From Rhodococcus globerulus NBRC 14531 (GTDB lineage: Bacteria > Actinomycetota > Actinomycetes > Mycobacteriales > Mycobacteriaceae), in assembly GCF_001894805.1 (NCBI RefSeq), contig NZ_BCWX01000002.1, forward strand, positions 496,001 to 560,000: 64,000 nucleotides of DNA. The letters are read 5' to 3'. This document shows positions 1 through 64,000 of this stretch, one piece after another. Within the stretch, counting starts at the first letter, position 1; each line of letters starts with the position of its first letter. Both the position numbers and the translations under genes were made by a program. The notes under the pieces are model-generated. The model searched no databases and was not told the origin of the DNA. It saw only the letters and a program-made list of their open reading frames with translations.

Positions 1-1013
1 CGCTGACACTGCTCGTGGCTGCGGTTCCGGAAGCCAAGCGCGCCATGGCAATCGGCATCTGGGGTGGAGTATCGGGGCTCGGTATCGCGATGGGTCCGGT
101 GGTGGGCGGCGCTGTGGTCGACGGTTTTTCGTGGCAAGGGATCTTCTGGATCAACGTGCCGGTAGCAATCGTCGCAGTTCCGCTCGCAATGTATGCACTG
201 CGCGAATCGACCGGGCGGAAGCAACCTTTGGACGTCGCCGGGGTCGCGCTGGCCGGACTTGGTGTGTTCCTCGCTGTCTGGGGCATCGTTCACGGAAACG
301 ACGACGGTTGGGGTTCCTTCGGTGTTGTCGCATCGCTGGTGGGTGCCGTAGTTGCCTTGGGGCTGTTCATCGTTCGCGAACGAACCACGTCGCACCCCGT
401 GATGCCGTTGCGTCTGTTCCGATCCAGAAGCTTCTCGATGGCAAACGTGATCGGACTGACCTTCTCGATCGGCATCTTCGGTGCGGTGTTCCTGCTCTCG
501 CAGTACCTCCAGATCGCGATGGGGTTCACACCGTTCGAAGCCGGGTTGCGGACGCTTCCATGGACCGCGGCGCCGATGGTCTTCGCCCCGATCGCGGGCT
601 TCCTCGCCCCGAAAGTGGGACTGCGGCCGCTGCTTCTCACCGGTCTCGGTCTACAAGCCGGCGCGTTGTTCTGGTTGGCTGCTCGCATCGGTCCCGACGC
701 CACGTACGCGTCACTCGTCCCCGCACTTCTCATGGCCGGAATCGGCATGGGGCTGACCTTCGCGCCCAATGCCACCGCGGTACTCGTCGACATGGACGCG
801 CCGGATCACGGCACGGCCAGTTCGACCAACGCAACACTTCGCGAGATCGGCGTCGCATTGGGAATCGCAGTCCTGACAGCGGTGTTCCTGGCCGCAGGTG
901 GAGCGTTGACGCCGCTGGGATACAGCGAAGCACTGACGCCGGCCCTGCGAGTCGGCGGATGTTTTGTACTGGTCGCGGTAGTGGCGGCATGGTTTGTGCC
1001 GACTCGGAAGTGA
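1..1013 (+). CDS. MFS drug-efflux transporter, DHA2 (EmrB/QacA-like), 5' end outside window
   Basis: This is the C-terminal part of a multidrug-efflux permease of the major facilitator superfamily; the gene starts before the window and is open from base 3. The visible ~336 residues contain the glycine-rich helix typical of 14-TM DHA2 pumps (GLGIAMGPVVGG), followed by WQGIFWINVPVA, a cytoplasmic linker and about nine further hydrophobic helices. Such proteins exchange protons for lipophilic drugs at the inner membrane. It ends at TGA 1013, five bases before a long hairpin, and converges on the ferritin-like gene. The exact substrate and subfamily cannot be told from half a protein; EfpA is a possibility but I see no specific support. 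Confidence 0.85.
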   Translation, partial: LTLLVAAVPEAKRAMAIGIWGGVSGLGIAMGPVVGGAVVDGFSWQGIFWINVPVAIVAVPLAMYALRESTGRKQPLDVAGVALAGLGVFLAVWGIVHGNDDGWGSFGVVASLVGAVVALGLFIVRERTTSHPVMPLRLFRSRSFSMANVIGLTFSIGIFGAVFLLSQYLQIAMGFTPFEAGLRTLPWTAAPMVFAPIAGFLAPKVGLRPLLLTGLGLQAGALFWLAARIGPDATYASLVPALLMAGIGMGLTFAPNATAVLVDMDAPDHGTASSTNATLREIGVALGIAVLTAVFLAAGGALTPLGYSEALTPALRVGGCFVLVAVVAAWFVPTRK

Positions 1014-1017
1014 GTTT

Positions 1018-1065
1018 TGCTGTGCGCCTTTATCAACCGCGGGCGGTTAATGAAGGCGCACAGCA
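1018..1065. terminator. Bidirectional hairpin between convergent genes
   Basis: Two 13-base arms, TGCTGTGCGCCTT at 1018-1030 and its exact complement at 1053-1065, enclose a second perfect 6-base stem (AACCGC/GCGGTT, 1035-1040 and 1043-1048). The structure fills the whole space between the MFS stop codon and the stop codon of the minus-strand gene at 1066-1068. It has no U tract on either side. It most likely terminates transcription from both directions. Confidence 0.75.
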
Positions 1066-1512
1066 CTATTCGCCGGGAAACGCCGATGTTGCGGGAGTTG
1101 TCCCGAGTGCGAGGTTCCAGCCGGCCCCGCGGATCGAGGCGTCTGTGAGCGCCTCGACTCCGAAAGTGCGGAGATCGTCGGAATCGGCCTGTTCGATCAA
1201 CGCGCGATACGCAGCCGCGGTATCGGCTTCGATCTGTGCCGCCAACTGCGCCGCCGTGATGGCGTCGGTGACCGGGAAAGGGATGTCGTAGCCGGCGGCG
1301 GCAATCGGGGGAGTGAGGCCCGCGTCGACGGCGATGACGGACAGAGCGTCACGGCGCGCCCGGTGGGTTGCCATGTGGGTGGCAACCTCGCTGGCCCGAG
1401 CCGGGTTGGAGAACGCTGCGACGACGCCGTAAGCGAAGATTGCGGCGTTCTCGGATTCGATGGCGTCGAGCACGGCTGAATCACTGGTTGTCGATGTGCG
1501 CAGAATGCTCAT
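1066..1512 (-). CDS. Ferritin-like DUF4439 family protein
   Basis: A 148-residue alanine-rich helical protein of the DUF4439 ferritin-like type, homologous in position and character to the conserved pair next to rimP/nusA in mycobacteria. The first helix carries the acidic stretch AIESENAAIFAYGVV and a later helix has QIEADTAAAYRALIEQ, spacing reminiscent of a carboxylate-bridged helix bundle; I did not confirm metal ligands. The ATG at 1512 is chosen because it overlaps the stop codon of the upstream gene (ATGA, 1509-1512), which implies translational coupling. No signal peptide is seen, whereas its partner is a lipoprotein. The function is unknown. Confidence 0.75.
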   Translation of the reverse strand: MSILRTSTTSDSAVLDAIESENAAIFAYGVVAAFSNPARASEVATHMATHRARRDALSVIAVDAGLTPPIAAAGYDIPFPVTDAITAAQLAAQIEADTAAAYRALIEQADSDDLRTFGVEALTDASIRGAGWNLALGTTPATSAFPGE

Positions 1513-2012
1513 GGCAGCAGTACCGCCGTCTGGGTGGCGCACGCCGCGCTGATCGAACCGAGCAGTCCGGCGCGATAGCCCGATGTCGTCCGAGCGAGAT
1601 CGGCAGCGCTGCGAGCGGACTCCGCTAACGACGCCCGCACAGCGTCGATCCCCGCGGGCGCTGCGGGTGCGGTCGACGACGCTGACGGCGTTGACGTGGT
1701 GCCGGCACCCCCGCCTGCCGCTCGCGCGATCTCGGCGTCGAGGGCATCGGCATGAGCGGTGCGCTCCGCGCTGATCGTCGTGAGCGCGGCAACACGTTCC
1801 GGTGCGAGCGCGATCGAATTGCTTGCAGCGGCGGCGTCTGCTCGTGCGCGATCGGCCTGCGAGGTCAGCTGGTCGACTTCTACGGCGGCCTGGGCGGAGC
1901 CGTTGTCAGTACACGCTGTGGCCGCGAAGGCGATGGCGCCGATCGACGCCGCACCTGCGATCTTCAGCGCACTCCGGCGGGAGTGGGAGGTGGTGGATAG
2001 GGGCGTCAGCAC
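1509..2012 (-). CDS. Alanine-rich lipoprotein, partner of the ferritin-like protein
   Basis: A 167-residue exported protein. The N terminus has a twin-arginine pair followed by a hydrophobic stretch (SRRSALKIAGAAS) and a lipobox ending in TAC, so it is probably a membrane-anchored lipoprotein, possibly Tat-routed. The mature part is Ala/Ser-rich and helical, with a flexible Ser/Thr/Pro/Gly patch in the middle. GTG at 2012 is preferred over an in-frame TTG at 2057 because it gives a compact signal peptide. The gene overlaps the ferritin-like gene by four bases and is divergent from rimP. Mycobacteria carry an equivalent two-gene unit beside rimP-nusA. The role is not known. Confidence 0.7.
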   Translation of the reverse strand: MLTPLSTTSHSRRSALKIAGAASIGAIAFAATACTDNGSAQAAVEVDQLTSQADRARADAAAASNSIALAPERVAALTTISAERTAHADALDAEIARAAGGGAGTTSTPSASSTAPAAPAGIDAVRASLAESARSAADLARTTSGYRAGLLGSISAACATQTAVLLP

Positions 2013-2280
2013 TCGTCCATGGTGCCAGGTACCGCGCGATTCGTTCGAATCAGGCAAACGTGTTCACGTGTGATGTGTAACGGTCGGTCTGGTCGCAGGC
2101 ATCTCGAAGGGGCGGTACTCTTGGATGCTTGGCCGGACAGTGTGGCGAATGGTGTCTTTGGCATGCCCACAAACTGGGTACCTGCTACTTCGAGACCTGC
2201 ATCACACAGGCCTGAGCCACACAGACTGACAACACCGAGTCGATGCGAGTCGACGACAACTGAAACGAGGAGTTCGCGAG

Positions 2281-2886
2281 ATGCCGGTGCCATCCAAGGA
2301 CAGGGTTATCGAGCTGGTCTCCGAACTCGTGCAGTCCAAGGGCTACGACGTCGAGGACGTCGTAGTCACTAATGCGGGCAAGCACAGCGCCGTTCGCATC
2401 ATGGTCGACAGTGACGCCGGTATCGAACTGGATGCCGCTGCCGAGATCAGTCGGCTCGTCTCCGAGTTGTTCGACAGCCTCGAGGAAATCGGGGAAGCGC
2501 CGTACACGCTCGAGGTCACGTCGCCCGGGATCGATCGGCCGCTGACAGCAGAGCGACATTGGCGTCGCGCACGTGGGCGCAAAGCACGCATCGATCTTGC
2601 CGACGAGACCGTCGTCGGTCGAATCGGTGTCCTCGGCGAGGATTCGGTTGCAGTGGTGATGAACGGTCGCGGCGGGCTGACAGTCCGCGAGATACCACTG
2701 GCAGACGTGCAGAAAGCTGTTGTGCAGGTCGAGTTTTCGAAGCCGAGCGACGCAGAGCTGGAGCTTGCCGGAGGAATCCCGGAGGGTCGGGCAGTGCATA
2801 CGGACCTCGACGAGTCCGATGCACAGGTGCTCGATTCCGAAGAAGACGTAGAAGACGTAGATAACGAAGAAGGGTTCGACAAGTGA
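2281..2886 (+). CDS. rimP: Ribosome maturation factor RimP
   Basis: RimP helps assemble the 30S subunit. The 201-residue protein has the expected N-terminal alpha/beta domain followed by the signature around [11 protein letters not shown] (about residues 80-90) and the SH3-like C-terminal domain. It is longer than most RimP proteins because of an acidic tail rich in Asp/Glu (about residues 180-201), encoded partly by a short GAAGACGTA duplication. ATG 2281 follows a purine-rich stretch (gaggagttcgcgag). Its stop codon overlaps the GTG start of nusA, the standard rimP-nusA-infB operon arrangement. The 268 bases upstream hold the divergent promoter region; I see no strong additional element there. 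Confidence 0.96.
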
Positions 2887-3914
2887 ATATCGACATTGCA
2901 GCGTTGCGAGCGATCGAGGCCGAAAAAGGCGTCCCGATCGAAACGGTGATCGCCACGATCCAGACTGCGCTGCTGACGGCATACCGACACACCGAGGGCC
3001 ACAAGCAGAACGCTCGGATCGACGTCAATCTCAAGACCGGATCGGTGCGAGTCATGGCTCACGACACCGACTCCGACGGAAATATGGTGGGCGCCGAGTG
3101 GGACGACACCCCCGAGGGCTTCGGCCGGATCGCGGCGACCACCGCGCGTCAGGTGATTCTTCAGCGTCTGCGTGATGCCGAGCACGAGCGCAGTTTCGGC
3201 GAGTACTCGACGCACGAAGGTGAAATCGTTGGTGGTGTGATCCAGCGAGACACCCGCGCGAACTCGCGTGGCATGGTTGTCGTGCGAATCGGCAGCGACG
3301 CGCATGGCACCGAAGGCCTGCTCCCGCCGGCCGAGCAGGTTCCGGGTGAAAGCTACGAGCACGGCGAGCGCATCAAGTGCTACGTCGTCGGGGTTGCCCG
3401 CGGCGCGCGCGGCCCGCAGATCACGCTGTCGCGCACCCACCCGAACCTGGTTCGGAAGCTGTTTGCGCTCGAGGTTCCCGAAATTGCCGACGGCAGCGTC
3501 GAGATCATCAATGTTGCCCGCGAAGCTGGTCACCGTTCCAAGATCGCAGTTGCGTCGCGCGTTCACGGGCTCAATGCGAAGGGTGCATGCATCGGTCCCA
3601 TGGGGCAGCGCGTGCGTAACGTCATGAGCGAACTTGCGGGCGAGAAGATCGACATCATCGACTACGACGAGGACCCCGCGACATTTGTGGGCAACGCACT
3701 CTCTCCGTCGAAAGTGGTCTCCGTCACTGTTGTCGACCTCGATGCCCGTGCAGCTCGGGTTATCGTGCCTGATTTCCAGCTGTCGCTAGCCATCGGCAAG
3801 GAGGGTCAAAATGCCCGCCTTGCTGCACGGTTGACCGGTTGGCGTATCGATATTCGAAGCGATGCAGCACCGGTCGACGACGCGTCGGATCGCTCCGGCG
3901 CGTCAAACGGATAA
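2883..3914 (+). CDS. nusA: Transcription termination/antitermination factor NusA
   Basis: NusA binds RNA polymerase and controls pausing, termination and antitermination. The 343 residues cover the N-terminal RNAP-binding domain (starts [17 protein letters not shown]), an S1 domain and two KH domains; the KH2 part contains [20 protein letters not shown]. The C-terminal acidic repeats found in proteobacteria are absent, which is normal for actinobacteria. The GTG at 2883 overlaps the rimP stop, so the two are coupled. ylxR follows after 44 bases. Confidence 0.97.
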
Positions 3915-3958
3915 CGGTGGAATGCAGTGTTCCAGACAGTTCGACGGTAGAGTAGACG

Positions 3959-4309
3959 ATGGTTCGACGTGAGTCCTCGGATTTTGCGCGCGCGACGCCC
4001 GGTTCGCCGGTCAGAACGTGTGTGGGATGCAGGGAACAAGGGTCGGCTGCCGATCTGTTGAGGGTCGTGGTTGGTGGGCAGGGGCCGGAGGGTTCCCTGC
4101 TTGTCCCCGACGTATTGCGAAGGCTCCACGGTCGAGGTGCATGGCTGCACCTGGATCCGAGTTGCCTGAGCCTGGCAGAGCGGCGCCGAGCATTCAGCAG
4201 AGCACTGCGAGTGTCCGGAAATCTGGACACGTCCGCTGTCGACCAGCTGGTCGACGCAGTTCACACAAAAGCAGTACCTCTCGAGAAGAACAGGCACAAG
4301 CACTCATGA
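3959..4309 (+). CDS. ylxR: YlxR family RNA-binding protein (DUF448)
   Basis: A 116-residue nucleic-acid-binding protein of the YlxR family, which sits between nusA and infB in most Gram-positive genomes. The diagnostic motif PVRTCVGCREQG is at about residues 18-29 and the central GRGAWLHLDPSCL follows near residue 78. The C-terminal third is basic. Reports in other bacteria describe RNA binding or a nucleoid-associated regulatory role; nothing here refines that. It is co-oriented with nusA and infB. Confidence 0.92.
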   Translation: MVRRESSDFARATPGSPVRTCVGCREQGSAADLLRVVVGGQGPEGSLLVPDVLRRLHGRGAWLHLDPSCLSLAERRRAFSRALRVSGNLDTSAVDQLVDAVHTKAVPLEKNRHKHS

Positions 4310-4417
4310 GCACACCGTGAAGCACCAACGATGAACGTCCATCGGCTATAACCCGAGGTCGTGTGGGACCCACATCTGTGGGATGCCTCCTGCTCGACCT
4401 CATCAGTGAGGAGAGCA

Positions 4418-7246
4418 GTGGCAGGCAAGGCCCGCGTACACGAGTTGGCTAAAGAGCTCGGTGTTACCAGCAAGGAACTACTCGCAACGCTCAAAGAGCA
4501 GGGCGAGTTCGTAAAGTCTGCGTCATCCACAGTGGAGGCGCCCGTCGCACGTCGTCTGCGGGAATCATTCCCGTCTGCCGGTGGTGCAGAAACCAAGCCC
4601 GCGTCCGGCGATGCAGCGGCAAAGCCCGCAGCAAAGCCAGGCGCACCGTCGCCGTCGGCAGCAAAGCCCGGCGCACCGCGTCCCGGGCAGCGTCCCGGCC
4701 CCAAGCCGGCTGCACCGGCTCCCGCAGCACCGGCAGCCCCGGCTGCTGCAGCTCCGGCCCCGGCAGCACCGTCCGCTCCCGCAGCACCGGCTCCTACGAC
4801 GCCGGCAGTTCCCACGCCGACGTTCAATGCGCCCGCTGCACCCAGCAACGCTCCGAAGCCGGCTCGTCCGGCTCCGGCAGCTCCCGCGGCACCGGCAGCA
4901 CCCGCTGCAGCTGCTCCGGCAGCACCGTCGACCGGTGCAAAGCCCGGTGGACCTCGTCCGATGCCCAAGGCTCCGCGCGTCGGAAACAACCCGTACTCCT
5001 CGGCTCCGGCTGAGCGTCCGGCACCACGTCCGGCTCCGGGCCAGAGCGGTCCTCGTCCGGGCGCTCCGCGTCCCGCGGCGCAGGGTGGATCTCGTCCGGC
5101 TCCCGGCCAGGGTGGACCCCGTCCGGCTCCCGGCCAGGGCGGTCCTCGTCCGGCTCCCGGCCAGGGCGGTCCTCGTCCGGCTCCCGGCCAGGGTGGACCC
5201 CGTCCGCCCGCAGGTCAGGGTGGACCCCGTCCGAGCCCCGGCTCCATGCCTCCTCGCCCCAACCCGGGTGCAATGCCTGCTCGTTCCGCTCGTCCCGGCG
5301 GCGGTGGCCGTCCCGGTCAGCGCGGCGCAGCAGCAGGCGCATTCGGTCGTCCCGGCGGCGCTGTTCGTCGTGGACGTAAGTCGAAGCGGGCAAAGCGCGC
5401 CGAGTACGAGAGCATGCAGGCTCCCGCAGTCGGTGGCGTCAGGCTGCCTCGCGGCAACGGCGAGACCATCCGTCTCGCTCGCGGCGCGTCGCTGTCCGAC
5501 TTCGCAGACAAGATCGATGCGAACCCCGCAGCACTTGTGCAGGCACTGTTCAATCTCGGCGAGATGGTCACGGCAACGCAGTCGGTCAACGACGAGACGC
5601 TGGAGCTTCTCGGCGGTGAAATGAACTACGTCGTTCAGGTCGTCAGCCCTGAGGACGAAGACCGTGAGCTGCTCGAACACTTCGACCTCACCTACGGCGA
5701 GGACGCCGGCGGAGAAGAGGACCTCGAGTCCCGTCCGCCTGTGGTCACCGTCATGGGCCACGTCGACCACGGTAAGACCCGTCTGCTCGATGTGATCCGT
5801 AAGGCCAACGTCCGTGAGGGCGAAGCCGGCGGCATCACGCAGCACATCGGTGCTTACCAGGTGCTCACCGAACTCGAGGGCAACGAGCGTCTCGTGACGT
5901 TCATCGACACCCCCGGTCACGAGGCCTTCACGGCCATGCGTGCTCGTGGTGCCAAGGCCACCGACCTCGCGATCCTTGTTGTCGCAGCCGACGACGGTGT
6001 CATGCCGCAGACGGTGGAAGCGATCAACCACGCCCAGGCGGCCGACGTGCCGATCGTGGTCGCGGTCAACAAGATCGACAAGGAAGGCGCTAACCCGGAC
6101 AAGATCCGTCAGCAGCTGACCGAGTACGGACTGGTCGCCGAGGAATACGGCGGAGACACCATGTTCGTCGACATCTCGGCGAAGCAGGGTCTGCACATCG
6201 ATCAGCTTCTCGAAGCTGTGCTGCTGACCGCGGATGCTTCCCTGGATCTGCGCGCAAACCCGGACATGGATGCACAGGGTGTTGCGATCGAGGCTCACCT
6301 CGACCGTGGCCGTGGCCCCGTTGCCACAGTGCTCATCCAGCGCGGAACGCTGCGCGTCGGCGATTCCATCGTCGCCGGTGATGCATACGGCCGCGTCCGC
6401 CGCATGGTGGACGAGCACGGCGAGGACGTCCACGAGGCACTGCCTTCGCGTCCGGTTCAGGTCATCGGCTTCACGTCCGTCCCCGGTGCAGGCGACAACC
6501 TGCTCGTGGTCGACGAGGACCGTATTGCCCGTCAGATCGCTGACCGTCGCAATGCACGTAAGCGCAACGCGTTGGCAGCGAAGAGCCGCAAGCGCATCAG
6601 CTTGGACGATCTCGATGCAGCTCTGAAGGAACATTCGCAGCTGAACTTGATCCTCAAGGGCGACAACTCGGGAACCGTCGAGGCTCTCGAAGAGGCACTG
6701 CTGGCTATCCCGATCGACGACGAGGTGCAGTTGCGCGTCATCGACCGCGGTGTCGGTGGCGTCACGGAGACCAACGTCAACCTGGCAGCGGCTTCCAACG
6801 CGATCATCATCGGCTTCAACGTCCGTGCCGAAGGCAAGGCGACCGAGCTGGCGAACCGCGAGGGTGTCGACATCCGGTACTACTCGGTGATCTACCAGGC
6901 CATCGACGAGGTCGAGAAGGCTCTCAAGGGTCTGCTCAAGCCGGTGTACGAAGAGGTCGAGCTGGGCAAGGCGGAGATCCGCGCGATGTTCCGTTCGTCC
7001 AAGATCGGCAACATTGCCGGTTGCTTGGTCACGTCGGGCAGCATCCGTCGCAACGCCAAGGCACGTCTCATCCGCGACAGCAAGGTTGTCGCCGAGACGG
7101 TCACCATCTCCTCGCTCAAGCGGGAGAAGGAAGACGCCACCGAGGTTCGCGAAGGCTACGAATGTGGTCTGACCGTCACCTACTCCGATATCAAGATCGG
7201 TGACGTTCTGGAGTGCTACGAGCTTCGTGAGAAGCCGCGCGACTAG
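4418..7246 (+). CDS. infB: Translation initiation factor IF-2
   Basis: IF-2 is the GTPase that places initiator tRNA on the 30S subunit and promotes subunit joining. GTG 4418 is chosen over the longer reading because it follows GAGGAGAG at 4408-4415 and gives the canonical N terminus [14 protein letters not shown]. The protein is then 942 residues: an IF2-N helical module, a ~280-residue Ala/Pro/Gly-rich linker, a second IF2-N module, the G domain (P-loop GHVDHGKT, then DTPGHEAF and NKID), and domains II-IV. The linker is low-complexity and contains tandem nonapeptides encoded by a 27-base DNA repeat. A strong hairpin follows the gene. Confidence 0.98.
5093..5227 (+). repeat. infB: 27-bp tandem repeat inside infB
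   Basis: Five head-to-tail 27-base units start at 5093, 5120, 5147, 5174 and 5201. The first four differ only at a few synonymous sites; the fifth has diverged. Each encodes a RPAPGQGGP-type nonapeptide in the disordered linker of IF-2. Unit number is likely to vary between strains through slippage or recombination. Confidence 0.9.
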
Positions 7247-7289
7247 TAGTCGCCGCGGGCGCTGGGGGCGCTCGTGAGTATTGACTGAC

Positions 7290-7333
7290 ATGGACTCTCC
7301 TGGACATTGACCACAATGTCCGGGAGAGTCCAT
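7290..7333 (+). terminator. Strong hairpin after infB
   Basis: A 20-base-pair stem with a four-base loop (7310-7313); the arms begin ATGGACTCTCC and end GGAGAGTCCAT, with a single G-U pair. It lies 43 bases after the infB stop codon and 52 bases before ylxP. It has no U tract, so it may be an actinobacterial I-shaped terminator, an attenuator or an RNA-processing site between infB and the downstream genes. Confidence 0.7.
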
Positions 7334-7385
7334 TCGGCTATGCCGACGAGGAAGCGGTCTGGGACGAGAAACGGTCTGGGGGAAT

Positions 7386-7676
7386 ATGTTCGTAGGTGCA
7401 TTGGAGTTCGACATTCTTTTCGGAGATGTCCACTCCCTCAAGGAAAAGCGTTCGCTGGTGTCGCCGATTCTGACCGAACTGCGACGTTTCGGGATCAGTG
7501 CGGCGGAAGCCGGGGAACAGGGGCGTCTTCGCCGCGCCTTGGTCGGTGTTGCTGCGGTCAGTTCGTCGATGGATCATCTGCACGACGTACTCGATCGTTG
7601 TGAGCGAGCGGTTGCGGCGCGACCGGAAATGCAGTTACTTGCCGTACGTCGGCGTGTCTTCGGTCCCGAGGACTGA
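7386..7676 (+). CDS. ylxP: YlxP-like protein (DUF503)
   Basis: A 96-residue protein of the DUF503/YlxP family, usually encoded between infB and rbfA. It starts with MFVGALEFDILFGDVHSLKEKR, where the HSLKEKR box is the family signature. ATG 7386 is preceded by GGGGGAAT. The family fold is a small ferredoxin-like alpha/beta domain. Its role is not established; the conserved neighbours (infB, rbfA) suggest ribosome assembly or translation. Confidence 0.85.
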   Translation: MFVGALEFDILFGDVHSLKEKRSLVSPILTELRRFGISAAEAGEQGRLRRALVGVAAVSSSMDHLHDVLDRCERAVAARPEMQLLAVRRRVFGPED

Positions 7677-7825
7677 TTTGGTCGGTGGGCGGCGATGCAC
7701 AAGACTGGTGTCGGTAATAATTCTTGTAAATCGAACATTGTGAACGATCGAGTTATCTCGTATCGGATGTGCGTGAAATCGAATGTCCGTGGAATCGAAA
7801 GTCCAGGGAGAAGGAGACAGAGATC

Positions 7826-8311
7826 ATGGTGGATCCCGCCCGGGCCCGTAAGCTCGCAAAACGAATCGGCACGATTGTCGCGACCGCAATCGACCACGAG
7901 ATCAAGGATCCGCGGCTTGCTTTTGTGACCATCACCGACACGAAGGTCACCAACGACCTGCACGATGCGACCGTGTACTACACCGTGATGGGTGAAAAGG
8001 TCGATTCCGCACCCGACGTCGAAGCTGCTGCAGCCGGTCTCGAGAAGGCCAAGGGTGTTCTGCGGTCGAAGGTGGGCGCCGGCACCGGTGTCCGTTTCAC
8101 CCCGACGCTGACGTTTGTCGCGGACACCGTTCCCGACACTGCGCGCCACATGGAAGAGCTGTTGGCTCGTGCGCGTGCCGCCGACGGCGAGCTCGCCAAG
8201 GCTCGCGAGGGAGCTCAGCCTGCCGGTGATGCAGATCCGTACAAGGAGCCACGAGTAGCTGCTGACGACGATGACGACGTCGTTGCCTCGGATGCTCGAG
8301 ATCTCGACTGA
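7826..8311 (+). CDS. rbfA: Ribosome-binding factor A
   Basis: RbfA assists late 16S rRNA processing and 30S maturation. ATG 7826 is preferred to the longer in-frame start at 7769 because it follows GGAGAAGGAGACAG and gives the normal N terminus [15 protein letters not shown]. The 161-residue protein carries the KH-like core with [10 protein letters not shown] and [18 protein letters not shown]. The C-terminal ~45 residues are acidic (a DDDDD run) and not part of the core fold. nrnA begins 13 bases downstream. Confidence 0.96.
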
Positions 8312-8323
8312 CCCGCAGCGAGG

Positions 8324-9328
8324 ATGACGATCACCGCACGCGCTGACGGAGACCCTTGCGAGGATCCTTGCCGGGCAGGCTTCGCGCGGGCAATCGAAGT
8401 GCTGGATGCGGCTCGGACGGCAACTATTCTGTGCCACATCCAGCCTGACGCAGACACTATCGGCAGCGGTCTGGCATTGGGGTTGGCGCTCGAGCGCCGG
8501 GGCGTTTCGGTTCAGGTTGCCTTCAGCCGGCCTGCGCACCTGCCCGAGTCCATGCTCGGATTTCCCGGTCTGCATCTGTTGGTTCCACCGGCTTCCGTGC
8601 GTTCCGAAGTGGACGTCCTGATCACCGTCGACGTGGGAAGCGCCGGGCGCTTGGGCGCTCTTGCGGATCGGTTGGCTGGTGCGGCCAGCACTGTCGTCGT
8701 GGATCATCATCGATCCAATTCGGAATTCGGTGCGATCAACGTCGTGGACGAATCCGCAGCATCGACGACGGCTCTGCTGGCACGGTTGTTCGATTTTTGG
8801 GGCGTGGAGATCGATCGAGACGTGGCCCATTGCCTGTATGCCGGTCTGGTGACCGATACGGGGTCCTTCCGTTGGGGCGGGCCGTCGACGCATGTTCTTG
8901 CGGCCCGGCTGTTAGCCACCGGTATCGACGGCGACACCATCGCTCGGCAACTTCTCGACACGCATCCGTTCGGCTGGCTGCCGATGCTGTCGTCGGTGCT
9001 CGGCTCGGCGACGCTGGTACGAAGCGCTGCGGGTGGTCGCGGTCTCGTGTACGCGGTAATCCGCCGAGACGACATCGGAGATCTGCGGTCCGAGGAAATC
9101 GAGAGCGTTGTCGACATCGTCCGGACGACGTCGGAAGCCGAGGTTGCCGCTGTGCTCAAGGAATCGGAAACCGGCAGCTGGTCGATATCGTTGCGCGCGA
9201 AGACCGATGTCGACGTCTCGGCTGTCGCGGAGAGACTCGGTGGCGGTGGACATCGGCTCTCGGCCGGCTACACCTCGACCGATTCGAGTGAGCAGACGGT
9301 TGCAGCGTTGATTGCCGCACTGGGGTGA
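8324..9328 (+). CDS. nrnA: DHH/DHHA1 phosphoesterase, NrnA-like oligoribonuclease/pAp phosphatase
   Basis: A 334-residue DHH-family phosphoesterase, the counterpart of the mycobacterial protein encoded between rbfA and dinF. These enzymes degrade short oligoribonucleotides, cleave linear cyclic-dinucleotide breakdown products and dephosphorylate pAp. The metal-binding motifs are visible: HIQPDADTIGSG (about residue 38), ITVDVGSAGR, VVVDHHRSN, and a C-terminal DHHA1 domain ending with GGGGHRLSAG. An ATG start at 8324 lies directly after GCGAGG. dinF follows with almost no gap, so RNA turnover is encoded in the same operon as ribosome assembly factors. Confidence 0.9.
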   Translation: MTITARADGDPCEDPCRAGFARAIEVLDAARTATILCHIQPDADTIGSGLALGLALERRGVSVQVAFSRPAHLPESMLGFPGLHLLVPPASVRSEVDVLITVDVGSAGRLGALADRLAGAASTVVVDHHRSNSEFGAINVVDESAASTTALLARLFDFWGVEIDRDVAHCLYAGLVTDTGSFRWGGPSTHVLAARLLATGIDGDTIARQLLDTHPFGWLPMLSSVLGSATLVRSAAGGRGLVYAVIRRDDIGDLRSEEIESVVDIVRTTSEAEVAAVLKESETGSWSISLRAKTDVDVSAVAERLGGGGHRLSAGYTSTDSSEQTVAALIAALG

Positions 9329-9338
9329 GTGTCCGATC

Positions 9339-10757
9339 GTGACCGCATCCGATAGTCCTGTGCCAGCAACTGCGACAAAATCCGGCGCCGAGGTCGACGT
9401 GACCGGCCGTCGTATCTTCGGGTTGGCGTTGCCTGCGCTAGGTGTGCTGGCAGCCGAGCCGCTCTATCTCCTGTTCGACATCGCAGTCGTGGGACGGCTC
9501 GGAGCCCTTCCGTTGGCGGGTCTGGCGGTGGGCGGGCTCATCTTGTCGTTGGTGAGCACTCAGTTGACGTTCCTCTCGTATGGAACCACCGCTCGCGCGG
9601 CTCGACTGCACGGCGCCGGCCGCGATCGCGAGGCGGTGGGTGAAGGTGTTCAGGCAACGTGGTTGGCGTTGGTGATCGGGCTGCTGTTGGTGGCGGTGGT
9701 GCAGGCGATTGCCGGGCCGTTGACGTCGGCGGTGGCGGGCGGTTCCGATATCGCGGATGCGGCCGAGAGTTGGTTGCGCATCGCGGTACTGGGTGTGCCG
9801 CTCATTCTGGTAGCCCTCGCCGGCAACGGTTGGATGCGAGGGCTGCAGAACACGATCCGTCCGCTGCGATTCGTTCTTGTGGGACTGGGGATTTCGGCAG
9901 TTCTGTGCCCGATCCTGGTTCACGGATTATGGGGTGCGCCGCGCCTCGAACTCGAAGGTTCGGCGGTTGCGAATCTTGTCGGTCAGAGTATTTCCGGCAT
10001 CTTGTTCGCGTGGGCGTTGTTCCGCGAACCAGTCTCGGTCAGACCACGTGTGTCGATCATGCGCGCGCAGATGGTCATGGGCCGCGATTTGATTCTCCGC
10101 AGCCTCGCTTTCCAAGCCTGTTTCGTGTCGGCTGCGGCGGTTGCGTCGCGATTCGGAGCAGCCGTGGTGGGCGCGCATCAGGTGGTTCTGCAGTTGTGGA
10201 ACCTGGTTGCGCTGCTTCTCGATTCATTGGCGATCGCCGCGCAGACGCTGATCGGGGCCGCGCTGGGAGGCGGATTTGCGGTTGCTGCCAAGAAAATGGC
10301 GTGGCGGATCACAGTGTGGTCGACGGTCTTCGCAGTGCTGTTGGCCGTTCTGTTTGCCGCCGGGCACTCGGTGATCCCGCAACTGTTCACGGCAGACGAC
10401 GAGGTGCTGGCGCAGATGTCGATCGCCTGGTGGTTCTTCGTCGCGATCATGCCGGTCGCGGGAGTCGTGTTTGCCCTCGACGGAGTTCTCCTCGGCGCCG
10501 GTGATGTGACCTTCATGAGAAATGCCACCATGGCGTGTGCGGTGGTCGGATTTCTGCCGGCAATCTGGATGTCGCTGGCCTTCGACTGGGGGTTGGCCGG
10601 AATCTGGGCGGGCCTGACCGTGTTTGTCGTACTGCGGATGATTGCGGTGTCCTGGCGTGCGCTGTCGGGAAAGTGGGCTGTGACGGGAACCGAGACAACT
10701 GCACATGCAGTCGAGCGTTCGAGTGAGGAAGCTGAGGGATCGTGGCAGCAAAGCTGA
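9339..10757 (+). CDS. dinF: MATE family efflux transporter, DinF-like
   Basis: A 12-helix MATE antiporter of the DinF branch, about 472 residues. GTG 9339 (VTASDSPVPAT) is preferred over the upstream TTG because that would overlap nrnA. The first helix region contains LALPALGVLAAEPLYLLFD followed by VVGRLGALPLAGLAVGG, both typical of MATE N-terminal lobes. It would export organic cations or other toxic compounds using an ion gradient. The gene order nrnA-dinF matches mycobacteria. The last 16 bases overlap the metallophosphoesterase gene. Confidence 0.9.
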   Translation: MTASDSPVPATATKSGAEVDVTGRRIFGLALPALGVLAAEPLYLLFDIAVVGRLGALPLAGLAVGGLILSLVSTQLTFLSYGTTARAARLHGAGRDREAVGEGVQATWLALVIGLLLVAVVQAIAGPLTSAVAGGSDIADAAESWLRIAVLGVPLILVALAGNGWMRGLQNTIRPLRFVLVGLGISAVLCPILVHGLWGAPRLELEGSAVANLVGQSISGILFAWALFREPVSVRPRVSIMRAQMVMGRDLILRSLAFQACFVSAAAVASRFGAAVVGAHQVVLQLWNLVALLLDSLAIAAQTLIGAALGGGFAVAAKKMAWRITVWSTVFAVLLAVLFAAGHSVIPQLFTADDEVLAQMSIAWWFFVAIMPVAGVVFALDGVLLGAGDVTFMRNATMACAVVGFLPAIWMSLAFDWGLAGIWAGLTVFVVLRMIAVSWRALSGKWAVTGTETTAHAVERSSEEAEGSWQQS

Positions 10758-11665
10758 TGGCAGTGAGCGACATCCATGTCGGTCACAACGGCAACAAGCC
10801 GATGACGGAGGACCTGTTCCCGGACTCGCCGGACGACTGGTTGATCCTGGCCGGCGACGTGTCGGAGAAGACCGACGATATTCGCTGGGCGCTCACGCTC
10901 CTGCGTTCGCGCTTCGCGAAGGTCATCTGGATTCCCGGCAACCACGAACTGTGGACCACGGCCAAGGACCCGGTGCAGATTCACGGCGCTCCGCGGTACG
11001 AGTACCTGGTCAACATGTGCCGCGAGATCGACGTCATCACGCCGGAGGATCCGTTCCCGGTGTGGGAGGGCGAAGACGGTCCGGTGACGCTCGTCCCGAT
11101 GTTCCTGCTCTACGACTACTCGTTCCTGCCCGTCGGGGCGCGAGACAAGGAACACGGCCTCGAGATCGCGCGGGACAAGAACGTCGTCGCCACCGACGAA
11201 TTTCTGCTGTCGTCGCAGCCGTACGCAACCCGCGACGCGTGGTGCCGTGCCCGCATCGCGTACACGCAGGAGCGTCTGGACGCGTTGCCCGAAGGTACGA
11301 AGACCGTGCTGATCAATCACTTTCCGTTGGTTCGTCAACCGACTGACGTGCTGATCTATCCGGAATTCGCGCTGTGGTGCGGTACGACGCTGACCGCGGA
11401 CTGGCATGTGAAATACAACGCCGTGTGCTCGGTCTACGGGCACCTGCACATCCCGCGAACCACCTACTACGACGGCGTCCGCTTCGAGGAAGTGTCGCTC
11501 GGATACCCACGGGAGTGGCGTCGGCGCGGCCTGCCCGAGAAACTGTTGCGGCAGATTCTGCCGGTGCCGGAGTACCCGCCGGGAACGTTGAACAAATGGG
11601 GCGGCCACTTCAAGGTGACGCCGGAGCAGGAAGCCGAAGTCGAGCGTATGCGCTCGGGTCGCTAG
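10742..11665 (+). CDS. Calcineurin-like metallophosphoesterase
   Basis: A 307-residue metallophosphoesterase. The metal-binding motifs are in order: SDIHVGHN, LAGDVSE, IPGNHELW, INHFP and VYGHLHIPRTTYYDG. It starts at GTG 10742 inside the end of dinF and is followed 14 bases later by pptT. In mycobacteria the same pair (this gene then pptT) is conserved. There the upstream gene has been proposed to oppose PptT by hydrolysing phosphopantetheine from acyl carrier proteins (AcpH activity). I infer the same role here from position, not from residues. It matters for this window because both would act on the siderophore NRPS. Confidence 0.88.
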   Translation: MAAKLMAVSDIHVGHNGNKPMTEDLFPDSPDDWLILAGDVSEKTDDIRWALTLLRSRFAKVIWIPGNHELWTTAKDPVQIHGAPRYEYLVNMCREIDVITPEDPFPVWEGEDGPVTLVPMFLLYDYSFLPVGARDKEHGLEIARDKNVVATDEFLLSSQPYATRDAWCRARIAYTQERLDALPEGTKTVLINHFPLVRQPTDVLIYPEFALWCGTTLTADWHVKYNAVCSVYGHLHIPRTTYYDGVRFEEVSLGYPREWRRRGLPEKLLRQILPVPEYPPGTLNKWGGHFKVTPEQEAEVERMRSGR

Positions 11666-11679
11666 AAAGGCACCGACAC

Positions 11680-12339
11680 GTGATCGAACAGATTCTGCCC
11701 GGCGGCATCGCGATTGCCGAGGCGTTCGAGGATCCGCCTGGACTTGTCCCGCATCCCAGCGAAGAGGCGCTGATCGGCCGTGCGGTGGAGAAGCGTCGTC
11801 GCGAATTCGTGACGACGCGCAATCTTGCCCGCACCGCCATGGGGAAACTGGGTGTCCCGGCGGCCCCCGTCATGCGGGGGGAGCGGGGAGCGCCGTTGTG
11901 GCCGAAAGGCGTTGTCGGCAGCCTCGCGCACTGCGACGGATATCGCGGCGCGGTGCTGGCGTACTCGATGCAGGTTCGTTCGCTCGGTATCGACGCCGAA
12001 CCCCACGGACCGTTGCCGGACGGGGTGCTTCCGGCCGTCAGCATCGAGGACGAGCGCACCTGGCTGGGCGAGCAGGCCGGCGACGGTCGCGTCCACTGGG
12101 ATCGAATCCTGTTCTGCGCCAAGGAAGCCACGTACAAGGCGTGGTTCCCCCTGACACAACGGTGGTTGGGGTTCGAGGACGCACACATCACGTTCGAATC
12201 CGAATCGGATACGTCTGGCACGTTCCGATCCAAGTTGTTGGTCCCGGGGGAGACGACCTCCGGTGCGCCGCTCACCGAATTCGACGGTAGGTGGATGGTG
12301 TCCGACGGACTGATCCTGACGGCAATTTCGGTGCAGTGA
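11680..12339 (+). CDS. pptT: 4'-phosphopantetheinyl transferase, PptT/Sfp type
   Basis: This enzyme moves phosphopantetheine from CoA to a serine of carrier domains in NRPS, PKS and related proteins. The 219 residues contain the Sfp/EntD signatures GSLAHCDGY, SLGIDAEPH and the metal/CoA motif FCAKEATYKAW. GTG 11680 gives the compact start VIEQILPGG and follows AGAAAGG. It is probably the transferase that activates the aryl carrier protein and the three T domains of the NRPS at 49810-62262. As in mycobacteria, it would also serve mycolic-acid synthesis, so it is likely essential. Confidence 0.93.
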   Translation: MIEQILPGGIAIAEAFEDPPGLVPHPSEEALIGRAVEKRRREFVTTRNLARTAMGKLGVPAAPVMRGERGAPLWPKGVVGSLAHCDGYRGAVLAYSMQVRSLGIDAEPHGPLPDGVLPAVSIEDERTWLGEQAGDGRVHWDRILFCAKEATYKAWFPLTQRWLGFEDAHITFESESDTSGTFRSKLLVPGETTSGAPLTEFDGRWMVSDGLILTAISVQ

Positions 12340-12363
12340 GTCCGGCTGGCAGAATCGAGACCC

Positions 12364-13287
12364 GTGTCAGCTCGCGAAAAGCCTTCCTCCGGACTTGTCG
12401 GCGCCGGAATCTTGATCGTCGACAAAGAAGCAGGCCTCACCAGCCATGACGTAGTGGCCCGGTGCCGCAAGCTGTTGAATACTCGCAAGGTCGGCCATGC
12501 GGGAACGCTTGATCCCATGGCAACCGGTGTGCTGGTTCTCGGCGTGGAGCGTGCCACCAAACTGCTCGGACTGCTGGCACTGACCACCAAGGCGTATTCG
12601 GCGACCATCCGGTTGGGTGCGTCGACGACCACCGACGACGCGGAAGGTGAAGTACTCACCTCAACGGATGCGTCGGCCGTGACGGATGAGGAGATCGCCG
12701 CAGTAGTGGCGACGCTGACCGGTGACATCGAGCAGATCCCGGCCAGTGTCAGCGCCATCAAGGTGGACGGTCAGCGGGCTCACGCTCTGGTACGAGCCGG
12801 TGAAACCGTCGAACTTGCCGCGCGTCCGGTGACGGTGTCGACGTTCGAGATTCTTGCCCGACGCGACATCGAGGGCGGATTTGTCGACCTCGACGTCGAC
12901 GTGGAGTGCTCGTCCGGCACTTACATTCGTTCGCTGGCGCGTGATCTCGGGCGAACGTTGGGTGTCGGCGGTCATCTGACGGCACTGCGTCGCACGCGCG
13001 TCGGACCGTTCACTCTCGAACACGCGCGCACGCTCGAAGATCTCGCCGAGGCTCCCGGCGTGAGTCTCGATATCGACCAGGCCGCCCAGACTGCGTTCCC
13101 ACACCGTCAGATCACAGTGGCCGAGGCCGAAGCCATCAGCCAGGGGCGGTGGCTCGAACCGATCGGGCTCAAAGGTGTCTACGCGGCCATCGATCCCAGC
13201 GGCCATACGATTGCCCTGCTGCAGGAAAAGGGAAAGCGTGCGAGCTCGGTCATGGTCGTCCGCCCGGCGACACTGCGTCAAGATTAG
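12364..13287 (+). CDS. truB: tRNA pseudouridine-55 synthase TruB
   Basis: TruB makes pseudouridine 55 in the T-arm of elongator tRNAs. The 307-residue protein has the family core: GILIVDKEAGLTSHDVV, then the catalytic-aspartate motif VGHAGTLDPMATGVL (about residues 39-53), and CSSGTYIRSLARDLG. The start is GTG 12364. It follows pptT by 24 bases and converges on the DtxR-family regulator, whose stop is 19 bases away; I see no convincing terminator in that short gap. Confidence 0.97.
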   Translation: MSAREKPSSGLVGAGILIVDKEAGLTSHDVVARCRKLLNTRKVGHAGTLDPMATGVLVLGVERATKLLGLLALTTKAYSATIRLGASTTTDDAEGEVLTSTDASAVTDEEIAAVVATLTGDIEQIPASVSAIKVDGQRAHALVRAGETVELAARPVTVSTFEILARRDIEGGFVDLDVDVECSSGTYIRSLARDLGRTLGVGGHLTALRRTRVGPFTLEHARTLEDLAEAPGVSLDIDQAAQTAFPHRQITVAEAEAISQGRWLEPIGLKGVYAAIDPSGHTIALLQEKGKRASSVMVVRPATLRQD

Positions 13288-13306
13288 TCACTCCGGACCA
13301 GGCTAT

Positions 13307-14068
13307 TCAGACCAGCCAGATGGCTTGGGCGACAGGGCTTCCCAGATCTATACAGTCGGGGTTGTCGCCCAAGCGTACGGAGACGGTGCCGGCAAAATCG
13401 CGACGCTCCTCCACGGTGATCTCGACGTCGAGTGTGACGCCGACGGAATCGAAGTAGCGAAGCATCTCCGGATCGGAGTCGGAAATACGCGCAACCCGCC
13501 CGCGCTCACCGTTGGCGAAGTCGCTGAGCTGGCGCGCCGGGGGAGTGGGAATCGACCCGTCGGCGGCCGGGATGGGGTCGCCGTGCGGATCGCGTTCGGG
13601 GAAGCCGAGTTTGGCATCGATGCGCGAGATCATCAGGTCGGAGACGGCGTGCTCGAGAATTTCGGCTTCGTCGTGAACCTCGTCCCAGCCGTAGCCGAGT
13701 TCGTGAACGAGATACGTTTCGAGCAATCGGTGGCGTCGCACCATGGAGACAGCTGCCGCCCGGCCAGTGTCCGTCAACGCGATCGATCCGTATCGGGCGT
13801 GATCGACCAGACCCTGATCGGACAGTTTGCGGATGGCTTCGGACACCGTGGAGGCGGAGACGCCCATCTTCTCGGACAGCAACTTCGTGGAGATGCGTTC
13901 GAGTGACCACTCCTGAATGGTCCAGATGACCTTCAGGTAGTCCTGCGCGACCGAGGACAGTGCAAGCGTGTCGATCGATCCGTCCGGGTGGGAATCCGCG
14001 TCGCCGGATTCGGCGGCACCATCCGGTGCAGAGTGTGTATCGGAGGGTCCAGTCTTGTGAGCTGCCAC
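13307..14068 (-). CDS. DtxR-family metalloregulator (SirR/MntR-like)
   Basis: A 253-residue metal-dependent repressor with winged-helix N-terminal domain (LSSVAQDYLKVIW, then STVSEAIRKLSDQGLV), dimerisation helices (HRLLETYLVHELGYGWDEVHDEAE) and a C-terminal SH3-like FeoA domain. The first ~35 residues are a hydrophilic extension unlike IdeR. The mycobacterial gene at the same position, between truB and ribF, is SirR/MntR-like and associated with manganese. It is therefore more likely a manganese regulator than the iron regulator that would control the siderophore genes. It is divergent from ribF. Confidence 0.85.
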   Translation of the reverse strand: MAAHKTGPSDTHSAPDGAAESGDADSHPDGSIDTLALSSVAQDYLKVIWTIQEWSLERISTKLLSEKMGVSASTVSEAIRKLSDQGLVDHARYGSIALTDTGRAAAVSMVRRHRLLETYLVHELGYGWDEVHDEAEILEHAVSDLMISRIDAKLGFPERDPHGDPIPAADGSIPTPPARQLSDFANGERGRVARISDSDPEMLRYFDSVGVTLDVEITVEERRDFAGTVSVRLGDNPDCIDLGSPVAQAIWLV

Positions 14069-14073
14069 GACAC

Positions 14074-14092
14074 TTAGCTTAGGCTACGAATT
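14074..14092. promoter_or_regulatory. Possible DtxR-family operator upstream of the regulator gene
   Basis: The sequence TTAGCTTAGGCTACGAATT resembles the left and central part of the IdeR/DtxR consensus (12 of 19 matches to TTAGGTTAGGCTAACCTAA) and contains TAGC-TTAG-GCTA. It lies six bases upstream of the regulator start codon, a good place for autoregulation. The right half is poor, so this is tentative. Confidence 0.35.
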
Positions 14093-14185
14093 GCGGAAGT
14101 TCCGTACCTGCGACGTAGTGCAGTGGCAGACCGCTCGGCGGGTCCAACCGAAACTACTGACGGTGCGCCCCGTAGGCTGCCTTTC

Positions 14186-15166
14186 GTGCTGAGGTGGCGT
14201 GGTCTCGACGAAGTTCCGGCCGATTGGGGTCGTTGTGTGCTCACTATCGGTGTGTTCGACGGTGTGCACCGTGGGCATGCCCAATTAATTGCCCGGGCAG
14301 TAGCCGCGGCGCGAAAGCGCGGGGTTCCCAGTGTGCTCATGACGTTCGATCCGCACCCCATGGAAGTTGTGCGACCGGGTAGTCATCCGGCTCAGTTGAC
14401 GACGCTGGCGCGTCGTGCGGAATTGGCCGAAGAGTTGGGCATCGACGTCTTCTGCGTCATGCCGTTCACCGCGGATTTCATGAAGCTGACTCCGGAGCGG
14501 TACGTCCACGAAATCCTGGTGGAGCGCCTGCACGTTGCCGAGGTTGTCGTGGGCGACAACTTCACGTTCGGCAAGAAAGCCCTGGGTAACGTCGATCTGC
14601 TTCGCGAAATGGGCGATCGATTCGGATTTGCCGTCGACGGTGTCCAATTGCTCGCCGAGCATGCGGTGACGTTCTCGTCGACCTACATTCGCTCGTGCGT
14701 CGACGCCGGTGACATGGCTGCGGCAACCGAGGCGCTCGGTCGACCGCATCGCGTCGAAGGTGTTGTGGTGCACGGCGACAAGCGTGGCCGTGAACTCGGA
14801 TTTCCGACGGCAAACGTTGCGCCTCCGGTGTTCTCGGCTATTCCGGCCGACGGCGTTTACGCGGCCTGGTTCAGCGTTCTGGGGGCAGACGAGGAGTTGG
14901 GCACGCTCGTACCGGGAAAGCGGTACAAGTCGGCAGTGTCCGTCGGCACCAATCCGACATTCTCCGGTCGCGCTCGCACCGTCGAGGCTTTTGTTCTCGA
15001 CGCCGACGCAGATCTGTACGGACAACATGTCGCCGTCGACCTGGTGGCGCGGATCCGTGGGATGGAGAAGTTCGATTCCATCGAGTCGTTGATCGCGGAA
15101 ATGAATCGCGATGTCGAGCGCGCTCGTGAAATTCTGGATCACGACTCGGAACAGAGCGTCGGCTGA
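14186..15166 (+). CDS. ribF: Bifunctional riboflavin kinase / FAD synthetase
   Basis: RibF makes FMN and FAD from riboflavin. The 326-residue protein has an N-terminal nucleotidyltransferase domain (TIGVFDGVHRGHAQLI, FDPHPMEVVRPG, STYIRSCVDAGDM) and a C-terminal flavokinase domain (GRELGFPTANV, SVGTNPTF, KFDSIESL). GTG 14186 gives the start VLRWRGLDEVP found in mycobacterial RibF. A longer in-frame GTG at 14123 is possible. There is no clear Shine-Dalgarno sequence, but TAGGCT at 14173-14178 ends seven bases before GTG 14186, so a leaderless mRNA is plausible. rpsO follows. Confidence 0.94.
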   Translation: MLRWRGLDEVPADWGRCVLTIGVFDGVHRGHAQLIARAVAAARKRGVPSVLMTFDPHPMEVVRPGSHPAQLTTLARRAELAEELGIDVFCVMPFTADFMKLTPERYVHEILVERLHVAEVVVGDNFTFGKKALGNVDLLREMGDRFGFAVDGVQLLAEHAVTFSSTYIRSCVDAGDMAAATEALGRPHRVEGVVVHGDKRGRELGFPTANVAPPVFSAIPADGVYAAWFSVLGADEELGTLVPGKRYKSAVSVGTNPTFSGRARTVEAFVLDADADLYGQHVAVDLVARIRGMEKFDSIESLIAEMNRDVERAREILDHDSEQSVG

Positions 15167-15323
15167 CGCCCGGGAACAGAGTGTCGGCTGACACACTTGC
15201 CGTCGACCGGTAAATCGATCGCAACGGTCCTGGTAGAATCTTCTCTCGGTGTGTGCTGCGGTTTGCGGCGGCCGCGTCCGATCTAGTTCCTTTCACGCAA
15301 ACGTCATCACAGGAGTGAATCAA

Positions 15324-15593
15324 GTGGCATTGACCACGGAAGAAAAGAAGGCCGTTCTCGGCGAGTACGGCTTGCATGAGACCGACACGGGATCGCCCGA
15401 AGCTCAGGTGGCAATGCTCACCAAGCGCATCACCGATCTCACCGAGCACCTCAAGACCCACAAGCATGACCACCACTCACGTCGTGGACTGCTCTTGATG
15501 GTCGGTCGTCGTCGTCGTCTGCTCAAGTACGTGGCAAAGACGGACGTCGCTCGTTACCGTGCGCTCATCGAGCGCCTCGGCCTGCGTCGCTAG
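15324..15593 (+). CDS. rpsO: 30S ribosomal protein S15
   Basis: S15 is a primary 16S rRNA-binding protein of the small subunit. The 89 residues from GTG 15324 ([20 protein letters not shown]) include the conserved [10 protein letters not shown] and [23 protein letters not shown] at 15311-15315 supports this start over the longer open frame. It is followed by pnp after 426 bases, the usual rpsO-pnp pairing. Confidence 0.98.
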
Positions 15594-15655
15594 ATTTTGT
15601 CACGACGCTGATCGAAAGCAACACGGCAGGCTCCGGTTTGCCGAACACTCCGTTA

Positions 15656-15691
15656 GCCGGCGAAGCCACGCATATACTGGGCTTCGCTGGC
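15656..15691 (+). terminator. Hairpin after rpsO
   Basis: A 12-base-pair stem (GCCGGCGAAGCC at 15656-15667 with GGCTTCGCTGGC at 15680-15691, one G-U pair) with a 12-base loop, followed by TTTCGG. It lies 62 bases after the rpsO stop codon. It could be a terminator or a processing hairpin between rpsO and pnp. Confidence 0.6.
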
Positions 15692-15703
15692 TTTCGGCGT
15701 TAG

Positions 15704-15720
15704 CTGCCGCAAGGCAGTTT
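15704..15720 (+). terminator. Short GCAA-loop hairpin with T run
   Basis: CTGCC at 15704-15708 pairs with GGCAG at 15713-15717 across a GCAA tetraloop and is followed by TTT. It is too small to be a strong terminator by itself but sits 13 bases behind the larger hairpin and may reinforce it. Confidence 0.4.
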
Positions 15721-16019
15721 CCGCTGTCGGCGCATTTGCACAGTTGGTGCAGTGCGAAGTCAGCACACCGTATGCATCAGAGAACGTGGTGTCGGTTGTC
15801 GGTAGTGGTTCTCCGGACCGGGCGAATGCCCTGTGGTTCCGGCGGACTTCGATCGACGGCCGCCCCGAACGTCAGTGACGTCCCGAAGCAGAGACCAGTT
15901 CGCACGTAGGAACCTCTGCAATTCAAGAGGGGGACGTCCCTCGGTGCGCAGTTTCCACCAGGAGGGTGGGAACGCCCGCGCGGGTACGGCGAAGACGAGA
16001 GGGAAGTGAAGAGAAAAAG

Positions 16020-18290
16020 ATGACAGAGAATTCCGTAGTAGAGGTCGACGAAGGCGTGTTCGAATCCACCGCCGTGATCGACAACGGGTCCTTCGGTACC
16101 CGCACCATCCGTTTCGAGACCGGACGCCTTGCTCAGCAGGCCGCCGGTGCCGTCGTTGCCTACCTGGACGACGAGACCATGCTGCTGTCCGCCACGAGCG
16201 CCAGCAAGCACCCCAAGGAGCATTTCGACTTCTTCCCCCTGACGGTGGACGTCGAAGAGCGCATGTACGCAGCGGGCCGCATCCCCGGCTCGTTCTTCCG
16301 TCGTGAGGGACGCCCCTCCACCGACGCGATCCTGACCTGCCGCCTCATCGACCGGCCGCTGCGCCCGTCGTTCGTCGACGGTCTGCGTAACGAGATCCAG
16401 GTCGTCGTCACGGTCATGAGCCTCAACCCGCAGGATCTGTACGACGTCGTGGCTATCAACGCCGCATCCGCGTCGACGCAGATCGCGGGCTTGCCGTTCT
16501 CCGGTCCTGTCGGTGGCGTGCGCGTTGCACTCATCGTCTCCGAGGACAACAAGGCCGGCCAGTGGGTTGCATTCCCGACGGTCGATCAGCTCGAGAACGC
16601 CGTCTTCGACATGGTCGTCGCCGGCCGCGTCGTTTCCGGCAGCGGTGACAACGCCGACGTCGCGATCATGATGGTCGAGGCCGAGGCCACCGACAACGTC
16701 ATCGCGAAGATCGCCGACGGCGCTCAGGCTCCCACCGAGACAATCGTCGCCGAAGGCCTCGAGGCTGCCAAGCCGTTCATCGCCCGTCTGTGCGCTGCGC
16801 AGGCAGCACTGGCATCCAAGGCTGCAAAGCCCACGGGTGACTACCCGGTCTTCCCGGCGTACCAGGACGACGTATTTGCTGCCGTCGAGGCTGCTGCGTC
16901 CGAAAAGCTCAATGCCGCACTGACAATCGCTGGCAAGCAGGAACGCGACGACAAGACCGACGAGGTCAAGGTCGAGGTTCTCGAGCAGGTTGCACCGAAC
17001 TTCGAAGGCCGCGAGAAGGAACTGGGAGCAGCGTTCCGCTCGCTCACCAAGAAGCTGGTTCGCCAGCGCATCCTGCGCGATCAGTTCCGCATCGACGGCC
17101 GCGGCGTCACGGACATCCGTTCGCTGTCCGCCGAGGTTGCGATCATCCCGCGCGCACACGGTTCCGCACTGTTCGAGCGCGGCGAGACCCAGATCCTGGG
17201 TGTCACCACACTCGACATGGTGAAGATGGCTCAGCAGGTCGACTCGCTCGGCCCCGAGACCAGCAAGCGCTACATGCACCACTACAACTTCCCGCCGTAC
17301 TCCACCGGTGAGACGGGTCGCGTCGGTTCGCCGAAGCGTCGCGAAATCGGTCACGGCGCACTTGCTGAGCGCGCACTCATGCCGGTTCTGCCCAGCGTCG
17401 AAGAGTTCCCGTACGCGATTCGCCAGGTCTCCGAGGCGCTGAGCTCCAACGGTTCCACCTCGATGGGCTCCGTGTGTGCTTCCACGCTTGCACTGCTCAA
17501 CGCCGGTGTGCCGCTGAAGGCTCCGGTTGCCGGTATCGCCATGGGCCTCGTCTCCGACCAGGTCGACGGCGAAACCCGTTACGTGGCACTGACGGACATC
17601 CTCGGCGCCGAAGATGCTTTCGGTGACATGGACTTCAAGGTTGCCGGTACCAAGGACTTCGTCACGGCTCTGCAGCTGGACACGAAGCTCGACGGCATCC
17701 CGTCCAAGGTCCTCGCCGGCGCACTCGCGCAGGCCAAGGATGCTCGTACCACGATCCTCGAGGTCATGGCAGAGGCCATCGACACCCCGGACGAGATGAG
17801 CCCGTTTGCACCTCGCGTGACGGCCATCAAGGTCCCGGTCGACAAGATCGGCGAGGTCATCGGCCCCAAGGGCAAGATGATCAACTCCATCACCGAGCAG
17901 ACCGGTGCCAACATCTCCATCGAAGACGACGGCACCGTGTTCGTCGGCGCCACCGATGGACCGTCTGCACAGGCCGCGATCGACATGATCAACGCCATCG
18001 CCAACCCGCAGCTCCCCAAGGTCGGCGAGCGGTTCCTGGGCACGGTCGTCAAGACCACCGCCTTCGGTGCCTTCGTCTCGCTCCTGCCGGGTCGCGACGG
18101 TTTGGTGCACATCTCCAAGCTGGGCAGTGGCAAGCGTATTGCCAAGGTCGAAGACGTGGTCAACGTCGGATCCAAGATCCGTGTCGAGATCGCCGATATC
18201 GATGCTCGCGGCAAGATCTCGCTGATCCCCGTGGAAGAGGGCAACGACGACGCTGCCGCTCCGGCTGCTGAAGAGGCTGCTTCCGAGTAG
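16020..18290 (+). CDS. pnp: Polyribonucleotide nucleotidyltransferase (PNPase)
   Basis: PNPase degrades RNA from the 3' end by phosphorolysis and can add tails. ATG 16020 ([12 protein letters not shown]) is preceded by GAAGAGAAAAAG and preferred over an upstream in-frame start at 15966. The 756-residue protein has two RNase PH-like domains separated by a helical linker, then a KH domain ([18 protein letters not shown]) and an S1 domain ([19 protein letters not shown]). Active-site region [23 protein letters not shown] is split here for length: [12 protein letters not shown] then [16 protein letters not shown] strong hairpin follows; pepR is downstream as in mycobacteria. Confidence 0.98.
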
Positions 18291-18310
18291 CACTTCTTCT
18301 CGGTTTGTTC

Positions 18311-18348
18311 GATGCGGCCCCGCGCGGATTTCCGTGCGGGGCCGCATC
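18311..18348 (+). terminator. Strong GC-rich hairpin after pnp
   Basis: The arms GATGCGGCCCCGCGCGGA (18311-18328) and TCCGTGCGGGGCCGCATC (18331-18348) pair along 18 positions with one G-U. It starts 20 bases after the pnp stop codon. No U tract follows. It is a likely terminator ahead of pepR. Confidence 0.8.
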
Positions 18349-18417
18349 TGTACTGTCTGTAGACACATACTTTCCGGACCTGATCATTCTCCGCACCGAG
18401 GACTGCTGAACTTTTTC

Positions 18418-19821
18418 ATGGCCAAGACCCCAGGCAAGACCACTGCCAAGACCTCAGGCACGACAACTGCCAAGAATGCTGCGAAGAAGACGCGCAGCCG
18501 CAGTACTGCACTCGCAACTCCGATCGACGCTCTTCCCGAATCCGGAGTCCAGCGGACAGTTCTGCCTGGCGGACTCCGCGTTGTCACGGAGTTCATCCCG
18601 GGTGTGCGCAGTGCGTCGGTCGGCGTCTGGGTGGGCGTCGGATCGCGTGACGAGCAGCCCAGCGTTGCCGGCGCGGCCCATTTCCTCGAGCACCTGCTGT
18701 TCAAGTCGACGCCGTCGCGGACAGCGCTCGACATCGCGCAGGTCATGGACGGAGTGGGCGGAGAACTCAACGCGTTCACGTCCAAGGAGCACACGTGCTT
18801 TTACGCGCATGTGATCGACGAAGATCTGCCGATGGCCGTGGATCTTGTCGCCGATGTCGTTTTGCGCGGCCGGTGCCGGTCCGCTGACGTCGATGTCGAG
18901 CGGCAAGTGGTCCTCGAAGAGATCGCGATGCGCGACGACGATCCGGAGGATCTCCTCGGCGACGCGTTTCTGACTGCTCTGTTCGGTGACCACCCGGTGG
19001 GTCGCCCCATCATCGGCAGCGTGGATTCCATCGAGTCGATGTCCCGCAATCAGTTGCATTCCTTCCACGTGCGCCGGTACACGCCGCAGCGGATGGTTCT
19101 TGCCGTCGCCGGAAACGTCGACCACAAGCAGGTGGTGACATTGGCGAAACGCGCATTTGCCGGTCACCTCGAGCGTGGTGTGAAGCCGGCACCGCGCCGT
19201 GAAGGAACTTTGCGTCTGCGCACGATGCCGGAACTGAGTTTGACGCATCGTGACAGCGAGCAGGTTCATCTTGCGCTCGGTGTGCGGGCTTTCGGCCGTC
19301 ACGAAGGTCATCGGTGGGCGCTGTCTGTGCTCAATACCGCGGTGGGCGGCGGCTTGAGTTCGCGTCTGTTCCAAGAGATTCGGGAACAGCGTGGTTTGGC
19401 ATATTCCGTATATTCCGGGGTGGACACGTTTGCGGACACGGGGGCGTTCTCGGTCTACGCGGGGTGCCAGCCGGAAAACCTGGGTGAGGTCACCACGGTG
19501 ATCCGCGAGGTTCTCGCTCAGGTGGCCGCAGGCGGCATCACGGACGCGGAGATTGCGCGCTCCAAGGGTGCGCTTCGGGGCAGTCTTGTTCTGTCACTGG
19601 AAGATTCGGGTTCGCGGATGAACCGTATCGGTCGCAGTGAACTCAACTACGGAAACCATCGCAGTGTCGCCCAGACATTGGCGTCCATCGACGCCGTCAC
19701 TGCGGAAGAAGTTCTCGAAGTGGCGCAGACTCTGCTGACACGGCCGTTTGCCGCCGCCGTGGTCGGTCCGTACAAACGTGTGCGGGATCTGCCGGCGTCA
19801 GTGCGTGGGATTGTCCGTTAG
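18418..19821 (+). CDS. pepR: M16 family zinc metallopeptidase (PepR-like)
   Basis: A 467-residue peptidase of the M16 (mitochondrial-processing-peptidase-like) family, encoded directly after pnp in mycobacteria too. The inverted zinc motif HFLEHLLF (HxxEH) is at about residues 92-99, and the second-domain signature QEIREQRGLAYSVYSG near residue 328. The first ~40 residues are Lys/Thr/Ala-rich and probably disordered, not a signal peptide. ATG 18418 lacks a well-spaced Shine-Dalgarno (GAGGA is 16 bases upstream), so the exact start is uncertain; VLPGGLRVVTEF marks the beginning of the conserved domain. Confidence 0.9.
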   Translation: MAKTPGKTTAKTSGTTTAKNAAKKTRSRSTALATPIDALPESGVQRTVLPGGLRVVTEFIPGVRSASVGVWVGVGSRDEQPSVAGAAHFLEHLLFKSTPSRTALDIAQVMDGVGGELNAFTSKEHTCFYAHVIDEDLPMAVDLVADVVLRGRCRSADVDVERQVVLEEIAMRDDDPEDLLGDAFLTALFGDHPVGRPIIGSVDSIESMSRNQLHSFHVRRYTPQRMVLAVAGNVDHKQVVTLAKRAFAGHLERGVKPAPRREGTLRLRTMPELSLTHRDSEQVHLALGVRAFGRHEGHRWALSVLNTAVGGGLSSRLFQEIREQRGLAYSVYSGVDTFADTGAFSVYAGCQPENLGEVTTVIREVLAQVAAGGITDAEIARSKGALRGSLVLSLEDSGSRMNRIGRSELNYGNHRSVAQTLASIDAVTAEEVLEVAQTLLTRPFAAAVVGPYKRVRDLPASVRGIVR

Positions 19822-19850
19822 TCGGTAACCAGCGAAATCAGGGTGCGCAG

Positions 19851-20969
19851 TTGAAGATTCGTGGAGCAGTGCTCGAAGAAATCGGACGGAGCCGCCCGTA
19901 CGCGTCGTCGATGCCGATCACGGTGTCGGAACTCGAACTTGATGCTCCCGGTCCCGGTGAGATCCTCGTGAGGATCGAGGCGGCCGGACTGTGTCACTCG
20001 GATCTCTCCGTCGTAGACGGCAATCGTGTTCGCCCGGTGCCGATGCTGCTGGGGCACGAAGCGGCGGGTCGGATCGAGCAGATCGGTGACGGCGTGGACG
20101 CCCTGCGGGTGGGGGATCGTGTTGTCATGACGTTCCTGCCTCGGTGCGGCGAGTGCGCCGGCTGCGCAACCGACGGCCGGATGCCGTGCACGGTGGGCAG
20201 TGCCGCAAACAACGACGGCAGTCTTCTCGGCGGTGCGCACCGACTGCAGCGCGACGGTGTGAGTGTCAAGCATCACTTGGGAGTATCCGGATTTGCCACG
20301 CACTCTGTCGTGAATGCCAAGTCGGTGGTGGCCGTCGACGACGACGTACCGGCGGATGTTGCAGCTGTGCTGGGCTGCGCGGTCCTGACGGGTGGCGGAG
20401 CGCTACTCAATGCGGCAAAACCCCGTTCCACCGACACCGTGATGGTTGTCGGTTTGGGCGGCGTCGGTATGGCAGCAATTCTGACGGCCCGAGCGTTGGG
20501 TGTCGCGACGGTCATCGGCGTCGACGCGCTCGAGTCGAAGCTGGCTCAGGCACTCGAACTGGGCGCGACCGATGTCTTCACACCGTCCGGTTTGTCCGAG
20601 AGTGGTGTGCGCGCAGACATTGTGGTGGAAGCTGCGGGCAATGCTCGCGCGTTCGAGACTGCCGTGTCCGCCACGGCTGCGGGTGGCACCACTGTCACGG
20701 TGGGACTGCCCGCGCCGGACGCGCGTTCGTCGATTTCGCCGCTCGGACTGGTCGCGGAAGCTCGGACCGTCATCGGCAGCTATCTCGGCTCGGCAGTCCC
20801 GGCGCGTGACATCCCGATCTACGCGCAATTGTGGCGCGACGGAAAGCTACCGGTCGAGAAGCTCATCTCGTCAAGAATCGAGCTGAGCGACATCAATTCG
20901 GGGATGGACGAACTGGCGGACGGGAAAGCAATCCGACAGGTCATTATTTTCGACTCAGAGCACGACTGA
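19851..20969 (+). CDS. Zinc-dependent alcohol dehydrogenase (MDR family)
   Basis: A 372-residue medium-chain dehydrogenase/reductase. It has the catalytic zinc motifs (AAGLCHSDLSV, then GHEAAGRIEQIGDGV), a structural-zinc lobe (CGECAGCATDGRMPC) and a Rossmann fold with VVGLGGVGMAAI. It would oxidise alcohols or reduce aldehydes with NAD(H) or a related cofactor; the substrate is not predictable. The start is TTG 19851, 30 bases after pepR, after AGGGTG. It may be co-transcribed with pepR. Confidence 0.88.
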   Translation: MKIRGAVLEEIGRSRPYASSMPITVSELELDAPGPGEILVRIEAAGLCHSDLSVVDGNRVRPVPMLLGHEAAGRIEQIGDGVDALRVGDRVVMTFLPRCGECAGCATDGRMPCTVGSAANNDGSLLGGAHRLQRDGVSVKHHLGVSGFATHSVVNAKSVVAVDDDVPADVAAVLGCAVLTGGGALLNAAKPRSTDTVMVVGLGGVGMAAILTARALGVATVIGVDALESKLAQALELGATDVFTPSGLSESGVRADIVVEAAGNARAFETAVSATAAGGTTVTVGLPAPDARSSISPLGLVAEARTVIGSYLGSAVPARDIPIYAQLWRDGKLPVEKLISSRIELSDINSGMDELADGKAIRQVIIFDSEHD

Positions 20970-21144
20970 ACAGGGATTTTGTCGGGTGAGGGCATGGCCT
21001 CTCCGGCCAAGTCGAGCACGCATAGCCCTCGCAGATCGTTATCCGATGTAACGCTTCTCCCGAACTGGACGACTACTCGAATGACGTTGCGTGACGCCCC
21101 GGGGGTCGGTCGTACGTTTTCCGAAAGTGGATTGGGGAGAAAAT

Positions 21145-22839
21145 ATGCCGGTTCGTGGGTTCTTTTCACGACATCGAATACTTGCGGGCGCACTGGCGCC
21201 TGCAGCGCTCGGCGTTGCAGCGCTGGTAGCTGTGGCGGTAGCCGTGGACTCACCGCAGTCCAGCACGATCGAGACGCAACTGACGTCGTCGGTCACCGAA
21301 TGCCACGACATGGTGAGCATCGCAGTTGCCGGTCGGCACGACACTCCGGACGCGAACACGGTCAAGATGCTGCTCGGTGCGGACGGTAAGCCGCTACCTG
21401 CCGCGCTGTCAGGCGATTACACGAGTGACCGCGTCGATCAGGTGATCAATCCGGCCGGTTCGGTCAACACGACCAAGCCAGGTTCGTATGCGGCCGTATA
21501 TATCGCATACCCGGCAAACATGGCGTCGTACGAGGATGCCGTTGCCGCCGGCGCGGCAAACACCCAATCCGTGATGAGTGCGATCGCGAAGGAATGCCCC
21601 AAGACGCAGTTCTCGATCGTCGGGTACAGCGAGGGTGCTGACGTCGTCCGCCGTGTTGCCATGGACATCGGAAATCAGGAAAGCAACGAGTTCGGGGTAG
21701 ACCCGGACAAGGTTGTCGGTGTGGTCATGCTCGCGGATGCGGGACGTGAAGAGGGAGACGGCACGTTCATCGGCGCCCAGAATCCGTTCACGAACCCAGA
21801 CAATTTCGACACGAAGTACCAGAATGGCACGTCGGCAACCCCAGGTCAGGGCGTCCTCCCCGACACGGCGGGCAGCTTCGGCAAGCTGAACGGCAAAGTC
21901 GCCTCGTTCTGCTCCGACGGTGACTTCACGTGCTCGGCTCCGAGCAATATTTCGCTCTTGCTCCTGGCTGCGAACGTCGGACGCCAGCTGAACATCGACG
22001 ATCTCGAATCCCAGGGACTCACCCCGACCACCGGTATCAACGTTGCCGTTGTGCTCGGTCAGATCGTCTTCGAAGCATTCAACGACATTTCATCCGATCC
22101 CGATTGGATGAAGGGTGACGAGACCTTCCTCCAGGTGATGCTGAAGGTATCGGATCCTGACTACAAGCCAGGTACGGCCACCACGGTGACCACCGTGGCC
22201 GACGAAGACTCGATTACCGCCGAGAAGGTCTCTCCGCTGGCGTACCTGCCGCAGAAGCTCTTCAAGGAGATCGTCGGACTGATCGCCACCAACCAGAACA
22301 CGATCCCGGTGATCATGAGTGATCCGTACCAGATGACACTCGGTCCAGACGTCGGACATCACTTCGACTACTGGCGCGACGCCGATGCCGCGAACGGCAA
22401 GCCGTTGACTTCTGCGCAGTACGCAGCAGCGTGGCTTACGTATCTCGCGCAGCAGGCCAAGGACGGTAAGCCCGTCGATACGACGGCAAAGCCCACGGCT
22501 GTAGAGCTTGCCGCTGCCGTCGACGCGTACATGGCTGACGACGCAGCCGAAGGCGATGTCGCTGCCGAAGGCACCGATAATCAGGCTCCTGCCGGAACCA
22601 CAGGTTCGACGGACTCCGCCACCGCGCCGGGAACGTCGCCGGATGCTCCTGTCGCCGGATCTGTTTCCGAGACCTCAGGTGCAGTTGCAACACCGAGCGA
22701 ATCGGTGGTGCCCACCACGGGCGCAGCAGTCTCGAGTGCTCCGACATCGGAGACAGCGAGTTCAAGTGCGGCCGCCACTACCACCACGACGGTGACGTCT
22801 ACGACGACCACAACCAAGGCGCCGACCACGGGACAGTAG
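21145..22839 (+). CDS. Secreted cutinase-family serine esterase with Ser/Thr/Ala-rich tail
   Basis: A 564-residue exported alpha/beta hydrolase of the cutinase-like (Culp) family, typical of mycolic-acid bacteria. ATG 21145 follows GGGGAGA. The N terminus has a basic start and a long hydrophobic segment ending near AVAVDSPQ, a Sec signal peptide or anchor. The nucleophile motif GYSEGADVV is near residue 155; the catalytic Asp and His are probably in the conserved C-terminal half of the domain, but I did not fix them. After about residue 440 the chain becomes a flexible Ser/Thr/Ala/Pro-rich tail ending in Thr repeats, perhaps spanning the cell envelope. The native substrate is likely a lipid ester; unproven. 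Confidence 0.87.
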   Translation: MPVRGFFSRHRILAGALAPAALGVAALVAVAVAVDSPQSSTIETQLTSSVTECHDMVSIAVAGRHDTPDANTVKMLLGADGKPLPAALSGDYTSDRVDQVINPAGSVNTTKPGSYAAVYIAYPANMASYEDAVAAGAANTQSVMSAIAKECPKTQFSIVGYSEGADVVRRVAMDIGNQESNEFGVDPDKVVGVVMLADAGREEGDGTFIGAQNPFTNPDNFDTKYQNGTSATPGQGVLPDTAGSFGKLNGKVASFCSDGDFTCSAPSNISLLLLAANVGRQLNIDDLESQGLTPTTGINVAVVLGQIVFEAFNDISSDPDWMKGDETFLQVMLKVSDPDYKPGTATTVTTVADEDSITAEKVSPLAYLPQKLFKEIVGLIATNQNTIPVIMSDPYQMTLGPDVGHHFDYWRDADAANGKPLTSAQYAAAWLTYLAQQAKDGKPVDTTAKPTAVELAAAVDAYMADDAAEGDVAAEGTDNQAPAGTTGSTDSATAPGTSPDAPVAGSVSETSGAVATPSESVVPTTGAAVSSAPTSETASSSAAATTTTTVTSTTTTTKAPTTGQ

Positions 22840-22859
22840 CCTCTCCCCGGCAAGCATCA

Positions 22860-22898
22860 GGCTGCGATCCGCATTTACATGCGGATCGCAGCCTTTTT
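22860..22898 (+). terminator. Intrinsic terminator after the cutinase gene
   Basis: A perfect 15-base-pair stem (GGCTGCGATCCGCAT with its complement, loop TTAC at 22875-22878) followed directly by TTTTT at 22894-22898. This is a textbook rho-independent terminator, 20 bases after the stop codon. Confidence 0.96.
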
Positions 22899-22902
22899 CT
22901 AT

Positions 22903-22938
22903 GCCACGGTTTTTCTAAGCCACCGTTTTTCTAAGCCA
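22903..22938. repeat. 16-bp tandem repeat upstream of hypA
   Basis: GCCACGGTTTTTCTAA (22903-22918) is followed by GCCACCGTTTTTCTAA (22919-22934), with one mismatch, and by the first four bases of a third unit. The tail of the terminator just upstream (GCCTTTTTCTAT) resembles the second half of the unit. It sits 58 bases before the hypA start and could have grown out of the terminator tail, or be a regulator site. Confidence 0.8.
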
Positions 22939-22995
22939 TGGCTCTGCCCTATCGTGGAACGTACGGTCCCTTCACATGTGAATTGCGGGTCTGCC

Positions 22996-23325
22996 GTGCA
23001 TGAACTGTCGATTGCCCAGAGTGTGGTCGATGCCGTGTGCGAGAAGGCAGGCGCCCGACGCGTATGTGGTGTCCGACTCGAAGTGGGACGACTGTGTGCT
23101 GTTGTGCCTGATTCGCTGCTCTTCTGCTTCGACGTCGTGACCGCGGGTACTCAGGCCGAAGGCGCGAGTCTGCGCATCGACGAGATCGCGACGAGCGTGC
23201 GTTGCCGGCAATGCGGCGAGGTTTTCTCACCGCCGGACATGATCTTGCTCTGCCCCTGTGGCAGCGCCGACGTCGAGATCCTCGCCGGGCGTGAACTACG
23301 GATATTGTCGATGGAAGTGAGCTGA
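22996..23325 (+). CDS. hypA: [NiFe] hydrogenase nickel-insertion protein HypA
   Basis: HypA delivers nickel to the hydrogenase large subunit together with HypB. GTG 22996 gives the canonical N terminus MHELSIAQSVVDAV with the nickel-binding His-Glu pair at positions 2-3; the longer open frame has no family similarity upstream. The protein is 109 residues. The zinc site reads CRQCGEVF and then LLCPCGSADV, so the second knuckle is CxC, not the usual CxxC. hypB begins two bases after the stop codon. A tandem repeat and a terminator lie upstream, so this is the first gene of its transcription unit. Confidence 0.93.
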   Translation: MHELSIAQSVVDAVCEKAGARRVCGVRLEVGRLCAVVPDSLLFCFDVVTAGTQAEGASLRIDEIATSVRCRQCGEVFSPPDMILLCPCGSADVEILAGRELRILSMEVS

Positions 23326-23327
23326 TC

Positions 23328-24140
23328 ATGTGCGCAACATGCGGCTGCGGTGAGGGCGCGGGGGTGCGAATCTCCGGTGAATCGGGGCAGTGTCAGGATC
23401 ATGAGCACCCGCACGACCACGAGCACCCGCATAGTCACGATCATTCACACAGTCACGATCATTCACACAGTCACGAACATTCCCACAGCACGACCGTTGT
23501 TCTGGAACAACAGGTACTCGCCAAGAACGACGAAGTTGCCACCCGCAATCGCGAGTGGATGCGCCGGCGCCGGATTGCCGCACTCAATGTTATGAGTTCG
23601 CCGGGCGCGGGTAAGACAACGTTGCTGGTTCGCACGATCAACGACTTGCGCGGCCGATTTCCCGTTGCCGTTATCGAGGGCGACCAGGAGACTGCGCTCG
23701 ATGCCGAGAGGATTCGGTCAACGGGATCTCCTGTCGTTCAGGTGAATACGGGTGCGGGTTGCCACCTGGATGCGGAAATGATCGATCGGGCTATTAACGT
23801 GAATCGGCCGCTCGACGATTCTCTACTCTTGATTGAAAATGTGGGAAATCTAGTGTGTCCCGCACTTTTTGACCTCGGCGAGGAAGGCAAGGTTGTCCTA
23901 ATTTCTACGCCGGAGGGTGCCGACAAGCCGATGAAGTATCCGCATATCTTTGCCGTCGCGGACCTCGTCATCGTCAACAAGATCGATTTGCTTCCCTATG
24001 TGGAATTTGACGTCGAGGCATGCATCCGTCAAGCAAAATCGCTGAATCCTGCTGTGCGCGTTGTTGTTTTGTCGGCAACGACGGGTGAGGGTTTGTCGCA
24101 GTGGTATGACTGGATCGATTCTCGAATGGCGCTTTCCTGA
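23328..24140 (+). CDS. hypB: Hydrogenase nickel-incorporation GTPase HypB
   Basis: HypB is the GTPase that drives nickel insertion. The 270-residue protein has an N-terminal CATCGCGEG nickel site, then a histidine-rich stretch (about residues 24-53, over a dozen His) that would store nickel, and a G domain with SSPGAGKTTLL, EGDQET, ENVGNLVCP and NKIDLLPY. The His tract is encoded by an 18-base tandem repeat. ATG 23328 starts two bases after hypA. Its TGA stop (24138-24140) touches the palindrome of the hydrogenase promoter. Confidence 0.96.
   Translation: MCATCGCGEGAGVRISGESGQCQDHEHPHDHEHPHSHDHSHSHDHSHSHEHSHSTTVVLEQQVLAKNDEVATRNREWMRRRRIAALNVMSSPGAGKTTLLVRTINDLRGRFPVAVIEGDQETALDAERIRSTGSPVVQVNTGAGCHLDAEMIDRAINVNRPLDDSLLLIENVGNLVCPALFDLGEEGKVVLISTPEGADKPMKYPHIFAVADLVIVNKIDLLPYVEFDVEACIRQAKSLNPAVRVVVLSATTGEGLSQWYDWIDSRMALS
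23433..23486 (+). repeat. hypB: 18-bp tandem repeat coding the His-rich tract of HypB
   Basis: AGTCACGATCATTCACAC occurs at 23433-23450 and again exactly at 23451-23468; a third unit at 23469-23486 has two mismatches. Each unit encodes SHDHSH-like hexapeptides. Copy-number change would alter the nickel-storage tail without shifting the frame. Confidence 0.9.
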
Positions 24141-24176
24141 GTTGTCGTTGACAACTGATCTGCTCGGGTACTTAAT
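24140..24176 (+). promoter_or_regulatory. Promoter of the hydrogenase structural genes with overlapping palindrome
   Basis: A perfect -35 box TTGACA (24148-24153), a 17-base spacer and CTTAAT (24171-24176, four of six matches to TATAAT) form a good sigma-70-type promoter 129 bases before hhyS. The -35 lies inside the perfect inverted repeat AGTTGTC-GTT-GACAACT (24140-24156), a likely repressor or activator site. Confidence 0.6.
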
Positions 24177-24304
24177 GAAATGAGTGGGTGCCACGTTGCG
24201 GGCCGAATATCGGCTCGGGTGGTGTTCGATACCGGCGGCAGGAATCCGGTGGAACCAGACCCGGTGTAGCAAGTGGTGCCGTCGCACACGTGAAAGCGGC
24301 TGAT

Positions 24305-25378
24305 ATGACTACTCAGAATGCGACTGCGGACACCGCAGCAGCGAAGGCGGAAGAAACTCTCATCCATGTTCTGTGGATCAACGCCGGGCTCAGTTGTGAC
24401 GGCGATTCGGTGGCGTTGACCGCGGCCACGCAGCCGAGCATCGAAGAGATTGCACTCGGTGCGCTGCCCGGCTTGCCCCAGGTTGCGGTGCATTGGCCAC
24501 TGATCGACTTCGAGTGTGGGCCAGAGGGCGGCGCCGACGATTTCCTGGAATGGTTCTGGAAGGCGGATCGGGGTGAACTCGATCCGTTTGTCCTTGTTGT
24601 CGAAGGGTCGATCCCGAACGAGAAACTGCACGACGAGGGCTACTGGTGCGGTTTCGGCAACAACCGCGAGACGGGGCAACCGGTCACGACCAGTGAGTGG
24701 CTGGACAGGCTGACCCCCAAAGCGACTGCGGTTGTTGCTGTCGGCACGTGCGCGACGTACGGCGGAATTCACGCCATGGCGGGAAATCCGACCGGCGCGA
24801 TGGGCGTACCGGACTATCTGGGATGGACGTGGAAATCCAAGGCCGGTATCCCGATCGTCTGTGTGCCGGGATGCCCGATCCAACCGGACAATCTGTCGGA
24901 GACCCTGACCTATCTGTTGTACATGGCAACTGATCAAGCGCCGATGATTCCACTGGACGAATCGCTGCGACCACAATGGCTGTTCGGCGCGACGGTGCAC
25001 GAGGGCTGTGATCGCGGTGGCTACTACGAGCAAGGAGAGTTTGCCACCGAATACGGTTCGCCCAAGTGCATCGTGAAACTGGGCTGTTGGGGTCCGGTCG
25101 TGAAATGCAATGTGCCCAAACGTGGTTGGATCAACGGAGTGGGTGGATGCCCCAACGTTGGCGGCATCTGCATCGGGTGCACCATGCCGGGGTTCCCGGA
25201 CAAATTCATGCCGTTCATGGACGAACCACCCGGCGGCAAGCTTTCGTCCACCGCTGTGGGTATGTACGGCAGCGTGATTCACAGTCTGCGCCGGATCACC
25301 GGTCACACCTTGGACAAGGAACCGCATTGGCGCGAACGGGGTTCGAAGTTGCTCACCGGCGCCACTCGCACGTGGTGA
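24305..25378 (+). CDS. hhyS: [NiFe] hydrogenase small subunit, group 1h (actinobacterial, high affinity)
   Basis: The small subunit carries the Fe-S clusters that move electrons from the NiFe site. ATG 24305 gives a 357-residue protein without a Tat signal, unlike classical membrane-bound uptake enzymes. The N-terminal cluster motif reads NAGLSCDGDSVAL, with Asp where most families have a second Cys. A known crystal structure of an actinobacterial-type enzyme has one Asp and three Cys on the proximal cluster. Further ligand regions are VAVGTCATYGG, VCVPGCPIQPDN, HEGCDRGGYYEQGEF, KLGCWGPVVKCNVP and CIGCTMPGFPDKF. This type oxidises trace H2, feeding electrons to the respiratory chain. hhyL follows after 36 bases. 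Confidence 0.95.
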   Translation: MTTQNATADTAAAKAEETLIHVLWINAGLSCDGDSVALTAATQPSIEEIALGALPGLPQVAVHWPLIDFECGPEGGADDFLEWFWKADRGELDPFVLVVEGSIPNEKLHDEGYWCGFGNNRETGQPVTTSEWLDRLTPKATAVVAVGTCATYGGIHAMAGNPTGAMGVPDYLGWTWKSKAGIPIVCVPGCPIQPDNLSETLTYLLYMATDQAPMIPLDESLRPQWLFGATVHEGCDRGGYYEQGEFATEYGSPKCIVKLGCWGPVVKCNVPKRGWINGVGGCPNVGGICIGCTMPGFPDKFMPFMDEPPGGKLSSTAVGMYGSVIHSLRRITGHTLDKEPHWRERGSKLLTGATRTW

Positions 25379-25414
25379 ACAACTCGAGATACATCGAAAC
25401 TGGGAGGCACTGAC

Positions 25415-27208
25415 ATGACGGCCATCGTTCCCGAACCCACCTCTACCGCGGATCGTGACGGTCTGGTGGAGATGGCGTGGGATCCCATCACCCGCATCGT
25501 CGGAAGTCTGGGCATCTACACCAAGATCGACTTCGCGAACCGGGAAGTTGTGGAATGCCACAGCACGTCGTCGATCTTCCGCGGCTATTCCCTGTTCATG
25601 AAGGGGAAGGATCCGCGCGACGCGCATTTCATCACCAGTCGTATCTGCGGTATTTGTGGAGACAACCACGCGACGTGCTCGTGCTACACCCAGAACATGG
25701 CGTATGGCGTAAAACCACCGCATCTGGGCGAGTGGATAGTCAATCTCGGTGAAGCCGCAGAATACATGTTCGACCACAACATCTTTCAAGAGAATCTTGT
25801 TGCGGTCGACTACTGCGAGAAGATGGTGTCCGAGACCAATCCCGGTGTCCTGGCGCAGGCGGAGCACACCCGCTGCCGGCACGAGGATCAGCACGGTTAC
25901 CGCACCATCGCCGACATCATGCGCACTCTCAATCCGTTCACCGGCGAGTTCTACCGTGAGGCCCTTCAGGTTTCACGTTCGACCCGTGAAATGTTCTGTC
26001 TGATGGAGGGCCGTCACGTTCATCCGTCGACGCTCTATCCGGGCGGCGTCGGAACAGTGGCCACCATCGAACTGATGACCGACTACATGACGCGGTTGAT
26101 GCGCTACGTGGAGTTCATGAAGAAGGTCGTGCCCATGCACGACGATCTGTTCGACTTCTTCTACGAAGCCCTGCCCGGTTACGAGAAGGTAGGTCTGCGT
26201 CGGACTCTTCTTGGATGCTGGGGGTCGTTCCAGGATCCGGAATTCTGCAATTTCGAGTACAAGGACATGACCGAGTGGGGACGCAAGATGTTCGTGACCC
26301 CCGGAATCGTGGTCGATGGCAAACTGATCACGACCGATCTGGTCGATATCAATCTCGGTATCCGAATCATGCTGGGCTCTTCGTATTACGAGGATTGGAA
26401 AGACCAGGAGATGTTTGTCGAGACCGACCCTCTCGGTAACGCGGTGGATCGGCGTCACCCCTGGAATCAGCACACCAACCCTCATCCGCAGAAGCGTGAT
26501 CTGGAGGACAAGTACAGCTGGGTGATGTCGCCTCGATGGTTCGACGGCAAAGACAATCTTGCTCTCGATACCGGCGGCGGCGCACTCGCCCGCTTGTGGA
26601 GCACGGCGCTGGCGGAGTTGGTCGACATCGGCTACGTCAAGTCCACCGGACACAGCGTGCAGATCAATCTGCCCAAGACAGCGCTGAAGGGGCCGGTCAC
26701 ACTCGAGTGGCACATCCCCGAACACGGGAGCAACACGCTCGAAAGGAACCGTGCACGTACGTATTTCCAGGCATACGCGGCCGCATCGGCGTTACATTTT
26801 GCGGAGAAGGCTTTGGTGGAGATTCGCGCCGGCCGGACCAAGACGTGGGAATCGTTCGAAGTTCCGGACGAGGGTATCGGCTGCGGCTTCACCGAAGCCG
26901 TCCGCGGAGTTCTTTCCCACCACATGGTGATTCGGGACGGCAAGATTGCGAACTACCACCCGTACCCGCCAACTCCGTGGAACGCGAGCCCGCGTGACAG
27001 CTACGGCACTCCCGGGCCGTACGAGGATGCGGTGCAAGGTCAGCCGATCTTCGAGGAGAACGATCGGGACAATTTCAAGGGTATCGACATCATGCGCACA
27101 GTCCGCAGTTTCGACCCGTGCCTGCCGTGTGGCGTTCACATGTATCTCGGTGGCGGTAAGACCATCGAGAAACTGCATTCGCCGACACAATCCGTGACGG
27201 GGGAGTAG
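25415..27208 (+). CDS. hhyL: [NiFe] hydrogenase large subunit, group 1h
   Basis: The large subunit holds the NiFe(CN)2CO site that splits H2. The 597-residue protein has both signature motifs: L1 SRICGICGDNHATCS (about residues 75-89) and L2 DPCLPCGVHMYLGGG near the C terminus. After the last ligand region there are about 22 residues (to SVTGE), the piece normally removed by a maturation protease, which is encoded at 30997. ATG 25415 follows GGGAGGCACTGAC. With hhyS it should form an oxygen-tolerant, high-affinity enzyme, consistent with aerobic soil actinomycetes living partly on atmospheric H2. Confidence 0.96.
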   Translation: MTAIVPEPTSTADRDGLVEMAWDPITRIVGSLGIYTKIDFANREVVECHSTSSIFRGYSLFMKGKDPRDAHFITSRICGICGDNHATCSCYTQNMAYGVKPPHLGEWIVNLGEAAEYMFDHNIFQENLVAVDYCEKMVSETNPGVLAQAEHTRCRHEDQHGYRTIADIMRTLNPFTGEFYREALQVSRSTREMFCLMEGRHVHPSTLYPGGVGTVATIELMTDYMTRLMRYVEFMKKVVPMHDDLFDFFYEALPGYEKVGLRRTLLGCWGSFQDPEFCNFEYKDMTEWGRKMFVTPGIVVDGKLITTDLVDINLGIRIMLGSSYYEDWKDQEMFVETDPLGNAVDRRHPWNQHTNPHPQKRDLEDKYSWVMSPRWFDGKDNLALDTGGGALARLWSTALAELVDIGYVKSTGHSVQINLPKTALKGPVTLEWHIPEHGSNTLERNRARTYFQAYAAASALHFAEKALVEIRAGRTKTWESFEVPDEGIGCGFTEAVRGVLSHHMVIRDGKIANYHPYPPTPWNASPRDSYGTPGPYEDAVQGQPIFEENDRDNFKGIDIMRTVRSFDPCLPCGVHMYLGGGKTIEKLHSPTQSVTGE

Positions 27209-27211
27209 CCC

Positions 27212-28210
27212 GTGGTGCACGGTGACAGGGAGCGCGGTGACAGGGAGCGCGGTGAGAACGCGAGCGGTGCACCGCCTGGTGACTACTGGCGTGGAGCGGG
27301 CGAACGCATCGAAACTCTGTTGCAGGCCAGCGCAGGGGGCGGACCGGTAGCACGTGATCGTGCAGAGCAACTGGTGCGTGAAGTAGTGCAACTCTACGGC
27401 GCAGCTCTCGAACGCACTGTGCACCTTGCGGATTCCGCGATGGTGGATGAGATGACCCGTGACGACCTGATCTCGAGCCTTCTGCTCGTGCATGGCCTAC
27501 ATCCGCACGACGTGGAAACCCGCATACGTACGGCGCTGGACAGTGTGCGCCCGTACCTCGGGTCGCACGGCGGCGACGTCGAGTTGATCGAGGTGACCGA
27601 TGGTGTGGTGCGGTTGCGGCTGCTCGGTAGCTGCAACAGTTGTCCGTCGTCGTCCGTCACGCTCGAATCGGCCGTGCAGGACGCCGTGACGGCTGCGGCG
27701 CCCGAGACGAGCGGCATCGAGGTCGAGACCCCAACCGAACATGAGCCCAAAGCTGGTGTGATCTCGGCGCAGTCGCTGTTCTCGCACATCCACCACGACG
27801 CCGCCGGCCACTGGATCGGTGTGCCGGAGTTCGCCGAGGTCGGCGAAGGTGAGGTGGCAGGTTTTTGTGTCGAAGGCGCAGATCTGTTGGTATGCAGGCT
27901 CGGCGACACCCTGTACGCCTACCGCGATCACTGTCCGGTCTGTGATCGCTCGATGGCGGGGGCGATGCTGGAGCGAATGATGGGGCGACCCGCACGTAGC
28001 GGCGTGGTGCTGACCTGTCCGAACTGCGGCACTCACTACGACGTCCGAACTGCAGGCGCGCGCGTCGATGCCCGTGCCGGTGTTGATGCCGGGGCGGAAC
28101 ATCTTGCGCCCCTGCCGCTTCTACCTCGCGACGGGGTCCTGTCGGTGGCAGTGCCTGGCAGTGCTGCACCGGGAAGTTCAGCAGCTGACGTTCAGGTATC
28201 GGTGATGTAG
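27212..28210 (+). CDS. NifU-domain / Rieske-like fusion protein of the hydrogenase operon
   Basis: A 332-residue two-part Fe-S protein. The middle (about residues 105-175) is a NifU C-terminal scaffold domain with GSCNSCPSSSVTLESAV. The C-terminal part (about 190-320) resembles a Rieske fold but with the pairs HCPVC and CPNCGTHYDV in place of the usual Cys-x-His/Cys-xx-His set. It may assemble clusters for HhyS, relay electrons from it, or both; neither is shown. The start GTG 27212 follows GGGGGAG and lies three bases after hhyL. The first residues contain a duplicated GDRERG encoded by a 15-base repeat. Confidence 0.82.
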   Translation: MVHGDRERGDRERGENASGAPPGDYWRGAGERIETLLQASAGGGPVARDRAEQLVREVVQLYGAALERTVHLADSAMVDEMTRDDLISSLLLVHGLHPHDVETRIRTALDSVRPYLGSHGGDVELIEVTDGVVRLRLLGSCNSCPSSSVTLESAVQDAVTAAAPETSGIEVETPTEHEPKAGVISAQSLFSHIHHDAAGHWIGVPEFAEVGEGEVAGFCVEGADLLVCRLGDTLYAYRDHCPVCDRSMAGAMLERMMGRPARSGVVLTCPNCGTHYDVRTAGARVDARAGVDAGAEHLAPLPLLPRDGVLSVAVPGSAAPGSSAADVQVSVM

Positions 28211-28827
28211 TGGCAAAATCCACTGTGGGAGAGGTTCTCACGAGAATAGCGTCGGCGCGATCGGTGCCAACCGGTCCGCGATGCGAGATGTGCGCGGTCG
28301 GCATCGGCGAGGACCATCAGCATGTCGTCGATGTCTCGGTGCGCGCCCTGATGTGCGTCTGTCGACCGTGTTACCTCCTTTTTGCCCCGGTGGACGCTGA
28401 TCTGCGGTACAAGGCAGTTCCGGATCGATACGATGAACTCGACGATTTCGAGCTGGGCCCTGGTCGATGGGAATCACTGGAAATTCCGGTGAATCTGGCG
28501 TTCTTCTTCCGCAATTCCGTGTTGGACAAATTCATCGCGTTTTATCCCGGTCCGGCGGGGGCCACGGAATCCGAGCTACCCATCGAAGCTTTCGAGGCGG
28601 TGCTGCGGGAAAATCCTCGAACGAGCACGATGCGAGCAGACGTCGAGGCCTTGATTGTTCACGTTGTTCCGGGCGAGGTGGCTCCCCGATGTTTCATTGT
28701 GCCGATCGACGCCTGTTACGAGTTGGTAGGGCGATTGCGGAAGGTGTGGCGCGGTTTCGACGGCGGCCAGGATGCGCACACCGAGATCGCGGAGTTCTTC
28801 CACAGAGTCGAGGAACGGTCGCGATGA
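28210..28827 (+). CDS. Hydrogenase-operon protein, DUF5947-like
   Basis: A 205-residue soluble protein that I match to the DUF5947 family from its pattern and neighbours. The N terminus holds a CxxC-type zinc or Fe-S knuckle pair: RCEMCAVGIGEDHQH and then CVCRPCYLLF (about residues 24-60). The remainder is a mixed alpha/beta domain with RWESLEIPVNLAFFF. GTG 28210 overlaps the previous stop by one base, and the stop overlaps the next ATG. Members occur beside group 1h hydrogenases; the role is unknown, perhaps in maturation or electron transfer. Confidence 0.75.
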   Translation: MAKSTVGEVLTRIASARSVPTGPRCEMCAVGIGEDHQHVVDVSVRALMCVCRPCYLLFAPVDADLRYKAVPDRYDELDDFELGPGRWESLEIPVNLAFFFRNSVLDKFIAFYPGPAGATESELPIEAFEAVLRENPRTSTMRADVEALIVHVVPGEVAPRCFIVPIDACYELVGRLRKVWRGFDGGQDAHTEIAEFFHRVEERSR

Positions 28828-29462
28828 CCGCCTTGGAGTTCTCCGTCGTGGACATCATGGTCGACCCGTACGCGGTGACCCCCAATCTCGTAGTGAAACT
28901 GAAGATTTCGGAGTCCACCGGAACACCTGTCCGGGCGCTGGCCGTGCGAGCACAGGTTCGGATCGAACCACACCGCCGGCCGTACTCCGCATCTGAAGAA
29001 GACGCGCTGCTCGATTTGTTCGGTCGGCGTGAACGTTGGTCGAGTACGCTACGAACCTTCCTCTGGATGGAATGCTCGACGGTGGTCCAGGGGTTCTCCG
29101 GAGTCACCGCCGCCGATCTTCCTATGCCGTGTACGTACGACGTCGCGGTGACCGCATCCAAGTACATGCATGCCCTGCAGGACGGCACGGTGCCGGTAGT
29201 CGTGCTACTGAGCGGCACCGTCTTCACCGACGGCAGTCGCGGATTCTCGGTCGAGCAAATTCCGTGGGACAGATCGGCGTCGTACGAGATGCCGGTGGCC
29301 ACGTGGAAGCACATGATCGAGACGCATTACCCGGGTTCGGGTTGGGTACGCCTCGATCATGACACCATTGCCGAACTCACCCGGTTCAAAGCCACACACG
29401 GTTACACCGACTTGGAATCCACGGTCGGCGCGCTCTTGGCGGGGATCGAGGTGCCGCAATGA
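28824..29462 (+). CDS. Hydrogenase-operon protein, DUF6084-like
   Basis: A 212-residue protein with no signal peptide or membrane segment. It begins TALEFSVVDIMVDPYAVTPNL and looks like an all-beta N-terminal half (RALAVRAQVRIEPHRRPYS) followed by a helical C-terminal half with WKHMIETHYPGSGWVRL. I associate it with DUF6084, a family found in actinobacterial hydrogenase operons. ATG 28824 overlaps the preceding stop codon (ATGA) and its own stop overlaps the next start, so it is translationally coupled on both sides. No catalytic motif is recognised. Confidence 0.72.
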   Translation: MTALEFSVVDIMVDPYAVTPNLVVKLKISESTGTPVRALAVRAQVRIEPHRRPYSASEEDALLDLFGRRERWSSTLRTFLWMECSTVVQGFSGVTAADLPMPCTYDVAVTASKYMHALQDGTVPVVVLLSGTVFTDGSRGFSVEQIPWDRSASYEMPVATWKHMIETHYPGSGWVRLDHDTIAELTRFKATHGYTDLESTVGALLAGIEVPQ

Positions 29463-30874
29463 CACACGCGGGTGTCGACCATGACGTTCGAGCCGTAGCC
29501 GACGCGATCCTGTACGAGGGGTACCTGCTCTACCCGTACCGGGCGAACTCGGGAAAGAACCAGTCACGCTGGCAGTTCGGTGTGCTCGGTCCACCGGGGG
29601 CATCAGAGTTGGGTGTCGGTGAGCAATCAGGGATGTCGGCCCAAGCCGTCGTGGCCGCGGATGCCGGCGAACTGCGTGTCACGTTGCGGTTTCTCCACCT
29701 TCAGCGCCGAACAGTCCAACGACGTATCGATCCGGACGGCTGGGAGTCAGTGCATCACGTGACTTCCGGTGACCACGAATGGATTTCGTGGGACGAAGCA
29801 AGTGAATGTGAGATCGAGTCGGGTCCGTACCGGCTCACGGACCTTGGCGAAGGGCGAAGCCTGGCCTTCGAGGTTCCGGCCTTTTCGGAGATCGAACCGA
29901 TCCTGGATGCGACCGGCGCATCTATCGGTCGGATTGTGCGCACCCGGGCTGCGCTGTCCGGACTCGTTGATCTTCGGGCTGCGTCGGGGAGGCCTGATCA
30001 GGTTGTGCTGTCGATGGATGTTCGAAACACCACCGCGATCGTGGCCGTCGACAAGCATTCGGCGCCGGCGTATTCCATGCTCGGGGCGCATGTGATCATG
30101 CAGTGCGATACGCCGTCGTTCATCTCACTTTTCAGCGTGAATGACGAGCAGACACACGAATACCCGTTGATTCAAGATCGGTGCTATCCGGTGTTGGCCG
30201 GTACCCCGAATCCAGCGTTGCCGGACCGCTCGACCACGGTTCTGGTATCGCCGATCATTCTGTACGACTTTCCCGTGATCGCGGGGCAAAGTGAAGGATC
30301 GCTGTTCGATTCCACCGAAATCGACGAGATCCTGTCGCTGCGCATTCTGACGATGACGGACGAGGAGAAAGCGCAGGCGCGGGCGACAGATCCGAAAGCC
30401 GCCGAGATCATCGATCGTTGTGAGGCCCTGACACCCGAAGGGTTTGCCGACCTTCACGGAGTGCTTCGTGATCCTCATGCCGGGCAGGAAGACGGGCAGG
30501 GAAACTCGGCTCCCATGCTTCCCGAAGTGCCAGACGGTGTCGACTGGTGGTCGCCCGAGGCCGATACGAGGGTGTCGCCGCGAATCGACGGCATCTTGGT
30601 GGGCGGTGTGCGGATAGCCGGGGGAAGCACCGTACGCGTGCATCCGTCGCGGCGGGCCGACGCTCAGGACCTGTTTTTCGACGGCAAGCTCGCTCGCGTT
30701 GCCACCATCCACGAAGACGTGGACGGCGACATTCACGTAGGGGTGACGCTGCTCGACGATCCCGCGGCCGACCTGCACAACTGGTACGGCCGCTATCTGT
30801 ATTTTGCTCCGGACGAGGTGGAACCGGTGCCCGGAGCGCAGACGCAGAGCAATCGAGAGGAGAACACACAATGA
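29459..30874 (+). CDS. Uncharacterised 471-residue hydrogenase-operon protein
   Basis: I do not recognise this family by a named function. The protein starts with a helical stretch containing AILYEGYLLYPYRANSGKNQ and continues as a large beta-rich domain (repeated strand-like segments, for example RYLYFAPDEVEPVPG near the end). No Cys-rich cluster site, signal peptide or membrane helix is visible. Its first codon overlaps the DUF6084 stop and its last codons overlap the 39-residue membrane peptide gene, so it belongs to the hydrogenase unit. A structural or assembly role in the hydrogenase complex is possible. Confidence 0.7.
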   Translation: MTHAGVDHDVRAVADAILYEGYLLYPYRANSGKNQSRWQFGVLGPPGASELGVGEQSGMSAQAVVAADAGELRVTLRFLHLQRRTVQRRIDPDGWESVHHVTSGDHEWISWDEASECEIESGPYRLTDLGEGRSLAFEVPAFSEIEPILDATGASIGRIVRTRAALSGLVDLRAASGRPDQVVLSMDVRNTTAIVAVDKHSAPAYSMLGAHVIMQCDTPSFISLFSVNDEQTHEYPLIQDRCYPVLAGTPNPALPDRSTTVLVSPIILYDFPVIAGQSEGSLFDSTEIDEILSLRILTMTDEEKAQARATDPKAAEIIDRCEALTPEGFADLHGVLRDPHAGQEDGQGNSAPMLPEVPDGVDWWSPEADTRVSPRIDGILVGGVRIAGGSTVRVHPSRRADAQDLFFDGKLARVATIHEDVDGDIHVGVTLLDDPAADLHNWYGRYLYFAPDEVEPVPGAQTQSNREENTQ

Positions 30875-30990
30875 GGGGCATGGGAATGCTGTCGACGGTA
30901 CTTCTCGGCGCAACAGCGATCGCTGCGGCCGTCGTGTTGGTGGTGTCGATGCCGGATATTCAACGGTATCTACGGATGCGAAAGATGTAG
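30871..30990 (+). CDS. 39-residue single-helix membrane protein (DUF6893-like)
   Basis: A very small protein with one transmembrane helix (LLGATAIAAAVVLVVSM) and a basic C-terminal tail (RYLRMRKM), so the tail should face the cytoplasm. ATG 30871 follows GAGAGGAG and overlaps the previous stop by four bases. It is too short for most gene finders. Its place in the middle of the operon suggests a membrane anchor or adaptor that ties the soluble HhySL enzyme to the respiratory chain; this is inference. I associate it with DUF6893 from memory of similar operons. Confidence 0.72.
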   Translation: MRGMGMLSTVLLGATAIAAAVVLVVSMPDIQRYLRMRKM

Positions 30991-30996
30991 TCACGC

Positions 30997-31485
30997 ATGC
31001 GCGTTCTGGTTGCGGGTGTCGGGAATATCTTTCTCGGCGACGACGGGTTCGGGCCCGAAGTCGTGCGGGTGCTGCAACAGGAGCAACTGCCGGCGGGAGT
31101 GCAGTTGGTGGACTACGGAATTCGAGGGGTGCACCTGGCCTACGACCTTCTGGAATCGTGGGAGGCCTTGGTGCTGATCGACGCGCTGCCGCCGAGCGGG
31201 AAACCCGGCGCGGTCGAGGTATTCGAGCTGGAGGCCGAAAGGGATGACAGCACGGCAAGGTTCGACGCGCATTCGTTGGATCCGAACTCCGTGTTCTCCA
31301 GTCTGCGGGCGCTCGGTGGAACAGCGCCGCGAACGTTTGTCGTTGGTGCGCACGTCGAATCGGTGGACGAGGGGATGGGATTGACACCACAGGTTCAGGC
31401 TGCCGTGAGCGGCGCCGCGTCAGTTGTCATGGGCCTTGTCAGGTCGATGGCGGCGGACGCCGCAACCGCTGATCAGGGGGCATGA
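30997..31485 (+). CDS. Hydrogenase maturation endopeptidase (HyaD/HupD family)
   Basis: A 162-residue nickel-dependent protease that clips the C-terminal extension of the large subunit after NiFe insertion. It shows the family start VAGVGNIFLGDDGFGPEVV, where the metal-binding acidic residue is Asp (DD) and not the commoner Glu, the central LVDYGIRGVHLAYDLL and the histidine motif VVGAHVESV. The most likely substrate is the ~22-residue tail of HhyL encoded 4 kb upstream. ATG 30997 lies six bases after the small membrane protein gene. It overlaps hypC by no coding sequence if hypC starts at 31488. Confidence 0.9.
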   Translation: MRVLVAGVGNIFLGDDGFGPEVVRVLQQEQLPAGVQLVDYGIRGVHLAYDLLESWEALVLIDALPPSGKPGAVEVFELEAERDDSTARFDAHSLDPNSVFSSLRALGGTAPRTFVVGAHVESVDEGMGLTPQVQAAVSGAASVVMGLVRSMAADAATADQGA

Positions 31486-31487
31486 CC

Positions 31488-31757
31488 ATGTGCCTGGGTA
31501 TCCCTGGACGCGTCGTGGCGCTGCTCGACGGATACGGCGGACAACTGGCGCTCGTCGATGTGGAAGGTGCGGCGCGCAAGGTGAATATCGGGATGCTCGA
31601 TGAGAATACCGTCGGCGCAGGTGACTGGGTTGTCATCCATATGGGCTTTGCCGTCGAGAAGGTGGACGCGACCGGCGCTGCCGAGGCGCTTGCGGGTTTG
31701 GAGCTGATGGGTCGATCACGCCCCGAGGTCGAGGGCGAGGGCGGGGGCGAGCCATGA
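31488..31757 (+). CDS. hypC: Hydrogenase maturation chaperone HypC (first copy)
   Basis: HypC carries the Fe(CN)2CO unit with HypD and hands it to the large subunit. ATG 31488 is chosen over ATG 31482 because it puts the essential cysteine at position 2 (MCLGIPGRVVALL). The protein is 89 residues with an OB-like core (KVNIGMLDENTVGAGDWVV and HMGFAVEKVD) and an acidic Gly/Glu-rich tail. A second, different HypC is encoded at 34071; the two share the N-terminal motif but diverge after about residue 20. The stop overlaps the hypF start. Confidence 0.9.
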   Translation: MCLGIPGRVVALLDGYGGQLALVDVEGAARKVNIGMLDENTVGAGDWVVIHMGFAVEKVDATGAAEALAGLELMGRSRPEVEGEGGGEP

Positions 31758-34054
31758 TCACCGCCATCCGACTTCATGTTCAGGGGGTGGTGCAGGGAGT
31801 CGGATTCAGACCGTTCGTGTATTCACTCGCAACCGAATTGGGGCTGACGGGCACGGTGGGCAACTCGCCGCGAGGAGTGGTGATCGACCTCGAGGGCGAG
31901 GATCTATCGCTCGCGGAGTTCGCGACAGTACTGCGGGTGCGCCAGCCGCCGTTGGCCAGGATCGACTCGGTGGAGTGCGTGCCTGCTCAGGCGTGTGGGC
32001 GGGCCGGGTTTCGGATCGTGGACACGGACACGACGACTGCAGGGCGGACGTTGGCACCGCCTGATGTTGCGACCTGCGACGATTGCCTGCGCGAGATGGC
32101 CGACCCGGGGAACAGGCGGTATCGGCATCCGTTCATCACGTGCACCAACTGTGGTCCACGGTTCACGATCATCGAGGAACTTCCGTACGACCGGGCAGCG
32201 ACAACGATGCGCGGGTTTCCGATGTGCTCGGAATGCGCGGCCGAGTACGCCGATCCACGTAATCGTCGCTTTCATGCGCAGCCGATTGCGTGTCCGCAGT
32301 GTGGCCCGACCCTGACCTTCGTCGATACAGACGCAGATGCTGCTGCCGTGCCCGTGAACGGCGAAAATGCCGTACACCGGGCGCGAGAGTTTTTGCGCGA
32401 CGGCAAGATTGTTGCAGTCAAAGGCATCGGGGGGTATCACCTGGCGTGCGATGCCCGAAACGAGTCGGCAGTACAGGAACTACGAGCTCGTAAGCGCCGC
32501 CGCGGTAAGCCGCTTGCCGTGATGGTGCGAGATATCAACGGTGCGTACGCGGTGGGACGGGTCAACGAGACGCAGTCGCGGGCGCTGACCGAATGCTCGC
32601 GCCCGATCGTGTTGGTGGACAAGGCGTCGAAGTACGACCTTGCGCCTTCGGTTGCGCCGGGAATCCCGGACATCGGAATTATGCTGGCGTACAACCCGAT
32701 CCAGAACCTCCTGCTCGGTCTTCCCGGTGATGCGGCTGGGCCGACAGCGCTGGTGATGACGTCGGCGAACCTCGGTGGTGAACCAATCCTGTTCCGCGGC
32801 ACTGATCTGGAAAGAGTGTCCGCACTGGCAGACAGTGTCCTGACCCACGATCGCCCGATTCGGGTGCCGTGCGACGATTCCGTCCAGCGTGTAGTCGACG
32901 GCCGCCGAGTGATGCTTCGCCGTTCCCGCGGATATGCACCTTTGCCGATCGAACTGCCATTGGACGTCGCACCGATTCTGGCGGTGGGCGCAGATCTGAA
33001 GAACACCTTCGTGATTGCCGACGGAACGTCCGCCTGGCCGAGTCAACATATCGGAGACATGGGTGATGTTGCCGTGTTGGACGGGTTCGCGGCGGCCCGG
33101 ACACACTTCGAATCGATTACCGGCGTCACCCCGAGTCAGGTTGTGTGCGACGAACATCCCCGGTACCACTCGTCGGCGTGGGCCAGAAGGCATGCGGCGG
33201 GACGGCCGGTGCGCACTGTGGGACATCATCACGCGCATATCGCCGCGGTGATGGGTGAGAACGGCTGTGACGGCTCCGAACCGGTTATCGGAATGGCCTT
33301 CGACGGAACGGGCTACGGAGCGGACGGAGCGGTGTGGGGCGGGGAGATGCTGCTCGCCACGTACAAAGGTTTCCGTCGTCTAGCGCATCTCGGGTACGTA
33401 GCGCTGCCGGGCGGTGACGCCGGCGTGGAACGTCCGTACCGCATGGCGATGTCGCACCTGCGTTCGGCGGGAATCGGCTGGGACAGTGAGCTTCCACCAG
33501 TTGCAGCGTGTCCGGCTCGTGAACGCTCCGTCCTCGGTCATCAGTTGGAGACGGGATTCGGCTGTGTGGAGACTTCCAGTATGGGGCGGCTTTTCGATGC
33601 CGTTGCCGCACTTGCCGGTGTCCGCCAAAGTGTGGAGTACGAGGCTCAGGCAGCAATCGAATTGGAAGGCATATCCCGGGGAATCGACTGCGGCAGTGAG
33701 TACTACGTGTTCGGTGAACGCGAAGATGCCGGCGGGTCGTGGATCGCCGATCCCGGTCCGGTCATACGTTCCGTGGTTGACGACTTACGGAACGGTGTGT
33801 CGGCAGGTGTGATCGGTGCGCGCTTCCACGAGAGTGTTGCGCGTTTGGTAGTGACCTGGGCGCAGGCAGCGCGCGCCGCAGCCGGCGTCGACGACGTTGC
33901 CTTGAGTGGCGGTGTCTTCCAGAATCCGTTACTCCTGGCGCGGGCGCGGGTACTGCTGTCAGACGCTGGATTCCGCCCGCTGACGCACCACGAGTTACCG
34001 CCGAACGACGGTGGTCTTGCGTACGGCCAAGTGCTGGTCGGGAGTTCGCGATGA
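31754..34054 (+). CDS. hypF: Carbamoyltransferase HypF
   Basis: HypF makes the thiocarboxamide on HypE from carbamoyl phosphate, the source of the cyanide ligands. The 766 residues show all four parts: acylphosphatase-like (VQGVVQGVGFRPFVY), two zinc fingers (CDDCLREM...CTNCGPRF and CSECAAEY...CPQCGPTL), a YrdC-like domain (GGYHLACDARNES, KRRRGKPLAVMV) and a Kae1-like carbamoyltransferase domain (GHHHAHIAAVMGENG and DGTGYGADGAVWGGE). It overlaps hypC by four bases. A second hypC follows 16 bases later. Confidence 0.97.
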   Translation: MITAIRLHVQGVVQGVGFRPFVYSLATELGLTGTVGNSPRGVVIDLEGEDLSLAEFATVLRVRQPPLARIDSVECVPAQACGRAGFRIVDTDTTTAGRTLAPPDVATCDDCLREMADPGNRRYRHPFITCTNCGPRFTIIEELPYDRAATTMRGFPMCSECAAEYADPRNRRFHAQPIACPQCGPTLTFVDTDADAAAVPVNGENAVHRAREFLRDGKIVAVKGIGGYHLACDARNESAVQELRARKRRRGKPLAVMVRDINGAYAVGRVNETQSRALTECSRPIVLVDKASKYDLAPSVAPGIPDIGIMLAYNPIQNLLLGLPGDAAGPTALVMTSANLGGEPILFRGTDLERVSALADSVLTHDRPIRVPCDDSVQRVVDGRRVMLRRSRGYAPLPIELPLDVAPILAVGADLKNTFVIADGTSAWPSQHIGDMGDVAVLDGFAAARTHFESITGVTPSQVVCDEHPRYHSSAWARRHAAGRPVRTVGHHHAHIAAVMGENGCDGSEPVIGMAFDGTGYGADGAVWGGEMLLATYKGFRRLAHLGYVALPGGDAGVERPYRMAMSHLRSAGIGWDSELPPVAACPARERSVLGHQLETGFGCVETSSMGRLFDAVAALAGVRQSVEYEAQAAIELEGISRGIDCGSEYYVFGEREDAGGSWIADPGPVIRSVVDDLRNGVSAGVIGARFHESVARLVVTWAQAARAAAGVDDVALSGGVFQNPLLLARARVLLSDAGFRPLTHHELPPNDGGLAYGQVLVGSSR

Positions 34055-34070
34055 AGTCAGGAGGGTAGCC

Positions 34071-34370
34071 ATGTGTTTAGCCGTACCGGGACGTATCGAA
34101 TCGCTCGAGGATCGTGACGGAACCACGATGTCCGTCGTCAACTTCGGGGGAGTCCGCAAAGAGGTGTGCCTCGAGTACATTCCGGGCGCCGCGGTCGGAG
34201 AGTACGTCGTTGTTCACGTCGGGTTCGCGATTCAGAGGCTCGACGAGGAATCAGCACAACGCACACTTGCGGAGTTCGAGCATCTCGGCGTGCTCGACGA
34301 GGAGTTCGGCGACGGATTTGCTCGCGCAGCCAAGGCTCTGGGAGTCGATCAGAAGGAGAATCAATCATGA
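34071..34370 (+). CDS. hypC: Hydrogenase maturation chaperone HypC (second copy)
   Basis: A 99-residue HypC/HupF-family protein with the essential Cys2 ([17 protein letters not shown]) and the core [26 protein letters not shown] at 34059-34065 gives it a strong ribosome-binding site. It differs from the first copy in having a long charged helical C-terminal tail in place of an acidic Gly-rich one. One copy may work with HypD and the other as a chaperone dedicated to HhyL. Its stop overlaps the hypD start. Confidence 0.92.
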
Positions 34371-35479
34371 AGTATCTGGACGAATTCTCCGACCCCGAGT
34401 TGGCCGGTAAATTACTCGATCAGATTCGCACACTCGCTACCCGCCGATGGGCGATTATGGAAGTCTGTGGTGGCCAGACGCATTCGATCATCCGCCATGG
34501 AATTGACCAATTGCTGCCCGAGCAGATCGAGATGATTCACGGGCCGGGGTGCCCCGTCTGTGTGACGCCGCTGGAGATCATCGACAAAGCGCTCGAGATC
34601 GCCGCTCGCCCGGACGTGATCTTCTGCTCGTTCGGTGACATGTTGCGAGTACCAGGTAGTGCGTCCGACCTGTTTCGGATCAAGAGCGCTGGTGGTGATG
34701 TGCGCGTGGTCTATTCGCCGCTCGACGCGCTGACCATCGCGAAGGAGAATCCGGACCGGGAGGTCGTGTTCTTCGGGATCGGGTTCGAAACCACTGCGCC
34801 CGCAAACGCGATGACCGTATATCAGGCGCACCGACTCGGCATCAAGAACTTCTCGTTACTTGTCTCCCACGTGCTCGTCCCGCCCGCGATGGCGGCGATC
34901 ATGGACTCCCCGGAGTGTCGGGTACAGGCGTTTCTCGCCGCAGGTCACGTGTGCAGTGTGATGGGAACATCGGAGTACCCCGCTCTGGCAGAGAAGTACC
35001 GGGTGCCTATCGTCGTCACGGGGTTCGAACCCCTCGATTTGCTCGAGGGCATCAGAAAGACCGTGCTGCAGTTGGAAACCGGCAGGCACGAGGTGGAGAA
35101 CGCCTATGCACGGGCTGTGACGGCCCAGGGAAATGTGGCAGCCAAGGCGATGCTCGACGATGTGTTCGTAGTATCCGACCGGACGTGGCGCGGTATCGGT
35201 CCCATCCCGGACAGCGGTTGGCAGTTGGCGCCGAAGTATGCGGAATTCGATGCGGAACAAAGATTCTCGGTAACCGACATTCACACCGACGAGTCATCGG
35301 TGTGCCGTTCCGGAGAAGTTCTCCAAGGCTTGATCAAGCCGAACGAGTGCGCTGCCTTCGGGAAGGAGTGCACGCCGCGTAATCCGTTGGGGGCCACCAT
35401 GGTCTCGTCCGAAGGTGCGTGCGCCGCCTACTACCTGTACCGACGCTTGGAACTGCAGGAGGCGGGTCATGGGAGCTGA
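34367..35479 (+). CDS. hypD: Hydrogenase maturation protein HypD
   Basis: HypD is the [4Fe-4S] scaffold on which the Fe(CN)2CO unit is built with HypC and HypE. The 370-residue protein has [26 protein letters not shown] and [11 protein letters not shown], plus the C-terminal cluster cysteines in [22 protein letters not shown] and [11 protein letters not shown] 34367 overlaps the hypC stop. The end overlaps the hypE start by 11 bases. Confidence 0.97.
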
Positions 35480-36539
35480 CAACAGTGCGGTGGTGGACCC
35501 TGGGGCGTGGGTCTGCCCGCTGCCGCTCCGTGATTCGCCGAACATCGTCATGGGACACGGCGGTGGTGGCGCGATGTCCGCCGAGCTGATCGAGCACTTG
35601 TTCCTACCCGCATTCGGCGACGCGGCCGACGCGGAACTCGGAGACTCCGCGGTGCTCGACATCGGTGGCGTTCGGGTGGCATTCTCGACGGACTCGTACG
35701 TGGTCAAACCGATGGTGTTTCCGGGTGGAAACATCGGCGATCTGGCCGTGAACGGCACGGTCAACGACCTTGCTATGGCCGGCGCGCAACCACTCGCCAT
35801 GTCGACTGCTTTCATTCTCGAGGAGGGGACGCCGCTCGCCGAAATAGCCACGGTGGCGGCCACGCTTGGCGACGCGGCTCGCTCAGCCGGAGTGCGTCTG
35901 GTGACCGGCGACACCAAGGTGGTCGACGCCGGTCACGGCGACGGAGTCTTCGTGAACACGGCGGGCATCGGCATCGTGCCAGCTGGTGTCGACATACGGC
36001 CGAACCGGGCCGAGGTCGGTGATGCAGTGATCGTCAGTGGTGACATCGGAGTTCACGGCGTGGCGGTGATGAGTTGCCGGGAGGGCCTGGAGTTCGGAAC
36101 CGAGGTGCGCAGCGACTGCGCCGCACTGAACGGCCTGGTTGCGGACATGATCGCCACCGGCGCGGACATCCACGTCCTTCGCGACCCGACGCGCGGCGGA
36201 GTTGCAGCGACGCTCAACGAGATTGCCCAGGCGTCGAATGTCGGCGTTGCGATCGTGGAACGGAACCTGCCGATTCCCGACGCCGTTCGGGATGCCTGTG
36301 GATTGTTGGGTCTGGATCCGCTGTACGTGGCCAACGAAGGCAAATTGGTTGCGTTTGTCGCACCCACCGACGTCGACCTCGTGCTCGATGCCATGCGTGG
36401 ACACCCGTTGGGAAGGGGGGCAACGGTGATCGGGGAGTGCGTGAGCGCGCACTCCGGAATGGTGGTTGCCCGAACCGCGCTTGGTGGCAATCGGGTAGTG
36501 GATCTCCCTGCTGGTGAACAGCTTCCGCGGATCTGTTGA
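35469..36539 (+). CDS. hypE: Hydrogenase maturation protein HypE
   Basis: HypE dehydrates its C-terminal S-carboxamide to a thiocyanate, the cyanide donor. The 356-residue protein ends in PRIC, exactly the terminal cysteine needed. It is a PurM-type ATP-binding fold with [41 protein letters not shown] and [19 protein letters not shown] 35469 lies inside the end of hypD, so the two are coupled. The last base of its stop is shared with the next ATG. Confidence 0.97.
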
Positions 36540-37291
36540 TGACCGGCGTTCACGTTAGCGGCCCGGCTCTGTTTGCGAGGTACGCATATCCGCCGAACGA
36601 ATTGGGGTATTGCGGAGCCGACGATCCGTCGGCGCTCTTGCGTCAGGCGGCCGGAACGGTGACAGAGCAGGACCGAGGCCGAGCGCAACAGTTCGACGGT
36701 GCGTGGCCGTATCTCGAGGCACTGGCCCGGGCATCGGGCGTGGACGACCCACTCGACCCACGCGTGATCGAGGCTTACTGGTTGGGTGGGTCGCTGCTGG
36801 ATTCGGTGAACTCGGAAGAGTTGGTGGCGCACCTACGGCATGAATTCGGGACGCGCAACGACGGAGGGTTGCTCCCAGATCTGGATCGCCGAGATCGCGC
36901 TCTTGCGCATCACAGTTTCCACGTTCTTGCCGTGTATCCGTGGGTGCGCCTTCTTCGGAAGCACGGTGCGGTGCCACTGTCCATCCTCCAGAACTGCCGA
37001 ATCAGGTGGGGCGAAGTACGTGAAGTAGGTGACGAGTATGCCGAGGTGGAGTCCTCGCCGCTCGCGTTCGACGGTAACCGACTGACCCGCGGTCCGAAGG
37101 CGATCGAACACGTGCGGTGGAACGTCGACGGCATTCCACTTGCTCCCGCTCCGGTGCGAGGGAACGTGGTAGCGCTGCACTGGGATTGGCTGTGCGACAG
37201 CATTTCGGTGAAGCAAGCCGAGGCCTTGGATCACGCCGAAGAGGCGGCACTCGAGATCGTCAACCTGCGACTGCGGGAGCGCAGAATGTAG
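36539..37291 (+). CDS. Hydrogenase-operon protein of unknown function, DUF6390-like
   Basis: A 250-residue protein that closes the operon. It starts TGVHVSGPALFARYAYPPNELGYCG and has a helical body with VIEAYWLGGSLLDSV and HHSFHVLAVYPWVRLLRKH. The C-terminal part contains VVALHWDWLCDSIS. I associate it with DUF6390 by pattern and position. Several conserved-looking His and Trp residues suggest ligand binding, but I cannot assign any activity. ATG 36539 shares a base with the hypE stop; a TTG three bases earlier is also in frame. No terminator follows before the opposing small gene at 37307. Confidence 0.72.
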   Translation: MTGVHVSGPALFARYAYPPNELGYCGADDPSALLRQAAGTVTEQDRGRAQQFDGAWPYLEALARASGVDDPLDPRVIEAYWLGGSLLDSVNSEELVAHLRHEFGTRNDGGLLPDLDRRDRALAHHSFHVLAVYPWVRLLRKHGAVPLSILQNCRIRWGEVREVGDEYAEVESSPLAFDGNRLTRGPKAIEHVRWNVDGIPLAPAPVRGNVVALHWDWLCDSISVKQAEALDHAEEAALEIVNLRLRERRM

Positions 37292-37306
37292 GCGCGTCAG
37301 GCGGTG

Positions 37307-37462
37307 CTAGTCCAACGACGCACAGGCAGTGCACCACGGGCGACCGTCGACGCCGTCGACTCGATCCGACGGGTTGATGCGCTCGGCAAGGATGCAGCTC
37401 TCGTTGTCGTGGTAGACGTCGAGATCGGAAGGAACCGTCGAGTGGAACGCCGGGACCTTCAT
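37307..37462 (-). CDS. 51-residue cysteine-containing small protein
   Basis: A short gene on the opposite strand, convergent with the hydrogenase operon. The ATG at 37462 has an excellent Shine-Dalgarno GGAGGTG six bases upstream on the minus strand. The product starts MKVPAFHSTVPSDLDVYHDN and ends RPWCTACASLD, with a third Cys in NESCILAERINP. The WCTAC pair plus the earlier Cys suggests a small metal- or redox-active knuckle. Nothing in the sequence gives a function. It lies 15 bases from the end of the hydrogenase operon and could relate to it or to the downstream lipoate ligase. Such a gene is easily missed by automated callers. Confidence 0.72.
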   Translation of the reverse strand: MKVPAFHSTVPSDLDVYHDNESCILAERINPSDRVDGVDGRPWCTACASLD

Positions 37463-37651
37463 GTGCACCTCCGTTGTGGCTCGTCAGGTTTCGAGCCGAA
37501 TGGGCTAATGATCGCACCCTGGGCATCATTTCGCTCGACGGTGGCACGACCAGGTGGGGTGCTTTGTCTCACCGAGCATCCGATGTGTGACTCTGCCCTC
37601 TGCTCCGACGGCGCGCGCCGACGGGCGATCCCGCGGGGATAGGCTGAACAC

Positions 37652-38701
37652 ATGCGCGGAGAGTACAAGGTTCCTGGTGGCAAGCTCGTTGCAGTCGATG
37701 TCGAGGTCGAGGACGGGCAGCTGTCCGACGTAGCGGTTTCCGGCGATTTTTTCCTCGAGCCGGACAGCGCGCTGGATGACATCAACGGAGCGCTGACGGG
37801 TATGCCGGCCGATGCCAACGTGGAACAGCTGGCGGACGCCATCATCGCGACGCTCGACGAGTCCGTGTCGATGATCGGGTTCACTGCGGAGTCGGTCGGC
37901 ATCGCGATTCGCCGCGCGCTCGGTCATGCCACCAGCTGGGCGGACCACACATTCGACGTCATTTCGCCGGCGGTCCTCGATCCCGCGATGCACGTTGCGC
38001 TGGACGAGGTCATCGCGCGCGAGGTGGCGTCCGGTGAGCGTCCGGCCACTTTGCGTTTCTGGGACTGGGATTCGCCGCTGGTCGTGATCGGCTCGTTCCA
38101 ATCCGTACGCAATGAAGTCGACTCGGAAGCTGCTGCGCGCCACGGTATCGGTGTTGTGCGCCGGATCTCAGGCGGCGGTGCGATGTTCATGGAACCGGGT
38201 AACTGCATCACGTATTCGTTGGTGGTACCCGCGTCGTTGGTGGAGGGGCTGAGTTTCGAACGGTCGTACGCCTTCCTGGACCAGTGGGTGATGGGCGCGC
38301 TTGCCGAAGTCGGAATCACCGCGCGCTATGTACCGCTCAACGACATCGCCTCGGACAAGGGCAAGATCGCCGGCGCAGCCCAGAAGCGGTTCGCCGACGG
38401 CACAGTCGTTCATCACGTGACGATGGCCTACGACATCGACGCGGAGAAGATGACGCAGGTTCTGCGAATCGGCCGAGAGAAGATGTCCGACAAGGGAACC
38501 AAGAGCGCGGCCAAACGAGTGGACCCGCTCCGCTCTCAGACCGGAATGACACGCGCCGCGATCCTGACAGCGTTCGAGAATTACTTCCGATCGCAGCACG
38601 ACACCCGCACCAGTGCCTACACCGAGGCAGAGTTGGCGCAGGCGCGTGAGCTGGTGGAGACCAAGTTCAGCACCGAGAAGTGGACGCACCGCGTGCCGTA
38701 G
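37652..38701 (+). CDS. lplA: Lipoate-protein ligase A family protein
   Basis: A 349-residue biotin/lipoyl-ligase-fold enzyme that would attach lipoate or octanoate to the lipoyl domains of dehydrogenase complexes. The first ~95 residues form a small accessory domain (EYKVPGGKLVAVDVEVEDG), as in lipoate ligases whose accessory domain precedes the catalytic one. The catalytic part carries RFWDWDSPLVVIGSFQS, VRRISGGGAMFMEPGN (the lipoate-binding RRxSGGG motif) and KIAGAAQKRF with the conserved lysine. The start is ATG 37652. The final codons overlap a hairpin that continues past the stop. Confidence 0.87.
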   Translation: MRGEYKVPGGKLVAVDVEVEDGQLSDVAVSGDFFLEPDSALDDINGALTGMPADANVEQLADAIIATLDESVSMIGFTAESVGIAIRRALGHATSWADHTFDVISPAVLDPAMHVALDEVIAREVASGERPATLRFWDWDSPLVVIGSFQSVRNEVDSEAAARHGIGVVRRISGGGAMFMEPGNCITYSLVVPASLVEGLSFERSYAFLDQWVMGALAEVGITARYVPLNDIASDKGKIAGAAQKRFADGTVVHHVTMAYDIDAEKMTQVLRIGREKMSDKGTKSAAKRVDPLRSQTGMTRAAILTAFENYFRSQHDTRTSAYTEAELAQARELVETKFSTEKWTHRVP

Positions 38702-38712
38702 GGTGCGTCCAC
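38680..38712. terminator. Hairpin overlapping the lplA stop codon
   Basis: GTGGACGCACC (38680-38690) and GGTGCGTCCAC (38702-38712) form a perfect 11-base-pair stem with an 11-base loop that contains the TAG stop of lplA. It lies between two convergent genes and probably stops both transcripts. Confidence 0.65.
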
Positions 38713-38733
38713 CTCGAGCTGTTTTCAACCAAG

Positions 38734-39894
38734 TTATGCGGTGTGAGGAGCGGGTTGCTCTTCGGTGGACGGAGAGTCGCCTGCTTCTGCACTGCGACGC
38801 GTCACGGTGAATGTTGCAGCGACGCAGAGTATTGCGACAACGAAGCACGCCAGCGTGTACCAGAGATTCCCGATCGGGTCTCCGTTGCTGGTCGAACCGT
38901 CGACGGCACCGAAGAAATCGGGTAGGGCGCTGGCCCAGAGAACGGCCATGATGCACAGGTACACCACGCTGTAGTACTGGACAAACCTGTTGGTGTACGG
39001 GGGCGCGTCAGACGGCTGCGTACGCAACCGGGTCCACTGGCGGATCAGCAGTGCTATCGCGACAACCGAGAGGATCACCAGCTCCGCTGCGTAGAGCACT
39101 CCTCGGACCGTGTCGCTCCCCGCGCCGAAGACTGTCGCGGGCAACGGCAGGATGAACGTGCCCACTGAGGCCAGGACGCCGATGACGATTGTGCGCCAAA
39201 CCAATTGGAGCCCGGTGAAGTGTTGGCCGTCGTCGACGTGGCGGCCAACGAAGAACTGGACGCAGAATGCCAGCGACATCGGCCACAAGGCTGCGAACAC
39301 AACAACGCTCGGCAGTGGGACGGCGTCGAACATCGGTTGGTTGATCGGGTTGGCTGTCGACCATTCCCACCACCGAAGCTGCGGTCCGAGATGGTCGAAG
39401 ATCTCGTAGAACGCGTGGTGAACGAAGCCCACGCAGACTGCGCCGGCGAGCACACCGTACCGACGGAAAACGCCCAGCATCTTGACGATTTCGAAGGCCA
39501 GCGTTGCCATCAGCGGATAGATCGCGATGATGTAGAGGGGGAGTCTGCCCCACAGGAAATCGACGGTGAACACGTTGTGCGCGAACATCGTATCCACGTG
39601 CTTTTCGATGCCGAAGGCCGCGGGAAAGTACAGCGGCGGTTCGATGATGAACAGATAGGCGGTGGCGCCGAACCAGAGTACGAGATTGGTGGGATCGCCG
39701 TTTCGCCGCAAGCGCACGATCGCGAGAACCAGAGCGAGCACCGAGCCGATGATGATGGTCCACTCGAGAACCGGCAGAGTCCAGTTCTCGAGCCCGAAGG
39801 GATTGCGGATTTCGACCAGACCGCCCGCTTCTGCGCAGGAGAAGCCGAGTTCCGTGGCGAGTTGATCGAAGGTGGGGGAACAAAGATCAGCCAT
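38734..39894 (-). CDS. Polytopic membrane protein of unknown function
   Basis: A 386-residue integral membrane protein with about nine hydrophobic helices, starting after a cytoplasmic or external N terminus that contains two Cys (LCSPTF, FSCAEAG). Notable charged/His positions lie in FGIEKHVDTMFAHNVFTVD and GFVHHAFYEIFDHLGPQ, which could bind metal or heme within the membrane. I do not recognise a named family. ATG 39894 lies within the last codons of the upstream PF10118-type gene, so the two are translated together and probably form a pathway unit controlled by the divergent TetR regulator. Confidence 0.72.
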   Translation of the reverse strand: MADLCSPTFDQLATELGFSCAEAGGLVEIRNPFGLENWTLPVLEWTIIIGSVLALVLAIVRLRRNGDPTNLVLWFGATAYLFIIEPPLYFPAAFGIEKHVDTMFAHNVFTVDFLWGRLPLYIIAIYPLMATLAFEIVKMLGVFRRYGVLAGAVCVGFVHHAFYEIFDHLGPQLRWWEWSTANPINQPMFDAVPLPSVVVFAALWPMSLAFCVQFFVGRHVDDGQHFTGLQLVWRTIVIGVLASVGTFILPLPATVFGAGSDTVRGVLYAAELVILSVVAIALLIRQWTRLRTQPSDAPPYTNRFVQYYSVVYLCIMAVLWASALPDFFGAVDGSTSNGDPIGNLWYTLACFVVAILCVAATFTVTRRSAEAGDSPSTEEQPAPHTA

Positions 39895-40831
39895 TGTTCG
39901 ACCGCCCTGTGCTGTTCGATTCAGCTGTATACCAGCGGGTTACGTCGTATCCGGCTTCGAAACGTTCGAACCACACGTCGGCCAGGGCGGGCAAGTTCTC
40001 GGTGGCGGGGTTGTGCTTGGGCAGTTGGCTGCGGATAACTCCCCGCAGCGCGGTGAGTTGCTCGCCGAGCGGCAATACGTCGAACGCGCGAGACATCGGA
40101 CCGTTGTCCTGCGCCTCGAGCCCGGGTAAACGCTTTCGAAGAAACTGCATGTTGCGATACGACGCGAACATGGCCATCGCGTCGACCTGCCGATCTTCGC
40201 GCGGCACATGCTTGTTGAAGCCCAGGGAGGCCAGCCTGATCACTTTCATGACGTGCCGGAAAATTGACGGTGCCATGCGCATCCGGTAGAGGTCGCTGCC
40301 GACGACGGAGTCGAAGATGATGAGGGCGGAACTTCGGTGTTCGACTTCCTCGACGAAGTGCCAGATGAACAGCGACGCAACCCTGTCGTCGCCGGGGCGG
40401 AAAAGTGCAGATTCGTTGTCGAGCATCAGCTTGAACACCGAGGTGAAGGTTGCTTCGAGGTCGGCGGTGTATGCCAGTCGGTAGTTCACCGACGTTTCTG
40501 CAGTGAGTTTGTCGAACTCGCCGACCACGTCGTCGAGAGTTTCCTGCAGACCGGGATATCGCCTGATCAAGCCCTTGACGTGCTGGCGATGTGCCGAAGA
40601 ATGCTGTCCCTCTTGGCGCATGAACGCGTCGGCTTCCTCGGCAACTGCGCGATCCGTCAACAGCGGTTTGGTTTGCATGATGAGCTTGACGATCATCTTC
40701 TCGAAACCGATGGCCAGGAAAGAGACGGCATTGGCCATGCTCGAGAATGCCGGATTCTCCTCGTTCCACAGGAAGGGGACGTCGTAGTCCTCGAAAGCAA
40801 AATTCATCTTTCGGACGTGTAGATCAGTCAC
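39887..40831 (-). CDS. Putative metal-dependent hydrolase, PF10118-like
   Basis: A 314-residue soluble helical protein that resembles the PF10118 family of predicted metal-dependent hydrolases. Two ExxH-type motifs are visible: RQEGQHSSAHRQHVKG and FVEEVEHRSSALIIFDS, a pattern also seen in ferritin-like diiron proteins. GTG 40831 (VTDLHVRKMNFAFEDYD) is chosen because the frame upstream has no family-like content; ATG at MNFAFEDYD is a shorter option. It is the first gene of a minus-strand pair and reads away from a TetR gene across a palindromic operator. The reaction and substrate are unknown; a lipid or hydrophobic inducer is plausible for such TetR-controlled units. Confidence 0.75.
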   Translation of the reverse strand: MTDLHVRKMNFAFEDYDVPFLWNEENPAFSSMANAVSFLAIGFEKMIVKLIMQTKPLLTDRAVAEEADAFMRQEGQHSSAHRQHVKGLIRRYPGLQETLDDVVGEFDKLTAETSVNYRLAYTADLEATFTSVFKLMLDNESALFRPGDDRVASLFIWHFVEEVEHRSSALIIFDSVVGSDLYRMRMAPSIFRHVMKVIRLASLGFNKHVPREDRQVDAMAMFASYRNMQFLRKRLPGLEAQDNGPMSRAFDVLPLGEQLTALRGVIRSQLPKHNPATENLPALADVWFERFEAGYDVTRWYTAESNSTGRSNNG

Positions 40832-40902
40832 TTCTCGAAACCTCGTCTTTCCGGACGGTCGGGTAGGTGGCTGCCCGGATGCCCCGATAGCCACGCTCTG
40901 AA

Positions 40903-40940
40903 TGTGACCATACACAGATTGGCGTTTGTGTATGGTCACA
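40903..40940. promoter_or_regulatory. Perfect 14-bp inverted repeat, probable TetR operator
   Basis: TGTGACCATACACA (40903-40916) and its exact complement TGTGTATGGTCACA (40927-40940) flank a 10-base spacer in the gap between the divergent PF10118-like gene and the tetR gene. Each arm is itself a TGTG-N6-CACA half palindrome, so it could bind one dimer per arm or one tetrameric complex across both. Confidence 0.8.
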
Positions 40941-41018
40941 ATTCCGTGATGCGCACAGAATTGGTGTCGACTGGCAGTGTTAGCCTGGGTTTCTCGATTC
41001 GAGTGAGGAATACAGGCA

Positions 41019-41627
41019 GTGGCGCGAAGACGTGGGTGGGGCGGAAATCCGCCAGTCGACGATGACGACGCAACTCGTCGAATCGTCACCGCGGCAGTCG
41101 ATTTGATCGGGCGAACGGGCTCGGCAATCAGCATCGCCGATATCGCGGAGTCGCTGGGTGTGATCCGTCAGACGGTGTATCGGTACTTTCCCAACTCCGA
41201 CGCCCTGATGCGCGCAGCGGCAATCGCATCGGTCGCCGGATTTCTGGATCGGCTCACTGCCCATGTGAGCGGCATCGAAGATCCCGTCGACGCGATGACC
41301 GAAGGCGTTGTCTACACACTGACCGAAGTCCGCAGAATCCCACATCTTGGCATCTTGCTGACGGGAACGTACTCGAACCTTCACCCCGACGGTCTCACAT
41401 CGGATGAGGCTCAGGCCTTCGGAATTGCGATGATCAACCGCTTCGACGTCGATTGGAAGAAGTACGGCTACGACGACGCTGCTCTTCGGGAACTCGTCGA
41501 ATACGTCTTGCGCACGATGCAGTCGTTTTTCATATCCCCCGGTAATCCACCTCGGAGCGACGACGAACTACGGCAATACCTGCGCCGTTGGATGGGCGCT
41601 GGGATCACTGCACAACCACAGTCCTAG
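41019..41627 (+). CDS. TetR/AcrR family transcriptional regulator
   Basis: A 202-residue TetR-type repressor. The helix-turn-helix lies at about residues 25-70 with AVDLIGRTGSAISIADIAES and VIRQTVYRYFPNSDALMRAA. The remainder is the all-helical ligand-binding domain. The start is GTG 41019. The palindrome upstream, shared with the minus-strand operon, is its probable operator, so it should control itself and the two divergent genes. Its stop codon overlaps the opposing ecfT stop in a CTAG. The ligand is unknown. Confidence 0.9.
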   Translation: MARRRGWGGNPPVDDDDATRRIVTAAVDLIGRTGSAISIADIAESLGVIRQTVYRYFPNSDALMRAAAIASVAGFLDRLTAHVSGIEDPVDAMTEGVVYTLTEVRRIPHLGILLTGTYSNLHPDGLTSDEAQAFGIAMINRFDVDWKKYGYDDAALRELVEYVLRTMQSFFISPGNPPRSDDELRQYLRRWMGAGITAQPQS

Positions 41628-42352
41628 ATCACGGTCAGTACGATCGCTCCGGCGCAGGAAAGAACGACAACGATGATCGCCAGCAGATCAGCTCGACGCG
41701 GACGCTTCGGATAGGCGGCGATCAATCCCGTTCCGCCGCGTGCGGAGATGGCTTCACCCATCTCGGCGGATCTCCGGATCGCCACCGACATCGTGGTAGT
41801 GATCAGATCGATAATCGTGTTGTCGGACGCGCTGTGCACCACGCCTTTCGGCCGGAGTCGGCGAGCCGCGGCCAGCGTGAGCATTTCCTCGATCAGGAGG
41901 GGGAGTGAGCGAATGCAGAGCGCTGCCGCTGTTGCCCACTCGTCCACCGGGATTCGTAGGAACCGCAGCGGACGTCCGAGTGTCGCCAGTGCGGGTGCGA
42001 CGTCGCTCATCGAGGTGGTCCAGGCCAACATCAGTGACGCGCACAGCAATATGATTCCGAAGGTGACTGCCCGAAGGTAGAGGTACACGGCGTCGAGACC
42101 GATCGGGAGATTGACCAGGGCGCCGCCCAGCAGTAGCAGCCATATCCACCATGGTGGGCGCGGGATTGCCGTCGGTGGAATGTGGCCGATGGCGGCAGTA
42201 ATGGCGAGCAGTCCAGTGATCACGGCAATGGACGGCCACGACGGCGCGATCACCATGACAAGGCTGATGAGAACCACGGCAATGATCTTCGTGCCGGCCC
42301 ATAGTCGGTGGATCGGTGAGGTGGTGGGAACTTCGCGCAGGAGTGTGGTCAT
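41624..42352 (-). CDS. ecfT: ECF transporter transmembrane component EcfT
   Basis: A 242-residue T component of an energy-coupling factor transporter. It has about five helices and the two cytoplasmic coupling signatures containing Ala-Arg-Gly type motifs: AAARRLRPKG and the C-terminal MGEAISARGGTG. It starts at ATG 42352, overlapping the stop of the fused ATPase gene by four bases. Mycobacteria have the same two-gene arrangement. It would link the two ATPase domains encoded upstream to a substrate-binding S component. Confidence 0.87.
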   Translation of the reverse strand: MTTLLREVPTTSPIHRLWAGTKIIAVVLISLVMVIAPSWPSIAVITGLLAITAAIGHIPPTAIPRPPWWIWLLLLGGALVNLPIGLDAVYLYLRAVTFGIILLCASLMLAWTTSMSDVAPALATLGRPLRFLRIPVDEWATAAALCIRSLPLLIEEMLTLAAARRLRPKGVVHSASDNTIIDLITTTMSVAIRRSAEMGEAISARGGTGLIAAYPKRPRRADLLAIIVVVLSCAGAIVLTVI

Positions 42353-44382
42353 CGCCGGGTCTCTTCCAGTGTGACGGGATTTTCGGTCAGGACACCGTCA
42401 GCGAGATGAATTGTCCTGCTGCACACGCCATCCATGCCGTCGACGTCATGGGAAATCACGACCAGCGCGGTGCCGTTGCGCCTGATCCAGGTCAGGACAT
42501 TCATGATGGCCGCTCGCCCGGGTGGGTCGAGGCCTGCGAGGGGTTCGTCGAGGATGAGCATCTGGGGCTGTCGGACGAGCAGTCCGGCGAGCACCACTCT
42601 GCGCATCTGCCCGCCACTGAGTTGATCGATGCTGCGGCTGGCAATGCGGCGATCAAGTCCGACAGCGTCGAGTGCCCAGGAAACCTGCGTCGACCCGATT
42701 TCGGGCCCACCGGCGGCCTCGATGTCTTCGGATACGGTTCGACGTTGCAGTTGCAGCCGCGAGTGTTGGAAGGTCAAGCCCACCGAACCCACCTGCCGGG
42801 CAATCGGTTTGCCGTCGAACAATGCCGTGCCCGACGTGGGTACCGTTAATCCGGCCATGATCCAGGCCAGTGTGGATTTTCCGGAGCCGTTGCCGCCCAG
42901 GACCAGTACGCCGTCACCTGAGCCGATGGTGAGATTGACGTCGGACAGCGCGGTGCGCGACCACGGAGTCCGATTGTTGTAGGTGTGCGAGAGGTTCTTG
43001 ATTTCGAGCAGGGCTTTGGTGCTGCGCGGCCAGTAGGTGGGAACCGTCGGCGCTCCGGTGCCGACCATCCAGCCCGGCTCATGTTCGATCTGCCGGCCGT
43101 TCTCGAGCTGGATAACCCGGTCTGCTTGGCGGGTGTCGGCCTGATGATGGGTGACAAGAACAACGGCCATATTGTGCCGACGGGGGAGAGCTGCCAGCAG
43201 TTCCACCAGTTCTTCTCGACCGGTGCGATCGACCATCGCGGTGGCTTCGTCGGCGATGAGCAACGCGGGTCGACGCGCGAGGGCAGCGGCGACAGCGAGG
43301 CGTTGCATCTCGCCACCCGAGAGTGACGACGTTTCACGCATCGCCATTCCACCCAGCCCGACTTCGGTCAAGAGCGCCTCGATGTCCGGAACATACTCGG
43401 GTTGCAGGCCCCACACCACGTCGTCGGCGACGCGCGTTCCGAGGATCTGGCTTTCGGGTCGCTGCAAAACCACCGCCGTACCGTCGCGATGTCCGAGTCC
43501 CGCAGCGCCAGGTCGAACCAGGAGTCCGGTGGACGGTGCCCGGCCGGCGAGAAGGCGCGTCAAGGTCGATTTTCCGGAACCGTTGTGCCCGACGACGGTG
43601 ACAAATTCGCCGCGGTCGATCGAGAAGTTGATGTCCGTCAACGCCGGCGACGAAGAACCCGGGTAGGTGAAGCCGACGTGTTCGAGCGTCAACGGCAACG
43701 GGTTGATCGACCGGTCGTCGGGCGTCGTGGCCAGCGGATCCACCGTGGGAAGTGCGGCCAACCGATCGAGAACTGCGCCGAGAACAAAGTAGGAGACGAC
43801 GGTGCTGATGATGATGCCCAGCGTCGCGGACGCGGCGATCCAGAGCCACCAGTAATCGATGATGGCTCCGATACTGCTTTCGATCGCATCCGCGATCCCG
43901 ATGAAGTACGGAAATCTTCTGAGAATTTCCGCGACGCCGCGAGCCGTGTTGTCGAGTGAATCCAACAACAGATTTCGTAGCGGCGAGAGAATGAGCAGCA
44001 GAACTATCGAGAACAGGGCCAGAATCGGCCCGACAACGAACGACGCCAGTAGCGCGGAAAAGAATCCGCGCCCCCGCCTTTTTACGTTGCCGATAATTCC
44101 GCCCAGTAGGGCGCACAGCGCAACGGCTGAGGCAGAACCGGAGCCGGCGGCAACAAACGCGACTGCGGTGGCCGTAACCCCGGAGGCGACCACAGCGCGG
44201 ATTCTGAACCGCTGAGCAACGATCCCCATCGGAACGGCCGCAACAAGGTGGAGAGCACTCGCCAGAGGAATAACTGTCGCGATGACGGAAAGAGCGACCG
44301 TGAATCCGGCCATCACGGCACCGGTCGCCACCTCGAGTGGACGCAAGTTGCCGGTTGGCTGAATTTCTGGGCGGTTGCTCAC
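42349..44382 (-). CDS. Fused ECF transporter: membrane S-like domain plus two ATPase domains
   Basis: A 677-residue fusion. Residues ~1-205 form a hydrophobic domain with about six helices (GAVMAGFTVALSVIATVIP, ALCALLGGIIGNVKRRGRG), apparently the S component. Two ABC ATPase domains follow: the first with GHNGSGKSTL (near residue 263), LSGGEMQRLAVA and LLIADEATAMVD, the second with LGGNGSGKSTL (near residue 495), LSGGQMRRVVLA and LILDEPLAGLD. Only EcfT is encoded separately. A protein of the same layout exists in mycobacteria. GTG 44382 is chosen since upstream sequence lacks similarity. The vitamin or metal transported is not evident. Confidence 0.87.
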   Translation of the reverse strand: MSNRPEIQPTGNLRPLEVATGAVMAGFTVALSVIATVIPLASALHLVAAVPMGIVAQRFRIRAVVASGVTATAVAFVAAGSGSASAVALCALLGGIIGNVKRRGRGFFSALLASFVVGPILALFSIVLLLILSPLRNLLLDSLDNTARGVAEILRRFPYFIGIADAIESSIGAIIDYWWLWIAASATLGIIISTVVSYFVLGAVLDRLAALPTVDPLATTPDDRSINPLPLTLEHVGFTYPGSSSPALTDINFSIDRGEFVTVVGHNGSGKSTLTRLLAGRAPSTGLLVRPGAAGLGHRDGTAVVLQRPESQILGTRVADDVVWGLQPEYVPDIEALLTEVGLGGMAMRETSSLSGGEMQRLAVAAALARRPALLIADEATAMVDRTGREELVELLAALPRRHNMAVVLVTHHQADTRQADRVIQLENGRQIEHEPGWMVGTGAPTVPTYWPRSTKALLEIKNLSHTYNNRTPWSRTALSDVNLTIGSGDGVLVLGGNGSGKSTLAWIMAGLTVPTSGTALFDGKPIARQVGSVGLTFQHSRLQLQRRTVSEDIEAAGGPEIGSTQVSWALDAVGLDRRIASRSIDQLSGGQMRRVVLAGLLVRQPQMLILDEPLAGLDPPGRAAIMNVLTWIRRNGTALVVISHDVDGMDGVCSRTIHLADGVLTENPVTLEETRR

Positions 44383-44431
44383 CAACTCCAGTGTGCCAGT
44401 CGTGACGAAACTCCTGTTGCACTGATGGTGA

Positions 44432-45250
<819 letters not shown>

Positions 45251-45263
45251 GCACTACAGAGCC

Positions 45264-45746
45264 GTGAGTACCAAGAACATGAACAACAAAACCACCCGCA
45301 CGCTCATCTTGATCACGGCAATCTGCATTGCCTTGGCAGTGTACTTCGTGCTGCTCGGCCAACGCGGAATTCAGCTCATCCAAGACGGCGGCGGCGTGGC
45401 CATCGGCCTGGGGATCGGTGTGCTCATCCTGCCGTTCCTGGGACTGTGGCTGGTGATCGCAACATTGCGAGCGGGATTCACCCATCAGCGCCTGGCTCAG
45501 CAGATCCACGACGAAGGCTTGGCCGTCGATGCGTCGACGCTCCCGAAATTGCCGTCGGGCCGGATCGAGCGCGCAGCAGCCGACGAGTTGTTCGCGACGG
45601 TCAAAGTTGATTGGGAAGCTGATCCCGACAACTGGAAGCAGAACTTCCGTCTTGCCCGCGCCTACGACTACGCGGGTGACCGAAGCCGTGCCCGCGAAAC
45701 CATGCGCCGGGCAGTGGAATTGGAACGACGCGAGCGCGGCAAGTAG
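45264..45746 (+). CDS. Conserved membrane protein encoded after dapB
   Basis: A 160-residue protein with two N-terminal transmembrane helices (LILITAICIALAVYFVLL and GLGIGVLILPFLGLWLVIATL), then a soluble C-terminal domain with charged helices (NWKQNFRLARAYDYAGDRSR) that has a TPR-like look. GTG 45264 follows the dapB stop by 13 bases. Mycobacteria carry a protein of this size and layout directly after dapB. The function is unknown. Confidence 0.8.
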   Translation: MSTKNMNNKTTRTLILITAICIALAVYFVLLGQRGIQLIQDGGGVAIGLGIGVLILPFLGLWLVIATLRAGFTHQRLAQQIHDEGLAVDASTLPKLPSGRIERAAADELFATVKVDWEADPDNWKQNFRLARAYDYAGDRSRARETMRRAVELERRERGK

Positions 45747-45752
45747 ACCCGT

Positions 45753-46421
45753 CTACTCCGGAACGGTGGTGGGGTACGCCGGATCCGGAGTGGTGGGGTC
45801 GAACGGCGGCGGGTTGTCCGGGTCGAAGCTCAACGGCGGAATCGAACACGTCGCTCCCACTTCGGGATACGTCGCGGGATTGAGTCGAAGCGCCGAGATG
45901 AACTGATCGATTCGGATGTCGGATGCTTGGTCGAGCTCGAGTTGATGTCCCCACGACTGCAACGAGATCGGAGCGTCGAGCGTTGGATACGGTGACATCA
46001 GCATATGGCTGTTTCCGCTGACCCTTTCAGCGAGGAGCTCGACGTCGCCGGCTGAAACAAGGTCAGGGTTGTACGTGATCCAGACCGCGCCGTGTTCGAG
46101 TGAATGAACGGCATTTTCGGTTCGGATCGCCTGTGGATACACAATTCCGGTGCATTTAGCCCATACCCCGTCGTGCCGCCCGCCGAACGGTGGTGAATGT
46201 GTGTATGCCACACGCTCATTGGGCTGGACGTGAAGTGCCGTTGGGTATTCGACATACACAACCCCGTCGATCGCTTCCGACGGATCAGGGTTGTCGGCGC
46301 TCGGAACAAACGCATCGGGGAGCGGCGTGCCAGTGACCGCGTGGGTGCAGCCCGCTGCCCCGAGGGCAACGGTGCATACCAGTGCAATGGCAGCGCCGCT
46401 CATCCGAATTCGTGTATTCAC
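45753..46421 (-). CDS. DUF3105 family lipoprotein
   Basis: A 222-residue exported lipoprotein: short signal peptide with lipobox LGAAGC at about residues 20-25. The DUF3105 core is marked by YTHSPPFGGRHDGVWAKC and NAVHSLEHGAVWITYNPDL, with conserved His, Glu and Cys. The C terminus is a Pro/Asp-rich low-complexity tail. GTG 46421 is preferred because it places the signal peptide at the start. The function of the family is unknown; the His/Glu pattern hints at metal binding outside the membrane. Confidence 0.85.
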   Translation of the reverse strand: MNTRIRMSGAAIALVCTVALGAAGCTHAVTGTPLPDAFVPSADNPDPSEAIDGVVYVEYPTALHVQPNERVAYTHSPPFGGRHDGVWAKCTGIVYPQAIRTENAVHSLEHGAVWITYNPDLVSAGDVELLAERVSGNSHMLMSPYPTLDAPISLQSWGHQLELDQASDIRIDQFISALRLNPATYPEVGATCSIPPLSFDPDNPPPFDPTTPDPAYPTTVPE

Positions 46422-46458
46422 CCCGCGATGATAGCGGTCCCGCGGATTGACCCCGAGT

Positions 46459-47415
46459 CTACGAACCCGTTGAGCCCAGGGGTCCCGCCGAGCCTCCCGC
46501 CACGGCAAGGGCGGTTGCTCCGCGAAGGATGAGCAGTGGCGGCAGTGGCCCCTGGTAGGCCTCGGATCCGCTGATCAGATCTCCGTCGTTGTTGAATGCA
46601 ATTGCCTCGCCCTGTGGTTCGTTCGGGAGCGGAACCCGAATCGCTCTGGCGGACAGAGCTTTGACTACGTCACCGTCGGGGGCTGAATACAGGTAGACGT
46701 CGGTGTACGTGCGCAGAGCGACCACCGTGCCGTCGGTGCTGACTGCGCCGCCGGTGACGGCCATTGTTCCCGCTCCGTCGACCGGACCGCCGGGAGTTGT
46801 GGTCGGAGAGAATTGCAGGTGTCCGACCTTGTTCAGTTGTGTCGGGACAGTGGTGCTCAGGTCATGCACATTCTGATTACCCGCCGGTGCGTAGATATCG
46901 CTCGACCCGAGGTAGTCCTTCGTCACGATGACGGGGAGTCCGTCATGCGAGATGAGCAAGGTCTCGGCGTCATGTGCGCCGTCGGGATAGGTCAGCACAC
47001 GTGGTGTGGCAGCTTCTGCGCCCGACGGATCGAATCCGATCAGCGCCACGGACGTACGGATCTTGTTGTTGTCCCCGATGTCGGCAAGCCACAGAGTGCC
47101 GTCGGTAGTGGAGTCGAGATCCTCGACATCGTAGGTCTCAGTCCCCACCGGTATCCAGCGAGTGACGTGGCAGCCTGCGTCGAGTTCGGCAATCCTGTTG
47201 TCCGCCCCGCTGTCGCCGATGGCGTACATTCCGGTGGACGTATCCGCCAACCCGGACAGTTCGGTGAGGCCGGTGTCAGTCGGGGTGCACAACACCTCGA
47301 AGGTTGGAGATACCTGCTGCGCAGATGCGGTTCCGAACTGAATCCCGGTGACGAGGATCGTCACTGCGCCGACGACCATCGCAGCGTGGCGGGTTGAGGC
47401 GCGCATTCGATTCAC
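46459..47415 (-). CDS. Secreted protein, probable beta-propeller
   Basis: A 318-residue secreted protein. The signal peptide (RHAAMVVGAVTILVTGIQFG, cleaved near ASAQQ) is followed by a domain with repeated short beta motifs such as GLADTSTGMYAIGDSG, GTLWLADIGDN and TVVALRTYTDVYLYS, which look like propeller blades. GTG 47415 follows GGAGGG by a good distance. There is no membrane anchor. It is encoded just downstream of the isochorismate synthase on the same strand, but I see no direct link to siderophore metabolism. Confidence 0.75.
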   Translation of the reverse strand: MNRMRASTRHAAMVVGAVTILVTGIQFGTASAQQVSPTFEVLCTPTDTGLTELSGLADTSTGMYAIGDSGADNRIAELDAGCHVTRWIPVGTETYDVEDLDSTTDGTLWLADIGDNNKIRTSVALIGFDPSGAEAATPRVLTYPDGAHDAETLLISHDGLPVIVTKDYLGSSDIYAPAGNQNVHDLSTTVPTQLNKVGHLQFSPTTTPGGPVDGAGTMAVTGGAVSTDGTVVALRTYTDVYLYSAPDGDVVKALSARAIRVPLPNEPQGEAIAFNNDGDLISGSEAYQGPLPPLLILRGATALAVAGGSAGPLGSTGS

Positions 47416-47527
47416 AGGGAACCCTCCAGGCGAGAAGCCAGAGACGAATTAGGATGTATCGCCCAAAACGGTACTGAACGCCCGACCTGTTGGTGTCAAA
47501 ATGAGTGCATCGACCGGTAGTGAGCCA

Positions 47528-48688
47528 CTATTCGGCAAGATCTTCGGCTAGATCGAATGCGCTGAGAATCGTTCGGAACTTGGTACTGGTTTCACGCAAT
47601 TCCGTATCGGGATCTGACGACGCGACGATTCCGCCACCGGCATAGGCCTTCGCCGAGAGGCCGTCGGCCGCGATCTCAGCGCATCGGATGGCAACCATCC
47701 ATTCGCCGTCGCCGGTCCGATCGCACCATCCGATGGCACCTGCGTAAAAGCCACGATCGTCCTCGGTCCCGGTGATGTGATCGCGAGCGGCATCGGTCGG
47801 TGTTCCGCAGATCGCCGGAGTGGGGTGCAGTGCAAGCGCGAGCTCCAGTGCCGTTGTGTTCGGGTCGGCCAGTACCCCTTCGATCTTGGTTCCGAGGTGC
47901 CAGAGTTGAGGCGTGCGGAGCAGTTCGGGAGTGCTTGGCGCTGAGAATGATCGGCACAGCGGTCCGAGAACCGCGCTGATCGAATCGACGACAAATTTGT
48001 GCTCGGACAAATCCTTGGTGGACGCCAGGAGTTCCTGGGCGTGTGCTTCGTCTTGCTTCGAATCAGGGTGTCGTGCAATCGAACCTGCGAGCGGGTGGCA
48101 GGTGACGATGTCTCCGCGGCGTTCGATCAGGACTTCCGGCGTTGAACCGACCAAAGCGCGCCCGCGGTATTTCCCGCCGGCGGGGGAGAGGTCTACGCAG
48201 AACCCGTTGTGCGAGTGATCGAGCGAGATCAATTTTCTCGTGAGTGCTGTGGGCGAGATCGGCGATTCGGTTGCGATCGCGAGCGTGCGTGCGAGAACAA
48301 CCTTGTCCAGTTCGCCGGCCTGCAGTCGCGTGATCGCACCGCGAACTCGCCGGGTGTGCTCGAGAGGGCTTGGTTCGCATCCGGCAACTTTCGCGGAAGG
48401 AAGATTCACCGCACCGGAGTGATGGAGATCACCCCTCGTTCGGGTGAAACTCAGCGGCGCGGTGAGCGCGCACGGTGTTGAGGGAGCGAAGGGGAGGGCG
48501 CCCACAACCGAGTCGATCCGCCCTGTCTTGAGTCCCTCTACAGCGTCGAACGCCGAGTCGAATTCTTCCACCACTCCGGAGGTCTGAACCGAGGTCTGCC
48601 TGCGGGAGAGCAGGAAAACTGAATCCGCTCCGTTGTCAGATCGGTTGGTGTGCAACGGGTATTCGGCGACTTCGGCCAGTGCAAACAT
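47528..48688 (-). CDS. entC: Isochorismate synthase (siderophore type)
   Basis: Converts chorismate to isochorismate, the first step to 2,3-dihydroxybenzoate. The 386-residue chorismate-binding enzyme has AGELDKVVLARTLAI, the active-site stretch CHPLAGSIARHPD, the ALHPTPAICGTPT block and EWMVAIRCAEI with YAGGGIVASSDP. ATG 48688 follows GGAAGGG. It is transcribed away from the aryl carrier protein gene across a region with two probable iron boxes. The next enzymes (isochorismatase, dehydrogenase, DHB-AMP ligase) are not in the window and may lie past base 64000. Confidence 0.93.
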   Translation of the reverse strand: MFALAEVAEYPLHTNRSDNGADSVFLLSRRQTSVQTSGVVEEFDSAFDAVEGLKTGRIDSVVGALPFAPSTPCALTAPLSFTRTRGDLHHSGAVNLPSAKVAGCEPSPLEHTRRVRGAITRLQAGELDKVVLARTLAIATESPISPTALTRKLISLDHSHNGFCVDLSPAGGKYRGRALVGSTPEVLIERRGDIVTCHPLAGSIARHPDSKQDEAHAQELLASTKDLSEHKFVVDSISAVLGPLCRSFSAPSTPELLRTPQLWHLGTKIEGVLADPNTTALELALALHPTPAICGTPTDAARDHITGTEDDRGFYAGAIGWCDRTGDGEWMVAIRCAEIAADGLSAKAYAGGGIVASSDPDTELRETSTKFRTILSAFDLAEDLAE

Positions 48689-48720
48689 GGACGCCCTTCC
48701 AGATTGTCCGGAACTATTGC

Positions 48721-48739
48721 TATGTTGAGGCTAGCCTTA
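48721..48739. promoter_or_regulatory. Probable IdeR/DtxR iron box in the entC-ArCP gap
   Basis: TATGTTGAGGCTAGCCTTA matches 13 of 19 positions of the IdeR consensus TTAGGTTAGGCTAACCTAA, with the palindromic core AGGCTAGCCT. It lies 33 bases upstream of the entC start. Confidence 0.6.
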
Positions 48740-48789
48740 GTTGTGCGAGATTTGTGTGTCCAGTTTCAAGTTGGGTACCAACGTACCAA

Positions 48790-48808
48790 TATGGTTAGGC
48801 TGGCCTAA
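48790..48808. promoter_or_regulatory. Probable IdeR/DtxR iron box upstream of the ArCP gene
   Basis: TATGGTTAGGCTGGCCTAA matches 15 of 19 consensus positions, including GGTTAGGCT and CCTAA. It lies 35 bases before the aryl carrier protein start, where an iron-loaded repressor would block the promoter. Confidence 0.75.
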
Positions 48809-48842
48809 AGTCATTCCGTATTCGTACTATACGAGGAGATCG

Positions 48843-49073
48843 ATGAGCAGCACTGTGGACCGGGCCCGGATTGTGCGTGACGTTGCCGAAGTTCTGTCGA
48901 TGAGGGCAGAACAACTCGGCGACGACACGGATCTGACCAATGAGGGCCTGGACTCGGTGCGGCTCATGATGCTGGTCGAACAGTGGCGCGCCGACGGAGC
49001 GGATGCAGATTTTGCCGTGTTGGCGGAAGAGCAGACCGTCAATGCATGGGTTGAGGTTCTCTGCTCGCGGTAA
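48843..49073 (+). CDS. Stand-alone aryl carrier protein for dihydroxybenzoate
   Basis: A 76-residue carrier protein. The phosphopantetheine site is in NEGLDSVRLMMLVEQWR, where DSVR with Leu/Met after it is the aryl-carrier form seen at the C terminus of EntB/DhbB. Here it is not fused to an isochorismatase. It would be charged with 2,3-dihydroxybenzoate by a ligase encoded elsewhere and passed to the first condensation domain of the NRPS. ATG 48843 follows GAGGAGATCG. The phosphopantetheine is presumably added by PptT (11680). Confidence 0.87.
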   Translation: MSSTVDRARIVRDVAEVLSMRAEQLGDDTDLTNEGLDSVRLMMLVEQWRADGADADFAVLAEEQTVNAWVEVLCSR

Positions 49074-49113
49074 GCGGCCTTGCCTGTAGTAAGCGCGTCG
49101 TATTCTCGTGGAC

Positions 49114-49566
49114 GTGAAGACTTTGTTGGTGGTTCACCATTCGCCCTCGCCCGCGACGCATGAATTGCTTGATGCCGTGCTGGCAGGCGCGCATGATCCG
49201 GAGATCGAGGGCGTCGAAATTATTGCTGTCCCGGCATTGGCAGCGACCGTGCCCGACGTACTCGGTGCTGACGGATATATTTTCGGAACCACCGCGAACT
49301 TCGGCTATATGTCCGGGGCATTGAAGTACTTTTTCGACACCACCTATTACCAATGCTTGGGTGCGGTGTCCGAGCGTCCATATGGGTTATGGGTGCACGG
49401 AAACAATGACACTGCCGGTGCTGTGTCGTCGGTGCGGACACTGGCAACCGGTCTCGGTTTGGTTCCGGTGGCCGAGCCGCTCGAAGTGATTGTGCCCGTG
49501 GACAAAAACGTGCGTGAGCAGTGCTACGAATTGGGCGGAACCGTCGCTGCCACCGTGATGGGCTGA
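49114..49566 (+). CDS. Flavodoxin-like protein in the siderophore cluster
   Basis: A ~150-residue protein with a flavodoxin/FMN-reductase fold. The phosphate-binding loop is VVHHSPSPATHELLDAV and the flavin-ring contact region is GTTANFGYMSGALKYFFD; a WVHGNNDTAG loop follows. GTG 49108 is also in frame. TATTCT at 49101-49106 ends seven bases before GTG 49114, which suggests a leaderless start. It may reduce ferric siderophore or supply electrons to a hydroxylase, but nothing in the sequence decides this. Confidence 0.72.
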   Translation: MKTLLVVHHSPSPATHELLDAVLAGAHDPEIEGVEIIAVPALAATVPDVLGADGYIFGTTANFGYMSGALKYFFDTTYYQCLGAVSERPYGLWVHGNNDTAGAVSSVRTLATGLGLVPVAEPLEVIVPVDKNVREQCYELGGTVAATVMG

Positions 49567-49741
49567 CGCATTCCGTTTCGGGTTCGATCCCACATTTTGA
49601 TACAGCAGCGGTGTTGTCGGAAATGAAGTAGTTGTTCTTTCAATAAGATTCGGTATTTCACCTGCGGTAATTGTCGGAAAGCGTCGACTTGGCGGCGGTT
49701 GCGAAAATTGCCCTGAGTGAGTCTTCCACTTTGCCGCATAT

Positions 49742-49760
49742 TTAGTTTAGGCTGCCCAAA
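49742..49760. promoter_or_regulatory. Probable IdeR/DtxR iron box upstream of the NRPS gene
   Basis: TTAGTTTAGGCTGCCCAAA matches 15 of 19 positions of the IdeR consensus. It is 50 bases before the NRPS start. Confidence 0.7.
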
Positions 49761-49761
49761 A

Positions 49762-49780
49762 TGAGGTTAGGCCACCCTTG
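49762..49780. promoter_or_regulatory. Second iron box upstream of the NRPS gene
   Basis: TGAGGTTAGGCCACCCTTG matches 13 of 19 positions, with an intact AGGTTAGGC left half. It begins two bases after the previous box, so two repressor dimers could bind side by side. Confidence 0.55.
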
Positions 49781-49809
49781 CGTGGCACGTCCGCGGCGAA
49801 AGGATCAGT

Positions 49810-52800
49810 GTGAGCGTTTTTCCAGGTTCGAACTCCATTGAGGCAAGCGAGAATTTGCTTGCACTGACAGGAGCTCAGCTCGGAATCTGGAACGCGCAGA
49901 GACTTGATCCGGAATCGCGGAGTTATCTCGTCGGCGAGGTGCTCGAGATTGTCGGCGACGACGCGATCGATACCGCACTTCTGGCAGATGCCATCCGGGC
50001 GACGATCGGCGAGGCCGAGACCATGCGGCTGCACATGATCGAGACGCCTGACGGACCTCGACAGATCGTTTCCGACGCTCCCGTCGGTGACATCCCGATA
50101 GTCGACCTGCGGGCGGAGCGTGACCCGGTTGCGGTTGCGCACGCCCTCGTCGACGCCGAACGAGGCCGGGCGTCGGAGTACTGCCGGGCGATGGTGGAAC
50201 GCCCGCTGTACACGTACTCGCTGATCAGGCTCACCGATCGCGAAGTCTGGTGCATCCAGCTCTATCACCACCTGATCGTCGACGGATACAGCGCGGCAAT
50301 GATCTCGCGCCGCGTGGCCGACCATTACACCGCGCTCGCGCGTGGAAGTGACGTAGCACCAACACGATTCGGCTCGATCGAGCAGCTGATTGCCGAGGAC
50401 GAGGAGTACCGCGGCGGTGAGCAGTTTGCCGAAGACCGCGACTACTGGCGTGACGCCCTTACCCCGTTGCCGCCGTTGGACGGTCGAGGCAGGCAGGTTG
50501 CCGGTCCCGCCGAGCGAACCGTTGCGGTCCGCAGTGTGATGTCGGCCGACACCCTGACCAAGCTCAAGGCAGTGGCGGCCACAACGGGTACGACCTGGGC
50601 CGAAGGTCTTATTGCCTGCTACGGAGCATTCTTGCATCGCCTGCTGGGTGAGTCGGACGTTGTCATCGCGATGCCGCTGATGGCTCGGGTCGGTCGCACG
50701 GCGCTCCGGACTCCCGCGATGGCTGTCAATGTGCTTCCACTGCGCCTGACGGTCCGCAGCGGTGACCGGCTCGGCGACCTCAGCAAGCAGGTCGCGGCGT
50801 CGATGAAGAGCATGCGTGCTCATCAGCGTTACCGCGGAGAGAACCTGGCCCGCGATCTCGCGGTGGCCGGCAGCGGTGCGTTGCTTCACGGAATCGGCAT
50901 CAATCTCAAGGCATTCGACTTCGCATTGGACTTCGCAGGTGCTGTGGGCGTGCTGCGCAACGTTGCAGGCGGTCCGCCGGAAGACCTCGGCTTGACTGTT
51001 ACACCCATTGCCGACGGTGAGGTGCTCCTCGGGTTCGAGGTGGACGCCCGCACCAACACTCGTGAATCGGTGCAGCGACGCCTCGCGGGATTTGTCAGCA
51101 TCATCGACGCGATGGTCGGGGAGGACGATCCGGCTGTCGGGCAGGTGGACGTACTCTCCGTCGCCGAGGCCGACCGGATTCTGGTCGACCGTGAGAGCGC
51201 GCCGAGCGCCGGCCGGATCGAGCACGTTGCAGATGTGTTCGATCGTGTTGTCGCCCAACAGTTAGAGGCCGCGGTCCTGGTGTGCGGCGACGATTCTCTG
51301 ACCGGCGGCGAGCTGGGCGCTCGCGTCTACCGACTGGCGCGCGCGTTGCGAGCCCGCAGCGTCGGACCTGACGACATAGTCGGGATCGCATTACCGCGCA
51401 CAGCCGACATGGTTGTTGCACTCCTCGCGACGCTCCAAGCCGGGGCCGCGTACGTGGCATTGGATCCGGAGCATCCGGTAGAGCGCCTGCGGGCTCTGGT
51501 CGACGACGCGAAGCCCAAGGTTGTGCTGACCACTGGTGCACTGGCGGAGCAACTTTCGGGGGATTCCCGGCCGGATCCAGTAGTCGTGGAGTCCGAAACG
51601 CTGCGCGAGGAACTCACGGGTTACTCCGATCTACCTATCTCTGCGAGTGAACTGGCTGCTCCGCGTCACGCGGACCACCTCGCCTATGTCATCTACACAT
51701 CCGGATCGACGGGGACACCCAAAGGCGTTCTGGTGCGAAGCGGCGGACTCGCGCATTTGCTACACCACCACAGTGCGACGATCTACCGTGACGCTGCGAA
51801 CCGAGTGGGCGGGCGGCAACTGCACACCGCTCATACGGCCTCGTTTGCCTTCGACGCATCCCTCGACCAGCTGCTGTGGCTGCTGTGTGGACATCGAGTG
51901 CATGTGTACGACGAAGTGCTTCAGAAGGACGCCGACGCACTGGTTTCCGCGTTCGCGCGCGATCGGATCGATGTCGTCGACACCACCCCCTCGATGGCTA
52001 CGGCACTGGTCGACAGTGGATTGTTGGCGGGCGCACACCCACTTGCGTTGTTGGTTGTCGGCGGTGAGGCCGCGCCGCCTGCGCTGTGGGATGCGATCAT
52101 CGCTGCGAACGTGCCGGCCCAGAACCTGTACGGACCCACGGAAGCAACCGTCGACGCGATTGCGACTTCCGTCCACGGCGCCGAACCCCGAATTGGCTAC
52201 CCGCTCGCGGGAACTCGCGCGTATCTCCTCGACAGCGCGTTGAAGCCGGTTGCCGACGGCGAGCGTGGAGAGCTCTATCTGGCTGGTCCTCAGTTGGCCA
52301 GGGGATATCTCGGGCGGGAAGCCGCGACCGCTGAACGATTTGTTGCCGACCCCTTCGGGGCTCCCGGTGACCGCATGTACCGGGCCGGCGACCTGGCTCG
52401 CTGGGTGCCGGGCCGCGGATACGAATTCATCGGCCGCGGCGACAAGCAGGTCAAGATCCGTGGTCATCGCATCGAACTCAGTGAGGTCGAAGCGATTCTG
52501 GGTGCCGTGCCCGGCGTCGGCGCGGCCGCAGCCGTCATTCGCACCGACGGTGGACGCCCCAGTTTGGTGGGTTACGTCGTGGCTGTGGCCGGTGCTACTT
52601 TGCCGCCGCAGGGCGAACTGCGCCGTGATCTTGCGACGCGAGTGCCGGATCACCTGGTGCCTTCGGTTGTTGTTGTCTTGACCGAACTTCCCGTGACTGT
52701 CAACGGAAAACTTGATCGCGCGGCGCTACCTGCTCCGGTTCTGGAATCAGAAGGTCGTGCCGCATCCACACCCCGCGAGCAGATCCTCTGTGCTGTGGTG

Positions 52801-55800
52801 GCGGAGGTTCTGGGACGGGACCGAGTTGGTGTCGACGAGGACTTCTTCGGTCTCGGTGGTGACAGCATCACCGCCATCAGCGTCAGTAGTCGGCTACGTG
52901 TGCGCGGAGTGCTCATTGCTCCGAAAGAGCTTTTGGCGCAGCGCGATTTGGGGACCATCGCAGCGGCGGCCCGCGAGGTCGCCGACGATGACAACCGCGC
53001 CGCTGCTGTAGTCGACGTAGCGACCGGCTCAGTGATCGCACCACCGATCGTGCGCGCATTGACCGACAAGAACCCCACCGACGAGTCCATTGCCGGTTAC
53101 GCACAGTGGACCGCTGTGCGTATCGACGAGATGGTCGCGTTCGACGACATCCGATCAGGGGTCCAGACGATCCTCGATCGCCACGATGCACTGCGACTTC
53201 TACTGCGACGGGGAACTTGCGGCGCCGCCACCGAATTGATCGTTCGTGACTCGGGTGCCGTGCGCGCAGAGGGGCTCGTGAGTGAGATCGCGGGAAGTGC
53301 TGACACTGAACTGATCCAGCGCACCGCCGAAGCAGCTGCGGCGCAACTCGATCCGCGTGCAGGCAATCTCCTGCGCGTCGTGTTGCTGCGAACCCCAACC
53401 GATCAACCGGATCAGTTGATCGTCATTGCGCACCACTTGATCGTCGACGGCGTTTCCTGGCGGATTCTGCTTCCCGATCTGCACGAGGCAACTGATGCTG
53501 CGCGCGAACGTCGATCCGCCACGCTCGGCGTCTCAGGTAGTTCGTGGCGTCGGCACGCGGGCGTGCTCGCGGAGTTCGGGGTCTCGGGCACACTGCGATC
53601 CGAACTCGACTACTGGAAGACCGCCGCCGGCATCACGGCAATCGGCGGTGGAGGCGCTGCTCCGATCGGCGCTCGTCGACTCGACCCCACGACGGACACC
53701 GTGAGTACCGCGGCCCGCACCACAACCGTAGCGTCGGCAGCAGTGACCGAAGCGGTTCTGACCACGCTTCCTGCGGCGTACCGAGCGCGGGTAGACGAGG
53801 TATTGCTGGCAGCGTTGATGTTGGCGTTGCGTTCGTGGCAGAACAGTCGTGGGCACGAATTGGGTCACACGCAGACGGTGACCGTCGAAGGACACGGCCG
53901 TGATCCGCTGACCGAAGACACCGACTTCGCCGGAACGGTCGGCTGGTTCACCAGCGAGTTCCCGGTATCGGTGCCCACCGACGCGATTTCGAGCCGCGAC
54001 GCACTGACCGACGCTCTGAGCGGTGGCGCGGCGGCCGGAGATCTGCTGCGTAGCGTCAAGGAGGCGAAGCGCGCTGTTCCGGGCGGGGGCGTCGGCTACG
54101 GGGTACTTCGCTACCTCGATCCTGTTGCGGAACCGGAATTCTCCGACGTCGTTGAGCCTGAACTTCTGCTCAACTATCTGGGACGCTTCCCGTCGTTGCC
54201 GGGAACCGGGTGGAGGCTACCCGAGCATGACGCATTCTCCGTGATCGAACCGGCATCCAAGGCGATGTCGGAAGTGTTGGCGCTCAATGCGTTTGTTCGC
54301 GAAGACGGTGACCCCCAATTGGCTGTCGAGTGGACGGCAGCGGGCCGGGTGTTGGACGCCGCGATCGTCGATGAACTGCACGGACATTGGGACCAAGCTC
54401 TAGCGGCGCTCACCGCGCATGCAGCGCTGTGTGCCGGCGGGTTGACCCCCTCCGACTGCTCGGCTCATTGGGTCGATCAGGACGGCATCAATGAACTGGA
54501 GTCGGTTCACGGCCCGCTCGCCGATCTTCTTCCGTTGTCCCCGTTGCAGGAAGGGTTGCTGTTCCACGCCGTTCGAGATGGCGTTGCGGACGTCTACACT
54601 CTCACTGCTCGTTTTGATCTCACCGGACCGCTGGACGACGCGCGGCTGGCCGACGCATTCGAGACGGTCATCGACCGGCATCCGAACCTGCGCGCAGCGT
54701 TCCACTACGAACAGTTCGATCGGCCGGTGCAGGCAATTCCGCGTTCGGCCAAGGTCGCCTGGCGATCGGTCGATCTGACGGCGGTACCGAAGGCGGCAGC
54801 ACTGCGTTCGGCGCAGCGCCTGGAGGACGAGGCTGCCGAGCACATCTTCGACGTCGGACTGCCGCCGCTGCTGCGCGCCCTACTGATTCGTCTACCCGGT
54901 GATGTCCATCGGCTGATCCTCAATGCGCATCACCTGCTCACCGACGGCTGGTCCACGCCCATCGTCCTGCGTGAATTGATGAACGTTTACCACGACGGTG
55001 ACGCCGGTCTGCCGACGCCGACTCCGTACGGCGACTACCTGGCATGGATCGCCGACCGCGACGAGGATGCGCAACGGGCAGCGTGGAGCAAGCGTCTGCG
55101 TGGGCTGACCACTCCGACGCTCGTTGCTGACGGACAGTCGGAACGAGGCGTGCCGGTGCAGGTTCCGGTACCGCTGTCGGACACGGACGCCTCGGCGCTG
55201 ATCGAACTCGGACGCACCCGCGGTTTGACTGTCAACACACTGGTCCAAGGGGCCTGGGCTGCAGTCCTTGCCGAGCTGACGGGGCAGTGGGACGTTGTTT
55301 TCGGAGCGACAGTCTCCGGTCGTCCCGCCGATCTTTCCGGTGTGGAAGCTATGGTCGGATTGTTCAGCAACACGATTCCAGCGCGGTTCGACATCGCTGC
55401 CGACGTGCCTCTTCTCGAGCAGTTTGCCGGTTTGCAGAACGCACAATTCGATATGCAGGAGGTCGAGCACGCCAGCCTGGCGGAGATCGAGCGAATCGCG
55501 GGAATCGGGCAAATGTTCGACACACTTCTCGTTTTCGAGAATTTCCCGAATTCCGGAGCTGGCCAGCCCAGCTCGCACGAGCTGCGCGTCAGTAGCTTCA
55601 CGAACCGTGGTGTCACGCACTACCCGATGACGCTGATGGCACCGCCGAGCCTGGGCCTCGATCTTGTGCTCTACCACGATCCTGTTGCCATTCCCGCAGA
55701 CACCGCTGCGCGGGTGGTGACGCGATTGGGTGAGATTCTGGGCGGTGTTGTTCATTCGCCGTCGTTGCCCGCGGGGGACCTCCTCGACGTCGTGAAGCGC

Positions 55801-58800
55801 GTTTCGATGCGCAGACCTTCCCCGGCGCCGATCAAGTCGGATGTGGCAGCGCCTGGTGCCGTGGATCCTGTCGTCGTGGACGCACTGTGCCGTTGCGCTG
55901 CAACGGTGTTGGATCTTCCCGTAGTGAACCCGGCTGATAACTTCTTTGCCCTCGGCGGTCATTCGCTGACCGCTATGCGTTTGGTGGGAAGCCTGCGCAA
56001 GCTGGGCTTACGCGTATCGGTTTCGGATGTGTTCGATACGCCGACCCCGTTGGGGCTGGCCGGCGTCGCACGGATTGACGACACGAAGTTCGTTGCGCTC
56101 GAGCTGGACTCGACCGTGGCAGCGCCCGTGGACGTTGTCGGGGATCAGAGCGAGGCGCCGCGCGGCGGCGCCGAGCCGGGAAATCCTGACGACGAAAAGT
56201 ACTGGGTTCAGGTGCTCGGCGGTCTGCCGTTCGACGTGGATCTTCCCTACGATCGAACTCCGTCCCCGGCGTACCGTGCCCACACGTACATTCGGCAGCT
56301 GGGCGAAACCGTCGACCGGGATTCGATGCTGCTCGCTGCAGTTGCCGCCGCGCTGAGTACCTTCGGTGCCGGCCGCGACATAGCGGTCGGATTGGTCGAC
56401 GCCGAAGCGGAGTCGATCATCCGGGTCGATCTGAGCGGCCGACCGACCTTTACCCAGGTCGTGGACCGGGTCGAGAACGCCATGTCCGGCGCCGGTTTGC
56501 ATTCCGACGTGAGTCTCGATCGACTCGCGAACCTACTGGATCGTTCTCGGGCAAGTCTGTGTGCCGCTCGCGTGGGGCGTGCCGACGCAGTCGTCGATCT
56601 CGAGTTTGTGCGCGCTGGTTCCGAGATTCACCTGACCGTCAATGCCGAGGTGTACGACGGATCCACCGCGGACGCCCTCCTCGACACCGTGATCTCGGTA
56701 CTCGAGCGCGGCGCCCGGCACGGGGACCTTCCCGTTCCCGAATTGCTGCCGACGGTGGCTCGTCCGCATAACGACCCACCGCGGCGAGTTGACGCTCCAG
56801 CGGGAATATCGATCCTGTTCGAGCGGAATGTCGTCGCAGCACCCGACGTCATCGCGCTGGTCTCCGGCGAGTCGACGCTCACCTACCTCCAATTATCGCG
56901 CCGGGTGGACGAATTGGCGCGCGAACTTGTTGCCGCCGGTGCCGGGCCGGAGCAGGTTGTTGCCGTTGCCCTCGACCGATCCGTGGATCTGGTCGCAGCA
57001 CTGCTGGCTGTTCTGCGCGTCGGCGCGGTGTACCTGCCACTCGATGTCGATTATCCGGCCGAGCGGCTCGAATTCATGATCGAGGACGCGGCACCTGTTT
57101 GTGTTCTGACGAGTTCCGATGTGGCAGGGCAACTTCCCTCGACTGTGTCCGCGGTGGTGCTCGTGGACACAGCACGGACGAGTTCCGATGTTGTTCTTGC
57201 AGAACCGCGACCGGCCGGTGAGCACCTTGCCTACGTCATCCACACCTCGGGTTCGACGGGTCGACCCAAGGGAGTGATGGTCAGCACTGCCAATCTCGCG
57301 GCGTTCGCCGAGACTGTGATCGGCGATCAGTGGATCAGGCCAGGCGATCGCATTGTTGCGGTGACGACGGTGTCGTTCGATATCGCCGCGCTGGAATTGT
57401 TGTGTCCGCTGGCTGCCGGTGCCACCGTTGTGCTCGCCGATCGGGGGACGGTCCGTGATCCGGATGCCCTGCTCGAGTTGATCACGCAAAGCCGTGCCAC
57501 CGTCATGCAGGCAACTCCGTCGCTGTGGCGAGTTGTCACGGAACACGAGAATGCGCATCGCCTTCTCCAGGTTCGAGCGTTGGTGGGTGGAGAAGCACTT
57601 CCGCAAGACCTGGCCGATGATCTGGTGACATTCTGCCCCTCGGTGCGCAACGTGTACGGACCCACGGAAGCGACAGTGTGGGCGACATCGGCGGTACTCG
57701 ATCGCGATGATCGGGTCACGATCGGGCGACCATGGACCGACGTCCACGCACGGGTACTCGACGACGATCTGCGGAACGTTCCGGAAGGTGTTGCAGGCGA
57801 GCTGTACCTGGGCGGTTCGCAGGTGGTACGCGGATACTTGAACCGACCCGATCTGACGGTCACCAGGTTTGTGGCGGATCCGAGCGTGCCGGGCGCCCGC
57901 CTGTACCGCACGGGTGATCTGGTTCGACGCAGGAACGGTGTGTTGCATTTCTTGCGACGTGCGGACGATCAGGTGAAGGTCCGCGGGTTCCGTATCGAAC
58001 TCGGTGAGGTCGAGGGCGCGCTCTGCGGTGTGAGTGGTGTATCTCGAGCGGCAGCCACCGTCCGAGTAGATGCGGCAGGCATCGGAAGTCTGCACGGATA
58101 CGTGGTGGCTCAAATCGGTACCGGCCTCGATTCGGCTTTGGTTCGCAAGGAAGTTGCGCTGCTGCTTCCCGAACACATGGTGCCGCAGACACTGACGGTG
58201 CTGGATGCGCTTCCGTTGACGCTCAACGGAAAAGTCGACCGCAAGGCGCTTCCCGAAACGGCGCCGGATCGGTTGCGGCACCCCTTGGTGACCGTCGACT
58301 CCGATCGGCGGATACGTCTCGACATTCTCAGTCCGGGTTGGCGGGATGTGTTGCCTCTCGGTCCGTTGCAGGAAGGCATGTACTTCCAATCGGTACTCGA
58401 CGGTGCCGGCGGCACTGACGTCTACCACATGCAGCCGAAATTCACGTTCTCGGCGGAGGCCGATGTGGACATTTCTGCGCTGCGCGCGGCGGGTGATGCA
58501 CTTCTGCGCCGCTACCCGAACCTGCGTGCCGGCTTCACTCACGCCGGGTTCGACGCTCCGGTTCAGTTTGTTCCGCTGGCAGCCTGCATGCCTTTCCGGG
58601 AAGTTGACCTGAGCACTACTCCGGTCGGCGAGATCGAGGGTGCAGTACAGGCACTCGACGAAGAAGAGTTCGCCACCGTCTTCGATCTGAGCGCTCCACC
58701 GCTGATCCGAATGGTTCTGGCGTGGTTGCCGGGCGGCGGCGCGCATCTCGTTTTCACCCAGCATCACTTGCTGACCGACGGTTGGTCGCAGACGCTGATG

Positions 58801-61800
58801 TACGCGGAACTGTTTGCGCTGTACGAATATGCTCGTTCGAACGGCACAGATCCGGTCCACCTCGACTCGGCGTTGGAAACTCCGGCGGATTTCCGTGATC
58901 ACCTGCGCTGGATCGCCGAGGCAGATCGCCCGGAGGCTCTTTCGTCGTGGAAGAACTATCTGGCAGACCTCGAACAGCCGACGCTTGTCGGCGGCACCGG
59001 TTCCGGCGGTAGTGCGCCTCTTCCGGTGTTCACGCGAGTTGTGTTGGAACAGAGCATCAGTAGTGACGTACGGGACCTTGCGCGCAGGACCGGTGTGACC
59101 CTGTCTACGGTTGTCTCCGCGGCCTGGGGACTGGCTCTGCGAGCAGTGACCGGTCGTGACGACGTGGTCTTCGGTTCTACGGTGTCCGGGCGTACGCCTG
59201 AGGTGGACGGCGCGGACCGCATGGTGGGTCTGGCGCTCAACACCATTCCGGTGCGCATGAATGTTCGCCCCGGGGAGCGGATCTCCGACCTCCTCGGACG
59301 GTTGTTCCGCGAGCAGGGTTCACTCCTCGAACATCACCATGTGGGTCTCGGCGACGTTCAGCGCGCGGCCGGATTTGCCGCACTGTTCGACACGCTCTAC
59401 GTTTTCCGTAATACCCCTCGCGACGAACAGGCACGCCAGGACACGTTCGGGCGCAGTGGAATCGTCGGATTCGACGCGGTGGACGGCACCCACTACGCGC
59501 TCACACTCGATGTTGATCCCGGTGGGGGTGACGCGTCGATGGCGCTTGTTCTCGAGAACCGGCCGGATCTGGTTCCGGGCGATGTGGCGCACGACGTTCT
59601 GGCTCGTACCGAAGCCATCCTCGAACTGATGGCGCGTTCCGAGGCGGCGACAGTGGCCGACACGGCGGTTCCGCGCGCCCAGACGCCCACCGAGTTCGTG
59701 TCGCAGCACGTCACTATGCCCCTTCCCGGAGAGCCTGGCGGCAGCGTCGACGCGTTGCTGCGAGAACGCGCGTTGGCGACACCGGACGACACCGCACTCG
59801 TATTCGGCGATGTCACGTTGAGCGCTGCGCAGATGAATACGCGAGTTGATCGGTTGGCGCGAATACTTGCGTCGTCCGGCGCTGGGCCGTCCGGCGTTGT
59901 TGCGCTTGCACTTCCGCGGACAGCGGATCACGTGGTGGCGATCTTTGCCGTCATGCGAGCCGGAGCTGCCTACCTTCCGTTGGATCTGGCGCATCCCGCC
60001 GCCAGGCTGCGGGAGTTGATCGAAGACAGCAATGCGGCCGTGGTGATCACCACCGCCGATCAACACGATCTCGTCGCTGCCGAGGGTCGGACAAGCATTG
60101 TCATCGACCTGCCGAACATCGTTGACATTCTTGACGGCCGCGCCGAGACACCCACTGTTGCCGATGCAGCGGTAGGCGGTCCGACATCGGCGGATCAGCC
60201 TGCCTACGTGATCTACACGTCGGGCAGCACGGGCAAACCAAAGGGCGTCGTGGTGGGCCACCGCGGCCTGACCACGATGTACCACAACCACAAGGCCGAA
60301 ATCTTCACGCCGGCCGAAAACAGCGCTGCCGGGCGACGATTGCGCATCGCGCACACGGTGTCCTTCTCCTTCGACATGTCGTGGGAAGAACTGTTCTGGC
60401 TCCTCGCCGGTCATGAGGTTCATGTGATCGACGAGCAGGCACGGCTGGATCCGGTGTCGTTGGTCAAGCACTACCAGTCCGTCGGCATCGATGTGGTGAA
60501 CGTGACGCCCTCGTATGCACGGGAATTGATGGCGGCCGGACTTCTCGACGGTGATCACACTCCGGCGCTGGTCATGCTCGGCGGCGAAGCGGTTCCCGCG
60601 GAATTGTGGTCGCGGTTGCGTGATCAGGACGGCGTCGACGGCTACGACCTGTACGGCCCCACCGAGTTCACGATCAATGCGATGGGCTCGCCAGTTCGGG
60701 CAAGTGACACCCCGTGCTTGGGGCGGCCGATCCTCAATGCGTCGGCGCGGGTGCTTGATTCAGGCCTGCGCGAAGTCCCGCTAGGGGCGGCGGGGGAGTT
60801 GTACATGTCCGGTGACGGAACAGCGATGGGCTACCTCGATCGGACCGCTCTGACGTCGTCGGTATTTGTCGCCGACCCTTTCAGCGTCGGCGGGCGCATG
60901 TACCGGACCGGTGACGTGGTGCGTCGACGGCGCGACGGCGAACTCGAATACCTCGGACGCGCAGACCATCAGGTGAAGATCCGAGGAATCCGGATCGAGC
61001 TGGGAGAAGTGGAATCTGCACTGGCAGCGTGCCCCGGAGTGCTTCGCGCCGCGGCGACCGTTCGGCGTGACAACGGTTCGGCGCCACGGCTGATCGGCTA
61101 CGTGATTCCCGAAACGGGTTGTGCACCGGGAGACCTCAGGGCGGTCATGCGGGAACGTGTACCGGCGCACCTGGTTCCGTCGGATATCGTCACCGTCGCT
61201 TCGATTCCGCTGACACCCAACGGAAAGCTGGATCGAGCGGCCTTGCCCGCACCGCCGACCCGGGCAGCGGCACGCGCGCCTCGCACCGAAACCGAAAAGC
61301 AACTGTGCCAGGTCTTCGCGCATGTTCTCGGTGTCGACACCGTCGATCCGGAAGAGAGCTTCTTCGACCTCGGTGGAGACTCGTTGCGTGCCATGCGATT
61401 AGTGGGTGAAGTAGAACACGAACTCGGCGTCGGAGTGGGCGTGGGAACGTTGATGGCTCGCCCGAGCGTTGCCGAGCTTGCTGCTCATATCGCAAGCCCC
61501 CTTGACGTGGACCTCAGCCGTGATCACCTGGTGTCGCTGCGGGCCGAAGGCGCCGCCGAACCGTTGTTCTGTGTTCACCCTGCGGGCGGATTCGTGTGGC
61601 CTTTCGCACCGCTGACCGGGGTGCTCGAGGCTGATCGTCCGGTGTTGGGCCTGCAGTTGCCGACGCTCGCGGGCGACACTCTCGAAGCTACGAACGTGGA
61701 TCAACTTGCATCGATGTATGTCGAGACGATTCGCGGCGTGCAACCGGACGGTCCCTATCACCTCCTCGGATATTCGTTCGGTGGCAACGTCGTTCACGCG

Positions 61801-62262
61801 ATGGCTGCGCAGTTGGCGGAGGCGGGACACACGGTAGGATTCACCGGCCTGATCGACACCCACCCGCTCGGAACCAGGTCCGCTGAGAACCGGGAAGACC
61901 GCAGCATTGAACAGGACTTGGCAGCGGCACTCCCGCCGGAACTCCTTGCGCAGGCACCCGCCCTGGTCGAGTTGGTGCGAACCGGATTTGATGCCACTCG
62001 TTCACTGGCGTCGGGATCGGTGGACCCGAATTACGCCGGGTCGGTTACTCTGATCACCGCTGACACGGGTGTGTCCGGGGAAGTGCTGGCTGATCGCTGG
62101 CGCACAATCCGGGGGGACCAGGAACTTTCAGTCCACCACCTACCGTTCGACCACGCCGGATTGGTGACCCCAGCCGGTTGGGCGGCAATTGCGCCACTGC
62201 TCGACAGTCATCTGTCGCAGCCCACAAACCACACAGTTGGAAACACAATGGGAGTTGAATGA
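49810..62262 (+). CDS. htbG: Heterobactin-type NRPS (C-A-T-E / C-T-halfC-A / C-A-T-TE)
   Basis: A 4,150-residue siderophore synthetase. Domains (approximate residues): C1 18-455 (HHLIVDG 153); A1 475-985; T1 (Ser1019); E 1055-1530 (HHLIVDG 1208, GVGYGVLRY); C2 1572-2000 (HHLLTDG 1707); T2 (Ser2052); a C-terminal half of a C domain 2127-2318; A2 2336-2830; C3 2845-3280 (HHLLTDG 2985); A3 3310-3815; T3 (Ser3858); TE 3885-4145 (GYSFGG, Ser3989, His4115). My hand-read A-domain codes are DADDVGLVDK (acidic, Arg-like), DILQLGVVWK (Gly) and DMENMGLINK (hydroxyornithine). This predicts DHB-D-Arg-Gly-hydroxyornithine, i.e. heterobactin. A2 has no carrier domain after it and must load T2. GTG 49810 follows AAAGGA. 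Confidence 0.93.
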
Positions 62263-63275
62263 TGAAGTCCACACCGCCCCTCGCGATTCGAAGTTGGCGA
62301 CGATTCGTCGCGATTGCGGGTCTGTTGATCGTTGCACTCGTTGCGATGATCGGTTGCAGCAGCGCGTCCTCGGACGAGCCTGCAAAGGCAGACGAACCTA
62401 CGACGCGTGTGATCGAAACCGAGAAGGGTTCTGTCACCGTACCGGCGTCGGCAGAACGGATCGTGGTGCTCAGCGGTGGCCTCGCCGGTTACCTCTATGC
62501 ACTCGACGCACCCGTAGTCGCAACCGACACACGCGTTTTGGGTGTGACGAACCTCGACGGCGGCTTCCCGCCGGCGTGGGCAGCGGATGCAAAGGCCCAG
62601 GGCACCAAGGAACTGCCCGCCGGTGAGCAGCTCAACATCGAAGCCGTCGCCGCAGCTGCGCCCGACCTGATCATCGGTGGTGGACAGGGTGTCACCTCGG
62701 TGCAGGCTGAGGAGCTCTACGACCAGCTCACAGCAATTGCGCCGACCGTCCTCGTGCCGCGCACCGTTGCCGCATGGGACAAGCAGCTCGAGATCGTCGC
62801 CGACGCCGCCGGACGCTCCGACCAGGTTCCGGCTCTGATGGATGCATACGACGCCAAGGTCAAAGAGGTAAAGGGCAAGATCACCGTTCCCGAGGGCAAC
62901 GTCGTCTACATCCTCTCGCTCGCGAACAACAAGCCGTACCTCGTGCCGCCGACTGCCGCTCTGCCCGCAATGCTTGCAGAACTCGGATTCAAGGCCGACG
63001 ACGTCATGACCAAGGCCGGAAACCCGCAGCTCTTCGGCTCGGGTGACTCGTTCGAGGTCAGCCCGGAAATGCTCTCGCAGGTTGCCGACGCCCCTGTCGC
63101 ATTTGTCATTCCGGTATCCGGACGCCCGATGGCAGAACTTGCCACCGATCCGCTGTACTCGCAGCTTCCTTCCTTCAAGGCCGGAACGACGTTCGAGCTT
63201 CCCGCCACCAGCTACCGTCCTGACTACGACGGCGCAATGGCGACCCTCGACCTGATCGGTCAGACCTTCGCATGA
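62259..63275 (+). CDS. Siderophore-binding lipoprotein (FecB/FepB type)
   Basis: A 338-residue substrate-binding protein for a siderophore ABC importer. The signal peptide ends in a lipobox (AMIGCSS), so it is anchored outside the membrane. The two-lobed FecB fold begins with [18 protein letters not shown] and includes [18 protein letters not shown] 62259 overlaps the NRPS stop codon (ATGATG), with GGGAG upstream, so uptake and synthesis are translated together. Permease and ATPase partners are not in the window. The substrate is most likely ferric heterobactin. Confidence 0.9.
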
Positions 63276-64000
63276 CCCGACTCGGTGGGCTGGTCATCGA
63301 TGTATCACCATTGCGGACCAGCCGTCCCTTCCGGTACGCGTTCTCCGCGCGAATGATCTCGCTGCTCGGGATCGGACTACTTGTCGTAGCCGTTCCCGCG
63401 CAGACGTACCAGCTCACCAAGTCGACCTTGCAGGTTGCCGGAGTGTCCACGGCGATGGCCGTCGCCATGTTCGTCGGCAGCCTGTTCGGTGGGGTGCTCG
63501 CGGATCGATACGATCGGCGACGCACTATCCAACTTGCCCGCAGCGCTGCGGGTCTCGGATTTGTGATCCTCGGGTGCAACGCTCTGCTTCCGCATCCGTC
63601 CATGTGGGTCATCTATGTCGCAGCGGCGATCGACGGCTTGGCCGGCGGCGTCAGTAGCTCGGCCCTGATGGCTTTGATGCCGGCGCTGCTGCCCCGCGAG
63701 AAGATGGCGGCAGCCGGCGCGCTGGTGGCGTTGACCACCGATGTCGGGACGATGATCTCGCCGGCGATTGCCGGAGTGATCATCGCCTCCGGCGGTATTC
63801 CTGTGACGTACTTCGTGGCCGCCGCGGCCACGGCGGCCACGGTTACTCTCTTCCAAGCTGTCGGACCGGCGCCGGCGCCCGGCACCGACCACGAAAGCCC
63901 CGTCCGCGCTCTCGTGACGGGAGTGAAGTTCGCGGGTACCCACACCGTGATCCGCGGAATCCTGATCAGCGGATTACTGGTCATGTTTGTCAGTGGTCCG
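63272..64000 (+). CDS. EntS-like MFS siderophore exporter, 3' end outside window
   Basis: The first ~243 residues of a major-facilitator permease, open at the window edge. The start [20 protein letters not shown] and the helix FGGVLADRYDRRRTIQLARS (the DRYDRR loop of MFS proteins) resemble EntS, the enterobactin exporter. About seven helices are visible. ATG 63272 overlaps the stop of the binding protein. In this operon it should export the new siderophore. Confidence 0.88.
   Translation, partial: MTRLGGLVIDVSPLRTSRPFRYAFSARMISLLGIGLLVVAVPAQTYQLTKSTLQVAGVSTAMAVAMFVGSLFGGVLADRYDRRRTIQLARSAAGLGFVILGCNALLPHPSMWVIYVAAAIDGLAGGVSSSALMALMPALLPREKMAAAGALVALTTDVGTMISPAIAGVIIASGGIPVTYFVAAAATAATVTLFQAVGPAPAPGTDHESPVRALVTGVKFAGTHTVIRGILISGLLVMFVSGP

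Follow-up and report, generated by a model that had tools for sequence, protein, structure and literature searches.

HtbG, said to have been described by Bosello in 2013, is reportedly the heterobactin synthetase of Rhodococcus erythropolis PR4, and a C-PCP-A domain order was reportedly presented as unprecedented for this enzyme. Heterobactin contains one Gly. In HMWP2 (yersiniabactin) and VibF (vibriobactin), one A domain serves a carrier that does not directly follow it, and the X domain of teicoplanin synthetase is a condensation (C)-type domain with two full lobes that forms no peptide bond and recruits oxygenases. Partial C domains have also been described. In HcpA, the fungisporin synthetase of Aspergillus, a 177-aa incomplete C lies between A4 and A2 and an A-less C-PCP module is present elsewhere in the enzyme; the authors propose the degeneration of a complete C-A-PCP-C-A-PCP arrangement (PMC4041764). 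ThdA (thermoactinoamide) carries a truncated, probably inactive starter C ahead of an A domain, and this truncated C is reported to be capable of affecting A selectivity via its C-lobe at the interface (PMC7253712). Our literature search returned no paper on heterobactin together with PCP-A and none on C-PCP-A together with siderophore adenylation, and no mention of a half C was found in the part of the heterobactin literature examined, which consisted of papers other than the primary HtbG description.

Domain order and siderophore context of the NRPS

The window, that is, the whole 64,000-nt stretch of Rhodococcus globerulus NBRC 14531 DNA analysed here, contains one NRPS with the domain order C-A-T-E-C-T-hC-A-C-A-T-TE, on which our own HMMs and Pfam agree (Table 1). 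This domain map bears out the C-T-A order that the preliminary description had claimed for module 2, with C2 followed by T2, a partial C domain (hC) and A2. Only three PP-binding stretches are detected by Pfam, and since the protein has as many T domains as A domains (three each), the sole carrier remaining for A2 is T2. As for the gap between A2 and C3, previously put at about 40 residues without a carrier, the absence of a carrier was upheld but the length was not, being about 27 residues; no Pfam family was found when this linker was scanned alone.

Table 1. Features of the NRPS locus, with nucleotide positions counted in the window and residues counted in the NRPS
Feature	Window position	Residues	Strand	Evidence
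HtbG-like NRPS, 4150 aa	49810..62262		+	HMMs, Pfam
C1		16-447	+	HMM
A1		472-977	+	HMM
T1		987-1055	+	HMM
E		1077-1550	+	HMM
C2, HHLLTDG intact	54523..55782	1572-1991	+	HMM, motif
T2, GGHSL carrier, ahead of A2	55879..56070	2024-2087	+	HMM, motif
T2-hC linker, fast evolving; site of C-domain N-lobe loss	56071..56187	2088-2126	+	
hC, condensation-domain C-terminal lobe, trimmed and lacking HHxxxDG	56188..56763	2127-2318	+	
A2, code D-I-L-Q-L-G-V-V-W from motifs	56806..58263	2333-2818	+	HMM, motif
A2-C3 linker; site of the carrier (T2b) of relatives	58264..58344	2819-2845	+	HMM, alignment
C3, HHLLTDG intact	58345..59664	2846-3285	+	HMM, motif
A3		3312-3816	+	HMM
T3		3826-3894	+	HMM
TE		3916-4134	+	HMM
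Chorismate-binding enzyme (probably isochorismate synthase), siderophore context	47528..48688		-	
Stand-alone carrier domain (probably aryl carrier protein)	48741..49073		+	
Periplasmic-binding-type protein (probably siderophore uptake)	62259..63275		+	

The A2 code reads D-I-L-Q...V-V-W in 25 of 26 proteins, and the remaining one (L040) has the close D-M-L-Q...M-V-W. The A1 code differs at one position between the NRPS types, and the A3 code is constant where present (segments were read by eye, the motif pattern having caught a shifted start). The motif codes of A2 and A3 fit glycine and hydroxyornithine, respectively, and are taken as such, and A1 is taken as arginine. Neighbours typical of a catechol siderophore are present beside the NRPS, namely, a chorismate-binding enzyme, a carrier protein, a binding protein and an MFS protein. 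HtbG, as reportedly described, and the window NRPS are alike in the C-T-A module 2 and the siderophore neighbours and, if these assignments hold, in their Arg-Gly-hydroxyornithine type codes; the window NRPS is probably an orthologue of HtbG. HMWP2 and VibF differ from the window enzyme in that they have no half C and their carriers lie downstream of the A domain.

A trimmed C-terminal lobe between T2 and A2

Residues 2127-2318 had been described from the letters as the C-terminal half of a C domain lacking both the N-terminal half and the HHxxxDG motif. Profile comparisons agree: the start of hC coincides with the first residues of a C-terminal lobe, and neither a match to the N-lobe of a condensation domain nor HHxxxDG was found between T2 and A2. 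On its own, hC matches Pfam Condensation (PF00668) with E 6e-6, the best stretch being profile positions 193-277; its scores of 25.6 and 27.2 bits are below the Pfam cut-off of 30.6, so annotation at that cut-off could miss it. The orthologous segments match the same family in 10 of 10 cases (best E 3e-7), and the hC profile aligns with the C-lobe of the full C domain (Cx) found at this site in relatives (hhalign 99.8%, E 2e-30; 10 hC vs 11 of the 16 Cx). Against the PDB, C domains were hit at E <=0.01 in 10 distinct sequences, with the X domain 4tx2 as the top match (E 3e-13, chain residues 203-353), followed by PCP-C didomains; 4tx2 is a full two-lobe domain, whereas hC matches only part of its C-lobe. 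Chance similarity was rejected because all ten members match Condensation, and an assembly error because ten genomes each have a single open frame across T2-hC-A2.

The segment is not, however, the intact C-terminal half that it was first taken for. Relative to Cx, internal pieces of ~13 (8 in one subclade), 17-21, 4 and 24-32 residues are missing, with some difference between two alignments. None of the 10 hC retains the GYFVNT-type segment, RHPLFQ has likewise lost its RH, and the subclade L035-L039 retains five residues missing from the other hC. The larger lost pieces presumably correspond to the floor loop and the latch, which contact the N-lobe.

We identified hC in the window and nine other genomes of the genus, with a long orthologous match (E 1e-60 or better) in 10 of the 28 genomes of the genus; the weaker matches in this search are C domains of other NRPSs. 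A family-wide search with hC recovered the same 10 among 401 genomes at E 1e-12, and a class-wide search with a T2-hC profile recovered, among 345 genomes, just that of the window at E 1e-30; in both searches six candidates were scored for each genome. Beyond these ten, no genome searched reached the thresholds for hC, and scanning genome contigs with the hC protein yielded no relative. The contig scan with the T2-hC alignment retained 80 loci (best E 1e-13), mostly with T2 alone matching, and these loci, a pool biased towards T2-like carriers, served only as ordinary modules and outgroups. All loci collected form a non-random pool that includes 256 full C-A junctions; within it, only these ten proteins have an A domain preceded by a partial C, taken as a match to <70% of the model that begins beyond position 120.

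hC is retained in 10 of 10 orthologues and is their least conserved domain, with 53-59% identity vs 80-85% for the A2 core (eight of nine orthologues). Where Cx is conserved (89 columns, each shared by at least 10 of 11 Cx), the ten hC are identical at 29, identical in part at 21, replaced at 24 and deleted at 15. Across six pairs, the dN/dS of hC is 0.20, 0.24, 0.26, 0.20, 0.37 and 0.14, that of the T2-hC linker in the same pairs 0.50, 0.50, 0.65, 0.57, 0.20 and 0.35, and that of the A2 core 0.10-0.18, as estimated by a simple counting method from pairs that are not independent. The hC ratio is thus 0.14-0.26 in five of the six pairs and, again in five pairs, lower than the T2-hC linker ratio; the exception is L036-L038, a pair with few changes (0.37 vs 0.20). 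In the short hC-A2 and A2-C3 linkers the ratio is equally low (0-0.31), so that a low ratio alone is no proof of a folded domain.

These data bear on the reading of hC as an unused deletion scar, tolerated as a spacer in a place where any flexible linker of that length would do. The loss of the N-lobe and several internal segments, the low rank of hC in conservation, its long stem branch (see below) and the equally low ratios of the nearby short linkers would fit such a scar; the ratios of hC in five of the six pairs, the 29 invariant Cx-conserved columns, the retention in every orthologue and the high-confidence predicted fold, albeit from an alignment rich in C-lobe-A pieces, argue against it, and we consider it quite unlikely. 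Judging from the sequences, hC is under purifying selection and does not look like a decaying scar.

The AlphaFold2 model of hC-A2 has a pLDDT of 91.6 and a pTM of 0.85 (98 aligned rows). Of these rows, 88 are C-lobe-A pieces from NRPSs with a full C, which favours the usual packing; packing of hC on A2 is therefore expected from this alignment and is not independent proof. In a single superposition, hC and A2 together fit EntF over 694 residues at 3.4 A (from chain residue 185) and Txo1 over 596 residues at 2.9 A; the superposition on SrfA-C covers 679 residues at 6.7 A (from residue 191), and the highest-Z structural matches cover A2 alone. hC is thus predicted to fold and to pack on A2 as in C-A didomains. 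Of the structural expectations in the preliminary description, the C-lobe fold and packing of hC-A2 were reproduced in this model, whereas the T2-hC-A2 prediction from the 10 orthologues alone reached a pLDDT of only 43. Its suggestion of a structural cradle is supported in part, by the purifying selection and the predicted C-A-like packing, the latter with the qualification that the fold alignment itself contained C-A didomains; this support bears on the fold and packing of hC rather than on the reach of A2 to T2. The deletion-scar and cradle readings are mutually compatible.

Relatives with a complete module and the origin of hC

Relatives were collected by searching the 401 family genomes with the T2-C region of one relative, with three candidates scored in each genome. 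Eighteen genomes reached E 1e-75; 16 of these were read, and two weaker ones (G380 and G354) were left out. Fourteen NRPSs (L040, L168, L169 and L180-L190) have the order C-A-T-E-C-T-C-A-T-C-A-T, with a complete C-A-T (Cx-A2-T2b) between T2 and C3, hereafter the C-T-[C-A-T] type. The other two, L191 and L192, are C-A-T-E-C-A-T-C-A-T-C-A-T without a TE, combining the complete C-A-T with an additional A domain in module 2. In the fourteen relatives, and likewise in L191 and L192, the hC site is occupied by a full C (HHIA[IVF]D) and the A2-C3 site by a carrier (GGDSI). In 14 of 14, C2 and Cx retain their HH and T2 and T2b their serines, so both neighbouring modules look usable despite just one A; these fourteen NRPSs have three A domains for four carriers (T3 is out of view in L186).

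A TE is present in eight of the fourteen and was not seen in five (L181, L182, L184, L187 and L189), and L186 is irregular after C3. L032, L033 and L034 also have no TE, and a tail like the HTVGNTMG that follows the window's TE comes directly after T3, as if the TE had been excised in frame. In L040 (genome G002), the NRPS gene shows a frame change within the end of the full C (~10200-9900, minus strand), and its two parts were read apart.

In the C-lobe tree, built from 93 of 162 prepared rows (C1, C2 and C3 were limited to nine loci, and of the 60 unrelated rows 20 were dropped), the 10 hC and 16 Cx form one group with SH-aLRT 100, outside C1, C2 and C3; the stem branch of hC is long (0.96). 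A foreign insert was rejected by this grouping. The A2 domains also form one group (SH-aLRT 99; A tree, 11 proteins). T2 is on average 49% identical (40-68) to T2 of 13 relatives and 40% (33-49) to their T2b. Furthermore, the window A2-C3 linker aligns with the stretch that follows T2b in the relatives (LVTVD; clearest in L190). The grouping of hC with Cx, the pairings of A2 and T2 and the kept piece ahead of C3 together indicate that the N-lobe of Cx and T2b were lost and two modules fused. As read from these sequences, C2-T2-hC-A2 is the merger of an A-less C2-T2 module and a Cx-A2-T2b module. The earlier proposal of a deletion scar from a merged C-A-T module is strongly supported, since relatives keep the full C-A-T and hC groups with its C.

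The order could instead have arisen by recombination, with a foreign T or C-A piece brought in rather than a deletion. T domains are short, the ranges of T2-T2 and T2-T2b identity overlap, and NRPS genes recombine often. Part for part, the window module nevertheless matches that of the relatives (T2 with T2, hC with Cx and A2 with A2), and the piece that follows T2b is preserved ahead of C3, which makes recombination very improbable.

All trees were quick ones, and that of the first five domains, rooted with ten outgroup rows, carries a long-branch warning among the outgroup. In this tree, all ten hC proteins form one clade and the root has the C-T-[C-A-T] type on either side, which is most simply read as a single origin of the half C from the C-T-[C-A-T] type. 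In L191 and L192, module 2 holds a second, unrelated A domain (A2a; aa ~1990-2475 of the NRPS frame) with intact motifs; its branch length of 2.31 (A tree, with a long-branch warning) fits gain or loss of an A alike. The two-A order of L191 and L192 was weighed as the ancestral state, but given the position of the C-T-[C-A-T] type around the root, a gain in L191 and L192 is cheaper than several losses, and an A may have been gained there into an A-less C-T module.

Proposed loading of T2 and contraction of the module

hC is a remnant of the Cx of a former module, and we think it probable that it has been retained as the structural part of a C-A platform from which A2 would load the upstream T2. 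Relatives have the order C-A-T-E-C-T-[Cx-A2-T2b]-C-A-T; in the window lineage, the whole N-lobe of Cx and T2b have been lost, once on the tree, and the C-lobe of Cx has stayed and has lost further segments, the GYFVNT-type motif among them. hC would hold A2 as C-lobes do and tether the T2 linker, and A2 would activate glycine and load T2, which lies ahead of it, by a backward swing. C2 would then join the upstream acyl-arginyl group to Gly-T2, and C3 would take the chain from T2 and join hydroxyornithine, with a product that, like heterobactin, would contain a single Gly. The equal numbers of A and T domains make A2 the simplest candidate for charging T2.

Alternatively, T2 might be loaded in trans by the A2 of another HtbG, or by an A domain elsewhere, hC being irrelevant to loading. 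A T2 placed before hC and A2 is an unusual geometry, the same T2 stands without an A of its own in the fourteen relatives, and the A-less C-PCP of HcpA is proposed to be served by an A domain from another part of that protein (PMC4041764). Trans loading is nonetheless unlikely in our view: the A and T numbers of the protein match unaided, and the neighbouring A in L168, the one relative tested, is most like a DHB-AMP ligase (TIGR02275 best, under the cut-off).

A more tentative proposal, which we hold to be less likely than not, is that in the ancestor and the fourteen relatives the glycine A domain might charge both T2 and T2b to give Gly-Gly, and that the window lineage might have shortened its siderophore by one residue through deletion of half a C and a carrier, with the C-lobe kept as a backward-loading scaffold. 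A literature search for fuscachelin with Gly-Gly returned nothing.

An incomplete C at a merged module is already in print for the fungal HcpA, as far as the available portion of that paper goes, where the remnant lies between two A domains, in contrast to the bacterial window enzyme with its remnant between T and A; in the same portion, the complete parts are represented only by an enzyme without the remnant, and no tree or selection test was found there (PMC4041764). ThdA and the window NRPS are alike in having a truncated C before an A, but the available portion of the ThdA description places it in an N-terminal starter module with no preceding carrier (PMC7253712). The present case adds the bacterial T-halfC-A order and extant relatives in which the parts are complete, together with a tree and a test for selection.

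The loss of a module with function retained is an open question in NRPS evolution and engineering. In this family, the states before and after the merger both survive in living relatives, and the cut points are fairly closely readable, at the boundary of the N-lobe and C-lobe and, for the excised carrier, between the end of A and the piece that precedes C. The leftover hC, which is under selection, marks a cut that nature has accepted, and backward loading across a half C domain becomes directly testable. If the proposed shortening of the siderophore is true, it would represent a natural module contraction without a change of specificity.
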